A stretch of DNA of 64,000 nucleotides from Xanthomonas sp. (GTDB lineage: Bacteria > Pseudomonadota > Gammaproteobacteria > Xanthomonadales > Xanthomonadaceae), in the NCBI GenBank assembly GCA_018262705.1, contig JADFDQ010000004.1, positions 124,001 to 188,000 of the forward strand. The letters run 5' to 3'. Below are positions 1 through 64,000 of this stretch, piece by piece. Both the position numbers and the translations under genes were made by a program. The notes under the pieces are model-generated. The model ran no database searches. It was not told the DNA's origin and worked only from the letters and a program-made list of their open reading frames with translations. Within the stretch, counting starts at the first letter, position 1. Every line of letters begins with the position of its first letter.

Positions 1-1793
<1,793 letters not shown>

Positions 1794-1842
1794 GGTTGGG
1801 TTCTCCCGATCCGATCCGGCGCCGGCGCCGGCAATATCCAGA

Positions 1843-1870
1843 AAATGCGGCCAGATTCCGAAGTTCCAAG
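1843..1870 (-). promoter_or_regulatory. Sigma-32-like heat-shock promoter of clpB
   Basis: On the minus strand CTTGGAA (1864-1870) is followed after 13 bases by CCGCATTT (1843-1850). The sigma-32 consensus is CTTGAAA, 11-16 bases, CCCCATNT. It sits 50 bases upstream of the clpB start, and clpB belongs to the classic heat-shock regulon. Between it and the ribosome-binding site is a GC-rich self-complementary run at about 1818-1832. Confidence 0.7.
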
Positions 1871-1967
1871 TGGCCCAGGCAGCGCTCGTTCATTTCGGAT
1901 GTCCGCTTTTGATCCGCTTGGGCGTCTACCTCTGTACAGTCACGATTGCCCCTGCGCAGGGATCACC

Positions 1968-2972
1968 ATGCACCAACCCCGTGTTGCCGTCGCCATGCTG
2001 CTCTTGCTCGCGGGCTGCACCGCACCGGACACGCCTGCCACCGCGTCCGCGCTACCGACGGCAGCCGCAGCGACACCCGCGGACGCGACGCCTCCGGCCC
2101 TGCCGGAGACGGCCCCCTTCGGTGCCGGCCGCTGCCTGCCATTGGCGCAGTGGCAGGCCGAAGGCCAGCGCAGCTTCGTCGTCAGCAGCGACGGGGGTGC
2201 CCCGGAACAGGTCGAGACCGCCGCCCAACCGTTTACCCTGCGTTTTCGCGTCAGCCTGGGCGGCAAGTCCATCAGCAACCGGCTCGCGCTGCCCGACCTG
2301 GAGCCTGCGTCCATCGTTGTCGATGACAAGGATGTGCAGCAGCAAGCGCAGGTCTGCGATGGCCACGTGTTCATCGCCAACCTCGCCGAAGAGCGCGGTG
2401 GCGTGCTGGTGATCGGCAATCTGAAGGAAGGCGCGCTGGCGATGACCTCGCTGGCTTACGACAGCGGTGACGAAGACACCGCCAAGGTGAGCCTCGAGGA
2501 CGGTGCCGTGGTGGTGACCGACAGCAACGGCAGCGTGCGCCTGCAGGAACCCCCTGCATCGGACTCGGGAATGCCCCCGCATGGTTTGGTCGCAGAGTCG
2601 GTGCAGTGCGAAGACGACGCACCACAGGGCCGTACCTGGCTCAAGCTCGAACTCATGGTGACAGGCGGCGTCCGTGGCCTGGAATACACGTCGGTCATGC
2701 CGGACGGGGCGAGCTGCACGGTGACTGCCGGCCTGCCGGGCGATGCAGCCACCCTCAGTCAAGGCAGGAACGTGACAGACATTCGCTGGATCGACACCGA
2801 GGAGCCCGCCCAAGACTCCCATATGCGCGTCACGCGCGATGGCGATGCCTACACGTTTGCACCCCTGAACTACGACCACCCCCAATTTTGCGGTCAAAGC
2901 GCGCAGCTGGCCGATACCGTCAAACTGCGGCGTGGCACCGCAACTTGCACCGCCGTGGAGTGGCCAAAATGA
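1968..2972 (+). CDS. Putative lipoprotein of unknown function
   Basis: A 334-residue protein I do not recognise. The N-terminus is a lipoprotein signal with lipobox LAGC (Cys17), followed by an Ala/Thr/Pro-rich tether of about 30 residues, so it is probably anchored in the outer or inner membrane facing the periplasm. The rest is soluble, with several Cys residues that could form disulfides. The ATG at 1968 was chosen over an in-frame codon at 1845 because it gives the lipobox and has AGGGA five bases upstream. Its stop overlaps the ATG of the next gene, so the three genes 1968-4302 are probably co-translated. No function can be assigned. Confidence 0.8.
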   Translation: MHQPRVAVAMLLLLAGCTAPDTPATASALPTAAAATPADATPPALPETAPFGAGRCLPLAQWQAEGQRSFVVSSDGGAPEQVETAAQPFTLRFRVSLGGKSISNRLALPDLEPASIVVDDKDVQQQAQVCDGHVFIANLAEERGGVLVIGNLKEGALAMTSLAYDSGDEDTAKVSLEDGAVVVTDSNGSVRLQEPPASDSGMPPHGLVAESVQCEDDAPQGRTWLKLELMVTGGVRGLEYTSVMPDGASCTVTAGLPGDAATLSQGRNVTDIRWIDTEEPAQDSHMRVTRDGDAYTFAPLNYDHPQFCGQSAQLADTVKLRRGTATCTAVEWPK

Positions 2973-3370
2973 ATCGCCTGGTCTCTGTCGCCATCCTGCT
3001 TCCCATCCTGCTGGCGTCCAGCGCGGTCGTCGGAGCCAAGGATCCGCCGCAATCCACCCCTGCCGGTCAGTATTCCAGCATCGTGCGCACCGCCTCCGAG
3101 GACGACGTCGGCATGAAGATTCTGGTTGGCTATTCCTCGCGCGGCTGGTACGCCATCCTGCAGTGCGCCGGCGGCAATATCGACCGCCCGGTGGTCGTGA
3201 CGGCCCAGGTGGACGAAAGCAAGCGCACGCTCCGGTTGGCGCGCCACGACGATCCCGACAACGAATGTCCGCAGGAAGCCTTCGTCGGTCGCTACGATGC
3301 AAATGAAATGAAGGTGACCTACCCGAGCGGGTACGATCCCGGAACCCTGAAACGCGGGAGGAGCCCGTGA
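2969..3370 (+). CDS. Small exported protein of unknown function
   Basis: A 133-residue protein with a clear Sec signal peptide (MNRLVS, then a hydrophobic run, with cleavage expected near residue 23, after VVGA) and a mature domain of about 110 residues. Two mature Cys residues (in ILQCAGG and NECPQ) could pair. The start overlaps the upstream stop as ATGA. The stop shares its last base with the ATG of the following gene, so this is the middle member of a translationally coupled trio of exported proteins. No family is recognised; the translated sequence looks coding and GC-rich at third positions. Confidence 0.75.
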   Translation: MNRLVSVAILLPILLASSAVVGAKDPPQSTPAGQYSSIVRTASEDDVGMKILVGYSSRGWYAILQCAGGNIDRPVVVTAQVDESKRTLRLARHDDPDNECPQEAFVGRYDANEMKVTYPSGYDPGTLKRGRSP

Positions 3371-4302
3371 TGAAGCCCTTGCCCATCCACCTGCCGGTGC
3401 TGGCCGGTACGCTGCTCGCGCTCGCCACGCCGGCCCTGCCGGCATTGGCGCACGATTCCGCACCGGAACTGCCAACCGCCGTTCCCGATGCCATCGTTCG
3501 CCAGATCGGCCTGTCCAACGCCAGCTGCAATCCCGGCAAGGCCGCGTTCTCCGACGACGGCAAACGGCTGGCGCTGAACGTGGACTGCGGCGAAAGCCGC
3601 GCCGGTCGCCGTGTCTGGATCATCGACCTGACCACCCACACCGTCACGCCGGCCACGCCACCGCTGGGCGGCAGCGATCCCAACGGCGAGACCATCGTCG
3701 AGGACGGCACCGAAATGCAGTGGTCCGGCGAGACCCTGTTCGTCTCGACGTCGATGGAAACCCGCGCTGCCCGCAAGGGGGACCCGACCTACTGGGACGC
3801 ACGCTATTTCAGCGTCAAACCCGGACAGGCGCCGCAGGCGCTCCGCCCGCGGCAACTGCCGGCCGCCGTCACTGCAAAGTTCGAACACCCCTACGGTCGC
3901 TTCTCCGTCGAAGAGGTGCTCCCCGACACCGACAATGACGTGGTGACCGACGGGGTATTCCGGATCGGCAAGCACCTGGTCTGGATATCCAACGATGCAA
4001 ACGACCGTGTGCTCCTGCGCACCCGCGTCGGCAAGGGCACGATTCGCGATCTCGCCAGCGGCGGCTGGGAGCTGTCCGCGCTGCAATACGACCCGCACCG
4101 GCTGATTTACCCCAGCCGCAACGGAATTCTCGTTTACGACCTCGACGCCGCTCAGCCCACCCGGATCAGCTTCACCCATGCCGACGCCCGGCCGGTCGCC
4201 TGGCTGGCCTCCGGCCGCAAGCTCGCCTACACCAGCACCCGCGGCTGCAACGGCAAGGCGCAGCCCGGCGGCCGCGTGCTTTGCCTCATTACTTTGCCAT
4301 GA
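3370..4302 (+). CDS. Exported protein with TolB-like beta-propeller character, unknown function
   Basis: A 310-residue protein with a Sec signal peptide (cleavage expected after ALA near residue 28). It has repeated blade-like elements such as AAFSDDGKRLAL and VAWLASGRKLAY, the F/W-S-x-D-G-K-x-L-A pattern of TolB/WD40-like propellers, so a periplasmic propeller is a reasonable inference. The ATG at 3370 overlaps the previous stop by one base; a GTG at 3367 is also possible. It is last in the 1968-4302 trio, and 127 bases of apparently empty sequence separate it from the convergent DCC gene. The actual role is unknown. Confidence 0.75.
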   Translation: MKPLPIHLPVLAGTLLALATPALPALAHDSAPELPTAVPDAIVRQIGLSNASCNPGKAAFSDDGKRLALNVDCGESRAGRRVWIIDLTTHTVTPATPPLGGSDPNGETIVEDGTEMQWSGETLFVSTSMETRAARKGDPTYWDARYFSVKPGQAPQALRPRQLPAAVTAKFEHPYGRFSVEEVLPDTDNDVVTDGVFRIGKHLVWISNDANDRVLLRTRVGKGTIRDLASGGWELSALQYDPHRLIYPSRNGILVYDLDAAQPTRISFTHADARPVAWLASGRKLAYTSTRGCNGKAQPGGRVLCLITLP

Positions 4303-4429
4303 CGCGGTGAGTCTGCCGATGCCGAGTCCTGGCGGACTGCGATTTGTCCCGTTCCGAAACCTTGACGCCGACATCCCGCTGGATCGTGAGTCGTTCGAAG
4401 ACTGATGCAAGCCCTAATTGGTTCGGCGA

Positions 4430-4858
4430 CTACAAAAACCGGTGTCGCAGTTCCGGGGCCGGGATGGTGCAGCTTTCGTGGCGGCCGAACCAGCGATAGC
4501 GGTTGCGTGCGAACCAGCGATACGCCCGGTCGCGCAAACCTCGCGGCACGATCCGCATGACGTTGGCCAGCCGCCATACCCCACCCAAGCCCACCAACAC
4601 CCGCCGCGCCGCCTCACTGTCGGAACTGATGCGCGCAGCGCCGGCTTGGTCGTATTCCACCAGCAGAAACGACGCCGGGTCGTCCGGGTTCAGGCCGTTG
4701 TCCAACAACAGGGCGCGGCCGGCGGCCGACTGCAGGGCGGCAAAGTGGTAGCGCTGCGCTTTGTCATTCCGCAGCAGGAACCCGATCGACCCGTTGCAGA
4801 AGGCGCACACGCCATCGAACACGATGACGGCGCGCAGCTTGTCGTCAGCGTCCGCCAT
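4430..4858 (-). CDS. DCC-family (DUF393) thiol-disulfide oxidoreductase-like protein
   Basis: A 142-residue protein of the DCC/DUF393 family, named for the N-terminal D-x-x-C-x-x-C motif, seen here as FDGVCAFCNG at about residues 12-21. The fold is thioredoxin-like and members are predicted thiol-disulfide oxidoreductases; substrates are generally unknown. The C-terminal RAYRWFARNRYRWFG is also typical. The start at 4858 (MADADDKL) was chosen because it overlaps the end of the DUF4166 gene by 14 bases, consistent with coupling; an upstream in-frame ATG would overlap much more. It is last in the rluD-pgeF-DUF4166-DCC run. Confidence 0.85.
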   Translation of the reverse strand: MADADDKLRAVIVFDGVCAFCNGSIGFLLRNDKAQRYHFAALQSAAGRALLLDNGLNPDDPASFLLVEYDQAGAARISSDSEAARRVLVGLGGVWRLANVMRIVPRGLRDRAYRWFARNRYRWFGRHESCTIPAPELRHRFL

Positions 4859-5405
4859 CCGCGTCCTCCAGCTCCAGCCAGCCTTCGTAGAGGATGACCC
4901 GGCCAATCAGCGGCAAGCTGGCTTCGGCCAGAAATTCGTAGCGCCCCTGATGCTCGCGTTCGCGGCAGCGCACGCCGTCGAACAACGCGACCGGCAGCGG
5001 CAACAGGTCGAACAGGCGCACCCCGGCTACCTGCCACCACAGGGCACCATCGCGTGCATGCAGGAAGAAACAGAATTGCAGCGGGCCCAACCGCTCGCAC
5101 AGCAGGCCATTCCGATAGCTGAGGCTGGATGCCATGCGCTGGCCGCCGAAATCGCGACGCCAGATTTCTCCCCCAGCATCGGCAACAACCTCGACCGTCG
5201 TCGGCACGTCGCCCGCATCCTCTGGCAAGCCGGCGATCCGCGCGCACAGCCGGGCCAGTGCGTTACGGCCGCGCTCAATGCTGGCGACGCCCGTATAGCG
5301 CGCCGTGCCGAGTGCGCCGTGCAACCGACGCACGCTTGGTGCCAAACTGTAGAACGCCGCGCCCAGCGCTTGCTGGAACAACGTCGGTTGCTTGCGGTCA
5401 TTCAT
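4845..5405 (-). CDS. DUF4166 domain protein
   Basis: A 186-residue cytoplasmic protein resembling the DUF4166 family, often found beside DCC or saccharopine-dehydrogenase-like genes; function unknown. Visible family-like segments are FQQALG..FYSLAPSVRRLHG near the N-terminus and WWQVAGVRLFDLLPLP in the middle. The start at 5405 forms an ATGA overlap with the pgeF stop, so I prefer it to 5417 (MDRPMN). It also overlaps the DCC gene by 14 bases. The tight packing suggests the two unknown proteins are made together with RluD and PgeF, though a shared task is not evident. Confidence 0.75.
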   Translation of the reverse strand: MNDRKQPTLFQQALGAAFYSLAPSVRRLHGALGTARYTGVASIERGRNALARLCARIAGLPEDAGDVPTTVEVVADAGGEIWRRDFGGQRMASSLSYRNGLLCERLGPLQFCFFLHARDGALWWQVAGVRLFDLLPLPVALFDGVRCREREHQGRYEFLAEASLPLIGRVILYEGWLELEDADGGR

Positions 5406-6136
5406 CGGTCGATCCATGTCAGCGTCGCCATCCGCCCGCTGCGTTCGTCGCGGCGGTGCGAAAAGAATCGCGCCGGCTCGGAAATCGTACACAAATCGCC
5501 GCCGAACACGTCGAACACGCCGGCATCCAGCAAACGCTGACGAGCCAGCACATACAGATCGACCCTCCAGTGTCCGGGCCGGGTCGGCAAAAAGGCCATC
5601 CGAGCGCGCGCATCGCGGGTGCAAAAGGCGTCGAAGACCTCCTCGCCGATTTCATACGCTTGTGCACCTGCCGCCGGGCCGAGCCATGCCTGCAATCGGG
5701 TGGAAGGTGAATCCATCGCCGCCACCGTCGCCTCCAGCACGCCCGCGCACAAGCCGCGCCAACCGGCGTGGGCGATCGCAAGCTCGCCGCCATCGCGGGC
5801 CGCAAACACCACCGGCAAGCAGTCGGCGGTGAGAATGGCAAGCACGGTGCCCGGAGCCGAAGTGACGGCGGCATCGGCTTCGGGTTCACCAGCGGATGGT
5901 TCGACGGCAACAGCGGTTCCATGCACCTGCTTCAGCCAGCGCGGCGAAGAAGGCAATGCCAGCGCAGCTTCCAGTAGCCTGCGGTTCGCCGCCACTGCAT
6001 CGGCCGCATCGCCGCAGTGCTCGCCGAGGTTGAAGCCGTCGAACGGTGGCTGCGACACGCCCAGCCCATGCCGCAGCGTGGCCAGTGCGCGCACGCCGGG
6101 CGGCGCAGGCCAGTTGGCTTCAAGAAAAGCCGTCAC
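5402..6136 (-). CDS. pgeF: PgeF/YfiH laccase-domain protein (peptidoglycan editing factor, purine nucleoside phosphorylase family)
   Basis: A 244-residue protein of the YfiH/DUF152 family, a metal-binding laccase-like fold reported to act on purine nucleosides and to remove misincorporated L-Ser from peptidoglycan precursors. Hallmarks are KQVHG near residue 69, TADCLPV near 104, [10 protein letters not shown] near 122, and a C-terminal [14 protein letters not shown]. The metal-ligand His and Cys residues are all present. The length is normal. The ATG overlaps the rluD stop (ATGA), which matches the common rluD-pgeF gene order in gammaproteobacteria. Confidence 0.93.
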
Positions 6137-7113
6137 CGCCGTCCCCGTTCCGACTCCACATGTCGCGCCGCGTCTTCACGCAGCGCCGCCAGCAGCGTTT
6201 GCAGATCCTCCGGCAGCGGCGCTTCGCAACGTACGAGCTGACCGCTGACGGGGTGCGTGAACTCCAGCACCTGCGCGTGCAAGGCCTGCCGCCGGAAGCC
6301 GCGCAACACCGCAATCAGTTCCTCGCTGGCGCCTTTGGGCAAACGCAGCGAACCGCCGTAGAGCGGATCGCCGAGGATGGGGTGTTTCAAATGCGCCAGA
6401 TGCACGCGAATCTGGTGGGTGCGGCCGGTTTCCAGTCGGCATTCCAGCGCCGTGTGCGCCCGAAAGCGCTCGCGCAGGCGGTAGTGGGTGACCGCCTGCT
6501 TGCCATCCTCGCGCACCGTCATCTTCAGGCGATCGCGCGGATGGCGTTCGATCGCCGCATTGACGGTGCCACCCGACACCAGCGCCCCGACCACGACAGC
6601 CAGATATTGCCGGTGCACGTCGCGCGCCGACAGCTGTGCGACCAGTGCGGTGTGCGCTGGCAGGGTGCGCGCCACCACCATCACTCCGCTGGTGTCCTTG
6701 TCCAGACGATGCACGATTCCGGCGCGCGGCAGCTTGTCCAGATCCGGATCGCGGTGCAGCAGCGCGTTCAGCAGCGTGCCCGTGGGATTGCCCGCACCGG
6801 GGTGCACCACCAGTCCGGCCGGCTTGTCCAGCACGAACAAATGTTCGTCTTGGTACAGGATCGCCAGCGGAATGTCCTCAGCCACGGCGTGGATCTGGAC
6901 GTTTTCGACCACATTCAGCGTCAGCGTTTCCCCGCCGCGCACCGGATCGCGCGGTCGCGCAGTGGCGCCGTCCAGCAGGACGTCGCCGGATTTAACCCAG
7001 CCGGACAGGCGCGAGCGCGAATACTCCGGGAACAGTTCCGCCAATACCTGATCCAGCCGGCGGCCGGCGGCGGAATCGGGAACGACGACGGTGCGGCGGT
7101 CGGTCGGGGTCAT
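6133..7113 (-). CDS. rluD: 23S rRNA pseudouridine(1911/1915/1917) synthase RluD
   Basis: A 326-residue enzyme that isomerises uridines in helix 69 of 23S rRNA. It has an N-terminal S4 RNA-binding domain (residues about 16-75, [19 protein letters not shown]) followed by the RluA-type catalytic domain with HRLDKDTSG (catalytic Asp about 138), [10 protein letters not shown] and [11 protein letters not shown]. The length and order are typical of RluD. It is divergent from bamD, an arrangement conserved in many gammaproteobacteria, and starts the coupled leftward cluster ending at 4430. Confidence 0.95.
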
Positions 7114-7165
7114 GGAAAATCGGATCCTGCCAAGGCGGCATTCAGCCCTGAACTGGGCCTCGTGC

Positions 7166-7174
7166 TGGTATTAT
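7166..7174 (+). promoter_or_regulatory. Extended -10 element upstream of bamD
   Basis: TGG followed by TATTAT forms an extended -10 element 30 bases before the bamD start. No good -35 hexamer lies at the usual distance, as is common for extended -10 promoters. Assignment rests on motif and position only. Confidence 0.4.
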
Positions 7175-7203
7175 CCTGCGTTCATGTCCCCGGCGCCTGT
7201 TCG

Positions 7204-8052
7204 ATGCCCAAGATTCCCCGTTCCGCCCTGTTGCGCCCTGCCCTCGTGCTTGCGCTGGTCGTTCTTGTTACCGGATGCTCCGGGATCAAGCGCATGTTCA
7301 AGGACGAGAACAAGAACGAAGGCGTTCCGGTCGGGCAGCTGTACGACCGCGCCCACGAGTCCATGACCAAGGGCCAATGGTCCCAGGCGAACGAAACCTT
7401 CACCCGCCTGATCGCCCAGTACCCCTACGGCCCGTTCACCGAGCAGGCCCTGATGGAACAGGCGTACGCCGAGTACAAGTCCGGCAAGCATGAGGACGCC
7501 GTCTCCACCATCGACCGCTTCATCCGCACCTACCCGACCCACCGCAGCATCGCCTACATGTACTACCTGCGCGGTCTGTCGAACATGGCGCGCAACACCG
7601 TGTTTCTCGCGCGTGCGTTCAACCTCGACACCAGCACCCGCGATCTCGACGCCCCGATGCAGGCGTATGCGGACTTTAATACCGTCGCAACGCGCTACCC
7701 GAACAGCCGCTATGCCGGCGATGCGCGCCAGCGCATGGTGTATCTGCGCAATGCGTTCGCGCGTTTCGAACTCAACATCGGCAAGTACTATCTGCGCCGC
7801 GGCGCCTGGGTGTCGGCAGTCGACCGCGCCACCTACCTGCTGGAAACCTACCCGCAAAGCGAATACCAGAACGATGCCGTCGCGCTGCTCGGCGCGGCCT
7901 ACACTAAACTCGGCAACACTACCCTGGCTGCCGATGCGCGGCGCGTGCTGCAGCAGAACGATCCGCAGCACCCGTGGCTGACCGACAGCGAGTGGCCGCA
8001 CGCACCCAGCGCCTTCCGGCGTCTGAATCCTCTCAACTCCGATTCGCGTTGA
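7204..8052 (+). CDS. bamD: Outer membrane protein assembly factor BamD
   Basis: A 282-residue outer-membrane lipoprotein, the essential TPR component of the BAM complex that inserts beta-barrel proteins. The signal peptide ends in lipobox VTGC (Cys25). TPR-like segments follow: YDRAHESMTKGQWSQANETF, QALMEQAYAEYKSGKHEDAV, MYYLRGLSNMAR with the long loop typical of BamD, GDARQRMVYLRNAFARFE, and a C-terminal repeat. The start at 7204 is chosen because it gives the lipobox; codons farther upstream lie in sequence antisense to rluD. The ribosome-binding site is weak (GGCG). A long palindrome follows the stop. Confidence 0.95.
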   Translation: MPKIPRSALLRPALVLALVVLVTGCSGIKRMFKDENKNEGVPVGQLYDRAHESMTKGQWSQANETFTRLIAQYPYGPFTEQALMEQAYAEYKSGKHEDAVSTIDRFIRTYPTHRSIAYMYYLRGLSNMARNTVFLARAFNLDTSTRDLDAPMQAYADFNTVATRYPNSRYAGDARQRMVYLRNAFARFELNIGKYYLRRGAWVSAVDRATYLLETYPQSEYQNDAVALLGAAYTKLGNTTLAADARRVLQQNDPQHPWLTDSEWPHAPSAFRRLNPLNSDSR

Positions 8053-8058
8053 GCAGGG

Positions 8059-8106
8059 AAGGGGGTCAGGTTCGCTTTCGCAAGCGAAAATGAACCTGAC
8101 CCCCTT
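8059..8106. repeat. Long palindrome (REP-like / possible bidirectional terminator) between bamD and nadE
   Basis: AAGGGGGTCAGGTTC (8059-8073) pairs perfectly with 8092-8106 (15 bp). Inside is a second stem, TTTCGC/GCGAAA at 8076-8081 and 8084-8089. The outer arm GGGGTCAGGTTC resembles REP-type intergenic palindromes I recall from Lysobacterales genomes. It lies between convergent bamD and nadE, so it could also end both transcripts. Confidence 0.65.
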
Positions 8107-8131
8107 TCTCTTGGACCCCCTTGCTCTTGCC

Positions 8132-9760
8132 CTAATAGCCGCTGCTGATCGGATAGCGTCGCTCGCGTCCGAACGCGCGCCGGCTGACCTTCGGTCCGGG
8201 CGCGGCCTGATGCCGCTTCCACTCGCCGACTTTCACCTTGCGCAGCACCTGCGCGACGATTTCTCGATCGAAGCCGGCCGCGACGATTTCCGCCGCCGAC
8301 TGCTCGTGGTCGATATGGCGCTGCAGGATGCCGTCGAGCACGTCATAGGGCGGCAATGAGTCCTGATCCAGCTGGTTCTCGCGCAGTTCCGCCGACGGCG
8401 CGCGCGCGATCACCGCGTCGGGAATGACGCGATCGCCGACCGTGTTGCGCCAGCGCGCCAGCTCGTAGACTTCGGTCTTGTAGAGGTCCTTGATCGGCGC
8501 ATAGCCGCCGCACATGTCGCCGTAGATGGTCGCGTAACCCACCGCGTACTCGCTCTTGTTGCCGGTGGTCAGCAGCAATCCGCCAAACTTGTTGGCCAGC
8601 GCCATCAGCAAGCCGCCGCGGGTGCGCGACTGCAGATTTTCCTCGGTGACATCCGCACACGCACCGATGAAGGTTTCGGCCAATGCGTCGAGATAGCCCT
8701 GGAACGGTTTTTCGATGGCCACGGTCAGCAGCCGGATCCCCATTGCCTCGCACTGCTCCCGCGCCAGATCGTTCGACAAATCGGCGGTGTAGCGCGAGGG
8801 CATCCGCACCGCGGTCACATTGTCCGCGCCCAGCGCGTCGGCGGCGATCGCCAGCACCACTGCCGAATCGATCCCGCCCGACAGCCCCACCCAGACCTTG
8901 TCGAATCCGTTCTTCCGGCAGTAGTCGCGGGTGCCGCGCACGACCGCCCGCCACGCCAGCGCGTCGCGGCTTTCATCGCCGTCCACGGTCCACAGGATCG
9001 GCGTCAATTTTTTTGATTCCGCATCGAAATCGACCACCAGCCACTGCTCGTCGAAGGCCACGGCAGCCGGATGGACGGTGCCGTCGCCGTCGGCCACCAC
9101 CGAAGCGCCGTCGAACACCAGCGCATCCTGGCCTCCGACAAGATTGAGATAGGCGATGGCCGCGCCGGATTCACGCGCACGCTGGGCCAGCACCGCATCG
9201 CGCTGGGCGTGCTTGTCGCGCTCGAACGGCGAGGCGTTGGGCACCAGCACGAGGCGCGCACCCGCGGCCACCGTGCTGGCGACCGGCTCCGGAAACCACA
9301 GGTCTTCGCACACGATCACGCCGACAGTCACACCGTTCACTTCGAACACACAGTCCTCGCGATCCGGATCGACCTCGAACCAGCGGCGCTCGTCGAACAC
9401 GGCGTAGTTGGGCAACTCGCGCTTGCGATACGTCGACTCGATGCCGCCGTCGCGCAGCACGCCGGCGGCGTTGTAGACCACGCTGCCAGCGGCCTGCGGC
9501 CAGCCGACCACGGCGACGATGCCGGTCGCGCGTCTGGCCACGTCCTGCAGCGCCCGCTCGCAGTCGTGCAGGAAGGCCGGGCGATACAGCAGGTCTTCCG
9601 GCGGATAGCCGGACAGCGCCAGTTCCGGAAACAACACGACATCGGCGCCGTATTCGTCGCGCGCCGCTTCGATCAGCGCAATGATCCGATCGCGATTGCC
9701 GGCCACGTCGCCCACGGGAAAATCGAATTGCGCCATCGCCACGCGCAGCGTCCCATCCAT
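8132..9760 (-). CDS. nadE: Glutamine-dependent NAD+ synthetase
   Basis: A 542-residue two-domain enzyme making NAD+ from deamido-NAD+, ATP and glutamine. The N-terminal nitrilase-type glutaminase domain shows its Glu (FPELALSGYPPEDLL), Lys (YRKRELPNY) and nucleophilic Cys (VIVCEDLW). The C-terminal synthetase has the PP-loop GLSGGIDSAV, then TTGNKSEYAVGYATIYGDM and a C-terminal KVKVGEWKRHQAAPGPK. The start at 9760 (MDGTLRVAMAQ) matches the family N-terminus; 9772 is an alternative, and a much longer in-frame extension would run into ppa. It is divergent from ppa. Confidence 0.95.
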   Translation of the reverse strand: MDGTLRVAMAQFDFPVGDVAGNRDRIIALIEAARDEYGADVVLFPELALSGYPPEDLLYRPAFLHDCERALQDVARRATGIVAVVGWPQAAGSVVYNAAGVLRDGGIESTYRKRELPNYAVFDERRWFEVDPDREDCVFEVNGVTVGVIVCEDLWFPEPVASTVAAGARLVLVPNASPFERDKHAQRDAVLAQRARESGAAIAYLNLVGGQDALVFDGASVVADGDGTVHPAAVAFDEQWLVVDFDAESKKLTPILWTVDGDESRDALAWRAVVRGTRDYCRKNGFDKVWVGLSGGIDSAVVLAIAADALGADNVTAVRMPSRYTADLSNDLAREQCEAMGIRLLTVAIEKPFQGYLDALAETFIGACADVTEENLQSRTRGGLLMALANKFGGLLLTTGNKSEYAVGYATIYGDMCGGYAPIKDLYKTEVYELARWRNTVGDRVIPDAVIARAPSAELRENQLDQDSLPPYDVLDGILQRHIDHEQSAAEIVAAGFDREIVAQVLRKVKVGEWKRHQAAPGPKVSRRAFGRERRYPISSGY

Positions 9761-9907
9761 CGTCGGCACCATCGTTTGATCTGCAAAGGCGCATTGTCCC
9801 CGCGAATCGCGCTTCTGGCCATCGGCCGGTCGATTGCCGCGTATCATCCGGTAAAATCGCGCTCCCGCGGCCATTGCCAGTGCCGCACCACCACGGAGCA
9901 CCCGCCC

Positions 9908-10456
9908 ATGGGTCTGGATCACGTCCCCAGCGGCAACAACCCGCCGGAAGAAATCAACGTCGTCATCGAAATCCCGAAGGACGCCGACCCGGTCAAATAC
10001 GAGGTCGACAAGGAGTCGGGCGCGATCTTCGTGGATCGCATCCTGTCCACGCCGATGCGCTATCCCTGCAACTACGGCTACGTTCCGCACACCCTGTGCG
10101 GCGACGGCGACCCGGTGGACGTGCTGGTGGTGCTGCCTCTGCCGCTGATTCCCGGCTCGGTGATCCGCTGCCGGCCGGTCGGCGTGTTGAACATGAGCGA
10201 CGAAGCCGGCGGCGACGAAAAACTGCTTGCCGTGCCGATTTCAAAGGTGTTCAACGGCTACGCCCACATCGACGACATCGCCCAGGTCAGCCCGCACTGG
10301 CTGCAGCGCATCGGCCATTTCTTCGAACACTACAAGGATCTCGAAGAAGGCAAATGGGTCAAGCTCGACGGCTGGGGCAACGCGTCCGAGGCGCGCCGCA
10401 TCGTCATTGAATCGATGCAGCGCTATCAGGCCAGCGACAGCAAACCACGGTTCTGA
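9908..10456 (+). CDS. ppa: Inorganic pyrophosphatase
   Basis: A 182-residue soluble family I pyrophosphatase that hydrolyses PPi to phosphate, pulling biosynthetic reactions forward. It opens with NNPPEEINVVIEIPK and carries the signature DGDPVDVLV (about residues 66-74) supplying Mg2+-binding aspartates, plus YNYGYVPHT-like text (seen as CNYGYVPHT) and the C-terminal EEGKWVKLDGW. The start at 9908 gives the usual length; the long upstream reading frame is antisense to nadE. The two genes diverge from a 147-base spacer. Confidence 0.96.
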   Translation: MGLDHVPSGNNPPEEINVVIEIPKDADPVKYEVDKESGAIFVDRILSTPMRYPCNYGYVPHTLCGDGDPVDVLVVLPLPLIPGSVIRCRPVGVLNMSDEAGGDEKLLAVPISKVFNGYAHIDDIAQVSPHWLQRIGHFFEHYKDLEEGKWVKLDGWGNASEARRIVIESMQRYQASDSKPRF

Positions 10457-10474
10457 CCCCTGCGGAAGGCGTGC

Positions 10475-11062
10475 TTACGGCTGCCCGCCAGCCCGGTACG
10501 GGTACTTCGCAAAGATGCCGGTCACTGCGGCATCCACCGCGGCGAGCTTCTGCTCGGGGGTACGCCGGCGCGCTTCCGGCGAACTGGCGGAGCCGGTCCA
10601 GACCATCCGATTGCGCGCGCCATCGACCAGGTCGATGTTCAAGGTCGCTTCACGCCAGGTGCTGGCCATGGTCTCCTCGTACATGAAGGGCACCGGGATA
10701 TACGCCCGCGCCCGGTAGCTGTAGACCAGCTGCACATCGCTGCGCGGCACCGACCAGACATCGGTGCGGTTTTGCACGTCGGCGTGGAAATTCACCTGCA
10801 GGTCGCCGCCTTCTGCCAAATGTCGGTAACCGCGTGACTCCATTTCCTTGCGCACATCGTCCTTGATCCGATCCGAAACCCAAGAGGAATAGCCGGCCTG
10901 TTCCATCGCGATCGGCTGGTAGAAGCTCCAGGTACGGTACTGCGCAAAATTGGCGGTCGGATCGGCATCGGTACGCACCGTCGGACCGGTCGCACACGCG
11001 GACAACGTTGCCGCTGCGGCAATCAGCAGGGAACCTGTGAAAAGACGCGCTGAACGAAACAT
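10475..11062 (-). CDS. DUF4136 family lipoprotein
   Basis: A 195-residue predicted lipoprotein with lipobox LSAC (Cys23). It belongs to the DUF4136 family by its mature start (ANFAQYRTWSFYQP), the pattern of an Asp-rich N-terminal strand followed by DRIKDDVRKEMESRGYRHLAEGGDLQVNFH, and the C-terminal NIDLVDGARNRMVWTGSAS. Members are small envelope proteins of unknown function. The start at 11062 provides the signal peptide. It converges with ppa and lies downstream of the atp operon, separated by a hairpin at 11169-11191. Confidence 0.85.
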   Translation of the reverse strand: MFRSARLFTGSLLIAAAATLSACATGPTVRTDADPTANFAQYRTWSFYQPIAMEQAGYSSWVSDRIKDDVRKEMESRGYRHLAEGGDLQVNFHADVQNRTDVWSVPRSDVQLVYSYRARAYIPVPFMYEETMASTWREATLNIDLVDGARNRMVWTGSASSPEARRRTPEQKLAAVDAAVTGIFAKYPYRAGGQP

Positions 11063-11168
11063 GGCGGCTGCTCGCTGAAGGGATGGGGGAATGATCGCAC
11101 CGCGACCGATACAGCGCATGAACGGCCGCCCACGCCGGCGGCAACCGTTTGCGCGGCGCAACAATGCG

Positions 11169-11191
11169 AAGGCCCCGCGCTGCGGGGCCTT
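11169..11191 (-). terminator. Hairpin terminator downstream of atpC
   Basis: AAGGCCCCGC (11169-11178) pairs with GCGGGGCCTT (11182-11191) around a 3-base loop, 43 bases past the atpC stop in the direction of the operon. The U-tract is short, so termination efficiency is uncertain. Confidence 0.6.
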
Positions 11192-11234
11192 GCTGGCGAT
11201 GCTTCGTTTGGCGCGAAGCGCCCGACCGCGGCGG

Positions 11235-11660
11235 TCAGTGCTTGAGGTTCTTGCGCAGTCGTTCCAGCGCCTGCAACTGCACCGTGACTTCGGCCAGCCG
11301 CCGCTGCGCTTCGGCGATTTCCATCGCCTCGCCGCGGCGCGCAAGGATGCGTTCGGCCGCTTCCTTGGCCGCCCGCACCGCCGCTTCGTCGATGTCCTGC
11401 GCGCGCACGGCGGTATCGGCGAGCACCGTCACCACGGTCGGCTGAACCTCGAGGATGCCGCCCGAAACGGCAATGTCGATCGTCTCGCCACCCGGCTGGT
11501 GAACCACGATCTTGCCCGGCTTCAGGCGCGTGATCAGCGGCGCGTGCTTGGGCGCGATGCCAAGCTCGCCCATCTCGCCGGTGACCACGACCAGTTCGGC
11601 CTCGCCATGAAAAATCTCGGCTTCGGCGCTGACGATGTCGCAACGGATGGTGGATGCCAT
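11235..11660 (-). CDS. atpC: ATP synthase F1 epsilon subunit
   Basis: A 141-residue central-stalk subunit that couples rotation to catalysis and inhibits ATP hydrolysis. It shows the usual N-terminal beta-sandwich ([38 protein letters not shown]) and a C-terminal helical hairpin ([13 protein letters not shown] to QLQALERLR). The start at 11660 gives the normal [12 protein letters not shown]-terminus. It is the last gene of the operon; the 91-base gap to atpD holds a palindromic repeat, so its expression relative to atpD may differ from the other genes. Confidence 0.96.
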
Positions 11661-11684
11661 GAGAAAATGCTCTATTCGTTGTCC

Positions 11685-11720
11685 CCCTCTCCCGCTGGCG
11701 GGAGAGGGCAGGGGTGAGGG
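11685..11720. repeat. Palindromic intergenic repeat between atpD and atpC
   Basis: CCCTCTCCCGC (11685-11695) pairs with GCGGGAGAGGG (11698-11708), followed by CAGGGGTGAGGG. The same layout (CTCTCCCG/CGGGAGAG stem, spacer, GGRTGAGGG) occurs twice inside lpdA at 21023-21145, so this is a repeat family with at least three copies in the window. Confidence 0.75.
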
Positions 11721-11751
11721 CAGGCAGACGCGACTGCCCGCCGCATCCGCA

Positions 11752-13179
<1,428 letters not shown>

Positions 13180-13220
13180 TTAAAAATCATCTGACGATGG
13201 GATTCTGGATGGGGCACTTG

Positions 13221-13283
13221 GGAAAATCGCGTGACTTTTCCGAGCGTCCCGTGCCTGTTGCCCACCTTGCGGCGGGCAACAGG
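13221..13283 (-). terminator. Hairpin pair between the inserted lipoprotein gene and atpD
   Basis: CCTGTTGCCC/GGGCAACAGG (13254-13263 with 13274-13283) begins 10 bases after the lipoprotein stop. A second small hairpin, GGAAAA/TTTTCC (13221-13226 with 13236-13241), follows. Neither has a strong U-tract. They may be a partial terminator or an RNA-processing site that tunes atpDC. Confidence 0.45.
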
Positions 13284-13293
13284 GGTCACGGCA

Positions 13294-13650
13294 TTACTCG
13301 CACTTCAGCATCGTAGCGGTCTGTGCGAACTGGTCGTTGGCCATCTTGCAGGCGTCGCCAAGCACGCTCTTGTCTGCAGCCGACTCCCACGACGCGCGGG
13401 TCGTGTCGAACGCCTGTTTCAGAGCCGCAGAAGCAGCGTTGCCCGACGATTTGTCGAAGCAAGCCTGGGCTCGGGTCAGATAATCTTCGCACGCCTGCGG
13501 CAGATTCGAAGCGACCGGCGCAGCGTCTGCAGGTGCAGCGGCTTCCGCAGCCGGCGTCGCGGCTTCTGCGGCCGGAGCGGGGGCGGCCTCTTCTTTTTTG
13601 CAGGCGGCAAGCGCAGCGCACAGCGCCACGGCGATCATCAACTTGTTCAT
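13294..13650 (-). CDS. Small Ala-rich lipoprotein inserted in the atp operon
   Basis: A 118-residue predicted lipoprotein: signal MNKLMIAVALCAALAAC with Cys17 in an LAAC lipobox, a Lys/Glu then Ala/Pro-rich tether, and a small mature domain of about 75 residues with four Cys (QACEDYL, AQACFDK, GDACKMA, MLKCE) that could form two disulfides. The start at 13650 has a strong GGGAGG eight bases upstream. The family resembles small DUF5339-like Cys-containing lipoproteins, but I cannot confirm that. It sits between atpG and atpD, transcribed with the operon. A role in ATP synthase is not implied by the sequence. Confidence 0.8.
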   Translation of the reverse strand: MNKLMIAVALCAALAACKKEEAAPAPAAEAATPAAEAAAPADAAPVASNLPQACEDYLTRAQACFDKSSGNAASAALKQAFDTTRASWESAADKSVLGDACKMANDQFAQTATMLKCE

Positions 13651-13758
13651 GGTATTTCCTCCCTGGGTGTTCGATTGGATGGAACATGGAACATAGCGCA
13701 ACTGCATCGCACTGGGTTGCCACGGAACGCCGTTGCGCGGCGACGCCCCGAACTCTTC

Positions 13759-13832
13759 AAACCGCCGCGGCACCGCCGACGATTTCTGCGTTCCTACTAC
13801 CTAAACTGCCGCGGCACCGCCGACGATTTCTG
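13759..13832. repeat. 30-bp direct repeat duplicating the 3' end of atpG
   Basis: Positions 13759-13788 and 13803-13832 match at 29 of 30 bases, 44 bases apart. The second copy is the true 3' end of atpG. The first lies just downstream of the atpG stop and, read on the minus strand, still encodes EIVGGAAAV followed by its own TGA. It is a relic of a duplication or recombination at the site of the inserted lipoprotein gene. Confidence 0.85.
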
Positions 13833-14664
13833 AAATTTCCTGCGTAATCGCCGCCTGCCGCGCCTTGTTGTAGATCAGGTTCAAGGTATCGATCATCTTG
13901 GTGGCGTTGTCGCTAGCCGCCTTCATCGCGACCATGCGCGCGGCGTGCTCGGACGCCACGTTCTCCATCACTGCCTGATACACCAGCGACTCGACGTAGC
14001 GCTTGAGAATGTGGTCGAGGACGGTCTCGGCATCGGGTTCGTACAGATAGTCCCAATCGTGACGCGTTGCCTTTTCTTCCGACAGCGGCAGCGGCAGCAA
14101 CTGGTCGAAGGTCGCGCGCTGGGTCATCGTGTTGACGAAATCGTTGTAGGCGATGAACACGCGATCCACCTTGCCTTCGGTGTAGGCGTCGAGCATGACC
14201 TTGATCCCGCCGACCAGCTGTTCGACCTTCGGCGTGTCGCCGAGGTGGGTGATCGACGCCAGCATGTTCACCTTGATCTGCCGGAAGAAGGCGGACGCCT
14301 TCAGGCCGACGGTGACCAGATCGATCTCCACGCCCTGCCCCTGCAGCGCGCGGAATTCCACCAGCAGCTTGCGGAACATATTGTTGTTCAACCCGCCGGC
14401 CAGACCCCGATCCGAAGAGATGATGATGTAGCCGACCCGCTTGACCGTTTCGCGTTGCACCAGATACGGATGGCGGTATTCGGAATTGGCCTGCGCCATG
14501 TGCCCGATCAGCTGCTTCATCGCGTGCGCGTAGGGGCGCGACTGCTTCATGCGGTCCTGCGCCTTGCGAATTTTTGAAGCCGAGACCATTTCCAGCGCAC
14601 GCGTCACCTTGCGGGTGTTCTGCACGCTCTTGATCTTGGTTTTGATTTCGCGTCCGCCGGCCAT
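13801..14664 (-). CDS. atpG: ATP synthase F1 gamma subunit
   Basis: A 287-residue rotor shaft subunit. It begins [20 protein letters not shown] (N-terminal coiled-coil helix) and ends with the conserved helix [22 protein letters not shown]. The central segment [20 protein letters not shown] is diagnostic. The start at 14664 was chosen by family N-terminus; farther upstream lies a perfect palindrome, not coding sequence. Its last ten codons are duplicated immediately downstream. Order and strand fit the atp operon. Confidence 0.97.
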
Positions 14665-14682
14665 CTCGTTGTCTCGCTTCGT

Positions 14683-14754
14683 GTAGGAGCGCACCGCAAG
14701 GGGCGCGATCCAATTTCGCAGGAACTGTTCGCGCCCCTTGCGGTGCGCTCCTAC
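14683..14754. repeat. GTAG-headed REP palindrome between atpA and atpG
   Basis: A perfect 26-bp inverted repeat (14683-14708 with 14729-14754) around a 20-base loop. Each arm begins GTAGGAGCGCACCGC, the GTAGGAGCG head typical of REP elements dispersed in Stenotrophomonas, Xanthomonas and Pseudomonas genomes. It occupies nearly the whole atpA-atpG gap, so the operon transcript carries a very stable hairpin here. Confidence 0.85.
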
Positions 14755-14758
14755 GGAG

Positions 14759-16324
<1,566 letters not shown>

Positions 16325-16369
16325 CTTCAATTTCCTGTTGGGCGGGTCGAACCCGCCGTCGTATTCAAA

Positions 16370-16894
16370 TCAATTGGCGAGGGTTGCCTGCAGTCGTTCC
16401 AGCCGGCCGCGCAGCGAGCCGTCGATCACGACATCGCCTGCGTCGATCAGCACGCCGCCAATCAGCGCCGGATCGACCGCAGTCTCGACTTCGACCTCGC
16501 GGCCAAAGCGACGACGCAATGCGGCCTTGAGCGTGTCCAGTTCGGCGGCAGGCAGCGCTTCTGCAGCAGTGACCCTGGCCTTGACGACCTGTTCCGCCTC
16601 GAAGCGCAGCGCGTCATACAGCCCGGCGATCTCCGGCAGCAGCGCCAGCCGGTGGTTCTCGAACAGCAGCCGCAGGAAGCCGTCGAAATTGGTCACCGCT
16701 GCCTGCGGCGCGAGCAGCTCGACGGCGGCTTCTGCGGTCAAACGCGGGTCGCCCAGCAGGTCGGACATCTGCGGATCGGCCGCGATGCGTGAGGTAAACG
16801 CAAGCGCATCCGACCACGCCGGCAGCGCGGCGCCGTCGCGCGCCACCGCAAAAGCGGCGCGGGCGTAGGGGCGTGCGAGGGTAGCCTGAGTCAT
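16370..16894 (-). CDS. atpH: ATP synthase F1 delta subunit
   Basis: A 174-residue peripheral-stalk subunit (OSCP homologue) linking F1 to the b-subunit dimer. The N-terminal helical domain begins ATLARPYARAAFAVARD, and the C-terminal signature is DPALIGGVLIDAGDVVIDGSLRGRLERL. The length is typical. It lies 10 bases from atpF and 45 from atpA, as expected in this operon. Confidence 0.96.
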   Translation of the reverse strand: MTQATLARPYARAAFAVARDGAALPAWSDALAFTSRIAADPQMSDLLGDPRLTAEAAVELLAPQAAVTNFDGFLRLLFENHRLALLPEIAGLYDALRFEAEQVVKARVTAAEALPAAELDTLKAALRRRFGREVEVETAVDPALIGGVLIDAGDVVIDGSLRGRLERLQATLAN

Positions 16895-16904
16895 CGTTGC
16901 ATCC

Positions 16905-17375
16905 TCAGAGCTGGGTCGCCAGATCGTCGATCAGCGCCTTGTGGTCGGCGGCGTTGATCTCGCGGCGCAGCAGCTTCTCGGCACCGGACACGGCCAGCGC
17001 CGACACCTGACGGCGCAGGTCTTCCTTGGCGCGGTTGGCGGCAGCGATGATCTCGGCTTCGGCCAGAGTCTTCTGACGAGTGCCTTCCGCGATCGCATCC
17101 GCCTTGGCGGTTTCGACCAGTTGGCTGGCGCGCTGATTGGCCTGCTCGATGATCTCGTTGGCCTTGACGCGGGCGGCCTTGAGTTCTTCGCCGGCCTTGT
17201 CCTGCGCCTGCGCCAGATCCTTGCGCGCATTGTCGGCAGCGGCCAGGCCCTCGGCGATTTTCTGCTGACGTTCTTCAATCGCACGAATGATGTGCGGCCA
17301 GCCGAATTTCATCACCAGCCAAGCCACCGCGAAGAACGCGATGCCCTGAACGATGAGGGTGAGGTTGGGTAGCAT
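16905..17375 (-). CDS. atpF: ATP synthase Fo b subunit
   Basis: A 156-residue membrane-anchored stator subunit. One N-terminal transmembrane helix ([20 protein letters not shown], residues about 5-24) is followed by a long charged Ala/Glu/Lys coiled coil that dimerises and reaches the delta subunit. The [18 protein letters not shown] tether-domain segment is typical. The length matches gammaproteobacterial AtpF. Confidence 0.97.
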
Positions 17376-17445
17376 GGGTTGCTCCTGCGTCCGGCGGCAC
17401 GTGCCGCCGGGTTTGCCTGATTCGAATCGGTTCGCTACGGGCGAA

Positions 17446-18812
<1,367 letters not shown>

Positions 18813-19181
18813 TCAAGGCTTCCCCAGTGCCAGCAGGTACGCAAGTCCGGCGACCACCAGCCCCGCCAACATCGGCAACGCAGGCAATTTCAACACCGCC
18901 AGCGCCACCGCCAATACCGCCACCACCACCAACCACTTGCCCAAGGCGCCCAGCACCAGCCTAGCCAGTGCCGCCGGTGCCGGGAGAACCCCGCCGCGCA
19001 GCGCCACCGCTGCCACCGCCAGGTTCCCCGCCGACATCGCCGCCGCTCCGGCAGCCACTGCCAGACCCGACCGCGCCCCAACGACAACCGCCACCGCCAG
19101 CGCCGCCAGCGCGGCTGTAAAGGCGGAAACGGCGACCGCGCGCATCGCGCCGCGTCGCCCCGTGGCGATGGGATCGTGCAT
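18813..19181 (-). CDS. atpI: ATP synthase subunit I
   Basis: A 122-residue small membrane protein, mostly four hydrophobic helices rich in Ala, Val and Leu (for example AVAVSAFTAALAALAVAVVV and WLVVVAVLAVALAVLKL). In the family AtpI assists c-ring assembly or Mg2+ supply and is not part of the final complex. Identification rests on position at the head of the operon, size and topology, since AtpI is poorly conserved. The start at 19181 is the first ATG giving this topology, 61 bases from the proposed promoter. Confidence 0.85.
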   Translation of the reverse strand: MHDPIATGRRGAMRAVAVSAFTAALAALAVAVVVGARSGLAVAAGAAAMSAGNLAVAAVALRGGVLPAPAALARLVLGALGKWLVVVAVLAVALAVLKLPALPMLAGLVVAGLAYLLALGKP

Positions 19182-19242
19182 GCGCAGGTCGTCGATCTTG
19201 GAGTTGTGCCAGGCAATCAAAACTCGACCACCCAGCCTGAAG

Positions 19243-19272
19243 ATTGTAGCAGCCGGAAAGGTGATGCGGCAA
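19243..19272 (-). promoter_or_regulatory. Sigma-70 promoter of the atp operon
   Basis: TTGCCG (19267-19272) and TACAAT (19243-19248) on the minus strand are separated by 18 bases and lie 62 bases before atpI. This is the best match in the region upstream of the operon. Confidence 0.6.
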
Positions 19273-19545
19273 CCGCGCCCGCGAAACGTGAATGGGGCGA
19301 CATTCCTGCCGAGCCATTCCCAGATTCCGCGGTCTATGCTGCCCAGGATCACTTCCATGCCTCGTCAGCTCGACGATGATCCCGACAAGCCATGGCCTTC
19401 ACTGACCGGGGCTTCCTTTGTTGGTTCCAGGCGCCGTGATCCAGGCGTCCAGACTCGCGCATCCGCGCGCTCGCCAAGTCGCACGGCCTCGGTCGTCACG
19501 GCAGAGGCGTTCAGAGCCACGCAACGCGCAAACCAAGGCACATTG
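19273..19545. other. Non-coding spacer between lpdA and the atp operon
   Basis: A 273-base stretch between the end of lpdA and the atp promoter. I found no convincing gene, repeat or terminator in it. A short rightward frame beginning at 19357 has the Ser/Arg-rich composition of a non-coding frame and is not called. Confidence 0.5.
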
Positions 19546-21393
19546 TCAAGCGTGGCTTTTCGCCTTCTTCGGAATGTATAGGTCGGTGATGCTGCCGTCA
19601 TACACCTCGGCCGCCATCCCCACCGATTCACCCAGCGTGGGGTGTGGGTGGATAGTGTGGCCGATATCTTCGACCTCGCAGCCCATTTCGATGGCCAGCG
19701 CGACTTCCGAAATCAGCTCGCCGGCGTGCACGCCAACAATGCCGCCGCCGATCACACGATGGCTATCTTCATCGAAAAGCAGCTTGGTGAAACCTTCGGT
19801 CCGCGCCAAGCCAATCGCCCGGCCGGACGCCACCCACGGGAACTTACCCACGCCCACTTTCAAACCCTTGGCCTTGGCCTCGGTTTCGGTGACACCCACC
19901 CATGCAATTTCCGGGTCGGTATAGGCCACCGACGGGATCACCCGCGCCACCCATTCTTTTTTGTGCCCGGCGGCCACTTCAGCGGCCAACTTGGCCTCAT
20001 GCGTGGCCTTGTGCGCCAGCATCGGCTGGCCAACCAGATCACCAATGGCGAAGATATGCGGGACATTGGTGCGCATCTGCGCATCTACCGGAATCAGCCC
20101 ACGCTCGCCCACCTGCACACCGGCCTTGTCGGCAGCCAGCTTGCCGCCATTGGCGCTGCGCCCCACCGACACCAGCACGCGGTCGTACAATTTCCCGTCG
20201 GGGATGGACTCGCCTTCGAAATTGCAGCTGATGCCGTTTTTCTGCGCTTTGGCATCCACCACTTTCGTTTTCAGGTGGATAGCCACACCCTGCTTTTTCA
20301 GACGGTCAGCCAGCGGCTTGACCAGATCCAGATCCGCACCCGGCATTAGCTGCGGCATGAACTCGACCACCGTCACCTCACTGCCCAGCGCGCGATACAC
20401 CGTGGCCATTTCCAGCCCAATGATGCCGCCGCCAACCACCAGCAAAGTTTTCGGTACATCGGCCAGATTCAGTGCATCGGTGGAATCCATGATCCGCGGG
20501 TCTTCCCACGGGAACGCCGGCAATTTCACCGGCTGGCTGCCGGCAGCGATGATGCATTGTTCGAAACGCAGCAATTGGGTTGCGCCATCGGTGGCGGTGA
20601 TTTCCAGCTCGTTGGCCGACACAAATGTGGCCACGCCCTGCACCACCCGCACCTTGCGCTGCTTGGCCATCCCGGCCAGACCCTTGGTGAGCTGCCCCAC
20701 TACGTTTTCTTTGTAGCCACGCAGCTTGTCGATATTGAGTTTTGGCTTACCGAAATCCACGCCATAAGCACTGGCATGGCTGGCCTGCTCGATCACATCG
20801 GCCGCGTGCAACAACGCCTTGGACGGAATGCACCCAACGTTGAGGCAGACGCCACCCAAGTTGGCATAACGTTCGATGAGCACGGTATCCAGACCCAGAT
20901 CGGCGCTGCGGAACGCGGCGGTATAGCCTCCCGGGCCGGCGCCAATCGCCACCATCGCGCATTCGATATCGGCTTTGCGGCCGGAGGCGGCGGCGGCTTG
21001 CGGAGCGGGGGCGTTGATCTTCACCTCTCCCGCCGGGAGAGGTCGCTGCGCAGCAGGTGAGGGTTCGCTACCGCGCGAGGACGACTCGCCACCGTCTTGC
21101 GTACCCTCATCCGCCCTTCGGGCACCTTCTCCCGAGGGGAGAAGGGAAGCAGCGGCACCGCTCTCAATCACCGCAATCACCGCGCCTTCCGACACGCTAT
21201 CGCCCAGCTTCACCTTCAGCGCTTTGATGACGCCATCGGCGATGGCCGGCACTTCCATGGTCGCCTTGTCCGATTCCAACGTCACCAAGCCCTGGTCTTT
21301 CTTCACGGTATCGCCGACTGCCACCAACAACTCGATCACCGGCACGCCGCCGTGGCTGCCGATATCGGGCACTTTGCTTTCAATGTCTGCCAT
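19546..21393 (-). CDS. lpdA: Dihydrolipoyl dehydrogenase with N-terminal lipoyl domain (E3 of pyruvate dehydrogenase)
   Basis: A 615-residue FAD enzyme that reoxidises dihydrolipoamide on E2, giving NADH. The N-terminal lipoyl domain (residues about 1-80) has the acceptor Lys43 in ESDKATM. The E3 core begins near 141 with FAD motif GAGPGGYTAA, redox pair C183/C188 in GGVCLNVGCIPSK, NAD motif GGGIIGLEMATVYRALG, and a C-terminal HPHPTLGES carrying the active-site His. The linker at about residues 83-125 is Ser/Gly/Arg/Pro-rich, unlike the usual Ala/Pro linker, and is encoded by two inverted intergenic-type repeats. The start at 21393 is preceded by GAGGA. It lies 143 bases after aceF; aceE is not nearby. 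Confidence 0.95.
   Translation of the reverse strand: MADIESKVPDIGSHGGVPVIELLVAVGDTVKKDQGLVTLESDKATMEVPAIADGVIKALKVKLGDSVSEGAVIAVIESGAAASLLPSGEGARRADEGTQDGGESSSRGSEPSPAAQRPLPAGEVKINAPAPQAAAASGRKADIECAMVAIGAGPGGYTAAFRSADLGLDTVLIERYANLGGVCLNVGCIPSKALLHAADVIEQASHASAYGVDFGKPKLNIDKLRGYKENVVGQLTKGLAGMAKQRKVRVVQGVATFVSANELEITATDGATQLLRFEQCIIAAGSQPVKLPAFPWEDPRIMDSTDALNLADVPKTLLVVGGGIIGLEMATVYRALGSEVTVVEFMPQLMPGADLDLVKPLADRLKKQGVAIHLKTKVVDAKAQKNGISCNFEGESIPDGKLYDRVLVSVGRSANGGKLAADKAGVQVGERGLIPVDAQMRTNVPHIFAIGDLVGQPMLAHKATHEAKLAAEVAAGHKKEWVARVIPSVAYTDPEIAWVGVTETEAKAKGLKVGVGKFPWVASGRAIGLARTEGFTKLLFDEDSHRVIGGGIVGVHAGELISEVALAIEMGCEVEDIGHTIHPHPTLGESVGMAAEVYDGSITDLYIPKKAKSHA
21023..21145. repeat. Inverted pair of palindromic repeats inside lpdA coding sequence
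   Basis: The left copy has stem ACCTCTCCCG/CGGGAGAGGT (21023-21032 with 21034-21043), a spacer, then GGTGAGGGTTC. The right copy, on the opposite strand, has stem CCTTCTCCC/GGGAGAAGG (21125-21133 with 21137-21145), a spacer, then GGATGAGGGTACG. Both share architecture with the intergenic repeat at 11685-11720. Both are read through in frame as the linker of LpdA. Confidence 0.8.
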
Positions 21394-21423
21394 TGCAGGA
21401 TCCTCATTCGTCGGCATTCATGT

Positions 21424-21530
21424 AGCCGTCCATGGCGCAGCCATGTCGGCCTCGGATCGTCCTGCCCGGCCCTCCGTGGCCGGGCACTCACCGGAACCGC
21501 GCAGCAATGCCGCGCAAGGCACGTTCCGGT
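21424..21530. repeat. Cluster of inverted repeats between aceF and lpdA
   Basis: The gap holds several hairpins: CATGGC/GCCATG near 21432-21446, a GGCC-rich stem CCCGGCC/GGCCGGG around 21468-21487, and ACCGGAAC/GTTCCGGT (21490-21497 with 21523-21530). They look like REP-type elements and may shape the aceF-lpdA mRNA. Exact boundaries are approximate. Confidence 0.5.
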
Positions 21531-21536
21531 TCGCCC

Positions 21537-22916
21537 TTACAGCATGGCCCGACGCAAGTCGGCCAGCAGTTGCCCAAGGTAGGTGGTAAAGCGCGCCGCC
21601 GCAGCGCCATCGATCACCCGGTGGTCATAACTCAACGACAGTGGCAGCATGAGGCGTGGCTTGAACTTCTCACCGTTCCAGATCGGCTTCATTTCCGACT
21701 TCGACACGCCCAAAATCGCCACTTCCGGCGCATTGATGATCGGCGTGAACTTGGTGCCGCCAATCCCGCCGAGCGAACTGATCGTAAAGCAGCCGCCCTG
21801 CATCTGATCCGGCTTGAGCTTGCCGTCGCGCGCCAGCGCAGCCAGCTCGCCCATTTCCCTGGCGATCTGCGCCACGCCTTTTTGATCGGCATCGCGCAGC
21901 ACCGGCACCACCAAACCATTCGGCGTATCGGCGGCAAACCCGATGTGAACATACTGTTTGAGCACGAGGTTGTCGCCATCCAGCGAGGCATTGAAGGTGG
22001 GGTATTTCTGCAACACCGCCACGCACGCCTTGATCAGGAAGGCCAGCATGGTCAGCTTGCTGCCCTTGCCTGCCGCAATCGCTTTTGCATTCTCGTTATT
22101 GAACGTCACGCGCAAGTCTTCCAGCGCGGTGATATCGGCTTCATCGAATTGGGTGACGTGCGGAATCATCGCCCAATTGCGCGCAAGATTGGCGCCGGAA
22201 ATCTTCTGGATGCGTGACAGCGGCTTGCTTTCGATGGCACCAAATTTGGCGAAATCCACCTTCGGCCACGGCAGCAGGTCCAGGCCAGCGCCAGCGGTCG
22301 TCGTACCCGCCGAGACTGCAGCGCCGCCGCCGGCCAGCGCCGATTTCACGAACTGCTGCACGTCCTGTTTGCCGATGCGACCGTTGCGGCCGCTACCGGC
22401 GATCTGCAGCAGATCCACGCCCAGCTCACGGGCGAACAGGCGCACCGCCGGGCTGGCGTAGGGCACCTTGGCCGGCAACACGGCATTGGCCTCAAAGCGC
22501 ATCGGCGGAATGCCCGGCTGACCGGGCTCGGCCACTGGCGCCATGGACGGTACCGGCGCGCCGCTTTCCACCATCGCCACTTGCGGTACCGGGACGGGCG
22601 CTTCGATCGGCGCAGGCGCAGGCTTGGCCGCTTCGGGAGCTGGCGCGGGCGCCGGAGCGGTTGCAGCCGCCGTTTCCGCCACTTCGATGACCGCCACCAG
22701 CGCGCCTTCGGAAACGACATCGCCCAGCTTGACCTTCAGCTCCTTGATCACGCCGTCGAACGGCGACGGCACTTCCATGGTTGCTTTGTCGGATTCCATG
22801 GTGGCCAGCCCCTGATCCTTGGCAACGGTATCGCCTGGTTTGACCAGCAACTCGATGATCGGCACGTCACCATGCCCGCCGATATCGGGGACTCGCACTT
22901 CCTTCAGTTCAGCCAC
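21537..22916 (-). CDS. aceF: Dihydrolipoyllysine acetyltransferase (E2 of pyruvate dehydrogenase)
   Basis: A 459-residue core enzyme that transfers acetyl groups from lipoamide to CoA. It has one lipoyl domain (residues 1-78, lipoylated Lys44 in ESDKATM), an Ala/Pro linker, a peripheral subunit-binding domain (PYASPAVRLFARELGVDL to GRIGKQDVQQF), a second linker, and the catalytic domain ending YDHRVIDGAAAARF with His432 and Asp436. A single lipoyl domain is the compact form common in Lysobacterales. The linker here is a normal Ala/Pro type, in contrast to that of LpdA downstream. Confidence 0.96.
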   Translation of the reverse strand: MAELKEVRVPDIGGHGDVPIIELLVKPGDTVAKDQGLATMESDKATMEVPSPFDGVIKELKVKLGDVVSEGALVAVIEVAETAAATAPAPAPAPEAAKPAPAPIEAPVPVPQVAMVESGAPVPSMAPVAEPGQPGIPPMRFEANAVLPAKVPYASPAVRLFARELGVDLLQIAGSGRNGRIGKQDVQQFVKSALAGGGAAVSAGTTTAGAGLDLLPWPKVDFAKFGAIESKPLSRIQKISGANLARNWAMIPHVTQFDEADITALEDLRVTFNNENAKAIAAGKGSKLTMLAFLIKACVAVLQKYPTFNASLDGDNLVLKQYVHIGFAADTPNGLVVPVLRDADQKGVAQIAREMGELAALARDGKLKPDQMQGGCFTISSLGGIGGTKFTPIINAPEVAILGVSKSEMKPIWNGEKFKPRLMLPLSLSYDHRVIDGAAAARFTTYLGQLLADLRRAML

Positions 22917-23085
22917 GACGGCACTCCGCTGGATCGGAAACCGCTATGTCAGCACATCCCGGCGTGCGCTACAAATCGCAGCGCAGCAATTCCAGTGTTT
23001 TACCCGGGTTATTAACCATAAATGACGAAATATCGCATTTCTGAATCGAAATGCCCCTAGAATCCGATTTTCACCCCCAGCAAAA

Positions 23086-23370
23086 TCAAGGGTGCTCCGT
23101 CTCTGCGTGCACCCGCTCGCGCCGTAGCAGGTACAGCCCCACGCCCCAGACCAGGGCGGTGTATTCCAGCGGCGCGATCTGCGACGCCTCGCCGGCCCTA
23201 AACGCTTCGGTGATCGCGTACTGGCCGAACGCGCCGGCAACACCGATCGCGGCGACGATCCACAGATGCTCGCCGCGCAACGCCACCCACTCCGGCAGCG
23301 CCAGCGCGGCGAGCATCGGATACAGCGCGCGTTGCGGGTGTGGATCGGGGATGGGCGGTTTTGACGACAT
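23086..23370 (-). pseudogene. Remnant of an EamA/DMT-family transporter (C-terminal fragment)
   Basis: About 94 codons remain. The translated text WIVAAIGVAGAFGQYAITEAFRAGEASQIAPLEYTALVW, read in pieces, matches the last helices of EamA drug/metabolite transporters, where a Gly-x-x-x-Gln then Ala-x-x-x-Ala-Pro-x-x-Tyr-x-x-Leu-x-Trp pattern is typical. The normal protein is about 290 residues with ten helices; the first seven or so are missing, and no continuation is seen on either side. It is divergent from yajQ. I infer a decayed gene; expression of a short membrane peptide cannot be excluded. Confidence 0.6.
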
Positions 23371-23422
23371 CCAACCAGCATGCGGTAACCTGCCCACCCC
23401 TCACCTGCCCACGCACCTCGCC

Positions 23423-23905
23423 ATGCCCAGCTTCGACATCGTTTCGGAAGTGGATACCCACGAGCTCACCAATGCGGTGGATCAAGCCAGCCGCGAGCTG
23501 ACCACGCGCTTTGACTTCAAGGGCGTGGATGCCAAATTTCTGCGCGAGGACAACATCATCACCCAGTCCGCGCCCAGTGATTTCCAGTTGCAGCAGATGA
23601 CCGACATCCTGCGCGCGCGTCTGATTGCGCGAAAGATCGACGTGCGTTGCCTGGAGTTTGGCGACATCGACACCAACCTTGCCGGCGCGCGCCAGAAGAT
23701 CACCGTGAAGCAAGGCATCGAGCGCGAATTGGCGAAAAAAATCCAAGCCGCGCTCAAGGACGCCAAGTTGAAAGTCGATTCGCAAATCAATGGCGACAAG
23801 CTGCGCGTGACGGGCAAGAAGCGCGACGACTTGCAGGCGGCCATGGCGCTGCTGCGCGGGCAAGAGTTCGAACTGCCGCTGCAGTTCGACAACTTCAGGG
23901 AATGA
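23423..23905 (+). CDS. yajQ: YajQ family nucleotide-binding protein (cyclic-di-GMP effector in Xanthomonas)
   Basis: A 160-residue cytoplasmic protein of the UPF0234/YajQ family, two intertwined ferredoxin-like domains that bind nucleotides. The Xanthomonas homologue was reported to bind c-di-GMP and act with a transcription factor on virulence genes. Hallmarks are MPSFDIVSEVD, RFDFKGVDAKF and the C-terminal VTGKKRDDLQAAM..LPLQFDNFRE. The start at 23423 matches the universal MPSFDIVSE. It overlaps the convergent rsuA gene by 11 bases. A GGDEF enzyme is encoded elsewhere in the window, so c-di-GMP is probably made here. Confidence 0.95.
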   Translation: MPSFDIVSEVDTHELTNAVDQASRELTTRFDFKGVDAKFLREDNIITQSAPSDFQLQQMTDILRARLIARKIDVRCLEFGDIDTNLAGARQKITVKQGIERELAKKIQAALKDAKLKVDSQINGDKLRVTGKKRDDLQAAMALLRGQEFELPLQFDNFRE

Positions 23906-24614
23906 GCGCCCCATCCATCGCAAACAACCTCGCACGTGCGGCGTCATCCAACGGTATCCACTGCCCTTCCGGCAAATCTGCAAGCACCAACCCGCCGATG
24001 CGCTCGCGATGCAGCGCAGCCACGTGATTGCCCACCGCTGCGAACATCCGCCGCACTTGGTGGTAGCGGCCTTCGTGCAAGGTCAGCCGCGCCGTGCGCG
24101 CATCCAGCACTGCAAGCTCGGCCGGCAGCAGCGGTGTTTTTTCGCCTTCTAGCATCAGCGTGCCGCTGGCGAACAACGCGGCTTCATCGCCGCGCAAGTC
24201 TTGCGCCAGCGTGGCCAGATAGACTTTCGGCAATTTGGATTTTGGGGAAATAATTCGGTGCAGCAGCTGCCCGTCATCGGTCAACAACAACAGACCCGAT
24301 GTATCGCGGTCCAGCCGCCCCACGGTGGACAGCGCCGGGCTGCGCTGGCGGTAGCGGGGTGGGAATATATCGAATACCACCCGCCCCGCATCCTTGGTCG
24401 AACAGGTGACGCCGGTGGGTTTATTGAGCATCAACAACATGCCGCACGGCGGGTCCAGCGCTTGCCCGTCGATGCGAATGCTGGCGAGATCGACCGGATC
24501 ATCGGCGTACAGCACGTCGCCATCGGCGTCGGTGATGCGGCCTTCGCGAAACAGCCACTGCACGTCCTTGCGGCTGCCATAACCAAGGTTGGCGATGTGC
24601 TTGACCAGCTTCAT
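23895..24614 (-). CDS. rsuA: 16S rRNA pseudouridine(516) synthase RsuA family
   Basis: A 239-residue enzyme with a short S4 domain (MKLVKHIANLGYGSRKDV) and an RsuA-type catalytic domain: LNKPTGVTCSTKD, GRLDRDTSGLLLLTDDG with the catalytic Asp, SPKSKLPKVYLATL, and EGRYHQVRRMFAAVGNHV. These fit RsuA better than RluB/E/F because of the LRRxx-poor N-terminus and the AAVGNHV segment. The ATG overlaps the stop of the methyltransferase gene upstream as ATGA, suggesting a two-gene rRNA-modification operon. Confidence 0.88.
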   Translation of the reverse strand: MKLVKHIANLGYGSRKDVQWLFREGRITDADGDVLYADDPVDLASIRIDGQALDPPCGMLLMLNKPTGVTCSTKDAGRVVFDIFPPRYRQRSPALSTVGRLDRDTSGLLLLTDDGQLLHRIISPKSKLPKVYLATLAQDLRGDEAALFASGTLMLEGEKTPLLPAELAVLDARTARLTLHEGRYHQVRRMFAAVGNHVAALHRERIGGLVLADLPEGQWIPLDDAARARLFAMDGALIP

Positions 24615-25666
24615 GCCTTTACCGCTTCAATGATCTTGAAGCCGCCGTCTTGCGCCACGCTGCGCACCTGCGCAAAGACGCTGCCCAGCGCATCCTCGTA
24701 GGGAAGATGACGGTTGGCGACCAGCCACAAGCGGCCACCGGATTTGAGCGCTGCGCTGGCGGCGGCGATAAATGCACGACCGATGTCGGGACGATCACCG
24801 CGGCCCAAGGCATGAAAAGGCGGATTGCAGACGATGGCATCGAAACGCTCGCTCACGCCGCGTTCGACATCCTGCCAATGGCACTGCACCGGCACGCGGG
24901 CATCGGCCAGATTGCGCTGCGCCAATGTCAGCGCGCGCGCATCGGCCTCATACACATCCAGCGAGGTGATGTGCGGGCAACGCGCCAACACCTGCATCGA
25001 CAAATACCCCCAGCCCGCCCCCAAATCGGCCACCTGGCCGCGCAGCGTGGCCGGCAGCACGTTGGCCAGCATGCGCGACGCGGCATCCACGCGATCCCAG
25101 GCAAACACCCCCGGCCGCGTGTGGAACGCGCCAGCCGGCAGCTCTGCGCACGGCTGGCGACGCGGCGCATCGGCCTGCACCCATCGCGCGATTTGCGCGG
25201 CATTCAAACCCGTTTGCGGGCGCGTCCAGAACACTCGGCAGTGATACTTGCTGAGCGTACTGACGCTGTCTGCCAAGTGTTTGAGATCGGCCTCGCGTGA
25301 CTTCGCGCCCTCGTCATTACTGACTGCCGCCACCACCACGCCATCGGCGGCAACCGCCCGGCACGCCTTCGCCAACAACGCGCGCGCTTCCTCGCGCTGA
25401 CGCGGCGGCAAGACCAACACCAGCGGGTAGTGGTGTGCAGGCAAGGCATCTTCATCGAGCAGCGTGATGCCGATGCGCTCCAGCCGTGCGGCTTCCGGTT
25501 TGAACGGCTGGGTGGCTAGCAGTGCCGCGTGCGGCAACGCATGCAGCGCCGCACCTTCGCGGCCGCGCAAGAACAACACCGGCGCCTCTTGCGGCCAGTG
25601 CAGCAGGCCTTCGGCAAACGGATACAGGAGTGCGTTCAGGGTGGAATCGCTGTGCGCAGAGCTCAT
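24611..25666 (-). CDS. RsmC/RlmG-like rRNA guanine-N2 methyltransferase
   Basis: A 351-residue duplicated methyltransferase. The N-terminal half is a degenerate, non-catalytic MTase fold; the C-terminal half has the SAM-binding motif VADLGAGWGYLSMQVL and the catalytic NPPF (IVCNPPFHALG), which marks N2-guanine or N6-adenine methylation. Two halves of this size are characteristic of RsmC (16S m2G1207) and RlmG (23S m2G1835); I cannot tell these apart here. Translational coupling with rsuA favours a 16S role. The start at 25666 gives a normal-length N-terminal domain. Confidence 0.85.
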   Translation of the reverse strand: MSSAHSDSTLNALLYPFAEGLLHWPQEAPVLFLRGREGAALHALPHAALLATQPFKPEAARLERIGITLLDEDALPAHHYPLVLVLPPRQREEARALLAKACRAVAADGVVVAAVSNDEGAKSREADLKHLADSVSTLSKYHCRVFWTRPQTGLNAAQIARWVQADAPRRQPCAELPAGAFHTRPGVFAWDRVDAASRMLANVLPATLRGQVADLGAGWGYLSMQVLARCPHITSLDVYEADARALTLAQRNLADARVPVQCHWQDVERGVSERFDAIVCNPPFHALGRGDRPDIGRAFIAAASAALKSGGRLWLVANRHLPYEDALGSVFAQVRSVAQDGGFKIIEAVKA

Positions 25667-25722
25667 CTGCGTAGTTTAGGGTCTGCACGAATAAATGCCG
25701 CCGCCGGCATCGCCGCTGGACT

Positions 25723-26178
25723 TCAGGTGGTCGCGTCATTTCGCGCCCCGGTCTGCCGCCGCAACCCGCCCAGCCCCCAATTGAACAGCAGGCATAGCGC
25801 CACCGCCGCGCACCAGCCCAGTGCGTCACCACCACCGGGCAATGCCACACTCAGACCGGCCACCCAACCACGGCCATACCAAGCCACCACCACCGCCGCC
25901 GACAGTGCGAACACCACCAGCAGCCCGTGCTGCAAGCGTTGTTCCAGCACGCTGGAGGCTTGCTGCCGGGCGCGTGCCAACGTCGCCATCTGCGCCGCAA
26001 AATCGACAGGCAAGTCCACTGGCGGTGCGTGGCGCAAGGCACTGGCGATGCGCAGGTCGCCGGCATCGGCGGCGGGATCGCCCCGGCGTGCGGCTTCCTG
26101 TGCTTGCCAGCGCTGCGCATCGATACCGTCCCCATTGCAGTCGCGCGGGTGGGCAGGCGTGTGGTCGTGGATGTTCAT
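25723..26178 (-). CDS. Two-helix membrane protein, probable anti-sigma partner
   Basis: A 151-residue protein: a soluble N-terminal half (His/Asp-rich start, then PVDLPVDFAAQMATLARARQQA) and two hydrophobic segments (LLVVFALSAAVVVAWYG and ALGWCAAVALCLLFNWGL). It starts inside the stop of the ECF sigma factor gene (ATGA). That arrangement, and a cytoplasmic helical segment before membrane helices, suggests an anti-sigma factor. No zinc-finger HxxxCxxC motif is visible, so the assignment is contextual. Confidence 0.7.
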   Translation of the reverse strand: MNIHDHTPAHPRDCNGDGIDAQRWQAQEAARRGDPAADAGDLRIASALRHAPPVDLPVDFAAQMATLARARQQASSVLEQRLQHGLLVVFALSAAVVVAWYGRGWVAGLSVALPGGGDALGWCAAVALCLLFNWGLGGLRRQTGARNDATT

Positions 26179-26804
26179 GCGGCAACTCCGAGGTGTTCAA
26201 CCAGCAATTTGCGCAATTGATTGCGGCTGCGAAACAGATGGCTTTTGATCGTCCCTTCGGCCAGGCTTGTGATCAAGGCAATCTCGCTGATCGGCAATTC
26301 TTCCAGGTGATACAGGGTCAAGAGTGTGCGCTGCAGCGGCGGCAGGCGCTCGATCGCGGCATGCAGTTCGCGCTCGGCTTCGGCACCGGCGAAGGTGGCG
26401 ACAAGATCGAACCCATCGCCGATGTTGTCGAGCAAGGACAGCCCATCGTCATCGCCGGCCGGTTCGGCCAGCAGGATCCGCTTGCGCTCCAGATGGCGCT
26501 TGGCCACCGCATATGCCACCTGCCCGATCCACGATTTCAGTGGGCTATCGAAACGGTACTGATGCAAGTAGCGATGCACGCGCAGGAAAGTGTCCTGGCA
26601 CAGCTCGCGGGTGTCTTCCGGATGCCGCACCATGCGTTGGATCACGTGCCAACACAGCCCTTGGTAGTCGCGCACCAATTGCTCGAACGCACCGGTGCGG
26701 CGGGCGAGTACGGCTTCGACGAGGGCGCGATCGGCTTCCATCCCACACTGGATACGCCGAAGGCGGGTTTGGTTGCAATCGGTTTCAAAAGAATTGTCGC
26801 TCAT
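26175..26804 (-). CDS. ECF-family RNA polymerase sigma factor
   Basis: A 209-residue group 4 sigma factor. Region 2 spans roughly residues 40-110 (VRDYQGLCWHVIQRMVRHPEDTRELCQDTFLRVHR then SWIGQVAYAVAKRHLERKR in pieces), and region 4 spans about 150-205 (LPPLQRTLLTLYHLEELPIS, EIALITSLAEGTIKSHLFRSRNQL as a helix-turn-helix). Region 3 is absent, as in ECF factors. The ATG at 26804 is used; a GTG one codon upstream and ATG 26741 are alternatives. It is coupled to the membrane protein gene downstream and divergent from 26885, which may be a target. Confidence 0.9.
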   Translation of the reverse strand: MSDNSFETDCNQTRLRRIQCGMEADRALVEAVLARRTGAFEQLVRDYQGLCWHVIQRMVRHPEDTRELCQDTFLRVHRYLHQYRFDSPLKSWIGQVAYAVAKRHLERKRILLAEPAGDDDGLSLLDNIGDGFDLVATFAGAEAERELHAAIERLPPLQRTLLTLYHLEELPISEIALITSLAEGTIKSHLFRSRNQLRKLLVEHLGVAA

Positions 26805-26884
26805 CACTGCAACCGGCTGCGGCCCGGCCGTATCTCTTGCAGCGAACGGCCACTGCGGCCGCCCACCCCTTACAGGAGACCGTC

Positions 26885-27211
26885 ATGGATTACGCATTGC
26901 TCGTACCAATCACCTTGTTCCTCTGCATCACTTATGCGATCAAAGCCGTGGTGGATTCCCGCGTGCGCAAGCAACTGGTCGCCAGCAACGGCGATCCGTC
27001 GTTGGTGCGCAGCATTCTGGAAGGCGATGAAACCGCTCGCCGCTTGGCATCGCTGCGCTGGGGCATCACCTTGCTGGCGCTGGCGCTGGGTTTTGGCATC
27101 GTGGAGCTGCGCGGCTGGCAGGAAATCACCCCCGGCGTGATCGCGGTGCTGGTGGGCGCGCTGGGGCTGGGCAATCTGGCCTTCTTCGCGGTGTCGCGCA
27201 AACTGCGCTGA
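26885..27211 (+). CDS. Small membrane protein of unknown function
   Basis: A 108-residue protein with three hydrophobic segments (ALLVPITLFLCITYAIKAVV, WGITLLALALGFGIVEL and ITPGVIAVLVGALGLGNLAFFAV) and a cytoplasmic charged loop (RVRKQLVASNGDPSLVRSILEGDETARR). AGGAG lies seven bases before the ATG. It is transcribed divergently from the ECF sigma/anti-sigma pair across an 80-base spacer; by analogy with similar arrangements it could be regulated by that sigma factor. No family is recognised with confidence. Confidence 0.75.
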   Translation: MDYALLVPITLFLCITYAIKAVVDSRVRKQLVASNGDPSLVRSILEGDETARRLASLRWGITLLALALGFGIVELRGWQEITPGVIAVLVGALGLGNLAFFAVSRKLR

Positions 27212-27256
27212 GCCGCACCGGGTATGCTGTCGGCCCCGAACGCCGGCAGCATGGCC

Positions 27257-27529
27257 ATGTCCGATACCAATACCCCGCCCGACCGCCTGTCCAATGACGC
27301 GCGCAGCAAATTTCACGACGCCGCGTTGCTGGAGCGCGGGATCGGCATCCGTTTCAATGGCGCCGAGCGCACCAATGTCGAGGAGTACTGCATCAGCGAA
27401 GGCTGGATCCGCGTGCAGGCGGGGCGCTCACTGGACCGCCGTGGCATGCCGATGACGCTCAAGATCAGAGGCAAAGTCGAAGCATGGTTCAAAGATGCCG
27501 AAGAAGAAAACGAAACGCCGGCTGACTGA
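27257..27529 (+). CDS. DUF3297 family protein
   Basis: A 90-residue cytoplasmic protein of the small DUF3297 family. Its family-like text is the PDRLSNDARSKFHDAALLERG start, IGIRFNGAERTNVEEYCISEGW in the middle, and RSLDRRGMPMTLKIRGKVEAWF at the end. Function is unknown. The start at 27257 is preferred; ATG at 27251 is two codons upstream and also possible. It follows the small membrane protein gene by 45 bases on the same strand. Confidence 0.85.
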   Translation: MSDTNTPPDRLSNDARSKFHDAALLERGIGIRFNGAERTNVEEYCISEGWIRVQAGRSLDRRGMPMTLKIRGKVEAWFKDAEEENETPAD

Positions 27530-27601
27530 ACCGGCAGCGTTCAGCCTGCGGTGCGCAATCGCTCGGCACACTGTCGCCAGTCCCCATTCGCGAGGTGCGT
27601 C

Positions 27602-28159
27602 ATGTCGATCCGGTTGCCTCGTTTCTTGCTGGCCCTGATCCTGGCCGCTGGCACCGCCTGCGCCGGCACGGCGGGGATGCTCGCCCCCGATGCTGCGCGC
27701 GCCCTGCCCGGCAACGATCCGGTCAGCGTGTCCTGGAGCGACCCGTCGAAGTTCACCGAATTCACCACGAGCGGCAATCCGCGGGCTTCGGCGCAGGGCG
27801 ACTGGCTGGTCCAGCTGGCAACCTACATGCGCAAGCAGGCCGACAAACGGCTGGAGCCGGGCAACCGCCTCGAACTTACCATTCTCGACATCCAGCGCGC
27901 CGGACGCTACGAGCCGTGGCGCGGGCTTTCCAGCCAGGACATGCGGGTGATCCGCATGAACTATCCGCCGTTCATGGTGGTGAAATTCCGCGAGCTCGAT
28001 GCCAATGGCAAGGTGGTTGCCGAGGGCGAGCGCAGGATCACCGATCCGTCCTTCATGGTCGGCTCCAGCACCATCAACGACACCGATCCGCTGCGCTACG
28101 AGAAGCGCATGATCGACAGCTGGCTGCGGCGGGAATTTATCCGCGCCGCCGCACGTTGA
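27602..28159 (+). CDS. DUF3016 family exported protein
   Basis: A 185-residue exported protein with a signal peptide (MSIRLPRFLLALILAAGTAC, where Cys20 might serve as a weak lipobox). The mature region has DUF3016 features: VSVSWSDPSKFTEF, EPGNRLELTILDIQRAGRYEPW, RVIRMNYPPFMVVKFRELD and a C-terminal RYEKRMIDSWLRREF. In the family this is a small beta-rich periplasmic domain of unknown function. GAGGTG precedes the ATG at good spacing. A hairpin at 28182-28212 follows. Confidence 0.85.
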   Translation: MSIRLPRFLLALILAAGTACAGTAGMLAPDAARALPGNDPVSVSWSDPSKFTEFTTSGNPRASAQGDWLVQLATYMRKQADKRLEPGNRLELTILDIQRAGRYEPWRGLSSQDMRVIRMNYPPFMVVKFRELDANGKVVAEGERRITDPSFMVGSSTINDTDPLRYEKRMIDSWLRREFIRAAAR

Positions 28160-28181
28160 GTTGATCCAACATTGCGACGAC

Positions 28182-28212
28182 AAGGCCACCTGCGGGTGGC
28201 TTCGTTGTTTCG
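28182..28212 (+). terminator. Terminator after the DUF3016 gene
   Basis: GCCACC (28185-28190) pairs with GGTGGC (28195-28200) across TGCG, followed by TTCGTTGTTT. Position and T-rich tail suggest an intrinsic terminator. Confidence 0.6.
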
Positions 28213-28337
28213 TGGCCACAGGTCATGCCCATGCGACCCGCTTTCATCGGCGGTAGCTGGGGCTTTGTCGCAACCCGACTTCCCCCGTGGGTTTGCGCGA
28301 CTATGCTCACTGCCATTGCCCCAAGCCTGCCACCACC

Positions 28338-29585
28338 ATGTTCAAGCGCCTGTTCTTCCTCCTGCGCATCGCCACTGCCTGGGGCCTGGCGGTCTCACTG
28401 GCCATCGGCCTGTATTCCAGCCTGCCGCTGATCGGTGACTTCGAGCTGCCGGCGCTGCTGTTCGGCTTCGGCACCATGGCGCTGGTGATCGCCGGCGCGT
28501 TCTCGCACTTGCATCGGGTCCGACTGGTCGCCGGTCGGATCGACAACGAAACGCTCGACAACCGCCAGAAGCGGCTGATCGAAATTCCGCTGGAAGCGGG
28601 CGAAGCCTTCGATCTGGTCGAAGCCGCGATCCGCGAGCTTCCTGGCGTGTCGGACGTTCGCAGCGCGCGCGACAGCCTGCAAGTGCGCGCCAAGGTGACC
28701 CGCCCGCACCTGTATGGCGAACCGCCGCTGCGGCGCTGGAACCCACTGCTGTGGTTCGCGCCGGAGCACAACCAGTTGCAGGCCACGGTGCTGCCTGCCG
28801 GCGACAGTGGCCGCGTCACCCTGATCTGCGAACCGGAAAGCCCGGCGTGGAGTGACTGGTTCCTGGTCGACGACGGCACCAATTTCGAGAACGCCGAGGC
28901 CATCTCACGCGCGATCACCCGTCGCATCGGCGAGCGTCGCCGCAGCGAACAGGCCAACGCGACGCAGACCGCCACCGAAAAGGAACTCAGCGAAGCCAAG
29001 CTGCACCTGCTGCACGCCCAGGTCGAGCCGCACTTTCTTTACAACACCCTGGCCAGCGCACAGCTGCTGACCCGCAGCGACCCGGCTCGCGCCGAGGCCA
29101 TGCTCGGCCATCTGATCCAGTACCTGCGCCGTTCGCTGCCCAACGCCGAGGACGAGATGTCCACCCTCGGCACCGAGCTGGAACGGGCGCTGGCCTATCT
29201 GGAAATCCTGAAGATCCGCATGGGCGATCGTCTCGAAGTGCAGACCGGCATCCCCGAAGATCTGCGGGCAACGCCGCTGCCGGCAATGATGTTGCAGACT
29301 CTGGTGGAAAACGCGATCAAGCACGGCCTCGAGCCGCGTACCGGCGGCGGCACGATCTGGCTGCGCGCACGTCGCGACGGTGCCGACGTGGCAGTGACGG
29401 TGGCCGACGACGGCGTTGGCTTCAACAGCAAGACCAGCGGCACCGGGATCGGCCTGAAGAACGTGCGTGAACGCTTGCGCCTGCGCTACAACGGCGCAGC
29501 TACCCTGTCGGTGGCGGCCAACTTCCCGCGCGGCGTCGCCGCCACCTTGATCGTCCCGGCCCCTGGAGCATCCGACCATGAATGA
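28338..29585 (+). CDS. LytS/YehU-type sensor histidine kinase
   Basis: A 415-residue membrane kinase. Two N-terminal helices (residues about 10-28 and 38-57) are followed by an unusual soluble region of about 150 residues and a coiled linker (RRRSEQANATQTATEKELSEA). The His_kinase domain has phospho-acceptor His232 in VEPHFLYNTLAS and an ATPase domain with LQTLVENAIKHGLEPR (N box), VADDGVG and GIGLKNVRERL. The DNA region for its stop overlaps the response-regulator start by 8 bases, so the two form a two-component pair. The signal is unknown. Confidence 0.92.
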   Translation: MFKRLFFLLRIATAWGLAVSLAIGLYSSLPLIGDFELPALLFGFGTMALVIAGAFSHLHRVRLVAGRIDNETLDNRQKRLIEIPLEAGEAFDLVEAAIRELPGVSDVRSARDSLQVRAKVTRPHLYGEPPLRRWNPLLWFAPEHNQLQATVLPAGDSGRVTLICEPESPAWSDWFLVDDGTNFENAEAISRAITRRIGERRRSEQANATQTATEKELSEAKLHLLHAQVEPHFLYNTLASAQLLTRSDPARAEAMLGHLIQYLRRSLPNAEDEMSTLGTELERALAYLEILKIRMGDRLEVQTGIPEDLRATPLPAMMLQTLVENAIKHGLEPRTGGGTIWLRARRDGADVAVTVADDGVGFNSKTSGTGIGLKNVRERLRLRYNGAATLSVAANFPRGVAATLIVPAPGASDHE

Positions 29586-30351
29586 CACCGCCACCTGCAT
29601 CGTCGCCGAGGACGAAGCCCTGTTGCGGCAGGCGCTGGTGGCCGAGCTTGCGCGGGCCTGGCCTGCGCTGCGAATCGTCGCCGAATGCGAGGACGGCGCC
29701 AGCGCGGTGGACGCACTGGCCGAACACCAGCCCGACGTCGCCTTCCTCGACATCCGCATGCCCGGCCTGACCGGCCTGGAGGTCGCCGCCGCCGCCGCCG
29801 AAGCCAGCCCGCGCACCCGCATCGTGTTCGTCACCGCTTACGACCAATACGCCATCGACGCCTTCGATCGTGGCGCGATTGATTACCTGCTCAAGCCGGT
29901 CAAGCCGGAACGCTTGGACGCCACCGTCGCCCGCCTGCAAGCCCGCGACGCACTGCCGGATGCGGTTGCGCTGGCGGCCTTGCTCGACAAATTGGGCGCG
30001 TTGCCGCAGCAGGCTACGGCTGACGAACCGCTGACCTGGCTGACCGCCAGCGCCGGTCGCGAAACCCGGCTGATCCTGATCGATGACGTGCTGTATTTCC
30101 GCGCCGAGCAGAAATACACCACGGTGATGACCGCCGACGGCGAAGCGCTGCTGCGCAGCTCCCTGCGCGAATTATTGCCACGACTGGATGGCAACACCTT
30201 CAAGCAGATCCATCGTTCCACCATCGTCAATATCAAGGCCATCGCCGGGATCACCCGTGACGACAGCGGGCGCGGCACGGTGCGGCTCAAGCAGCGTCCG
30301 GAAACCCTGACGGTTAGCCAGCCGTTCATGACCTTGTTCAAGCACATGTGA
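29578..30351 (+). CDS. LytTR-family response regulator
   Basis: A 257-residue DNA-binding regulator. The receiver domain (residues 1-120) has acidic pocket E11/D12, phospho-acceptor Asp58 in FLDIRMPG, and Lys in YLLKPVKPE. The LytTR DNA-binding domain (about 155-255) shows DDVLYFRAEQKYTTVMT, FKQIHRSTIVNI and the terminal LTVSQPFMTLFKHM. LytTR proteins bind direct repeats about 21 bases apart. It is translationally coupled to the upstream LytS-like kinase, matching the AlgR-like AlgZ/AlgR arrangement in Pseudomonas, which is the closest well-known analogue by architecture. Confidence 0.93.
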   Translation: MNDTATCIVAEDEALLRQALVAELARAWPALRIVAECEDGASAVDALAEHQPDVAFLDIRMPGLTGLEVAAAAAEASPRTRIVFVTAYDQYAIDAFDRGAIDYLLKPVKPERLDATVARLQARDALPDAVALAALLDKLGALPQQATADEPLTWLTASAGRETRLILIDDVLYFRAEQKYTTVMTADGEALLRSSLRELLPRLDGNTFKQIHRSTIVNIKAIAGITRDDSGRGTVRLKQRPETLTVSQPFMTLFKHM

Positions 30352-30411
30352 AACTTTCATCGCTGCCTGAGCGCATGCGCCGCTGTCTTGTTTCGCCGTT
30401 GCCATGGCTCA

Positions 30412-30753
30412 ATGAGCTGCCTCGCCTGTGCGTGGCTGGCGCGCCAGTCGAATGACGGCATCCTCGGGTTGCCGTTCGGGGACTTGGTGCACGGGCCGTT
30501 AGCGCTGCTGGATTGGCCGGAGTCGGTACGCAGCGAGATCAGACTCCATCGGCTGTCACTCCACGGTGACCGGCTGGTGGCCGGTCTCGAAGTGCTGCAT
30601 CCCCGGCGAATTTCGCTGGATGCAGCCTTCGAGACTTCCATTCCGGAGTTTGCCGCCGCGGCCGCTGCAAGCACGATTCAGCGACAGCAGAACTGCGAAC
30701 GCTGGCCGGTGAGGCCGTCTCGAGCATTGGCATATCCGCTGCTGTGGCCATAG
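30412..30753 (+). CDS. Hypothetical protein, possibly a decayed gene
   Basis: An open frame of about 113 codons with moderately high GC at third positions and protein-like text (GILGLPFGDLVHGPLALLDW, VRSEIRLHRLSLHGDRLVAG). The C-terminal 25 residues look random, and they overlap the opposite-strand small gene at 30678-30872. No ribosome-binding site is obvious, and the start could also be the TTG at 30388. It may be a truncated remnant whose original 3' end is lost. No family is recognised. Confidence 0.3.
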   Translation: MSCLACAWLARQSNDGILGLPFGDLVHGPLALLDWPESVRSEIRLHRLSLHGDRLVAGLEVLHPRRISLDAAFETSIPEFAAAAAASTIQRQQNCERWPVRPSRALAYPLLWP

Positions 30754-30872
30754 CCGAGGCCAAACACACGCTGGCCGTCGATGCTGGGAAGGAAGGAATC
30801 GGGGCGGTTGCGCAGCCGTTGCCGGGTCAGTTCGGTGCGGGACTTCGTGCGGGTCTGGGTCTGGACGTTCAT
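30678..30872 (-). CDS. Small basic hypothetical protein
   Basis: A 64-residue protein: a Thr/Arg/Gln-rich start (MNVQTQTRTKSRTELTRQRL), then DSFLPSIDGQRVFGLGYGHSSGY, which reads like a conserved short domain, and a less ordered tail. GGAG lies six bases before the ATG at 30872, and a plausible promoter/operator region rich in GTAGTA repeats lies just upstream (30885-30925). No function is suggested. Overlap with a possible opposite-strand frame leaves some doubt. Confidence 0.5.
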   Translation of the reverse strand: MNVQTQTRTKSRTELTRQRLRNRPDSFLPSIDGQRVFGLGYGHSSGYANARDGLTGQRSQFCCR

Positions 30873-30884
30873 GGCGATCTCCGT

Positions 30885-30922
30885 TTGTTGTGGTGTGGTA
30901 GTAATGTAGTACACCACACACA
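30885..30922. promoter_or_regulatory. Possible operator with GTGGT/ACCAC dyad
   Basis: A direct repeat GTAGTA-AT-GTAGTA (30898-30911) is framed by GTGGT and ACCAC, just upstream of the small gene at 30678-30872. On the minus strand TTGCTG precedes it, giving a weak promoter candidate. This pattern resembles GntR-type operators, but the assignment is speculative. Confidence 0.3.
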
Positions 30923-31047
30923 GCAATCACCCTGCCAGAAGTCACGATTCTTGATTTTAACGCAATCTGTTCATTCGACATTCATAATTTAGCCGGCCTG
31001 AGGTCTGGATCGCCCCTCGCTGCGTCACTCCCGGTTTTCGGTCTTGC

Positions 31048-34000
31048 TCAGGCGTGCCCGCCCGCCTCCGGCGTCTGCGCTTCCAGCGTCTCAAGCTCGT
31101 GCGCCAACGCCTCGGGCGAATGCGTGTACTTGGCCAGGCGCGCATAGAACGCCGGCACCACGAACAGCGACAGCAGGGTCGAGAAGGACACGCCGAACAC
31201 GATGACTATGCCGATCGTGGCGCGGCTGGCCGAACCCGGCCCGCCGAAGATCACCAGCGGCAGCGCGCCCATCACGGTGGCGATCGAGGTCATCAGGATC
31301 GGCCGCAGGCGGATCGCCGACGCTTCGACGATGGCCGCGTGGATGCTGCGCCCGGCATCGCGCAACTGGTTGGCGAACTCCACGATCAGGATGCCGTTCT
31401 TTGCCGCAAGCCCCACCAGCATCACGATGCCGATCTGCGAGAACAGGTTCAGCGTGCCGTGCGTCAGCCATAGCCCGAGCAGCGCGCCGAGCACGCCCAG
31501 CGGCACCGTGAGCATGATCACCAGCGGGTGCAGGAAGCTTTCGAACTGCGCCGCCAGCGCCAGATAGACGATCAGCAGCGCCAGCGCGAAGGTCACCAGC
31601 ACCTCACCGCCGGACTGCTGCAGCTCGCGCGATTCGCCCTTCCAGCTGACCTGCGCGTAGTCCGGAAGGTTCTCGCGCACGGTCTGTTGCGCCCAGTTGA
31701 CCGCCTCTCCCAGAGGGTAGTCGGGCGCCAGCCGCGCGCTGAGGGTGATCGAGCGCAATCGGTTGAAGCGATTGAGCGTGCCGGGCTCGGCGATTTCGTG
31801 CAGGGTCACCAGATTCGACAGCGGCACCAGTCCGTCGCGGCCGCGCACCTGCAGCGATTCCAGCGCGGCGACCGAATTGCGCCCGCTGCGGTCGGCCTGC
31901 AGCACGACGTCGTATTCCTCGCCGTTGTCGACAAAGGTGGTGGCACGAATCCCACCCATCATTGTTTCCAGCGTATGGCCGATGTCGGTTGCCGACACGC
32001 CAAGATCGGCCGCACGCTGGCGATCGATCACCACCCGCATCTGCGGGCGGGTTTCCTTGTAGTCGGAATCGGCACCGACCAGGCCGGGGTTTTCGGCCAT
32101 TTTCGCCAGCATGATGTCGCGCCAGCGCGCCAGCTCCTTGTAGTCGGGCCCGCCCAGCACCAGCTGGAACGGTTGCCCGCGGCTGCGCACCAGCCCGCCG
32201 CCGACCATGGTGCGCACCTTGACGCCGGTCAATCCGGAAAATTTGCGCTCCAGCTCACTGGCCAATTCGGCCGTGCTCTTGTCGCGCTTGTCCCAGGGCT
32301 GCAGGAAGATCATTCCGCGCCCGGTGTGCATCTCTTCGCTGGCACCATAGCTGCCCGGTACGCGCGGATTGGCACGCAGGATCGGCTTGTCGGGGCCGGT
32401 TTCGGCGGCAAGAATGGCCTCGACCTTTTTCATCTGCGCCACGGTGTAGTCGTAGCCGGCACCTTCCGGGCCATCCATCGACAGCATGAACGAACCGCGG
32501 TCTTCCGCCGGCGCCAGCTCGCTGGGCAATGTCTTGAACAGCGCCAGCAGACCGACCAATGCGACCAGCATCAGCACGCCGAATAGCCCGACGCGGTGGA
32601 CGTTGCGATCCAGCAGCCGCCGGTAGCCGCCGGCCAGCGCCTGAAAACGCGCATTGAGCCAGGCGCTGACGCGGTTTTCGTGAACCGCGTGTGGCCCGCT
32701 GTGCGGACGCAGCAGCTTGGAGGCCAGCATCGGCGTCAGCGTCAACGCCACGAAGGCGGAGATCGCCACCGCCGCCGCCAGCGCCACCGACAATTCTCGA
32801 AACAGCCGGCCGGTGTTGCCCTGCAGGAAGCCGACCGGCAAGAACACGGCGATCAGCACCGCAGTCGTGGCAAGCACTGCGAAGGCCACCTGTTTCGTCC
32901 CGCGGCGCGCGGCCACCAGCGCCGGCTCGCCCAGATCCACGCGGCGCTGGATGTTTTCCACCACCACGATGGCGTCATCGACCACGAGGCCAATGCACAG
33001 CACCAGCGCCAGCAGGGTGAGCAGGTTGATCGAAAACCCGAAGGCGTACAGCGCGATGAAGGAAGCGATCACGCACACCGGCACCGTCAGCGCCGGGATC
33101 AGCGCCGCACGCACACTGCCGAGGAACAGCCAGATCACCAGCAGCACCAGCGCGATGGCCTCCAGCAGGGTTTCATACACGCGCTCGACGGCGGCCGAGA
33201 TGAAGGTCGTGCTGTCGTAGGCGACGTAGATATCGGTGCCTTGCGGCAAACCGGATCGGATCCGGTCGGCCTCGGCTTTGGTCTCTTCAGCCACCTCAAG
33301 GCTATTGGCGGTCGAGGTCTTGACGATGCCGATGCCCATCGCCGGCTCGCCGTTGCTGCGGTAGTAGGCGCGCCGCTCCGAGGACTCCAGCGCCACCCGC
33401 GCCACGTCGCCCAGCCGCACCACGTAGCCGTCGCTGCCTTTGCCCAGCGGCATCTGCGCGAACGATTCCGGCGTGGTGTAGTCGCGCGCCACCCGCAGGA
33501 TGAAATCGCGGTCGGCCGATTCGATCCGGCCCGCTCCCAGTTCGACGTTTTCCGCACGCAACGCACGCTCGACGTCGGCGGCGGTCAATCCGCGCGCAGC
33601 CAGCTTGTCGCCGTCCAGCCAGACCCGCATGGCATAGCGCTGGCTGCCGCCGAGAAACACCCGCGCCACTCCCTGCAGGCTGGAAAAACGGTCGACCAGA
33701 TAGCGCTGTGCATAGTCCGACATCTGCATCTGGTCCATGCTGGTCGAACGCAGGTTGAGCCAGATGATCGCGTCGGAATCGGCTTCGACCTTGCTGATCT
33801 CGGGCGGACGCGCCTCGTCGGGCATGCGGTCGGCCACGCGGCTGACGGCGTTGCGCACGTCGTTCGCCGCCGCTTCGATGTCGCGGCTAGCGTAAAATTC
33901 GACGCTGATTCGCGAACTGCCGTTCTGGCTGTTGGAATCGATGGTGTTGATGCCCTCGATGCCGGCCAGCGCGTCTTCCAGAGGTTTGGTGACGCGGGTC

Positions 34001-34179
34001 TCGACCACGCTCGCCGATGCCCCCGGATAATCGACGCGCACCGAAACGATCGGCGGGTCGATCGCCGGCAGTTCGCGCAGGGTCAGGCGCAGGAACGACA
34101 TCACGCCGAGCACGACCAACAGCAGGCTCATCACTGCGGCCAGCACCGGCCGCTTGATCGAAATGTCCGACAGCCGCAT
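31048..34179 (-). CDS. RND-family efflux pump permease (HAE1 type)
   Basis: A 1043-residue inner-membrane proton/drug antiporter of the AcrB/MexF type. It has the N-terminal helix (RPVLAAVMSLLLVVLGVMSF), the pore-domain text LPAIDPPIVSVRVDYPGAS, TM4 with the proton-relay Asp pair in GLVVDDAIVVVENIQRR, and the second TM4-10 block ending GIVIVFGVSFSTLLSLFVVPAFYA. The length is typical. Its start lies 3 bases from the stop of the adaptor gene upstream, so they form an operon. No outer-membrane TolC-like gene is adjacent, so the pump must borrow one. Confidence 0.95.
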   Translation of the reverse strand: MRLSDISIKRPVLAAVMSLLLVVLGVMSFLRLTLRELPAIDPPIVSVRVDYPGASASVVETRVTKPLEDALAGIEGINTIDSNSQNGSSRISVEFYASRDIEAAANDVRNAVSRVADRMPDEARPPEISKVEADSDAIIWLNLRSTSMDQMQMSDYAQRYLVDRFSSLQGVARVFLGGSQRYAMRVWLDGDKLAARGLTAADVERALRAENVELGAGRIESADRDFILRVARDYTTPESFAQMPLGKGSDGYVVRLGDVARVALESSERRAYYRSNGEPAMGIGIVKTSTANSLEVAEETKAEADRIRSGLPQGTDIYVAYDSTTFISAAVERVYETLLEAIALVLLVIWLFLGSVRAALIPALTVPVCVIASFIALYAFGFSINLLTLLALVLCIGLVVDDAIVVVENIQRRVDLGEPALVAARRGTKQVAFAVLATTAVLIAVFLPVGFLQGNTGRLFRELSVALAAAVAISAFVALTLTPMLASKLLRPHSGPHAVHENRVSAWLNARFQALAGGYRRLLDRNVHRVGLFGVLMLVALVGLLALFKTLPSELAPAEDRGSFMLSMDGPEGAGYDYTVAQMKKVEAILAAETGPDKPILRANPRVPGSYGASEEMHTGRGMIFLQPWDKRDKSTAELASELERKFSGLTGVKVRTMVGGGLVRSRGQPFQLVLGGPDYKELARWRDIMLAKMAENPGLVGADSDYKETRPQMRVVIDRQRAADLGVSATDIGHTLETMMGGIRATTFVDNGEEYDVVLQADRSGRNSVAALESLQVRGRDGLVPLSNLVTLHEIAEPGTLNRFNRLRSITLSARLAPDYPLGEAVNWAQQTVRENLPDYAQVSWKGESRELQQSGGEVLVTFALALLIVYLALAAQFESFLHPLVIMLTVPLGVLGALLGLWLTHGTLNLFSQIGIVMLVGLAAKNGILIVEFANQLRDAGRSIHAAIVEASAIRLRPILMTSIATVMGALPLVIFGGPGSASRATIGIVIVFGVSFSTLLSLFVVPAFYARLAKYTHSPEALAHELETLEAQTPEAGGHA

Positions 34180-34182
34180 GGC

Positions 34183-35268
34183 CTAGCGCACCGACCCGGC
34201 CGCAGGACGCTGGCCACCTGCGACGGCATCGGCGTTCACCGCCATCCCCGGCTGCAGCTTGCCCGTTCCCTCGACCACGATCCGCTCGCCGGGCTTCACG
34301 CCGCTTTGCAGCATGACCTTGCCCGGAATCCGGCCGCCGACCACCACGTCGGCCTTTTCCACGGTGCCGTCAGCTTTCACGCGCCACACGAAGGTTTCAC
34401 CACCAACCTGCTGAACCGCGATTTCCGGCACCACGATGGCTTTGCGGGTGGAACGCACGAGGCTGACGTTGACCAGCATGCCGGGCTTGAGCAGGCGGTC
34501 TGGATTGGGGAAATCGCCGCGCACGGTGGCCGCGCGGGTGTTGCTGTTCAGCCGCGCCGACACCGTCACGACGGTGCCTGAAAAGTTCCGACTCGGCCAC
34601 GCGCCGACCTGCCCGGTGATCGCCTGTCCCGGCGCGACTTCGGCCAGCTCGGTTTCCGGCACCGGGAAATCAACATAGACGCGCGCGATGTCGTCGAGCG
34701 TCGCGATCACGGTTCCCGGCGTGACCAGCGCGCCCGGACTGACCTGACGGATGCCGAGCACACCGGCAAACGGCGCGCGGATCACGCGGTCGGACAGATT
34801 GGCGCGGATCTGCGCGACCTGCGCCTGAGCGGCATCACGGCCGGCGCGCGCGGAATCCAGCGCCGACCGCGCCACCAACTGCTGGCCGGCCAACTGACTC
34901 ATTCGCTGGAACTGCTGCTGGGCATCGGTCAACTGGGCCTGCGACGAGGCCAGCAGCGCCTGTTGCTGCTGCCCGCTCAGGGTCACCAGCGGCGCGCCGC
35001 GGACGACTTCCTGCCCGCTTTCGAAATGGACGCGATCCACGGTTTCGCTCACCTTGGCAGTGACGGTCACCGCCTCGCGCGCAGCGACCGTGCCCAATGC
35101 CTGCAGGGTGTCGATCCATTCCTGTTCCTGCACCCGCTGCGTTGCGACTGCAGTCGGCCCGCCGCCACGCCCACCAGGGCCGGCAGCGTCCTGCTTGGCG
35201 CAGGCAGTCAGCACAAGGACGGCGATGCACAGGAAAGGTATCGTGAAGCGTCTGATCCGGGAAAGCAT
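34183..35268 (-). CDS. RND efflux periplasmic adaptor (membrane fusion protein)
   Basis: A 361-residue lipoprotein adaptor joining the RND pump to the outer-membrane channel. Lipobox LTAC gives Cys23 after MLSRIRRFTIPFL. Lipoyl-like halves (EAVTVTAKVSETVDRVHFES and IRAPFAGVLGIRQVSPGALV) flank an alpha-hairpin rich in Gln and Ala (QQQALLASSQAQLTDAQQQF). A beta-barrel and membrane-proximal domain follow. The start at 35268 yields the lipobox; an ATG nine codons earlier does not fit. It is transcribed with the downstream permease. Confidence 0.92.
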   Translation of the reverse strand: MLSRIRRFTIPFLCIAVLVLTACAKQDAAGPGGRGGGPTAVATQRVQEQEWIDTLQALGTVAAREAVTVTAKVSETVDRVHFESGQEVVRGAPLVTLSGQQQQALLASSQAQLTDAQQQFQRMSQLAGQQLVARSALDSARAGRDAAQAQVAQIRANLSDRVIRAPFAGVLGIRQVSPGALVTPGTVIATLDDIARVYVDFPVPETELAEVAPGQAITGQVGAWPSRNFSGTVVTVSARLNSNTRAATVRGDFPNPDRLLKPGMLVNVSLVRSTRKAIVVPEIAVQQVGGETFVWRVKADGTVEKADVVVGGRIPGKVMLQSGVKPGERIVVEGTGKLQPGMAVNADAVAGGQRPAAGSVR

Positions 35269-35371
35269 GACCCAACTCGCACGAAGAGTCGGCAATTCTA
35301 CGGGCTGCGGGCACTTCCTTCCCGTGCCATCGGTTTGGGAGGCGCCATGGCCAGAACATCTGTCAACCGCT

Positions 35372-35728
35372 TCAGCCTATCGCCATCCATGCTGCCAGCG
35401 CCACGAGGCCTAGCGCGATCATTACCCAACGCATGGCACCGGGCCGGTCTCCCATGACCACGGTCGGTCTGCGGTTGTTCGCCCGCAACGCTGTTCGCAT
35501 GTCTTGCGCATGGGATCGCTGCTCGTGGTTCCTGGCCGTCCCGACCTGCGCATCCACCCGCTGCTTTGCGTCAACGTGAACGCCCGAACCGACCTGAGCC
35601 GCGATGAAGGCGACGGCATCTTTCAGCGAACCGCCCTGCGCCTGGCGTGCCAATTTGATCGCCTCGATCTTGTCGCCCCGTACAAGGGCGTCACGGATCC
35701 GGGCAGCCAACGCATCATCCATCGCCAT
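35372..35728 (-). CDS. Small L7/L12-C-domain-like protein with C-terminal membrane helix
   Basis: A 118-residue protein. The N-terminal part (LAARIRDALVRGDKIEAIKL, then ARQAQGGSLKDAVAFIAAQV) resembles the alpha/beta C-domain of ribosomal protein bL12, in which a Lys-Ile-x-x-Ile-Lys strand leads into a Gly-Leu-Lys-Glu-Ala helix. A polar middle follows, and the last 20 residues (WVMIALGLVALAAWMAIG) form a single helix. Such tail-anchored L12-like proteins are annotated as hypothetical. GGAGG lies five bases before ATG 35728; 35722 and 35731 are alternatives. Function unknown. Confidence 0.65.
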   Translation of the reverse strand: MAMDDALAARIRDALVRGDKIEAIKLARQAQGGSLKDAVAFIAAQVGSGVHVDAKQRVDAQVGTARNHEQRSHAQDMRTALRANNRRPTVVMGDRPGAMRWVMIALGLVALAAWMAIG

Positions 35729-35776
35729 CATTGCCTCCACGTCAAGCGGGAACCCGCCGTCCTAAGGTAGCTCGAA

Positions 35777-35809
35777 ACGCAAACGCCGGCGCGTGGCCGG
35801 CGTTTGCGT
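35777..35809. terminator. Terminator between fba and the L12-like gene
   Basis: A perfect 14-bp stem (35777-35790 with 35796-35809, ACGCAAACGCCGGC and its complement) around a 5-base loop, 34 bases past the fba stop. It is followed on the minus strand by a short TTTCG run. This is the natural 3' end of the fba transcript. Confidence 0.7.
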
Positions 35810-35842
35810 GCGCTGCAGTGCTTCGAACGCACCCCTGACATT

Positions 35843-36847
35843 TCAGCCCTGCCACTGCCCCAGTGCGGCCAACCCATTGGCCTTGGCACGTTCGAACACG
35901 GTCTGCTGCGCCTTGGCGAAATTGCCCTGCATGTTGGCGGCCCACAGCTTCAGCGCCGCCTGCTGCATGGCGCGACCATAGCTGAAGGACAGCGGCCACG
36001 GGTTCGGGCCCATCTTGTTCATCGCATCCAGATGCGCGGTGGCGTCGTGGTCGCTCTGACCGCCTGAGAGGAACACGATGCCCGGCAGGATCGCCGGAAC
36101 TGCCGACTTCAGGCACATCAGTGTGGATTCGGCCACTTCCTCGACGCTGGCCTGCTCGGCGCAATTCTTGCCGGGAACGACCATCGAGGCCTTGAGGATG
36201 GCGCCTTCCAGCATCACGTTGTTGTTGTAGAGCGCATCAAACAACGAGCGCAGCACGACTTCGGTGACCTCGTAGCAGGTCTCGATGTCGTGATCGCCGT
36301 CCATCAGCACCTCGGGCTCCACCATCGGCACCAGCCCTTGCTCCTGGCACAGCGCGGCATAGCGTGCCAGCGCGTGGCTGTTGGCCTCGATGCAGCTGCC
36401 GGAAGGAATGTCCTCGCCGATGTTGATCACCGCACGCCACTTGGCGAAGCGCGCGCCCAGCCCGTAGTATTCCTTGAGGCGGTCGCGCAGGCCGTCCAGT
36501 CCTTCGGTGACAACCTCGCCGGGGAAACCGGCCAAATTGTGGGTTCCCTTGTCCACCTTGATGCCGGGGATCATGCCGTGATCCATCATGTACTTGGCGA
36601 ACGGCACGCCGTCTTTGGTGGACTGGCGGATGGTTTCGTCGAACAAGATCGCGCCGGACAGATAGTCGCTTGCGTTCGGCGCGGTCAGCAGCAGTTCGCG
36701 GTAGGCGCGGCGATTTTCTTCATTGCACTCGATGCCGACGCCGTCGAAGCGCTTCTTGCAGGTCCCGGAGGATTCGTCGACGGCGATGATGCCCTTGCCC
36801 GGCGCGACCATGGCCCGGGCGGTTTCGGCGAGTTGTTCGATGCTCAT
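35843..36847 (-). CDS. Class I fructose-bisphosphate aldolase
   Basis: A 334-residue Schiff-base aldolase of the animal/plant type, interconverting fructose 1,6-bisphosphate with DHAP and G3P. It begins with family text APGKGIIAVDESSGTCKKRF (Asp24), and the Schiff-base lysine is Lys219 in EGAILKASMVVPGK. SGGQSDHDATAHLDAMN and PWPLSFSYGRAMQQAAL are also diagnostic. This is not the zinc class II enzyme (Fba/FbaA), a known feature of Xanthomonas and relatives. The start at 36847 is supported by length and the 5'-UTR with TATAAT. It lies next to pyk. Confidence 0.95.
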   Translation of the reverse strand: MSIEQLAETARAMVAPGKGIIAVDESSGTCKKRFDGVGIECNEENRRAYRELLLTAPNASDYLSGAILFDETIRQSTKDGVPFAKYMMDHGMIPGIKVDKGTHNLAGFPGEVVTEGLDGLRDRLKEYYGLGARFAKWRAVINIGEDIPSGSCIEANSHALARYAALCQEQGLVPMVEPEVLMDGDHDIETCYEVTEVVLRSLFDALYNNNVMLEGAILKASMVVPGKNCAEQASVEEVAESTLMCLKSAVPAILPGIVFLSGGQSDHDATAHLDAMNKMGPNPWPLSFSYGRAMQQAALKLWAANMQGNFAKAQQTVFERAKANGLAALGQWQG

Positions 36848-36877
36848 GGCGGGGCCTCGATCTATAAAGAATCCGTC

Positions 36878-36883
36878 ATTATA
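36878..36883 (-). promoter_or_regulatory. -10 element of the fba promoter
   Basis: A perfect TATAAT on the minus strand, 31 bases upstream of the fba start. No standard -35 hexamer is at 16-18 bases; a GTCTGACA lies at about 14, so either an activator is used or this promoter is weak. Confidence 0.55.
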
Positions 36884-37020
36884 GCTGTGCTTGAACATGT
36901 CAGACCGATTACAACACCACTCACCTGACACACTGTCTTAAGCCATGGGATCAACGTGAACTTCGTGCCGCTGGTGTCGGATTTTCGAGCCTCCTGGACG
37001 TATCCCCCTGCTGGCGCAGA

Positions 37021-38493
37021 CTAAATCTCCCCCAGACCCTCCGCCTGCCCGTCCTCGCCCACCTGCAGCAACCGCAGGGTATTGGTCGCGCCGCGGGTCT
37101 GCATGTGTTCGCCGCTGGTGAAGACCACGCGATCGCCCGGCACCAGCCAACCGGCCTCGACCAGCAACTCGATGCCACCGCGCGCGGCCTCCCGCGCACT
37201 CTGGCCGCGACTGTCGTAGTCCATCGGGAACACGTCGCGCATCAGCGCCATCCGCCGACGAGCGCCGGGATGGTGAGAGAACGCATAGATCGGCACCGAG
37301 GAGCGGAAGCGCGACAGGTAGCGCGCGGTGCCGCCGGATTCGGTCATCGCCACCACCGCGCGGATGCCGATGTGTTCGCACAGGAACATCGTGGCCATGG
37401 CAATGGCCTGGTCGGCGCGCTCCAGCTCGCGCTCGGCTTTTTCGAAATCGGTATCGGCGACGAACTGACGTTCGGCGGTGGTGCAGATCCGCGCCATCGT
37501 CTCCACCGCGCGCACCGGCCAATGGCCGGCCGCGGACTCCTGCGAAAGCATCACCGCATCGGTGCCGTCGATCACCGCATTGGCCACGTCCAGCACTTCG
37601 GCGCGGGTCGGCATCGGACTGTCGACCATCGACTGCAGCATCTGGGTTGCGGTGATGACGACCTTGTTGCGCGCCACGGTCTCGCGGATGATTTTCTTCT
37701 GCAGGCCCGGCAGCTCGGCGTCGCCGACTTCCACCCCAAGATCGCCGCGGGCCACCATCACCACCTCGCTGGCGTCGATGATGTCTGCCAAGTGGGCGAT
37801 TGCCTCGGTACGCTCGATCTTGGCCACCAGCGCCGCCTTGCTGCCGTGGGCACGGGCGATCCGGCGCGCTTCGTGCATGTCCTCGGCGTTGCGGCAGAAC
37901 GAGATCGCGATGAAGTCCACGTCCATGCCGGCGGCGACCGCGATTAGCTCGCGGTCGCGCTCGGTGATCGCGCCCAGCGACAGCCCGCCGCCCTGCTTGT
38001 TCAGCCCCTTGCGGTCGGACAGCACGCCGTCGTTGAGTACCGTGGTGACGATGCGTTCGCCTTCCACGGATTCGACCCGCAGCTGCATCAGCCCGTCGTC
38101 CAGCAGCAGCACGTCGCCGGCGGACACATCGCCGGTCAGTTCGAGATAGCTCACCCCCACCTGGCTGGCATCTCCCGGCGGTGCGTCCGTGCGCGCCACC
38201 AGATCGAAGCGGTGGCCGGCGCGCAGGTTCACCCGACCCTCGGCAAAGGTTTCGATGCGAATTTTCGGCCCCGGCAGATCGGCAAGGATGCCGACCTCGC
38301 GTCCGAGCCTGGCCGCCAGTTCGCGCACCGCCGCGCCGCGCGCGACCTGTTCGGACGGATCGCCGTGCGAAAAATTCAGCCGCACCACGTCGACCCCAGC
38401 GCGCAGGATCGCCTCCAGCACGTCGGGCGGATCGGTGGCCGGCCCGAGGGTGGCGACGATGCGGGTGTGGCGAAGCGCGGTGGCAGGCAGCAT
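37021..38493 (-). CDS. pyk: Pyruvate kinase
   Basis: A 490-residue enzyme that makes pyruvate and ATP from PEP and ADP. Text includes TRIVATLGPATDPPDVLEA, VRLNFSHGD, DLPGPKIRIE, the catalytic lysine segment AALVAKIERTEAI, MVARGDLGVEVG and KKIIRETVARNKVVITATQM. The C-terminal regulatory domain (CEHIGIRAVVAMTESGGTAR to the end) is complete. It precedes the fba gene, 173 bases apart, and is downstream of the Sel1-repeat gene, in an unusual mixed cluster. Confidence 0.96.
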   Translation of the reverse strand: MLPATALRHTRIVATLGPATDPPDVLEAILRAGVDVVRLNFSHGDPSEQVARGAAVRELAARLGREVGILADLPGPKIRIETFAEGRVNLRAGHRFDLVARTDAPPGDASQVGVSYLELTGDVSAGDVLLLDDGLMQLRVESVEGERIVTTVLNDGVLSDRKGLNKQGGGLSLGAITERDRELIAVAAGMDVDFIAISFCRNAEDMHEARRIARAHGSKAALVAKIERTEAIAHLADIIDASEVVMVARGDLGVEVGDAELPGLQKKIIRETVARNKVVITATQMLQSMVDSPMPTRAEVLDVANAVIDGTDAVMLSQESAAGHWPVRAVETMARICTTAERQFVADTDFEKAERELERADQAIAMATMFLCEHIGIRAVVAMTESGGTARYLSRFRSSVPIYAFSHHPGARRRMALMRDVFPMDYDSRGQSAREAARGGIELLVEAGWLVPGDRVVFTSGEHMQTRGATNTLRLLQVGEDGQAEGLGEI

Positions 38494-38561
38494 TGCAGGT
38501 CAACCGTCCGGGTCATGCAGGCCCGAAGCTAGCATGAATCCCGAAGGCCGACCGCGCCGGT

Positions 38562-40823
38562 TCAGCGCGCGCCCTCTGGCGCTGTTTCCTTGAGGTAGGG
38601 CTTGCCCGCCTGATACAAGGCCAGCCGCGCCTGCATTTCGTCGAGACTGTCCTGATCGGATTCAGGGCGTTTGCGCACGCTTGCCACAACCCTGCGCTGC
38701 AGTTCGACCGCACGTTCGAAGTGTCCGGCGGCCGCCTCGCAGGCGGCCACGGTATCGATGAAGGAGAGATCAAGGTTCGGGTGCTTTTCCAGTTTTTTCG
38801 AATAGACGAGCCCCTCTTCCGGATTGCGCACAAGGGGATCGCTTGAGACGCACAGCTCCCAAGCCAGATTGTTCAGCCCCGTCTCATCGTCCGCATCCGC
38901 CACCTGCCGCATGAGCTTCAGGCCGCGCGCGCGGTCATCTGCGCCGGTCGCGACGTTAAACAACCAATAGCCATAGCTTGTCAACGCGGAAGGCAGATTG
39001 GCGGCCACGGCACGCTCCATCCACGCGCGCCCTTTGGTCTCATCTTTTTGGCCGAAGCGTCCATCCAGATAACCCATGCCCAGGTCGGCTTGGGATTCGG
39101 CATCTCCCGCCTTCGCGTCCTGTTCCAGCCAGCGGCGCGCGCGCTCAAGATCCTTTGCCATCCCCCTGCCGAGCACCGCATTGTTTGCGAGCAAGCGCCG
39201 CGCGCGTGCACCGTACTGGTCGCTTTGCGCCAAGCTCTCCAGGATGGCGTTGGCGCGCTCCGGCGTGCCGCTCATGCCCTCACGCCCGCCAGCCCAAAGG
39301 CCGGCAAGGAGGAACATCGAATCCACATCGTTGCTCACGGCCGCAAGCAGAATCCAGTCTTCCGCCCGCCCCCAGTCCCCAGCCACCATGGCCAGATAGG
39401 CCAGATAGCGCATGGCGTACGGATCGCCGCCGTTGGCCGAACGCTCGAAAAGTGCCCGCGCGGCCGGCGGCAGCGGCTCCGTTCCCTGATTGCCGCGCTG
39501 ACGGAAAGCGAGGGTGGCCAACGAAAAGGGATCGCCCACATCGGCCGCCCGCTGCAGATACTCTTCGTACTTGTCCTGATCGCGCTCGCGATACCAAGAC
39601 GCAAGAAGCGCCATGCCTTTCCCAACCCCATTGTTGGCGGGATCGGCAAGTCGCCGCTCGTCGTCGCGGCTCAAGACGTAGTCTTTGCCGCTTGCCTGCA
39701 TGGCGTAGGCAATCAGCTGAACGGCGGCAACTTCGTTTCCAGCATCGCGCGCCAGCACGAGGCGCCGTCTCAGGAATTCTGGGAAAGCGGCGTCTGATCT
39801 CAAGGTCGAGAAAACGTCGGCAAACATGCTTGCCGCACGATGTCCTTCCATGACCCGGTCCGCCGCATCCAGCATTGCCTCGGCGGCGCGCTGATCGGCC
39901 TTCACTCCGATACCCTGCGCATAGGCCGCCGCCAGCAGCACCATCGGATACCCTTGGTGTGCCTCGGCCAGCGGCAGCAGGGCATCGATCAACCCATCCG
40001 AGCACCCCGGATCACTGCCCCCTTTGCATACGACCATCCACAGATAAATCGATTGCAGCCCTCCCTGCGCTGCCGCCGCACGCAGCGCTTCGACTTTGGC
40101 GGCGACAGTGGAACGTTGTGATGCCGCCAGGACCGCAAGGTTGTCGATGGCGCCGGTCACACCCAAGTTGGCCAGTTCCTTGACCGTGCTCTCGACGTAA
40201 GCCATTCGCAGCCGAGGCGTTCCGTAGGCCCGCTGCTCACGATCCAGGAGCTGCAGGGTGTCCACGTAATCGAAGGTGACGATCTTTTCCTGGCCGCCGC
40301 CTGCCGGCACCGCCGCGATCCGCCAAGGGAAATAGGGCTCAGGATGAATTTGCTCGAACAGCTCGTAGCGTACCGTCATGCCCGCAGACGCGAACAGGGC
40401 CAAAGCATCTCCCGGCAGCACGATGCGCACCGGTTTTGCCCAAGCGCCGCGCGACGCTTGCGCGAAGGCATCCTGCGCCAGCGCCGCAAGTGCTTCCGAC
40501 TCCCGATCCGCCGCTGCCCGGTCGCCGGTCGCCTGCGCGCACAGCATTGCGGCACGTTGAACCATCATCGACACCGGGAGCTGGCGGAGCGCCGCCTCCA
40601 GTTCACTGCGGTGCGCACGGCACTTGTCCGCATCCACGCCGTCCATGGAATAGCCCACCGCATCGAGCGCAACGCTTGCGTTGTTGATGGCGTCGGCTGT
40701 TCCGTGCGCCAACAGTTGTTGCCACTGCGCCGCAACGTCGGAGGTACCAGTCTCCTGGGCCGTGGATGGGAAAACCAATGCCAGGCCCAGGAACAACGCC
40801 AGGGCGCGCACTTCGATGGCCAT
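38562..40823 (-). CDS. Exported Sel1/TPR-repeat protein of unknown function
   Basis: A 753-residue periplasmic or surface protein with a signal peptide (residues 1-22, cleavage near AQE). The C-terminal half has Sel1-like repeats, for example AMRYLAYLAMVAGDWGRAED, ESQADLGMGYLDGRFGQKDE and LTSYGYWLFNVATGADDRAR; the N-terminal half is more divergent. Sel1 repeats mediate protein binding. The ATG is two bases after the stop of the DUF3857 gene, so the two are almost certainly co-translated. It is followed after 68 bases by pyk. The pairing suggests a joint envelope task, which I cannot name. Confidence 0.8.
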   Translation of the reverse strand: MAIEVRALALFLGLALVFPSTAQETGTSDVAAQWQQLLAHGTADAINNASVALDAVGYSMDGVDADKCRAHRSELEAALRQLPVSMMVQRAAMLCAQATGDRAAADRESEALAALAQDAFAQASRGAWAKPVRIVLPGDALALFASAGMTVRYELFEQIHPEPYFPWRIAAVPAGGGQEKIVTFDYVDTLQLLDREQRAYGTPRLRMAYVESTVKELANLGVTGAIDNLAVLAASQRSTVAAKVEALRAAAAQGGLQSIYLWMVVCKGGSDPGCSDGLIDALLPLAEAHQGYPMVLLAAAYAQGIGVKADQRAAEAMLDAADRVMEGHRAASMFADVFSTLRSDAAFPEFLRRRLVLARDAGNEVAAVQLIAYAMQASGKDYVLSRDDERRLADPANNGVGKGMALLASWYRERDQDKYEEYLQRAADVGDPFSLATLAFRQRGNQGTEPLPPAARALFERSANGGDPYAMRYLAYLAMVAGDWGRAEDWILLAAVSNDVDSMFLLAGLWAGGREGMSGTPERANAILESLAQSDQYGARARRLLANNAVLGRGMAKDLERARRWLEQDAKAGDAESQADLGMGYLDGRFGQKDETKGRAWMERAVAANLPSALTSYGYWLFNVATGADDRARGLKLMRQVADADDETGLNNLAWELCVSSDPLVRNPEEGLVYSKKLEKHPNLDLSFIDTVAACEAAAGHFERAVELQRRVVASVRKRPESDQDSLDEMQARLALYQAGKPYLKETAPEGAR

Positions 40824-40825
40824 TG

Positions 40826-42859
40826 TCAGCGTTCCTCCATCACGTTCCGCAGCAGATTCTGCAGCCGCACCTCACGATTGGCGGCATCGGCGCTGGCGGG
40901 CGCCCGGTACACCAGGCGGGAGTGCAGGCTGTCGCGCAGCTGGCGCAAGGCAGTGACGTGCGCGGGAACCGCTTCCGGAGCGATTTCGCGCGCCGAGACG
41001 GTCATTTCGGTCACCAGCCGCGCCTTGCTTCCGACCGACTCCAGCAGGCGGCGGTAGGCGAAGGCTCCCGCATCGATGCGGCGCTCCTCGCGGTCGAAGC
41101 GCGGAACCCAGCTTGGGGGCGCTTCCAGCGTCACTTCGTTGATGTAGCGTCCCGGAATCTCGAAATCCAGCGGCCCGCGCCGCTCCGTACGCGAGGGCAA
41201 TGCGGATAACCCGTTGACCACATCAGCGTCGACGCCAAGCGCGCTCAGACCGCCTTCCGTCTTCCACGGCGCAGCCAGCCGGTAGCTCTCGCGGACCGTG
41301 ATGACATTGCCCTGACGATCATCCTGGACCGCCAGCGGCGCAAGCGCCTCGATCGTCCCGTACTGCTTCCCGTAATACTCGCGATAGCGCCGTGCGCGCT
41401 CTTCCAGCCGCTCCTGGTCCAGCTGCCGCCTCGCACTGTCCGCGTTCATCCCGCGGTATTCGGTCATCACCGTCAGCCGCAGGCCGTCGCCATCGGCGCT
41501 GAACTCGGCTTTCTCGTCGATGCCGTTGGCCAGCTGCCGTGGCGGACTGACTTCCTCCAGCGCCGTCTGTCCCGCGACGACCGGCAGCACGAATCCATAC
41601 GGCGAGAGATCGACTTGCTGCGGCGTGCCGCCCTGCAGCCGCAGGGTGGGATCGACGAACACCGCCGCGCCATCCACCTGCGCGCGCACGATCACGTGGT
41701 CGAACAGGTCGGCCGCGGGGGCATAGTCGCGCACGCTGCGGCCGCGCCCGGTATCCACCAGCGCCGGCGCCGCCGGAATCCCCAGTCGCCCCAGGATCGT
41801 GACCAGCAGCCAGGCCTTGTCCTTGCAGTCGCCGTAGTGGCGCTGCCATACCCGCTCCGGCTCGCGCGGGCGGTGCGAGCTGGTTCCGCTCTCCACGCCG
41901 AAATAGCGCACCTCGTCCTGCACCGCGCGCAGCGCGGCCTGCAGCTTTTCCGTGGCCGACCCGAGCCGCTTCCATTGCGCGATCCGTTGCTCCAGGTCAT
42001 CCGGCAAGGTGGCGCCGGCCCGATCCGGATACAGCGGCAGGGCCCAGGCCACCACGTCGGCCCAGGAACGCTTCGGCCCGAATTGAACCAGCGGCCAGGG
42101 CTCATACCAGACCGGATAATCGCCCTCGTCCTGCAGCCGCGCCACGCCGGATACGCCCACCTCGACCCGGGTGGCGGCGGCCGTGTCGAGCACGGAAGGC
42201 GCGAGCGCGCCGTGCTCGCGGTGAACCGCAAGGGGCGTTCCGGGCGGGTACAGAACGCGCAGGCGCAAGTCGAGGATGGGATGACCAAATGCCAGCCGGG
42301 TCGATTCCGACTGCTGCCCGGCCAGGATCGGATTGCTGCCGGTGATGCTGTAACTGATCCGCACGATATCCCCGATGCGCACGTCCTCGATGACGATCAG
42401 CGCGGTCACTCGCCCATCCGAAATTTCCTGCTCGAAGCGCTGCTCGCGCTGCGCGATGGTGATGTCATTCGGCTTCAGCCGCGACTGCCAGCGCCCGTCG
42501 CGGTACAGCTCGACCCGATGCAAAACCAGCTTCTGGTATTCGGGATTGAATTGGATGTCGAAGCGCCCGGCCTCGCCGAGATTGCCCTGCGAGCGCGGCT
42601 CGTAGATGTAATCGACATACGCAACGTCCTGCCCGGGGCGTCGGTCTACCTGACGGTCGAAGCGCCAGAAACGCCATTGATCATCACTGGCGCCAGGCGC
42701 ATCCGCAGGCCAAGCCGTTTCCGGAGCCCGCTCCTGAACGAATGCCGGGGCGGGCCCGGTGCTGAAGCTGAAGCCGCCGTTGCTGAACTCTTCGGCATGG
42801 GCCGGGCCGGACAGGACAAGGCAGACGATCAGCCCCAGGACAATTTGCAGGATTCGCAT
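40826..42859 (-). CDS. Exported DUF3857/transglutaminase-like protein
   Basis: A 677-residue exported protein. A signal peptide (cleavage after AHA, about residue 23) precedes a DUF3857 beta domain (residues about 60-270, including VIEDVRIGDIVRISYSI), a transglutaminase-like domain (about 290-430) with catalytic Cys in HYGDCKDKAWLL, His in LFDHVIV and Asp in VDPTLRL, and a C-terminal DUF2569/YTV-like beta part. In the family the role is unknown. GAGGAG precedes ATG 42859 at 5 bases. It lies 9 bases from the pgk stop and is coupled to the Sel1 gene. Confidence 0.88.
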   Translation of the reverse strand: MRILQIVLGLIVCLVLSGPAHAEEFSNGGFSFSTGPAPAFVQERAPETAWPADAPGASDDQWRFWRFDRQVDRRPGQDVAYVDYIYEPRSQGNLGEAGRFDIQFNPEYQKLVLHRVELYRDGRWQSRLKPNDITIAQREQRFEQEISDGRVTALIVIEDVRIGDIVRISYSITGSNPILAGQQSESTRLAFGHPILDLRLRVLYPPGTPLAVHREHGALAPSVLDTAAATRVEVGVSGVARLQDEGDYPVWYEPWPLVQFGPKRSWADVVAWALPLYPDRAGATLPDDLEQRIAQWKRLGSATEKLQAALRAVQDEVRYFGVESGTSSHRPREPERVWQRHYGDCKDKAWLLVTILGRLGIPAAPALVDTGRGRSVRDYAPAADLFDHVIVRAQVDGAAVFVDPTLRLQGGTPQQVDLSPYGFVLPVVAGQTALEEVSPPRQLANGIDEKAEFSADGDGLRLTVMTEYRGMNADSARRQLDQERLEERARRYREYYGKQYGTIEALAPLAVQDDRQGNVITVRESYRLAAPWKTEGGLSALGVDADVVNGLSALPSRTERRGPLDFEIPGRYINEVTLEAPPSWVPRFDREERRIDAGAFAYRRLLESVGSKARLVTEMTVSAREIAPEAVPAHVTALRQLRDSLHSRLVYRAPASADAANREVRLQNLLRNVMEER

Positions 42860-42868
42860 TGGCACTCC

Positions 42869-44053
42869 TCAGCCCCCCAGCGCGCGTGCTTGCAGCGCTG
42901 CCACCGCCGGCAGGGTCTTGCCTTCGAGGTATTCGAGGAAAGCGCCGCCGCCGGTGGAGATGCAGGATACATCCGCCGCGATGCCGAATTTGTCCACCGC
43001 GGCCAAGGTGTCGCCGCCGCCGGCGATGGAAAATGCATCAGACGCGGCGATCGCGCGCGCCACCGCCTCGGTGCCGCTGGCGAAGGCATCGAATTCGAAC
43101 ACGCCCACCGGGCCATTCCAGACCACGGTGCCGGCAGCGGCGATCCGCTGTGCGTACAGCTGCGCGGTCTGCGGGCCGATATCGAGGATCATGTCCTCGG
43201 CTGCGACCGCATCGACGGCCTTCACCGTGGCCGGCGCGTCGGCAGCAAACGCAGGTGCCACCACCACGTCAAGCGGCAATGGAATTTCGGCGCCGCGCGC
43301 CTTGGCATCGGCCATGATCTTGCGGGCAGTTTCGAGCAGGTCGGCTTCCATCAGCGACTTGCCCACGCCCAGCCCCTGCGCGGCGAGGAAGGTGTTGGCA
43401 ATCCCGCCGCCGACGATCAGCTGATCGACCTTGTTTACCAGATTGCCCAGCAGTTCGAGCTTGGTGGAGACCTTGCTGCCGGCGACGATCGCCAGCAGCG
43501 GCCGCGCCGGGTTGGCCAGCGCTTTGTCCAGTGCATCGAGTTCGGCCATCAGCAGCGGCCCGCCGCAGGCCACCGGCGCAAACCGGATGACACCGTGGGT
43601 GGAGGCCTGCGCGCGGTGGGCGGTGCCGAAGGCGTCCATCACGAACACGTCGCACAGGGCGGCATATTTTTTCGACAGCGCCGCGTCATCGGCCTTCTCG
43701 CCGACGTTCATGCGGCAATTTTCCAGCAGCACGATTTGCCCCGGCGCGACCGCCACGCCATCCACCCAGTCCTTCACCAGCGGCACCTCGCGCGCCAGCA
43801 GCTCGGACAGCTTGGCGGCCACCGGGGCCAGCGAATCGACCGCGCTCCACACGCCTTCCCTGGGCCGGCCCAGATGCGAGGTCACCAATACCGCCGCGCC
43901 TTGCGCCAGCGCCAACTTCAAAGTGGGGAGCGAAGCGAGGATGCGCTGCTCGGAGGTGATCCGGCCACTCGCGTCGATGGGAACGTTGAGGTCTTGCCGG
44001 ATCAAGACGCGCCTGCCGGCGAGGTCGAGATCGGTCATGCGCAGGAGGGTCAT
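42869..44053 (-). CDS. pgk: Phosphoglycerate kinase
   Basis: A 394-residue two-domain enzyme that makes ATP from 1,3-bisphosphoglycerate and ADP. Text includes [76 protein letters not shown] and the C-terminal [18 protein letters not shown]. The start at 44053 ([11 protein letters not shown]) matches relatives that carry five residues before MTDLDL; 44038 is the alternative. It lies 9 bases upstream of the DUF3857 gene and downstream of the diguanylate cyclase gene. Confidence 0.96.
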
Positions 44054-44117
44054 GGGGGGCATTCGCGTCGGCCGGGAGACGCGCATTGTCGCGTCCACGC
44101 CGGCTTGGTTCAAACAT

Positions 44118-45791
44118 TCACGCGCTGGCACGGTCACGACCGCCGCTCTTGGCGCGGTACAGCGCGGCGTCCGCGCGCTTGAGCAAGACGTCGACGTCAG
44201 CATCGTCCGGTTCCCGTGCGGCAACGCCGATACTGACCGTCAGCCGCCCGCTCGGGGTGTCGTCGTGCGAGATATCGGCCTCGCGCACGCGCGCGCACAC
44301 GCGCTCGGCCGCCTGCATGGCCTGCCGGAAGGTGCAGTCGGGCATCAGCACGGTGAACTCCTCGCCGCCCGGGCGCGCCAGCACGTCGCCGGAGCGAAAC
44401 AGCGCGCTGCGCACCGCGCCGGCGAAGCGGCGCAGGGCCACGTCGCCCTCGGCGTGGCCGTAGAGGTCGTTGTAGCGCTTGAAATGGTCGATATCCAGCG
44501 CCAGCACGGCCAGCGGCTGGCTGTCCGGATCGTTCCAGGCACGTTCGCAGGCTTCGCGGAAACCGCGATAGTTCAAAACGCCGGTGAGGGCGTCGGTTCG
44601 GCTCTGCAGGCTGAGTTCGGTCACCGCCGAGTTGAGTGATTCGGTACGCTCGGCAATCACCTGCTCGCGCTCACTGAGCACCTGTTGGACCTTGGCATAG
44701 GCCGCGTTCATGCGTTCACCCAGCGCATCGATTCCCTCCGCCAACGGCTCCAGTTCAGCCGGCAGCTGGTGCATCCGTCGCGTTTCCATGCGCCCACCCA
44801 GCACATAGCCACGCAGGCCTTGCAACAGGGCCTCGATGCTGCGCCCGAGCGTGCGCCACTGCAGGCCGAGCACCCCGAACACGCACAGCAGGGTCACCGC
44901 CAGCAAAGCGACCAGCAGCAGGATCCGCGGCAGCAGGGGCGCAAGCATTTGCTGGCGCGGCGCGACCAGTGCCAGCACCCAACCGTTGCGCATGCGCACT
45001 GCCTCGGTGTAAGCCGGGGCGTCGTCCTTGAGCAAGCCACGCAGCTGCACTTCGCGGGCAGGCTGGTCGGCGGTGGAGGCGCCGTGCGCAAGCGCGGCAC
45101 CTGCCGCACCGGCGTCGCCCAAGGTGCGAAAACGCAGCCCGTGGCTGGCAAAAATCACCCGGTTTTCGCGATCGAGCAACAACAACTCCCACCGGCTGCG
45201 GGCCGCACTTTCGGCGCTTTGTCGCATCAGGCTTTCGACCGGAATGGCCGCCAGCACCGCACCTTTGAACTCCATGCCACGCAGGATCGGCGCGGAAACG
45301 CCGACGACCGCTTCCGAGCCATAGGCCGGACGGTGGTAGACATTGGTGACGTAAGGCCGGAACCGATCCCGGGCGACCGCGAACCAGTCTTCGTCCCGCC
45401 CCAGTCCGGCCAGCCGTGCAAGCTCGCGGCCACGGGCATCGCGAATGGCAACGACATCGCCGCTGGCATTGACTGCGAAAATGCGGATCATCGCAGGGTA
45501 GGCGCGCAGCACATTGGCGAGCCGGATCCCGCCATCCTCCGGCTGCTCCGGCAGGGTCTCGGCCAGCAGCCGCAGGGCGGCTTGCTGCGATTCGAGAAAA
45601 TCATCGATCAGACCCGCATTGAGCCGCACGCTGGCATCCAGTGATGCCGTCAAATTTTCGCGATCCCGTCGCCATTGGCTTGCCAGCAGCGCGGCGCTGA
45701 ACAGGATGGCTGGCAACAGCGCGGCAGACACCAGCCCGAGGGCAAGGCGGCGGCGCAAACTCCAAGTCCTTCGGGTGCCAATTCCGGACAC
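44118..45791 (-). CDS. Membrane diguanylate cyclase (Cache-GGDEF)
   Basis: A 557-residue inner-membrane enzyme making c-di-GMP from two GTP. One N-terminal helix (residues about 16-36), a periplasmic double Cache domain (about 37-275), a second helix ([23 protein letters not shown]), a HAMP-like/coiled linker and the GGDEF domain (about 390-557). The active-site motif is GGEEF, and an inhibitory RxxD (RSGD) sits five residues upstream, so product inhibition is likely. No EAL domain is present. YajQ (23423-23905) is a candidate effector elsewhere in the window. It is divergent from 45893. Confidence 0.93.
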
Positions 45792-45892
45792 GCTGGTTTT
45801 CCATCACACGCCGGCCCAGTGGCCTGCGGTTTCAGTTGATCCAAGTCAATTCTGCCCCAGACAGGCTCGGGTTTGCGGCGTATCGTGAACCC

Positions 45893-46330
45893 ATGGCCTC
45901 GTGGTATCCCTTGTTCCTGCTGCTGCACCTGTCCTGCGCCATCATTTTCGTCGGAGCGGTGTGTTTCGAGGTGCTGGTGCTGGAATCGTTCCACGCCCGC
46001 TTCGACCACGCCATCATGGAACAGATCGAAGCGGCGGTGATGGCGCGGGTTCGGCGCTTCATGCCAGTGGTGGTGGCACTGCTGTTCCTCAGCGGCTTTG
46101 CCCTGTTCGACATCCGCTGCAGCGGTTTCACCTGTCTGGGCACGCCGTTTGGCTGGCTGCTGTCACTGAAAGTGCTGTTCGCGTTCGGCGTGCTCGGGGT
46201 GTTCGTGACCGCGATCCGCGCCGGCTTGAAAGGCACCATGGATCCCTGCCGCTTCCGCCACACCCACCGCATCGTGCTCACGCTGATGGTGGCGATCGTG
46301 ATCCTCGCCAAACTCATGTTTTATGCGTGA
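45893..46330 (+). CDS. CopD-like four-helix membrane protein
   Basis: A 145-residue integral membrane protein with four hydrophobic segments: SWYPLFLLLHLSCAIIFVGAV, MPVVVALLFLSGFALFDI, LLSLKVLFAFGVLGVFVTAI and IVLTLMVAIVILAKLMFYA. The His in LLHLSCA and R/H-rich loops (RFRHTHR) resemble small CopD/cytochrome-b-like proteins, in which His residues may bind heme or copper. The start at 45893 gives a short N-terminus before helix 1; a longer frame upstream is less likely. Function uncertain. Confidence 0.7.
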   Translation: MASWYPLFLLLHLSCAIIFVGAVCFEVLVLESFHARFDHAIMEQIEAAVMARVRRFMPVVVALLFLSGFALFDIRCSGFTCLGTPFGWLLSLKVLFAFGVLGVFVTAIRAGLKGTMDPCRFRHTHRIVLTLMVAIVILAKLMFYA

Positions 46331-46392
46331 ACGCCCGCCGATCCAAGGTCTCAAGGCCACCCGCCGTACGAGAATGCGGGTGGCGCAAACGC

Positions 46393-46398
46393 TATAAT
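46393..46398 (+). promoter_or_regulatory. -10 element upstream of fdxA
   Basis: A perfect TATAAT 27 bases before the fdxA start; there is no convincing -35 hexamer at the usual distance. Confidence 0.5.
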
Positions 46399-46424
46399 CC
46401 GCAGCCCCGCGACGGTTTTGCACC

Positions 46425-46751
46425 ATGACCCACGTCGTCACCGAAAACTGCATCAACTGCAAGCACACCGACTGCGTCGAGGTGTGCCCGGTCGACTGTT
46501 TCCACGAGGGCCCCAATTTCCTCGTGATCGACCCGGAAAGCTGCATCGACTGCACCTTGTGCGTGGCCGAATGTCCGGTCGGGGCGATTTTCGCCGAAGA
46601 CGACGTTCCCGCCGGCCAGGAAAATTTCCTCGCGATCAATGCCGAACTCTCGCCGTTGTGGCCGGTGCTGACCCACAAAAAGCCTTCGCTGCCGGACGCC
46701 GACGAATGGGACGGCAAGCCGGACAAACTGCCGCTGCTGCAGCGCGGCTGA
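46425..46751 (+). CDS. fdxA: Ferredoxin FdxA (7Fe, [3Fe-4S][4Fe-4S])
   Basis: A 108-residue soluble electron carrier. Cys pattern: [20 protein letters not shown] supplies the first cluster, and [20 protein letters not shown] the second. The pattern Cys-x2-Cys-x4-Cys-x3-Cys-Pro and the length match Azotobacter-type 7Fe ferredoxins, which carry one 3Fe and one 4Fe cluster. A TATAAT precedes it and a strong terminator follows. It converges with gapA. Confidence 0.96.
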
Positions 46752-46773
46752 GTTTCCTATCCCGCTGGCAACA

Positions 46774-46798
46774 AAAAGCCCCGCAATGCGGGGCTTTT
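46774..46798. terminator. Bidirectional intrinsic terminator between fdxA and gapA
   Basis: AAAAGCCCCGC (46774-46784) pairs with GCGGGGCTTTT (46788-46798) around AAT. The flanking A and T runs give a U-tract in both directions, so it serves both convergent genes. Confidence 0.93.
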
Positions 46799-46816
46799 CA
46801 TGTGCCGACGGGCAGT

Positions 46817-47869
<1,053 letters not shown>

Positions 47870-47871
47870 CT

Positions 47872-47877
47872 ATTTTA
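47872..47877 (-). promoter_or_regulatory. Probable -10 of gapA
   Basis: TAAAAT on the minus strand, 51 bases upstream of gapA. No clear -35 is visible, so confidence is low. Confidence 0.35.
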
Positions 47878-47905
47878 GCCGTTTCGCCTGCTGCGGCCAC
47901 CCACG

Positions 47906-48766
47906 ATGTCAAGACGGATCGTTATTTCCCTGGTGCTGATCCTGATCACCCTGATCCCGGCCGCCGGGTTCGCCTGGTCCGCACTCGGGCACCAACTGGT
48001 CGGCGAGCTGGCGCAGCGTCGGCTCGACCCGAAGGCCGCAGCCGAGGTTGCAGTGCTGCTCAAGGGCGAGCCGAACCCGACCCTGGCCGGCGTCGCGACC
48101 TGGGCCGACGCCCTGCGCGGCACCGATCCGGAGCGCTTCCGGGCCACAGCGCGCTGGCACTACATCAATGCCAGCGGCGGTGGCTGCGGCTTCGACCTCG
48201 CCCGCGACTGCCCCGACGGCAACTGCGCGGTGGTTGCGCTGGAACGCCAGCTGGCGATCCTCGGCGACCGCGGACAGCCGCTCGAAGCCCGCCGTGACGC
48301 GCTCAAGTGGGTCGTCCATCTGGTCGGCGATCTGCACCAGCCGCTGCACGCCAACAGCCGCACCGACGCCGGCGGCAACCGCTTCCAAATCAGCCTGCGC
48401 ACGCCGATCCAGCCGGAATCCTATGCGCTCAAGCAGTACGTCGATGGCGTGCAGGGCACCAACCTGCACGCGGTCTGGGATTTCTACGTGCTCGCCAGCC
48501 GCAGGCTGGACCTGAATGCCTATGCCGCGGCGCTGGCGCAGCAGCCGCAGGCGCCGCTGGAGAAACTGGCGCGCGCCGCCTCGACGCCGTTGCAGTGGGC
48601 CGAGGAATCCTGCCGGATCAGCCAGACTCCGGGCCTGTATCCGCCGGACAACAAGCACAAGATGACCCACCACTACCTCGAGCAGATGCGGCCGCTGGCC
48701 GAGCAGCGCGTGGAAATTGGCGCAATCCGACTGGCCGACCTGCTCAACCGGACGCTGGGGGAATGA
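47906..48766 (+). CDS. S1/P1-family zinc nuclease
   Basis: A 286-residue exported nuclease of the S1/P1 (phospholipase C-like) family, which cleaves single-stranded DNA and RNA and 3'-nucleotides with three Zn2+. The signal peptide should be cut after residue 23, making Trp24 the mature N-terminus; that Trp is a zinc ligand in this family. Other ligands are visible in SALGHQLVGE, WADALRG, ARWHYINA, HLVGDLHQPLH and NLHAVWD. No cysteine bridge is required. It could scavenge nucleotides or DNA in the periplasm or outside. Confidence 0.9.
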   Translation: MSRRIVISLVLILITLIPAAGFAWSALGHQLVGELAQRRLDPKAAAEVAVLLKGEPNPTLAGVATWADALRGTDPERFRATARWHYINASGGGCGFDLARDCPDGNCAVVALERQLAILGDRGQPLEARRDALKWVVHLVGDLHQPLHANSRTDAGGNRFQISLRTPIQPESYALKQYVDGVQGTNLHAVWDFYVLASRRLDLNAYAAALAQQPQAPLEKLARAASTPLQWAEESCRISQTPGLYPPDNKHKMTHHYLEQMRPLAEQRVEIGAIRLADLLNRTLGE

Positions 48767-48832
48767 TCCGGCTGCAATCCTGATCCGGAGTCTCTGGTCT
48801 GGAAGCGCTGATCCCCACTTCTGATCTCGACC

Positions 48833-48860
48833 CGCCTTGGCCGTCGCTGCGCCCAAGGCG
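48833..48860. terminator. Hairpin between the convergent S1/P1 nuclease and M56-TonB genes
   Basis: CGCCTTGG (48833-48840) pairs with CCAAGGCG (48853-48860) across a 12-base loop, with no long T-run. It may end either transcript. Confidence 0.4.
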
Positions 48861-48872
48861 AGTCTGAATGCA

Positions 48873-50393
48873 TCAGCGGCGCGGCGGCGGCGGCGGAGGG
48901 GGTGGTACCGCGCCGGCCTGTGGCACCGGCGGCACCAGCGGCACCGGCGGCATTGGCGGAGGTGGCGGCACTGCACCTGCCTGCGGCGGCGGTGGGGTCG
49001 GAGGCCCGTCCATCGTAAACGTGACCGGAACGCGCACCCGGCTGGGCACGGCCTTGCCATCCTTGATTTCCGGATTGAATCGCCACCGCTTGGCCGCGGC
49101 CAGCGCCGAATTGTCCAGCCGCGGATCGCCGGTCGAGCGCTCGACCCGCGCCGCCGACACCACTCCTTGCGCATCGATGTCCACCTGCATCACCATCGTG
49201 CCTTGCTTGCCTTCCGCCAAGGAATCCGCCGGGTAGTTCGGTGGATTGATCTGCTCCATGTGAACGGCTGCACGCGCACTGGCGGGTTGCTCCGGTGCGG
49301 CCCGTGCCGCCAGCGCCATTTCTCGTGCTTGCCGCGCCTGCGCCTGATCCCGCTGTGACTGCGCCTGGGCTTGCTGCGCCTGCGCCTGATCCCGCTGTGA
49401 CTGCGCTTGGGCTTGCTGCGCCTGCGCCTGATCGCGTTGCGCTTGTTCTTGCGTTTGCCGTGCTTGTTGTTGTCCGTCCTGGCTTTCGACCATCCGGATC
49501 TGCGGCGGTTGCGCCGCCCACACGCCAAGCGCCGTGGTGCCGGCGACGCCTGCCAGCAGCACCATCCCCGCCACGCGTTTGCGCAGCACGGGGCGCTCAT
49601 GATTCAGCAACATGATCCTCTCCTTCAGTGGGTGGGTCTTGCCCCAGTGGCAGGCCATCGGAGCCGCCTGCATCGCGAGGGCGGCATCGAACATCGCGTC
49701 GGCATAGCGACGCCGCGATTGTGGAAAAGCGGCCAGCACGCGCGCATCGCAGGCCAGCTCCTGATCGTGGCGCAGGCGCGATTCCGCGAGATGCACCAAT
49801 GGATTGCACCAGAACAGGGTGCGCGCCAATGCAACCAGTGCATTGACCCAGGCATCACCACCCAGCCGATGACTGGACTCGTGGGCCAACAGCAGCGCCT
49901 GCTGTTCGCTGTCGTAGCGGCTGGCATGGTCGGCGGGCAGCACGATGCGCGGTCGCAGCAGACCCACCAGCGCGGGCAAGCCCACGCAGGATTGCGCCCG
50001 CAGCACGTTGGCATCCGCGTCCAGCACTTCGAGCTGGCCCAGCGAACGTTCGAAGCGCCGTTGCCGGCTCCACAGCCAGGCCGCCGTGGCCAGGCTTCCG
50101 AGTGCCCACGCCGAGAGCCAAAACAGTGTCCAGTCTTGTTCCGGCTCGAATGGAATGGCCATCGCCAAGGGCTGGTCCATCGCCGCTGATCGAACCGGCA
50201 GCGACAACAGCTCGACCCGTGCCGGCAGCAACAGCGCCAGCCACGACACCGGCACCAGCAGCCATGTAGCATACGCCACCTGTGCGCCGAACGCCCGCCG
50301 CATCGGTTTGCGCAACGCCAGCACCAGGGCAATTGCTGCGCTGCTGGCGAGGCTCGCCTCGATCAACCACGCCCACAGTTCATGGCTGCCCAT
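48873..50393 (-). CDS. M56 (BlaR1-type) metalloprotease fused to a TonB C-terminal domain
   Basis: A 506-residue membrane protein. Three helices (residues about 10-27, 39-60, 87-109) precede the M56 protease domain with HESSH (171-175) and the third ligand Glu region RHDQELACD (about 209-217). A fourth helix (VAGMVLLAGVAGTTALGVWA) puts the rest in the periplasm. It carries a Gln/Ala/Arg-rich repeat linker (about 305-360), a TonB-type domain (ADSLAEGKQGTMVMQVDIDA, RRWRFNP-like AKRWRFNPEI) and a Pro-rich tail. It lacks the penicillin-binding sensor of BlaR1. It overlaps blaI by 14 bases, so it probably triggers BlaI cleavage. Confidence 0.9.
   Translation of the reverse strand: MGSHELWAWLIEASLASSAAIALVLALRKPMRRAFGAQVAYATWLLVPVSWLALLLPARVELLSLPVRSAAMDQPLAMAIPFEPEQDWTLFWLSAWALGSLATAAWLWSRQRRFERSLGQLEVLDADANVLRAQSCVGLPALVGLLRPRIVLPADHASRYDSEQQALLLAHESSHRLGGDAWVNALVALARTLFWCNPLVHLAESRLRHDQELACDARVLAAFPQSRRRYADAMFDAALAMQAAPMACHWGKTHPLKERIMLLNHERPVLRKRVAGMVLLAGVAGTTALGVWAAQPPQIRMVESQDGQQQARQTQEQAQRDQAQAQQAQAQSQRDQAQAQQAQAQSQRDQAQARQAREMALAARAAPEQPASARAAVHMEQINPPNYPADSLAEGKQGTMVMQVDIDAQGVVSAARVERSTGDPRLDNSALAAAKRWRFNPEIKDGKAVPSRVRVPVTFTMDGPPTPPPPQAGAVPPPPPMPPVPLVPPVPQAGAVPPPPPPPPRR
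49336..49434 (-). repeat. 42-bp tandem repeat in the M56-TonB linker
   Basis: A 42-bp unit occurs at 49336-49377 and 49378-49419 with one base difference, and a partial third copy follows. Each unit encodes 14 residues rich in Gln, Ala and Arg/Asp. The 42-bp period is a multiple of three, so copy-number changes would keep the frame. Confidence 0.85.
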
Positions 50394-50751
50394 CGTCGAT
50401 CTCCTCGATCAATTTGCGCAGTTCGGCAATGTCCTTGCGGCTGAGCTTGCGGTGTTTGGAAAAATGCGCCACCAATGGCGCGACCCGGCCATCGAACAGG
50501 CGCTCGAGCAGGCCACGGCTTTCCTCATGCACCCAGTCCTCGCGCCGCAGTTGCGGCGAGTACAGATAGCGGCGTCCGTCCTTGCGCGCGCTGATCGCGC
50601 CTTTGTTGAGCAGGCGATTGAGCAGGGTCTTGACCGTGGCCTCCTGCCACTCCTGCTGGCTGGCCAGCGCGACCACCACCTCGTCCGCCGCCAGCGGATG
50701 GCGCTGCCAGAGCACGTCCATCACCACCGATTCGGCTTCGCTGATTTGCAT
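50380..50751 (-). CDS. BlaI/MecI/CopY-family transcriptional repressor
   Basis: A 123-residue winged-helix repressor that binds TACA-NN-TGTA dyads and is inactivated by proteolysis. It begins ISEAESVVMDVLWQRHPLAA and has the recognition-helix region ATVKTLLNRLLNKGAISARK, then GRRYLYSPQL, and a C-terminal dimerisation helix (LSRKDIAELRKLIEEI). It overlaps the M56-TonB gene by 14 bases. Two matching operator dyads lie upstream at 50755-50790, within a sigma-70 promoter, strongly implying autoregulation. Confidence 0.93.
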   Translation of the reverse strand: MQISEAESVVMDVLWQRHPLAADEVVVALASQQEWQEATVKTLLNRLLNKGAISARKDGRRYLYSPQLRREDWVHEESRGLLERLFDGRVAPLVAHFSKHRKLSRKDIAELRKLIEEIDDGQP

Positions 50752-50754
50752 CGT

Positions 50755-50803
50755 TTACATTCGTAATTTTTCTTCAGATTACAGATGTAAATGATCTTGT
50801 CAA
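50755..50803 (-). promoter_or_regulatory. Promoter and twin BlaI operators of the blaI / M56-TonB operon
   Basis: TTGACA (50798-50803) and TAATCT (50776-50781) on the minus strand are 16 bases apart. Operator 1 is TTACAGATGTAA (50779-50790), a perfect 12-bp dyad lying between the -35 and -10. Operator 2 is TTACATTCGTAA (50755-50766), the same size with a TTAC-NNNN-GTAA core, 24 bases away centre to centre. This layout is classic for BlaI/MecI autorepression. Confidence 0.8.
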
Positions 50804-50894
50804 GTGCGTCCGAAAAATTCTGTCAGCACACCCGTCGCCCTGCCGGGACACGCGCCGGACACGCTGACGCCAGTCCCGCCGATCCTCTCCCGGA

Positions 50895-51362
50895 TCAGTG
50901 CATATGCATCTGCGCGTCGCCGCCCAAGCCACGCACCTGGAAGCGCACCTTGCGCGCACCTGCGCGTTCGAACACCAGCGTCGCTTCGAAGCGTTCGCCC
51001 GCGACCAGCGGATGCGTCGGCCCGATCAACATCAGGTGGTTGCCGCCGGGCGCGAATTCCAGCCGCCCGTGCGCCGGAACGACGGCGCCGCCCTCGATCT
51101 TGCGCATGCGCATCACGCCGTCCTCGTGGACGGTTCGGTGCATTTCGATGCGTTGGGCGATCGCGCTTTCGATGCGCAGCAGGTGATCGGCCGCATCGCC
51201 GTCGTTGACCACCACCAGATAGCCGGCCGCCACCGGCGCGACGGCGGGCGTGGCGCGCGCCCAGGCGCCTTCCACCCGCAGCGTCGCGTTCGATGCGGCC
51301 GCCGACGTCGCGCCGGCCACGGCCAGCAGCAGGCCCAGCGCGATGGTCTTCATGTGCAGCAT
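50895..51362 (-). CDS. PCuAC-family copper chaperone
   Basis: A 155-residue periplasmic copper(I) chaperone that delivers copper for cytochrome oxidase CuA/CuB sites. A signal peptide (MKTIALGLLLAVAGATSAAA) precedes a cupredoxin-like domain. Ligands fit the H-M-x10-M-x21-H-x-M pattern: EMHRTVHEDGVMRM and NHLMLIGP, plus a C-terminal MHMH tail that could add copper sites. The start at 51362 has AGGAG seven bases upstream; 51368 is an alternative. It is last in the DUF2946 / TonB-receptor / PCuAC cluster at 50895-54136. Confidence 0.92.
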   Translation of the reverse strand: MLHMKTIALGLLLAVAGATSAAASNATLRVEGAWARATPAVAPVAAGYLVVVNDGDAADHLLRIESAIAQRIEMHRTVHEDGVMRMRKIEGGAVVPAHGRLEFAPGGNHLMLIGPTHPLVAGERFEATLVFERAGARKVRFQVRGLGGDAQMHMH

Positions 51363-51441
51363 GCCCATTCTCCTCTCCTCGTTCGTGATGGCCACGCGCC
51401 GAACCAATCCGGCAACGCCGCGCGGCCTTTCGCATCATCGT

Positions 51442-53622
51442 TCAAAAATGCAGGCGCATGCCCACCTGCAGTCCGCGCGGTGCACCCGGCTGCAGGATGG
51501 CATCGTTCGCGCCGGCCAGGTCGCGCACGCTGAAGATCGCGACGTACTTGCGGTTGGTTAGGTTGCGCAGTTCCGCGAACACGTCCCAGCGTTCGCCGGC
51601 GTATCCCGCGCGCAACCCCAGCAAGGCGTGGAAACCGACCCGGTAGGTGTTGCCGAAGTCGGCGTAGCGCGGGCCGACGAGGTCGAAGGTCGGGCCGACG
51701 AAGAAGCCGGAGACGCTGCGGTACATCAGCTCGCCGCGCACGGCGTAGCGGGGCGCGGCGGGCAGGCGGTTGCCACCATAAACCGGATCGCCGTCGAAGG
51801 AAAAGGCGTTCCAGGTGACGCTGACCAGCGGCTCGATCCGGTGCGCGTCGCCGGCGATCGGGATGCTGGCGCCCACCAGCGCTTCGAGGCCGGCGTGGAC
51901 GGTTCGCGGGACGTTCGCGGACAGGCTGGTGCCCGGCGCCGCAGGATCGTCGACCGACAGGATTTCGTCTCGGATGCGCGCGTAGTACGCCGATGCGTCC
52001 CAGAACCAGCCGCTGCCGGCGGGCGCCGCCGAGCGGGCGCCGCGCAGGCCGATTTCGACCACCCCGCCGTGCATCGCGTCCAGGGTCGCATTGCCGCCGC
52101 GCACGTCATCCTTCAGCTCGTAGGTGGTCGGCGCCTCGTACAGCCGGCTGACGCTGGCGTAGGCCTCGTTGCCGCCGCCGAGCGCGCGGATCACGCCGAC
52201 GCGCGGATTGAACGACGAATAATCCGCCTTCGGATGGCTCAGCGCGCCGCTGGCCAGAGTGAGCGTGCGCACGTCGCGGCTGGTCAGCACGCCCTGCGCG
52301 CCGTACACCAGCGTCCAATCGTCGGCGATCTTCCAGCGGTCCACGAGGAACAGTTCGGCGCTGCGGGAACGGTTGTCGAGGACGTCGGTCAGGCCGTTGC
52401 GGTGGCCGCCGTCGTTGCGGTAGTTGCCGCCCTGCATGTGGGTGTCGGCCAGATTGACGCCGGCCAGGATCTGGTGCGCTCCGAACTCGACGCTGTAGCG
52501 CAGCATCCCCGCCAGCGTGCGTTGGTCGCTGTTGATGAGCAGGCTGAACACTTCCACCGGCGGGTTCGGGCCGGGGCCGTCGAAGTCCACCATCACCTTG
52601 TCCACGATCGGGTGGTAGAGGTTCTGGGTTTCCCAGGACAGGCCGAATTCGAGGCGGCTGTGGTCGTCGATGCGCCACTTGCCCCGGGCCGCCAGCCGGC
52701 TGCTCTTGACGTTCCACTGGAAATTGCCGGAGACGGCGGACGGATTGGCCTGGCGCGGGTCGGCGTCGAACTGGGCGCGGGTGAGCGCGCCCGGCAGCTG
52801 CGCCTGATTGTCGATGTGCGCGGCGTACACGCGCAGGTCGAGATCGGCGGACGGCTGCCAGCCGGCGTTGGCGTACACGCCCCAGCGCCTCTGCCGGGTG
52901 TATTCGCGCCAGCCGTCGCGGTTGCGTCCCTCGACCGTCAAAAGTGCATCGCTGGTATCACCGGCCGCGCCGAACGAGGCGCGCGCGTTGATCGCCCCCG
53001 CGTCGTCCACGTTGGAGGACAGCTGCGTCGGACTGCCGTCGCGCGCCGTGCGCGAAACGAAGTCGATCGCGCCGCCCAGGGTGCTGGCGCCGTAGGTCAG
53101 GGCGTTGGCGCCGTGGGCAACCACGACCTCGCGCGCGCCCAGCGGATCGGGAAAACGGTTGTGGTTGTTGCCGTCGGCCGCCGTCACCGGCAGCCCGTCC
53201 TGGAACAGCTTGACGCCGTTGTTGTCGTAATCGGTCGCGTCCAGATTGGAGCCGCGGCTGGAGAGAAACACGCCGGCATCGCTGCCGCTGCCGCTTTCGG
53301 CCCAGACGCCGGGCACATAGCGCAGCGAATCGGCCATGTTGTCGACCGCGCGCTCGTGGAAGGATTCGCCATCGACGATGGTGACCGCGCCGGGGGTGAG
53401 CGCCTTCGCCTTTTCGGCCTCGTCCTTTTCGCCGCGAACGACGACCCGGTCGAGAACCGTGGCATGGACGTCGGCATCGTCCGCCGTCGCGTCGACGGAC
53501 GATGCGGGGGCGGACGACGCGGGGGCGACGGCCAGGCCCGTGGGGGGCAGCAAGGCGATGGCGAGCGCGCAGGCAAGCGCGCGGCGCGACGGCGCGGCCG
53601 TCGCGAAACGGGACAAGGACAT
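51442..53622 (-). CDS. TonB-dependent outer-membrane receptor (FecA-type plug)
   Basis: A 726-residue outer-membrane transporter with a signal peptide (about residues 1-40), no STN signalling domain, a plug domain containing AVDNMADSLRYVPGVWAE, FLSSRGSNLDATDYDNNGVK and LFQDGLPVTAADGNNHNRFP, and a 22-strand barrel ending in the aromatic LQVGMRLHF. Plug text is closest to FecA/COG4772 receptors, which take up ferric chelates, whereas neighbours are copper-type. The start at 53622 gives the signal peptide. A Fur-box-like site lies upstream of the first cluster gene. Confidence 0.9.
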   Translation of the reverse strand: MSLSRFATAAPSRRALACALAIALLPPTGLAVAPASSAPASSVDATADDADVHATVLDRVVVRGEKDEAEKAKALTPGAVTIVDGESFHERAVDNMADSLRYVPGVWAESGSGSDAGVFLSSRGSNLDATDYDNNGVKLFQDGLPVTAADGNNHNRFPDPLGAREVVVAHGANALTYGASTLGGAIDFVSRTARDGSPTQLSSNVDDAGAINARASFGAAGDTSDALLTVEGRNRDGWREYTRQRRWGVYANAGWQPSADLDLRVYAAHIDNQAQLPGALTRAQFDADPRQANPSAVSGNFQWNVKSSRLAARGKWRIDDHSRLEFGLSWETQNLYHPIVDKVMVDFDGPGPNPPVEVFSLLINSDQRTLAGMLRYSVEFGAHQILAGVNLADTHMQGGNYRNDGGHRNGLTDVLDNRSRSAELFLVDRWKIADDWTLVYGAQGVLTSRDVRTLTLASGALSHPKADYSSFNPRVGVIRALGGGNEAYASVSRLYEAPTTYELKDDVRGGNATLDAMHGGVVEIGLRGARSAAPAGSGWFWDASAYYARIRDEILSVDDPAAPGTSLSANVPRTVHAGLEALVGASIPIAGDAHRIEPLVSVTWNAFSFDGDPVYGGNRLPAAPRYAVRGELMYRSVSGFFVGPTFDLVGPRYADFGNTYRVGFHALLGLRAGYAGERWDVFAELRNLTNRKYVAIFSVRDLAGANDAILQPGAPRGLQVGMRLHF

Positions 53623-53683
53623 GGAATTGGGCTCCAAAGCACAAGGATGCGGGGCAGCGCCCCGCGGAAACGCACCTGTGGCT

Positions 53684-54136
53684 TCAGAGCAGGATTGGCG
53701 GCCCGCGCGCGCCCAGCCCGCGCAGCGGCGGGAGCGCATGGCGCCTGGGAGCAGATGTCCACGCCGGCGCGCGCGCGCGCCACAGCAGCGGCAAGAGAAC
53801 CGCCAGCGCCAGCAGCCCCGGCAGCAGCGAGGCCAGCAGCGGGCAATAGGCGCAGACATCGCCGTCGTGCGTGCCGCCACCCATCGGCATCGGCGCCTGC
53901 CGATCCGGGCCGGAGGCGTGGCCGTGCGCGTGGTGCCCCGGCATCGCCGACATGGCGTCGGCGTCCATCGCCATGCCGCCGTCGTCCACCGCGATCGTCA
54001 TCGCCATGCCCTGCGGCACCGCCGCGAGGCTGGCGACCCAGCGGCTGACGCTCGGCATCGCGGCCAGCAGCAGGATCGCCGCAAGCGCGAGGCGGGTCAT
54101 CCAGTGCAGGAAACGCGGGGAACGCAGAGCCGGCAT
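53684..54136 (-). CDS. DUF2946 small membrane protein
   Basis: A 150-residue protein. The N-terminal helix (MTRLALAAILLLAAMPSVS) and a second helix near residues 100-118 flank a periplasmic Met/His-rich loop (GGMAMDADAMSAMPGHHAHG, PMPMGGGTHDGD) and the family motif CAYCPLL. The His/Met/Cys content suggests metal binding, and DUF2946 genes are often beside copper chaperone genes. Function unknown. It is first in the cluster, preceded by a promoter and a Fur-like dyad. Confidence 0.8.
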   Translation of the reverse strand: MPALRSPRFLHWMTRLALAAILLLAAMPSVSRWVASLAAVPQGMAMTIAVDDGGMAMDADAMSAMPGHHAHGHASGPDRQAPMPMGGGTHDGDVCAYCPLLASLLPGLLALAVLLPLLWRARAPAWTSAPRRHALPPLRGLGARGPPILL

Positions 54137-54158
54137 CGGCGCGAGGCCATTATTTGCG

Positions 54159-54202
54159 AACGATTCTCGTTTCTATTATAGCGAATCGACCGCCGCGAGC
54201 AA
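54159..54202 (-). promoter_or_regulatory. Promoter with Fur-box-like operator of the DUF2946 / receptor / PCuAC cluster
   Basis: TTGCTC (54197-54202) and TATAAT (54175-54180) on the minus strand are 16 bases apart. Just downstream lies the perfect dyad AACGA-TTC-TCGTT (54159-54171). On the minus strand AACGAGAATCGTTCGCAAA matches 14 of 19 positions of the Fur consensus AATGAGAATCATTCTCATT. The promoter begins inside the 3' end of tkt. Confidence 0.65.
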
Positions 54203-56161
54203 GGCATCAACAGTGATGCCGTAGTGCGCAAACAGAACCTCGGCCGGTGCGCTGGCGCCGAAATCGTCGACCCCGAGCACGGCGCCATCGAGACCAACGT
54301 ACTTGCGCCAGAAATCGGTCACCCCGGCCTCGATCGCCACCCGTTTGCGGCAGGCGGCGGGCAACACGGATTCGCGGTATGCGGCGTCCTGACGGTCGAA
54401 CACGGTGGTCGACGGCATCGACACCACCCGCACGCCGTCGCCCAACTGCGCTGCCGCCTGCATGGCCAGATCTACCTCGCTGCCGGTGGCAAGCAGGATG
54501 ACTTCGGGCGCGCCCACGCTGTCCTTGAGCACGTAGCCGCCGCGCGCGATGTCTGCGATCTGCGCGTCGCTGCGCGACTGGTGCGGCAGAGTCTGGCGGC
54601 TGAACACGAGGCAGCTCGGGCCGTCCTTGCGCTGGATCGCAGCCTTCCAAGACGCCGCCGATTCCACCGCGTCGCAGGGGCGCCAGACATCGTTGCGCGG
54701 GATCATTCGCAACGACGCCAGGTGCTCGACCGGCTGGTGGGTCGGGCCGTCCTCGCCGAGACCGATCGAGTCGTGGGTGTAGAGGTGGATCGCGTGCGCG
54801 CCCATCATCGCGCTCATGCGCACCGCGTTGCGGGCGTAGTCGGAAAACACCAGGAAGGTGGCATCGAACGGCAGGAAACCGCCGTGCAGCGCCAGCCCGT
54901 TGCTCATCGCGGTCATGCCGAATTCGCGCACGCCGGAATGGATGTAGTTGGCGTCCGGATCGTCCGACGTCACCGGCTTGCTGGCCTTCCACAGGGTCAA
55001 GTTGGAATGCGCCAGATCGGCCGAGGCGCCGATGAGTTCCGGCAACTGCGGCGCAAACGCCTCGATCGCCATTTGCGAGGCCTTGCGGCTGGCGACGGTC
55101 GGGCCATCCTGTTGCAGTTTGGCGATATAAGCGTCGGCAATTCCCGCAAACCCCTGCGGCAACTCGCCCACCATCCGCCGCTGGAATTCGGCAGCCAGTT
55201 CCGGATAGGCGGCGGCGTAGGCGGCAAAGCGTGCATCCCACTGCGCTTGCTGTCCGGCACGATCACGCGTGCGCCAGCCGGCGTAGATGGTTTGCGGAAT
55301 CTCGAACGGCCCGTGGCTCCAACCCAGCGCCGCGCGGGTGGCGGCCACTTCATCCTTGCCCAGCGGCGCGCCATGGCTGGATTCCTTGCCGGCCTTGGCG
55401 GGCGAACCGAAACCTATCGTGGTGCGACAGCAGAGCAGGACGGGCTTGTCCGCTGACTTCAAGGCCGTCTCGATCGCAGCTTTGATCTCCACCGGATCGT
55501 GGCCGTCGACACCGCGAACCACGTTCCAGCCGTAAGCCTCGAAACGCTTGGGCGTGTCGTCGGTGAACCAGCCGTCGGTGCCGCCGTCGATGCTGATGTG
55601 GTTGTCGTCCCACAGCGCGAACAGCTTGTTGAGCCGCAGCGTGCCGGCCAAGGATGCCGCCTCGTGGCTGATGCCTTCCATCAGGCAGCCATCGCCGAGA
55701 AACACCCAGGTGCGGTGATCGACGATGGCGTGGCCGTCGCGGTTGAAGTGCCGCGCCAGCAATTGTTCCGCCAGCGCGAACCCGACCGCGTTCGCCAGCC
55801 CCTGCCCCAGCGGACCGGTGGTCGTTTCCACACCCGGGCAGGCGTGGATTTCCGGATGCCCCGCCGTCTTGCTGCCGAGCTGGCGGAACGCTTTCAGATC
55901 GTCAATGGAAACGTCGAACCCAGTCAGGTGCAGCAGCGCGTACTGCAGCATCGACCCGTGGCCGTTGGACAGAATGAAGCGGTCGCGGTCGTGCCAGCCG
56001 GGATCGGCCGGATTGCACTTCAGGTAATCGTTCCACACCACCTCGGCGATGTCGGCCATGCCCATCGGCATCCCCGGATGCCCGGAATTGGCCGCCTGCA
56101 CGGCGTCGATGGCGAGAAAACGGATGGCGTTGGCAAGTTCGCGGCGGCTGGGCGCTGGCAT
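54176..56161 (-). CDS. tkt: Transketolase
   Basis: A 661-residue thiamine-diphosphate enzyme of the pentose phosphate pathway. N-terminal text is [25 protein letters not shown], followed by the ThDP motif [32 protein letters not shown] and GHD. The middle domain has [13 protein letters not shown] with catalytic Glu, and [20 protein letters not shown]-like text (seen as [17 protein letters not shown]). The C-terminal domain is complete. It is downstream of the decayed mntA-hepT pair and upstream of the metal cluster; in relatives tkt lies near gapA. Confidence 0.97.
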
Positions 56162-56279
56162 GGTGACGATTCGTGGCGGGATAAACGGCTATTGTCCCAC
56201 CGATGGGCGGTGCGGTGTCGCGGTGCAGCGTCAGCCGTCGCGGCGTACTTATGCTGCCCGACAAAACCCGCCTGCCTGC

Positions 56280-56621
56280 TCACGCTCCCAGCAGCAAAGC
56301 ATCCACCTGCTGCCGCAACGGCGCAAGCCGCGTCTGCACGATGTCCCACACCAGCGCATCGTCCACATCCGCGTAACCGTGAATCACGATGTTGCGGAAG
56401 GCGATGATGCGCCGGCAATCGTCGATCTTCGCCAGCAGTGCCGCATCGCGGCGTCCAAGTTGCGCCAACGCTTCGCCGATGATCTCGAACTGGCGCTCCA
56501 CGGCGGATCGCAGCATGGCGCCTTGCTCCTAGTCCTGCCAACTGCGACCGTCCACGAAACTCGCCAGCGTCGTTGCCGCACTTTGCACGTCGTAGAGATA
56601 CTTGGCGATCTCAAGCTGCAT
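56280..56621 (-). pseudogene. hepT: HepT-like toxin with an internal amber stop
   Basis: A HepT-type HEPN ribonuclease (about 113 codons) split by TAG at 56529-56531. Before the stop: MQLEIAKYLYDVQSAATTL, FVDGRSWQD. After it, in the same frame: EQGAMLRSAVERQFEIIGEA and the R-x4-H motif RNIVIHGY. Relatives have Tyr where the amber stop stands (GRSxxDYxxD...MLRSAVERQ), so a Tyr codon became TAG. Normal length is kept apart from this. It overlaps the mntA remnant by 11 bases, the usual gene order. Confidence 0.85.
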
Positions 56622-56932
56622 ACAGCAGTCCCGCTGCGCCTGCACCGCATCGCGAAAATACGGATTGCGGATCGCCCGCTCCACCACCAGATCGACCGGC
56701 GCGAGCAGCAGCGCCTGCAAGTCTTCCAGCAGGCCAAAATAGGCGTCGGTGTAGCCCCCGCTGGCAAGGGTTCGAACTCCCCCAGGAAATCGTAGTCGCT
56801 ACCCTCGCCTGCATCCCCGCGCGCGGCGGAACCGAACGCATCCAGACGCCGCACATGATAGCGGCGGCACAACGCATCGATGGCGGAGCGATGGCGGGCC
56901 AATTGCACAAGCGATGGCGTTGCAGCATTCAT
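56611..56932 (-). pseudogene. mntA: MntA-like antitoxin with two frameshifts
   Basis: The MNT-type nucleotidyltransferase antitoxin that AMPylates HepT. The first frame has the motif FGSAARGDAGEGSDYDFLGEF with G-S-x10-D-x-D. At 56755-56759 the C-run has 5 bases where 6 would keep the frame. The next frame continues YTDAYFGLLEDLQALLLAPV then DLVVERAIRNPYFRDAVQAQ. Near 56630 a second one-base loss is needed to reach the typical C-terminus RDLLYAA and stop. Two lesions plus the hepT amber show a long-dead module. Confidence 0.85.
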
Positions 56933-57322
56933 GCCGACAAGATTGGCGCAACATTCGCGACATCAGGACAACGCTGGATTCCCGGGGGAATCGGCAATAC
57001 ACAGCCACGGTGCGGTCGAACCGTTTGATACAAGCCGCGCCGCGAAGCGACGAACACCAATCCTGTTGCCGCTTGTGTTGGCAGTTGCACGTGCGATCCG
57101 AAGACTTTGCGAAACATGGTAACGCGACGACTGCCGCCACGCTCGGCGGGACGTCTGCCGTAATCCGAATCGTGTCCAAGGAAGACGGCCGTCATCCCAG
57201 GTAGAGTCGGCCTCTGCAGGAACGGGGCGGGGTTCCATGGATGTCACCCGTTGAAATCAAAAGTCTATGGATTCCCGCCTTCGCGGGAATGACGGGCAAA
57301 AACAGAATTGTTCAGATGTTCC
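56933..57322. other. Non-coding stretch with two palindromic ATTCCC repeats
   Basis: No gene is supported in these 390 bases. ATTCCC-GG-GGGAAT is at 56978-56991, and ATTCCCGC-CTTC-GCGGGAAT at 57271-57290, both of the ATTCCC/GGGAAT type (like Neisseria dRS3). They lie about 280 bases apart and flank sequence with no recognised content. This may be a scar of lost mobile DNA beside the decayed toxin-antitoxin pair. Confidence 0.6.
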
Positions 57323-58627
57323 CTAAGCCGCCGCCTGCGCTTCCGGTTCGTCCGGGCTTTCCCCCTTCGACACCACCGCTGCCAGCATCAGGTCGCCCGT
57401 CACGTTGAGCGTGGTGCGGCACATGTCGAGGAAGCGATCCACGCCCAGGATCAGGCCGATGCCTTCCGGCGGCACCCCGACCATGCCGCAAATCAGCGCC
57501 ACCACCGGCAGCGAGCCGGCCGGCACGCCGGCGGTGCCGATGCCGCCGAGGATGCACACGAACATCACCGTCAACTGCTGCTGCAGGTTCAGATCGACGC
57601 CGAAGAACTGGGCGAGAAACAACACCGTCACACCTTCGAACAGCGCGGTGCCGTTCTGGTTAGCGGTGGCGCCGACGGTCAGCACGAAGCGGGAAATCCG
57701 GCGCGGCAGGTGCAGCTGTTCTTCGGCCACCCGCAGCGACACCGGCAAGGTGGCGTTGCTGGAGGCGGTTGAAAACGCCATCACCATTGCTTCCTGCACG
57801 CCGCGGAAAAATGTCCTTGGCGACCAGCCGCCGAGGAAACGCAGCATCAGCGAATAGACCACGACGAGGTGGATGGTCAGCGCCAGCACCACCACCCCGA
57901 CGTAAGCGCCCAGCGAGCGCAGCAGGTCCCAGCCGAACAGCGCTGCAAGGTTGAACATGAAGCAGAACACGGCGTAGGGGGCCAGCGAGATGACCAGTTC
58001 GATCAGCTTCATCGACACTTCGAACAGGCCCTGGATACCGCGCAGCAGGGTTGCGGTCGCCTCGGTGCGCACCAGCACCAGCCCGATCCCCAGCATCAGT
58101 GCGAAAAACATCACTGCGAGGATGGTGTTGTTGGCCGCTGCGGCCACCACGTTGTCGGGGACGACGCTCAGCAGCATGTCCACGCCCCTGGGCTGGGTGC
58201 CAACGCCGCTCACGATCGCCTGCGCGCGTTCCGCGCTTTGCGCCAGCATCGACCGCGCAACCTCGGGATCGACGCCGCCGCCCGGATGCAGCCAATTGAC
58301 CAGCGCCAGCCCAAGCACGACCGCAATTCCGGACGCGACGATGGTGTAAGCCAGCGTTTTCCACCCCACCCGTCCGAGAGAACGCACGTCGCCCATCTCG
58401 GCCACGCCGATGATCAGCGCCGAGAACAACAGCGGGATCACCAGCATGAAGATCAGCCGCAGGAACAGCGTGCCGACCGGCTGGGTGACGTACTCGGTCA
58501 GGTTCTTCACCCAAGCCGCTTCCGCGCCCGACACGTAGTGCGCAAGCAAACCGAGGCCGAGGCCGGCGAGGAAGCCGATCAGCATCTTCCAGTGCAGTGC
58601 CAGCTTGCCGCGTTTGCCCTCAGCCAT
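57323..58627 (-). CDS. Dicarboxylate/amino-acid:cation symporter (DAACS family)
   Basis: A 434-residue inner-membrane transporter of the GltP/DctA type with about eight helices and two re-entrant hairpins. Text includes FLRLIFMLVIPLLFSALIIG, the Ser-rich hairpin MAFSTASSNATLPVSLRVAE, TVGATANQNGTALFEG (where NMDGT is more usual), and the C-terminal GVDRFLDMCRTTLNVTGDLM. The Gln-Asn at the cation-site motif hints at a substrate differing from GltP. The start at 58627 gives the normal N-terminus; upstream sequence is not coding. Confidence 0.9.
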   Translation of the reverse strand: MAEGKRGKLALHWKMLIGFLAGLGLGLLAHYVSGAEAAWVKNLTEYVTQPVGTLFLRLIFMLVIPLLFSALIIGVAEMGDVRSLGRVGWKTLAYTIVASGIAVVLGLALVNWLHPGGGVDPEVARSMLAQSAERAQAIVSGVGTQPRGVDMLLSVVPDNVVAAAANNTILAVMFFALMLGIGLVLVRTEATATLLRGIQGLFEVSMKLIELVISLAPYAVFCFMFNLAALFGWDLLRSLGAYVGVVVLALTIHLVVVYSLMLRFLGGWSPRTFFRGVQEAMVMAFSTASSNATLPVSLRVAEEQLHLPRRISRFVLTVGATANQNGTALFEGVTVLFLAQFFGVDLNLQQQLTVMFVCILGGIGTAGVPAGSLPVVALICGMVGVPPEGIGLILGVDRFLDMCRTTLNVTGDLMLAAVVSKGESPDEPEAQAAA

Positions 58628-58676
58628 CGAGCCGCCTCGTCCAGTGCAAGGTGGCGAGCTTAACAAACACGCGCAA

Positions 58677-60320
58677 TCAATACGGATAGAGCGGAGGCAG
58701 CAGGCCGGGCGCGTCGGATGAATGCGTCTGCCACGCTGCACCCTTCGCGAATACTCGGCGCATGGCGAGCAGGGCGTCCTGCGGATCGCCGTCACCCCAC
58801 AGGGCCATCTGCAATAGGCGCACGGCGTCACGTTGCGCCGGATCCGCAAGCCGGGCGCAGACGGCATCAAGGTCGCCCGCAGGTTGGTTTGCTTCGCGTG
58901 TCAGCGCCTTGGCAATCTCGGCAAGGTCGCCGCCAGCAAGCGCCTTCGCCAGCGTGGGCAGGGGTGGTTCTTTTGGCATCTTCATGCGCGGCGATCGGCG
59001 TCTCCACAGCAGCCAGAGCAGCAGGCCAAGACCGATCAATCCGCCCGCCAGCGCGACCACCCAGCCATTCGCAAAACGCGTCAACAAGGACGGCAGTCTC
59101 GCAGTTGGATTGACGATTGTTTGCTCCGGCTGCGGATTCGTCGCGCCCGGTGACGAACCCGAATCCGGCGACGCCGATGCACCGCCCATCCCGGGCGCCA
59201 CCTCCAGTTCCAGCGCCGGCAGCCGCGCGATGCGCTCGACGCCGGCCACGGCATCCCACCACGTCACTTTCGGCCCGGGGATCGACACATGCCCCGGCTG
59301 CGTGGGCACCAGCGAAAAGCTGCGCCGCACGCTGGCCTGCGGGCGGCCGGCGACAAGTTGCGTATCGGCTTGCGGCGGATTTGCAAAGACCTGCACCTGT
59401 GGCAGCGCGGCATATTCGAGCGGAGGCAACTGCGCGTCGGTCGCGCCATCGGCAGTCATTTCGATCTCGACGTCGACCGCTTCGCCAACCCGCGCCCGCG
59501 TCGGCTGTCGCAGGTAGCGCAAACGCAAAGCACGCAGCGGCAGCCAGGGTTGCGGCGCCATCGCTGGAATCGGGCGCACCTCCAATCGCCGCGCCGGAGC
59601 GGCCGCCGCGATCGGATCCTGACCGCCGTTGCCGAACAATTCTTTGAAAAAATCGGTCTGCCGCAGGCCGTTGAAACGCGCACCGGGGAGCAGGAGCGTG
59701 CCGCTGCGTCCCGGGATCAGCAGGTACTGGCGCTCGACAACGTTGTAGCTGCGGCCGCCGAGTTCGCGCCGGTAACGGCGATCTTCGCCGACCTGCCGCA
59801 AGCTCGCATCGGCCGGCGCCTCCTGATTCAACTCGCCGGAAAGCAGCGGGATGCCGTAATACATCCGCACCGTCACGCCCACCGCCTGCTGCACGTAGGG
59901 CCGCATCTCATCGACCTCGGTGCGGACAAACACGTCCGAATTCGCAGCGGCGGCCGCGGTCACCGGTGACTTCACCAGCAGTCGCTGCGGCGCGGTCAGG
60001 ACGCTGCCAACCCGCAGCGGCGGGATGGTCAGCACGCCGGGTGCGCGCGGGCGCAGGCCGAAGGCCAGCAGGGTTTGCCGAACGCGGCGGCCATTGATCC
60101 AGGTCTCGCTGCGGCGCACGGTCTGGCCGGCAATGTCGAAATCGGCCTGAAGCGGCGCGGTGTCGATCGTGGACACGGGTTGATCCGTCTGGATATTCAG
60201 CGCAACGGTTTCCCCGAAACTCACCTCATTGCGATCCAACCAAGCGCGCGTCTGCGCCTGCGCGGGCAGCGCGAACCCCGCCAGCAGCAGGCAAAGCAGG
60301 GCCGACAGCGCTCGGCTCAT
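58677..60320 (-). CDS. batD: BatD-family protein (Bat/aerotolerance operon)
   Basis: A 547-residue protein with a signal peptide (cleavage after AQA, about residue 22), large beta-rich extracytoplasmic domains (AWLDRNEVSFGETVALNIQT, then RPYVQQAVGVTVRMYYGIPL), and a single helix (GWVVALAGGLIGLGLLLWLL) leaving a cytoplasmic C-terminus. This is the BatD plan, known from Bacteroides and Leptospira Bat systems, where it partners BatA/B/C. It is coupled to the BatB-like gene upstream (4-base overlap) and is the last gene of the operon. Confidence 0.88.
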   Translation of the reverse strand: MSRALSALLCLLLAGFALPAQAQTRAWLDRNEVSFGETVALNIQTDQPVSTIDTAPLQADFDIAGQTVRRSETWINGRRVRQTLLAFGLRPRAPGVLTIPPLRVGSVLTAPQRLLVKSPVTAAAAANSDVFVRTEVDEMRPYVQQAVGVTVRMYYGIPLLSGELNQEAPADASLRQVGEDRRYRRELGGRSYNVVERQYLLIPGRSGTLLLPGARFNGLRQTDFFKELFGNGGQDPIAAAAPARRLEVRPIPAMAPQPWLPLRALRLRYLRQPTRARVGEAVDVEIEMTADGATDAQLPPLEYAALPQVQVFANPPQADTQLVAGRPQASVRRSFSLVPTQPGHVSIPGPKVTWWDAVAGVERIARLPALELEVAPGMGGASASPDSGSSPGATNPQPEQTIVNPTARLPSLLTRFANGWVVALAGGLIGLGLLLWLLWRRRSPRMKMPKEPPLPTLAKALAGGDLAEIAKALTREANQPAGDLDAVCARLADPAQRDAVRLLQMALWGDGDPQDALLAMRRVFAKGAAWQTHSSDAPGLLPPLYPY

Positions 60321-62038
60321 CGGCCTTCCTGCGCGCGGCGCTGCGCTTCAAGCAGGAAGCGCATACGCAGCAAGGCGCCCGGATCGTCCGGCACGCGCCG
60401 AAGTTCGGCTTCGTTGCTCAGCCGGCGCTCGCGCTGCTCGGGCGTTTCCTGTGGATTCGCCGATCGCGCACCGGCTTGCTGGCCGGTGTCAGCGTTGGCG
60501 CGATGTCTCAGCGCTTCCTGCATGCGCTGGCGCTGCGCGGCATCCGCGCGCTGCTGGGCCTGCGCATCGGGGCGCGGCTGATTCTGCCGATTTTGCTGAT
60601 TTTGCTGATTTTGCTGATTTTGCTGATTTTGCTGATTTTGCTGATTTTGCTGATTTTGCTGATTTTGCTGATTTTGCTGATTTTGCTGATTTTGCTGATT
60701 TTGCTGATTCTGCTGATTCTGCTGGCGCTGCCGTTCACGTTCGACAACGGACCGGTTGTAGATCGCATCCTGCATGCCCGGCTGCAGCCGCAGCGCGCGG
60801 TCATAGGCGACGATGGCCGCATCGAGCCGTCCGGACTGCGCCAGCGCATTGCCGAGGTTGTACTGGGCATCGGCGCTGGTCTGGCCTATGAACGTGCGCA
60901 GCGCGTCGGCGTAATTGCCGCTGCGATAGGCGCGAACGCCGTCCTGCATCCGCGCCCACGCCGCCTGATCGGCGCGCTGCCACCAGCCGCCCTGATCCGC
61001 CGGCGCAGTCTGCGCGCGCGCAGTCGGCAGCCACAGGGTGCAGACCAGCAGCACGGCCATTGCGCTGCCGCGCCTGAACAGCGGCAGCAGCAGAAGCAGC
61101 ACCAGCGGCAGCAGCCAGTAGCCGTCGTCCTGCCAATCGAAGACGCTTTCGCCGCTCGCCACTGTGGCAGACGACTCTTGCGGCTCCAGCACGCCTAAAG
61201 CGCGCAGATCGCCGTCATCCGCGCTGATCGTCGCATAGCGACCGCCACCCGCCGCCGCTAGGTTTTGCAGCGACCTCGACTCCAGCCGCGACGACACCGC
61301 AGACCCATCGCCATCGCGATAGACGCCGCCGCGCTGCGAACCCAGACCGAGGACATCGATCCGAATGCCTGCCTTGCGCGCCGCCACGGCGCCGGCAAGA
61401 GTGCTGGCATCGGCCCGGTTGGTCAGTAGCAGGAGGGTTCCTTGCGTTGAACCCGCCTGCCGCAGCAACTGCTGCGACCAAGCGATGGCGCGATCGAGGC
61501 GCTGGCCGTCCACCGGCATCACCTCGGGCGAAAGCGCATCGAGAAACAGTGCGACGTTGTTGGGATCGTCGGTCAGCGGCGCAACCGTAAACGCATCTGC
61601 GGCGAACGCGACCAGCGCCACTTGCCCGCCAGCGCGCTCGCGCAGCAGCGCCGCCAGTTTCGCCCGCGCCTGCGCCAGCCGGTTCGGCGGCACATCGTTC
61701 GTGAGTGCCGAACGCGACAAATCCAGCGCGATCACCAGCGGCGCGCGCGTCTGCAGCAAGGGCCGTTCGACCTTGCGCAGGCTCGGTCCGGCCAGCGCCA
61801 CCGCCGCCAGCGCACAGGCCAGCAGTCCGGATCGAAACATCCAGACCGTGCGCGGGGCGCCGCTGCCCGCATCCAGCAGATGCGGCAACAGATGCGCGTC
61901 AACGGCATCGTGCCAAACAGAAATCTCGCGCCGATGCCGTTTCGCCAGGTAAACCAGCGCGGGGACGAGCAGCAGCGCCAGCAGCCCCCATGGCCGCAGG
62001 AAATGCAGTTGCCGGAGGGTTTCGAAAATTTCGCTCAT
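60317..62038 (-). CDS. batB: BatB-like von Willebrand A / TPR protein with Gln-Gln-Asn tract
   Basis: A 573-residue membrane protein fusing BatB and BatC. Two N-terminal helices (residues about 15-30 and 60-80) precede a VWA domain (about 90-290; MIDAS DLSRS in VIALDLSRSALT), a pair of helices (LLPLVLLLLLPLF, AMAVLLVCTLWLP) and a periplasmic/C-terminal TPR part (AWARMQDGVRAYRSGNYADA, ADAQYNLGNALAQSGRLDAA). A QQN repeat tract follows, then a charged Gln/Arg-rich tail. The tract is encoded by a 9-bp minisatellite. It overlaps batA and batD by 4 bases each. Confidence 0.9.
   Translation of the reverse strand: MSEIFETLRQLHFLRPWGLLALLLVPALVYLAKRHRREISVWHDAVDAHLLPHLLDAGSGAPRTVWMFRSGLLACALAAVALAGPSLRKVERPLLQTRAPLVIALDLSRSALTNDVPPNRLAQARAKLAALLRERAGGQVALVAFAADAFTVAPLTDDPNNVALFLDALSPEVMPVDGQRLDRAIAWSQQLLRQAGSTQGTLLLLTNRADASTLAGAVAARKAGIRIDVLGLGSQRGGVYRDGDGSAVSSRLESRSLQNLAAAGGGRYATISADDGDLRALGVLEPQESSATVASGESVFDWQDDGYWLLPLVLLLLLPLFRRGSAMAVLLVCTLWLPTARAQTAPADQGGWWQRADQAAWARMQDGVRAYRSGNYADALRTFIGQTSADAQYNLGNALAQSGRLDAAIVAYDRALRLQPGMQDAIYNRSVVERERQRQQNQQNQQNQQNQQNQQNQQNQQNQQNQQNQQNQQNQQNQQNQQNRQNQPRPDAQAQQRADAAQRQRMQEALRHRANADTGQQAGARSANPQETPEQRERRLSNEAELRRVPDDPGALLRMRFLLEAQRRAQEGR
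60589..60723 (+). repeat. 9-bp minisatellite in batB
   Basis: Thirteen identical copies of GATTTTGCT (60589-60705) followed by two GATTCTGCT copies (60706-60723); a degenerate copy precedes at 60580. On the coding strand each unit is Gln-Gln-Asn. Unit length is a multiple of three, so slippage changes tract length without breaking the frame. Confidence 0.95.
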
Positions 62039-63039
62039 GCCTGCCGCCTGCGCAACGGCAGCGCCAGCAGTCCAAATCCAAGCGCAAACGCCAGCGGCCA
62101 CGGATAGAGTTCGATTCGCGAACGCAGCGGCTGGCTCTGGCGCTGAACCGGTTCGAGCCGATCGATTTCGGCATAGATTCCGGCCAGTTCGTCGGTTGCG
62201 CGCGCTCGGAAAAAACGTCCGTCCGTCGCTTGCGCAATCGTTCGCAGCCCCGCTTCGTCCACCTCGTCGTTGCCGCCGACCGGCATCTTGAACCCGAAGA
62301 TCGACAGCGAGCGCTCCCCGCCGCCGAACGCGACGGTATAGATGCGCACGCCGGCATCATGCGCGATCCGGGTTGCCTGCTGCGGATCCAGATTGCCGGT
62401 GTTGCTGACCCCGTCGGTCAACAGGATCAGGACGCGCCGCCCGACGGGCTGCTCCTGCAGACGCTTGGTCGCCAGCGCAATCGCATCGCCCATCGCGGTC
62501 GCACGACCGGCCAGCCCCAGCTGGGTGTCTTCCAGCTGCTGGCGCACGCTGTCGTGATCCAGCGTCAACGGCGTCAAGGCGAAAGCGCGATCCCCGAACA
62601 CAATCAATCCCACCCGATCCCCGCCGCGACGATCGAGAAAATCGGAGAGCACCGCTTTGGCCGCGGTGAGCCGGTCGGCGTCGCGGCCGCCCAGTGCCAT
62701 GTCTTCCTCGCCCATGCTCGCGGACAGATCCAGCGCCAGCATCAGATCGCGCCCGACCTGCGGCGGCGCAACCGCGGGGCCCAATCGCTGCGGTCGCGCA
62801 GCGGCCACGCACAGCAATAGCCAAGCGCACAGCAACAGCCAGGGGAAACGTCGAATCGAAGGCCGGGCCGGGCCACCAGCGGCGATCTGCTCAAGCCGAT
62901 CGAACCACGGCACCCGCAGCGCCGGTCCGGCGGTGGCCATTGCCGGCAACAGACGGACGATCACCGGCAGCACGGTGGCCAGCAGCAGCCACGGCCAGGC
63001 GAAACCGTCGATGCCCAGCAGGTCGGCAACCGCGCTCAT
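62035..63039 (-). CDS. batA: BatA-like von Willebrand A membrane protein
   Basis: A 334-residue protein with N-terminal helices (residues about 12-35 and 67-80), a VWA domain (about 95-290) with MIDAS DLSAS (in LALDLSASMGEEDM), the conserved VGLIVFGDRAFALTPLT and VLILLTDGVSNTGN, and a C-terminal helix (WPLAFALGFGLLALPL). The MIDAS residues are intact, so metal-dependent binding is likely. The start at 63039 makes an ATGA overlap with the DUF4381 gene; it also overlaps batB, keeping the operon coupled. Confidence 0.92.
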   Translation of the reverse strand: MSAVADLLGIDGFAWPWLLLATVLPVIVRLLPAMATAGPALRVPWFDRLEQIAAGGPARPSIRRFPWLLLCAWLLLCVAAARPQRLGPAVAPPQVGRDLMLALDLSASMGEEDMALGGRDADRLTAAKAVLSDFLDRRGGDRVGLIVFGDRAFALTPLTLDHDSVRQQLEDTQLGLAGRATAMGDAIALATKRLQEQPVGRRVLILLTDGVSNTGNLDPQQATRIAHDAGVRIYTVAFGGGERSLSIFGFKMPVGGNDEVDEAGLRTIAQATDGRFFRARATDELAGIYAEIDRLEPVQRQSQPLRSRIELYPWPLAFALGFGLLALPLRRRQA

Positions 63040-63488
63040 CTGCGCCGCACCCAGTCCAGATAGCGCATCCGCGCGGCGGCGCACGCGGCCTGTGCGGCCT
63101 GCGGATCGACATCAGGCCGGAACGCGCCGTCGAGCAGCAGCGCACCGGCACCGGTCTGGAACACCGGCGACGGCAGGCCGGCGTCGAGGAATTGCAGCCA
63201 CGCCTCGCCCTGCAAGCGATCGGCTTGACGGTCGATCCGCCGCGCCGTGCGCCGCAGCAGTTCGGAAGCCAGCGCCAGTTTCTCTGCCGGACCGGTCGCC
63301 TGGGCAAGTGCGTTGTCGAAGATCCGCGCAAATGCCGCGCGCCGCCGACGCCGCCGAGTGCGCCATACGGCCAGCGCGACCACCAGCAACAGGACGCCGG
63401 CGGCGACCAGCCACCAGCCCGGCGCCGGCGGCCACCACGACGGCGCCAGACCGGGATGCACGTCGCGCAGCGGCAGCGGCGGATTCAT
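63036..63488 (-). CDS. DUF4381 membrane protein of the Bat/MoxR operon
   Basis: A 150-residue protein. One helix (GWWLVAAGVLLLVVALAVW, residues about 24-42) is followed by an Arg-rich stretch (RTRRRRRRAAF) and a cytoplasmic helical domain (LALASELLRRTARRIDRQAD, GEAWLQFLDAG). The position between DUF58 and BatA and the length match DUF4381. It overlaps both neighbours by 4 bases. Probably an accessory subunit of the Bat membrane complex; function unknown. Confidence 0.88.
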   Translation of the reverse strand: MNPPLPLRDVHPGLAPSWWPPAPGWWLVAAGVLLLVVALAVWRTRRRRRRAAFARIFDNALAQATGPAEKLALASELLRRTARRIDRQADRLQGEAWLQFLDAGLPSPVFQTGAGALLLDGAFRPDVDPQAAQAACAAARMRYLDWVRRR

Positions 63489-64000
63489 CGACCGCTCCTT
63501 GCGCGCGGATTCCAGGCCCTCGCCAGCGCGTCTTGCACGGAGCCATCGCTGGTCAGGACAACGTTCAGGAGTCCCTGTTTCGCCAGCAGCTCGCAGGCTC
63601 GATCCAACCCGCCATCGAAGGTTTTTCGCCAATTGCGGCGCACGGATTGCTGCCCCAGATCCAGTTCCAGGCGTCCGCCTGTCGCGCTTGAAAACGGCAG
63701 CCGCAGCGCCGGCGGCTGCCGTTCCAGCGGGTCGGTCAACAGCACGATGCATTCGTCATTCTGGTGCGCCAGTCCGTGCCAGCACGCGGTCGGCACCTCC
63801 GGAATGCTGGCTGGATCGGCCAGCACGATCAGCCGCGATCCCGGCCGCAGCAGACGACGCGCCTGCTGCAATGCGCTGGCAAGGCCTGCATCCGCCGCGG
63901 GCGGCGCCGTGTACCAGCGCGCCAACGCATCCAGCACGCGCAACGCGCCTCTGGGCCCCGCCGCCGGTGGCACCGGGCCTTCTTCGCGGCTGCCGCGCAA
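63485..64000 (-). CDS. DUF58 domain protein (partial, N-terminus outside window)
   Basis: The last 171 residues of a DUF58 (VWA-like) protein. Visible text includes ARRLLRPGSRLIVLADPASI, HGLAHQNDECIVLLTDPLER and LGQQSVRRNWRKTFDGGLDR, fitting the C-terminal part of DUF58 that sits over the VWA-like core. The reading frame is open to the right edge, and the true start lies beyond position 64000. It overlaps the DUF4381 gene by 4 bases. A MoxR AAA+ ATPase gene is expected upstream, outside the window. Confidence 0.85.
   Translation of the reverse strand: MRGSREEGPVPPAAGPRGALRVLDALARWYTAPPAADAGLASALQQARRLLRPGSRLIVLADPASIPEVPTACWHGLAHQNDECIVLLTDPLERQPPALRLPFSSATGGRLELDLGQQSVRRNWRKTFDGGLDRACELLAKQGLLNVVLTSDGSVQDALARAWNPRARSGR

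Follow-up and report, generated by a model that had tools for sequence, protein, structure and literature searches.

The window analyzed here is a stretch of 64,000 nucleotides from the 2.49-Mb genome of a Xanthomonas sp. (G000), and it carries on its minus strand the lpdA gene (19546..21393), identified from its open reading frame (ORF) and Pfam matches as encoding a dihydrolipoamide dehydrogenase (E3) of 615 amino acids with an N-terminal lipoyl domain. In the 616-residue reading, which starts one codon upstream, Pfam placed Biotin_lipoyl at residues 8-77 and Pyr_redox_2 at residues 149-468, so that the lipoyl domain ends at about residue 77 and the flavoprotein domain starts at about residue 148. 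Between these two recognizable domains lie two inverted stem-loops, to which no strand was assigned. The first arm (21023..21063) has a perfect 10-bp stem of the CTCTCCC/GGGAGAG type (21023-21032/21034-21043), a small GCTGCGCAGC palindrome and a TGAGGG inner end (21058-21063); after an inner spacer of 40 nt (21064..21103), the second arm (21104..21146) opens with a CCCTCA inner end (21104-21109) in inverted orientation, followed by a mini-hairpin CCGCCCTTCGGGC and a perfect 9-bp stem CCTTCTCCC/GGGAGAAGG (21125-21133/21137-21145). The arms belong to two subtypes, CTCTCCC with CAGCAGGTGAGGG and CTTCTCCC with CCCTCATCCGCCCTTCGGGC. The lpdA ORF shows no interruption across the whole element (21023-21146), as the first-pass annotation had stated, and the encoded linker covers residues about 82-125 (LLPSGEGARRADEGTQDGG...EPSPAAQRPLPAGEVK; 21019..21149, minus strand, by ORF and pLDDT). 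That annotation had also described residues about 83-125 as encoded by two palindromic repeats of opposite orientation; the inverted stem-loops are there, but both are arms of one two-armed doublet rather than two insertions. Upstream of lpdA lies the E2 gene aceF (pdhB; 21537..22916, minus strand, by ORF), whose Ala/Pro linker is free of the repeat (12/18 in the linker detector described below) and was used as an internal control. A single-arm copy of the same family, found with the stem-plus-tag pattern at 11685..11720 (G000:C19:135689-135720, no strand assigned), has the same arrangement of stem and inner end, in agreement with the annotation, and was taken as intergenic; the single ORF of at least 110 amino acids that spans it (L188) lacks coding-like GC on both sides.

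The LpdA segment was predicted to fold more stably than its dinucleotide shuffles (z of -3.8 as RNA and -4.7 as DNA), and, like the ends of a BIME or REPIN doublet, TGAGGG and CCCTCA pair with each other in the predicted fold. In an AlphaFold model of LpdA, weak overall (mean pLDDT 67) and built on a 25-sequence alignment, residues 80-127 had pLDDT below 50, as did six other segments, which gives supportive evidence for a disordered linker. A search of five repeat loci (L006, L013, L012, L108, L079) against Rfam returned seven matches, all under the gathering score.

To describe the repeat family, we used a genus set of 25 genomes, namely G000 and 24 congeners. Thirty nucleotides of the second arm (21104-21133) occur exactly at three places in G000, LpdA included, and a BLAST search of the genome with the 146-nt LpdA segment found 12 other places at E <= 1e-3. 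The stem-plus-tag pattern gave 20 matches in G000 (one nested in another) and 0 to 55 in the 24 congeners, some of them nested; it was absent from five of the 25 genomes, and a reversed-pattern control gave no match in any of the 25. The recurrence of the stems elsewhere in the genome, which the first-pass annotation had proposed as a check, was thus borne out by exact 30-mer, BLAST and pattern, in G000 and in several congeners. A simple CTCTCCCG stem pattern with three mismatches, in comparison, found within the window the 11685 copy and not the LpdA repeat, with 0.86 matches expected per shuffled window; the stem alone is weak evidence, but the full arm is not a product of chance. The arms of copies elsewhere fall into two subtypes, CCCTCATCCG...CCTTCTCCC and CCCTCACCCC...CCTCTCCC, and doublets elsewhere bear inner TGAGGGTTCG...CGAACCCTCA ends. 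Among 57 fetched loci of G000, G015 and G003 there were 21 inverted pairs, many other copies being single arms, and the inner gap was 24-44 in 16 of the 21 doublets (measured by script as the nucleotides between plus one). The family is therefore REP/REPIN-like in that short palindromes are inverted about a short spacer and dispersed in many copies.

LpdA linkers were compared with a detector of three motif blocks (maximum score 18, cut-off of at least 17), which was devised after some of the positive rows were known. Six of the 25 genus genomes reached the cut-off (G000, G006, G015, G017, G019 and G022), in comparison to 0 of 500 codon shuffles. The LpdA match of G002 is 90% identical, yet its Ala/Pro linker is shorter, unrelated and free of the repeat, which answers in the negative whether a repeat-free relative has a similar linker. 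Over the same span the linker is 53 residues in G002 and 73 in G000; since the net gain of about 20 residues is smaller than the roughly 43 that the repeat encodes, part of the old linker was lost. Empty and filled pairs were G000 versus G002, G006 versus G005, and G022 versus G018/G020, and plain Ala/Pro linkers occur even inside the repeat-bearing clade (G002, G016). The empty site in G002 and the dispersed family together support the annotation's proposal that a repeat landed between the lipoyl and E3 domains and was kept as coding sequence. In a tree of E3 DNA (33 rows, 11 of 30 inner branches unresolved), placing the six repeat-bearing genus rows in one clade was rejected (p-AU 7.9e-52), and at least four changes were needed. 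Recognizable arms are common to G015, G017 and G019, and the second arm of G000 is shared with G017. Judged from these sequences, the simplest account would be one older insertion in the G000/G015/G017/G019 clade, subsequently altered or lost in places, and independent events in G006 and G022. The linker of G023 (score 15) may hold a decayed copy. L057 and L137 have the same linker. In G014 the lpdA gene (G014:C1:2754376-2756155; L138, L139) is split over two frames, the gene being either broken or affected by a sequencing error.

Contrary to what the first-pass annotation had expected, the insertion extends beyond the genus. For a survey of the Lysobacterales, lpdA and its upstream flank were taken from the first 120, by score, of the 196 non-genus genomes in a 200-genome draw, an order that favors LpdAs near that of the window and slightly disfavors odd linkers. 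Eighteen of these 120 LpdA linkers carried a strong arm (score of at least 17) and 102 did not, in comparison to 3 of 2400 codon shuffles that reached the cut-off, and the aceF linkers reached it in 3 of the 67 that were readable among the 120 (1 of 1340 shuffles). In a set of named species, some of whose genomes overlap the survey, 12 of 79 LpdA rows scored at least 17 (one of 80 was unreadable), and the repeat-bearing species include Dyella lipolytica, D. amyloliquefaciens, D. solisilvae and Frateuria flava. A quick tree of E3 proteins (144 rows, omitting that of the truncated G014; weak support at 40 of the 141 inner branches) required a minimum of 14 state changes, gains and losses pooled. 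As a further observation, a regular-expression count found two lipoyl motifs in LpdA of Luteimonas, Pseudoxanthomonas, Stenotrophomonas and one Rhodanobacter (L036, L037, L060, L062-L064, L067, L069, L076, L084).

Invasion of the linker goes with the copy number of the family. Within the genus, the insertion was present in 6 of 7 genomes with at least 15 pattern matches in comparison to none of 18 with at most 6, with kinship ignored; four independent pairs gave a sign test p of 0.125. In the first 80 of the 120 survey genomes, it was present in 16 of 41 with at least 5 matches and in none of 39 with fewer, again with kinship ignored. Copy number is not sufficient, however: of the 64 genomes with a repeat-free LpdA, 13 had 30 to 328 pattern matches, four of them from group g9 with 112-176, which counts against a simple mass-action account.

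Copies of the repeat also lie in frame in other genes. We examined 17 loci of G000 (five without a strict-pattern arm), 32 of G015 and 8 of G003, the last being part of its 35 matches, and counted as coding 7 of 32 in G015, 2 of 17 in G000 apart from LpdA, and 0 of 8 in G003, the others being intergenic or undecided. Pfam-supported ORFs spanning the repeat were those of ValS, HrpB, a second E2 (L319), PurL, Mfd, an RND pump and MiaA in G015, and those of Ugd and a peptidylarginine deiminase in G000. For L327 and L333 (plus strand), L317 (minus strand), L349, L351, L178 and L182, coding status was not accepted, as the repeat-spanning ORFs had no Pfam match. The inserts of ValS, PurL and the E2 sit between complete Pfam domains and that of the RND pump between the halves of its model, but those of HrpB, Mfd, Ugd, MiaA and the deiminase, five of the ten in-frame copies, break a Pfam domain model, so that survival is not confined to interdomain linkers; the latter inserts presumably sit at loops. 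In PurL, six congeners show GQPP or GQAP ahead of AID, and G015 has about 35 repeat-encoded residues at this position (LLPPGEGARRADEG...PNPSPEGRGAL), a peptide that is almost that of LpdA; the short sequence of G019 is of another kind, and no match was obtained for G017. Further on, PurL of G015, G000 and G019 (L375, L378, L382) has a second variable Ser/Pro-rich insert that is absent in five other aligned congeners. The same repeat type lies in the aceF linkers of L050, L100, L113 and L123, so that several lipoyl-system proteins are affected. In addition, several congeners and G000 carry the repeat, as a copy or a doublet, immediately ahead of the match to a second E3 gene or across its start (G000:C21:33658-33760; G015:C2:99378-99509; G006:C4:198929-199063; G010:C1:1760448-1760485). 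In-frame insertion into a conserved gene with empty orthologues in close kin, as in RPE-like coding repeats, was found for LpdA, PurL, ValS and Ugd. The annotation's likening of the LpdA repeat to RPEs within a central metabolic enzyme is supported, but LpdA is just one of several core enzymes concerned.

The same sites also harbor other repeat types. The Ugd loop (L385-L393) has the LpdA-type repeat in G000 and G019 and a GTAGGAGCGCACC-type sequence, a GTAG-type REP, in G015 and G018. The ValS loop (L395-L403) has the LpdA-type repeat in G015 and G017, and other palindromes, repeat-like by sequence only, in G019 (GTTCG...GAACGG) and G022 (CCCTCCCC...GGGGAGGG). Other lineages bear related or different REPs in the LpdA linker itself: two of 224 linkers (L226, L288) contain both ends of a GTAG-type REP doublet, GTAGGAGCG and CGCTCCTAC, in comparison to 0 of 44800 shuffles.

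The reading that we consider highly probable is that the LpdA linker derives from a REPIN/BIME-like mobile palindromic doublet, which entered a disordered linker between two domains in frame and was retained as coding sequence in the manner of the Rickettsia RPEs. The doublet would move as a unit through trans-acting single-strand (REP-type) transposition or copying, damaging insertions would be purged so that the survivors gather in linkers and surface loops, and the Gly-Glu-Gly / Pro-Ser frame of LpdA would survive because its product is a disordered peptide that stays soluble. To the enzyme the insert is probably near-neutral, and ongoing copying or conversion from copies in the genome probably holds it near the consensus of the family. 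That a low-complexity linker instead converged on the repeat by its composition, with no insertion at all, appears extremely improbable: LpdA linkers do in general evolve fast and have a biased composition, but codon shuffles reached the cut-off in just the 3 of 2400 cases given above, the 30 exact nucleotides are common to two other loci, and both the doublet geometry and the inner ends are those of copies elsewhere. Convergent composition was thus rejected on the exact 30-nt sharing and the codon shuffles.

We regard it as unlikely that the hairpins are kept for a role in the aceF-lpdA mRNA or DNA, such as ribosome pausing between the lipoyl and E3 domains, RNA stability or a protein-binding site, with the peptide as a by-product. 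The strong predicted structure, as RNA and as DNA, would agree with such a role, and so would the conservation of the arms: in the first arm of nine Rhodanobacteraceae-group LpdA genes, 45 of 269 pairwise fourfold sites differ in comparison to 87.7 predicted from the E3 rate, on pairs that are not independent and few sites, and L229 and L245 have identical 36-nt arms despite 98 differences among the 241 fourfold sites of their E3 parts. Conversion from many genomic copies yields the same signal, however, and the low divergence would fit conversion or re-insertion as well as selection on structure. G219 holds 158 copies of the Rhodanobacteraceae-group first arm within 3 mismatches, its LpdA copy being an exact one, and G170, G172 and G160 hold 1-6. 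Moreover, the 102 survey linkers without a strong arm, the varying subtype and number of arms, and sisters such as G002 that keep the gene without arms all speak against a structural role. Beneficial domestication, in which a Ser/Pro/Gly/Glu linker improves lipoyl-domain swinging or complex assembly and insertions are positively selected, seems quite improbable as well. It would account for the uneven distribution in the 83 genomes in which both linkers could be read (16 of 25 in the genus, 67 of 120 in the survey), where LpdA alone carried the insertion in 21, aceF alone in 2 and both in 2, with kinship ignored, despite a total linker length of 27525 nt for aceF in comparison to 18024 nt for LpdA. 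It would also account for the constant codon phase in the 24 repeat-bearing LpdA linkers of genus and survey, where TGAGGG is read T GAG GG in 18 of 18 occurrences and CCCTCA is read CCC TCA in 14 of 14, in related rows whose effective number we estimate at perhaps five to eight. Purging of bad frames or shared ancestry explains the frame bias equally, however, G002 and G016 keep lpdA with plain Ala/Pro linkers inside the repeat-bearing clade, and inserts are also found where a linker would bring no expected benefit, namely in ValS, PurL and Mfd. Elsewhere the repeat is read in other phases (TGAGGG in HrpB, MiaA and Ugd; CCCTCA in Mfd and PurL).

Beyond the in-frame insertion and retention of a mobile doublet in LpdA, we tentatively suggest a broader picture, which at present seems somewhat doubtful. 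Permissive sites shared across the order, namely the LpdA linker, the ValS and Ugd loops and others, may be repeatedly colonized by unrelated REP-type families, with the LpdA peptide filtered to one frame, such that selfish palindromes would be a continuing source of disordered linkers in core enzymes and the insertion machinery or selection would prefer such sites to linkers of equal length like that of aceF. The case is one of a palindromic repeat becoming part of central enzymes outside Rickettsia, with filled and empty sister sites and different repeats per loop, and it makes testable whether coding palindromes are merely tolerated or supply useful linkers; it thereby helps to show how selfish DNA turns into protein. 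It also carries a warning, namely that a Ser/Pro/Gly segment in an annotated Lysobacterales protein, if encoded by a repeat, should not be taken for a conserved motif.

With regard to a mobilizer, none of 24 Y1_Tnp (RAYT) loci in 18 of the 25 genus genomes had a strict-pattern arm in the fetched flanks of about 1.5 kb, some of them shorter, and RAYT was on this ground set aside as the mobilizer of the LpdA-type repeat. The one Y1_Tnp gene of G000 is ringed by GTAG-type repeats and carries the GTAGGAGCGCACC repeat that is printed for the Xanthomonas axonopodis RAYT (PMC2817692). Around this gene (G000:C17:191062-191397; L144) there are many GTAGGAGCG repeats, followed by what appears to be a VapBC-type toxin-antitoxin-like pair. 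The inspected copies of the LpdA-type repeat have neither a GTAG (or GTGG) nor a CGTC tag at the stem, their end being CCCTCA. In its two inverted palindromes, short spacer and many dispersed copies, the element resembles REPINs and BIMEs as described in PMC2817692 and PMC3116915, and it differs from the REPIN/RAYT system in having no adjoining RAYT in those flanks.

Intragenic GTAG/CGTC REPs and their dimers are known from genes of several species, where they are reported to encode 20-30 residues (43-82 for clusters); their targets include tRNA synthetase genes and recB, the latter hit at nearly the same position in two X. species, and the authors suggest that flexible linkers or loops tolerate REPs (PMC3733652). 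The LpdA-type repeat is similar in that REPs and dimers lie inside genes, and differs in having neither tag at the stem; the main text of that paper has no occurrence of "dihydrolipoamide dehydrogenase". The available text of PMC1590033 holds nothing on this repeat family, and no title among the open-access matches listed concerns the family or a repeat in the LpdA linker. Other small non-autonomous repeats that fuse in frame to genes are ERIC, YPAL and Correia/NEMIS; compared by description, several of these are listed with target-site duplications (PMC2229807), and none was demonstrated for the LpdA doublet. The closest parallel is the Rickettsia RPE, described as palindromic repeats of 105-146 bp that lie between genes and in frame within conserved genes, a guanylate kinase having been shown active despite its insert (PMC2229807); RPEs within Rickettsia genes are also summarized in PMC6649704. 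Both systems have palindromic repeats open in frame within conserved genes. They differ in lineage and in layout, the LpdA-type repeat being a two-armed doublet with tag ends that is set apart by layout alone, and here sister species bear other REP types at the same sites. Intragenic GTAG/CGTC REPs having been published already, what is new here is this repeat family, the repeated invasion of the E3 linker and the reuse of sites by unrelated repeats.
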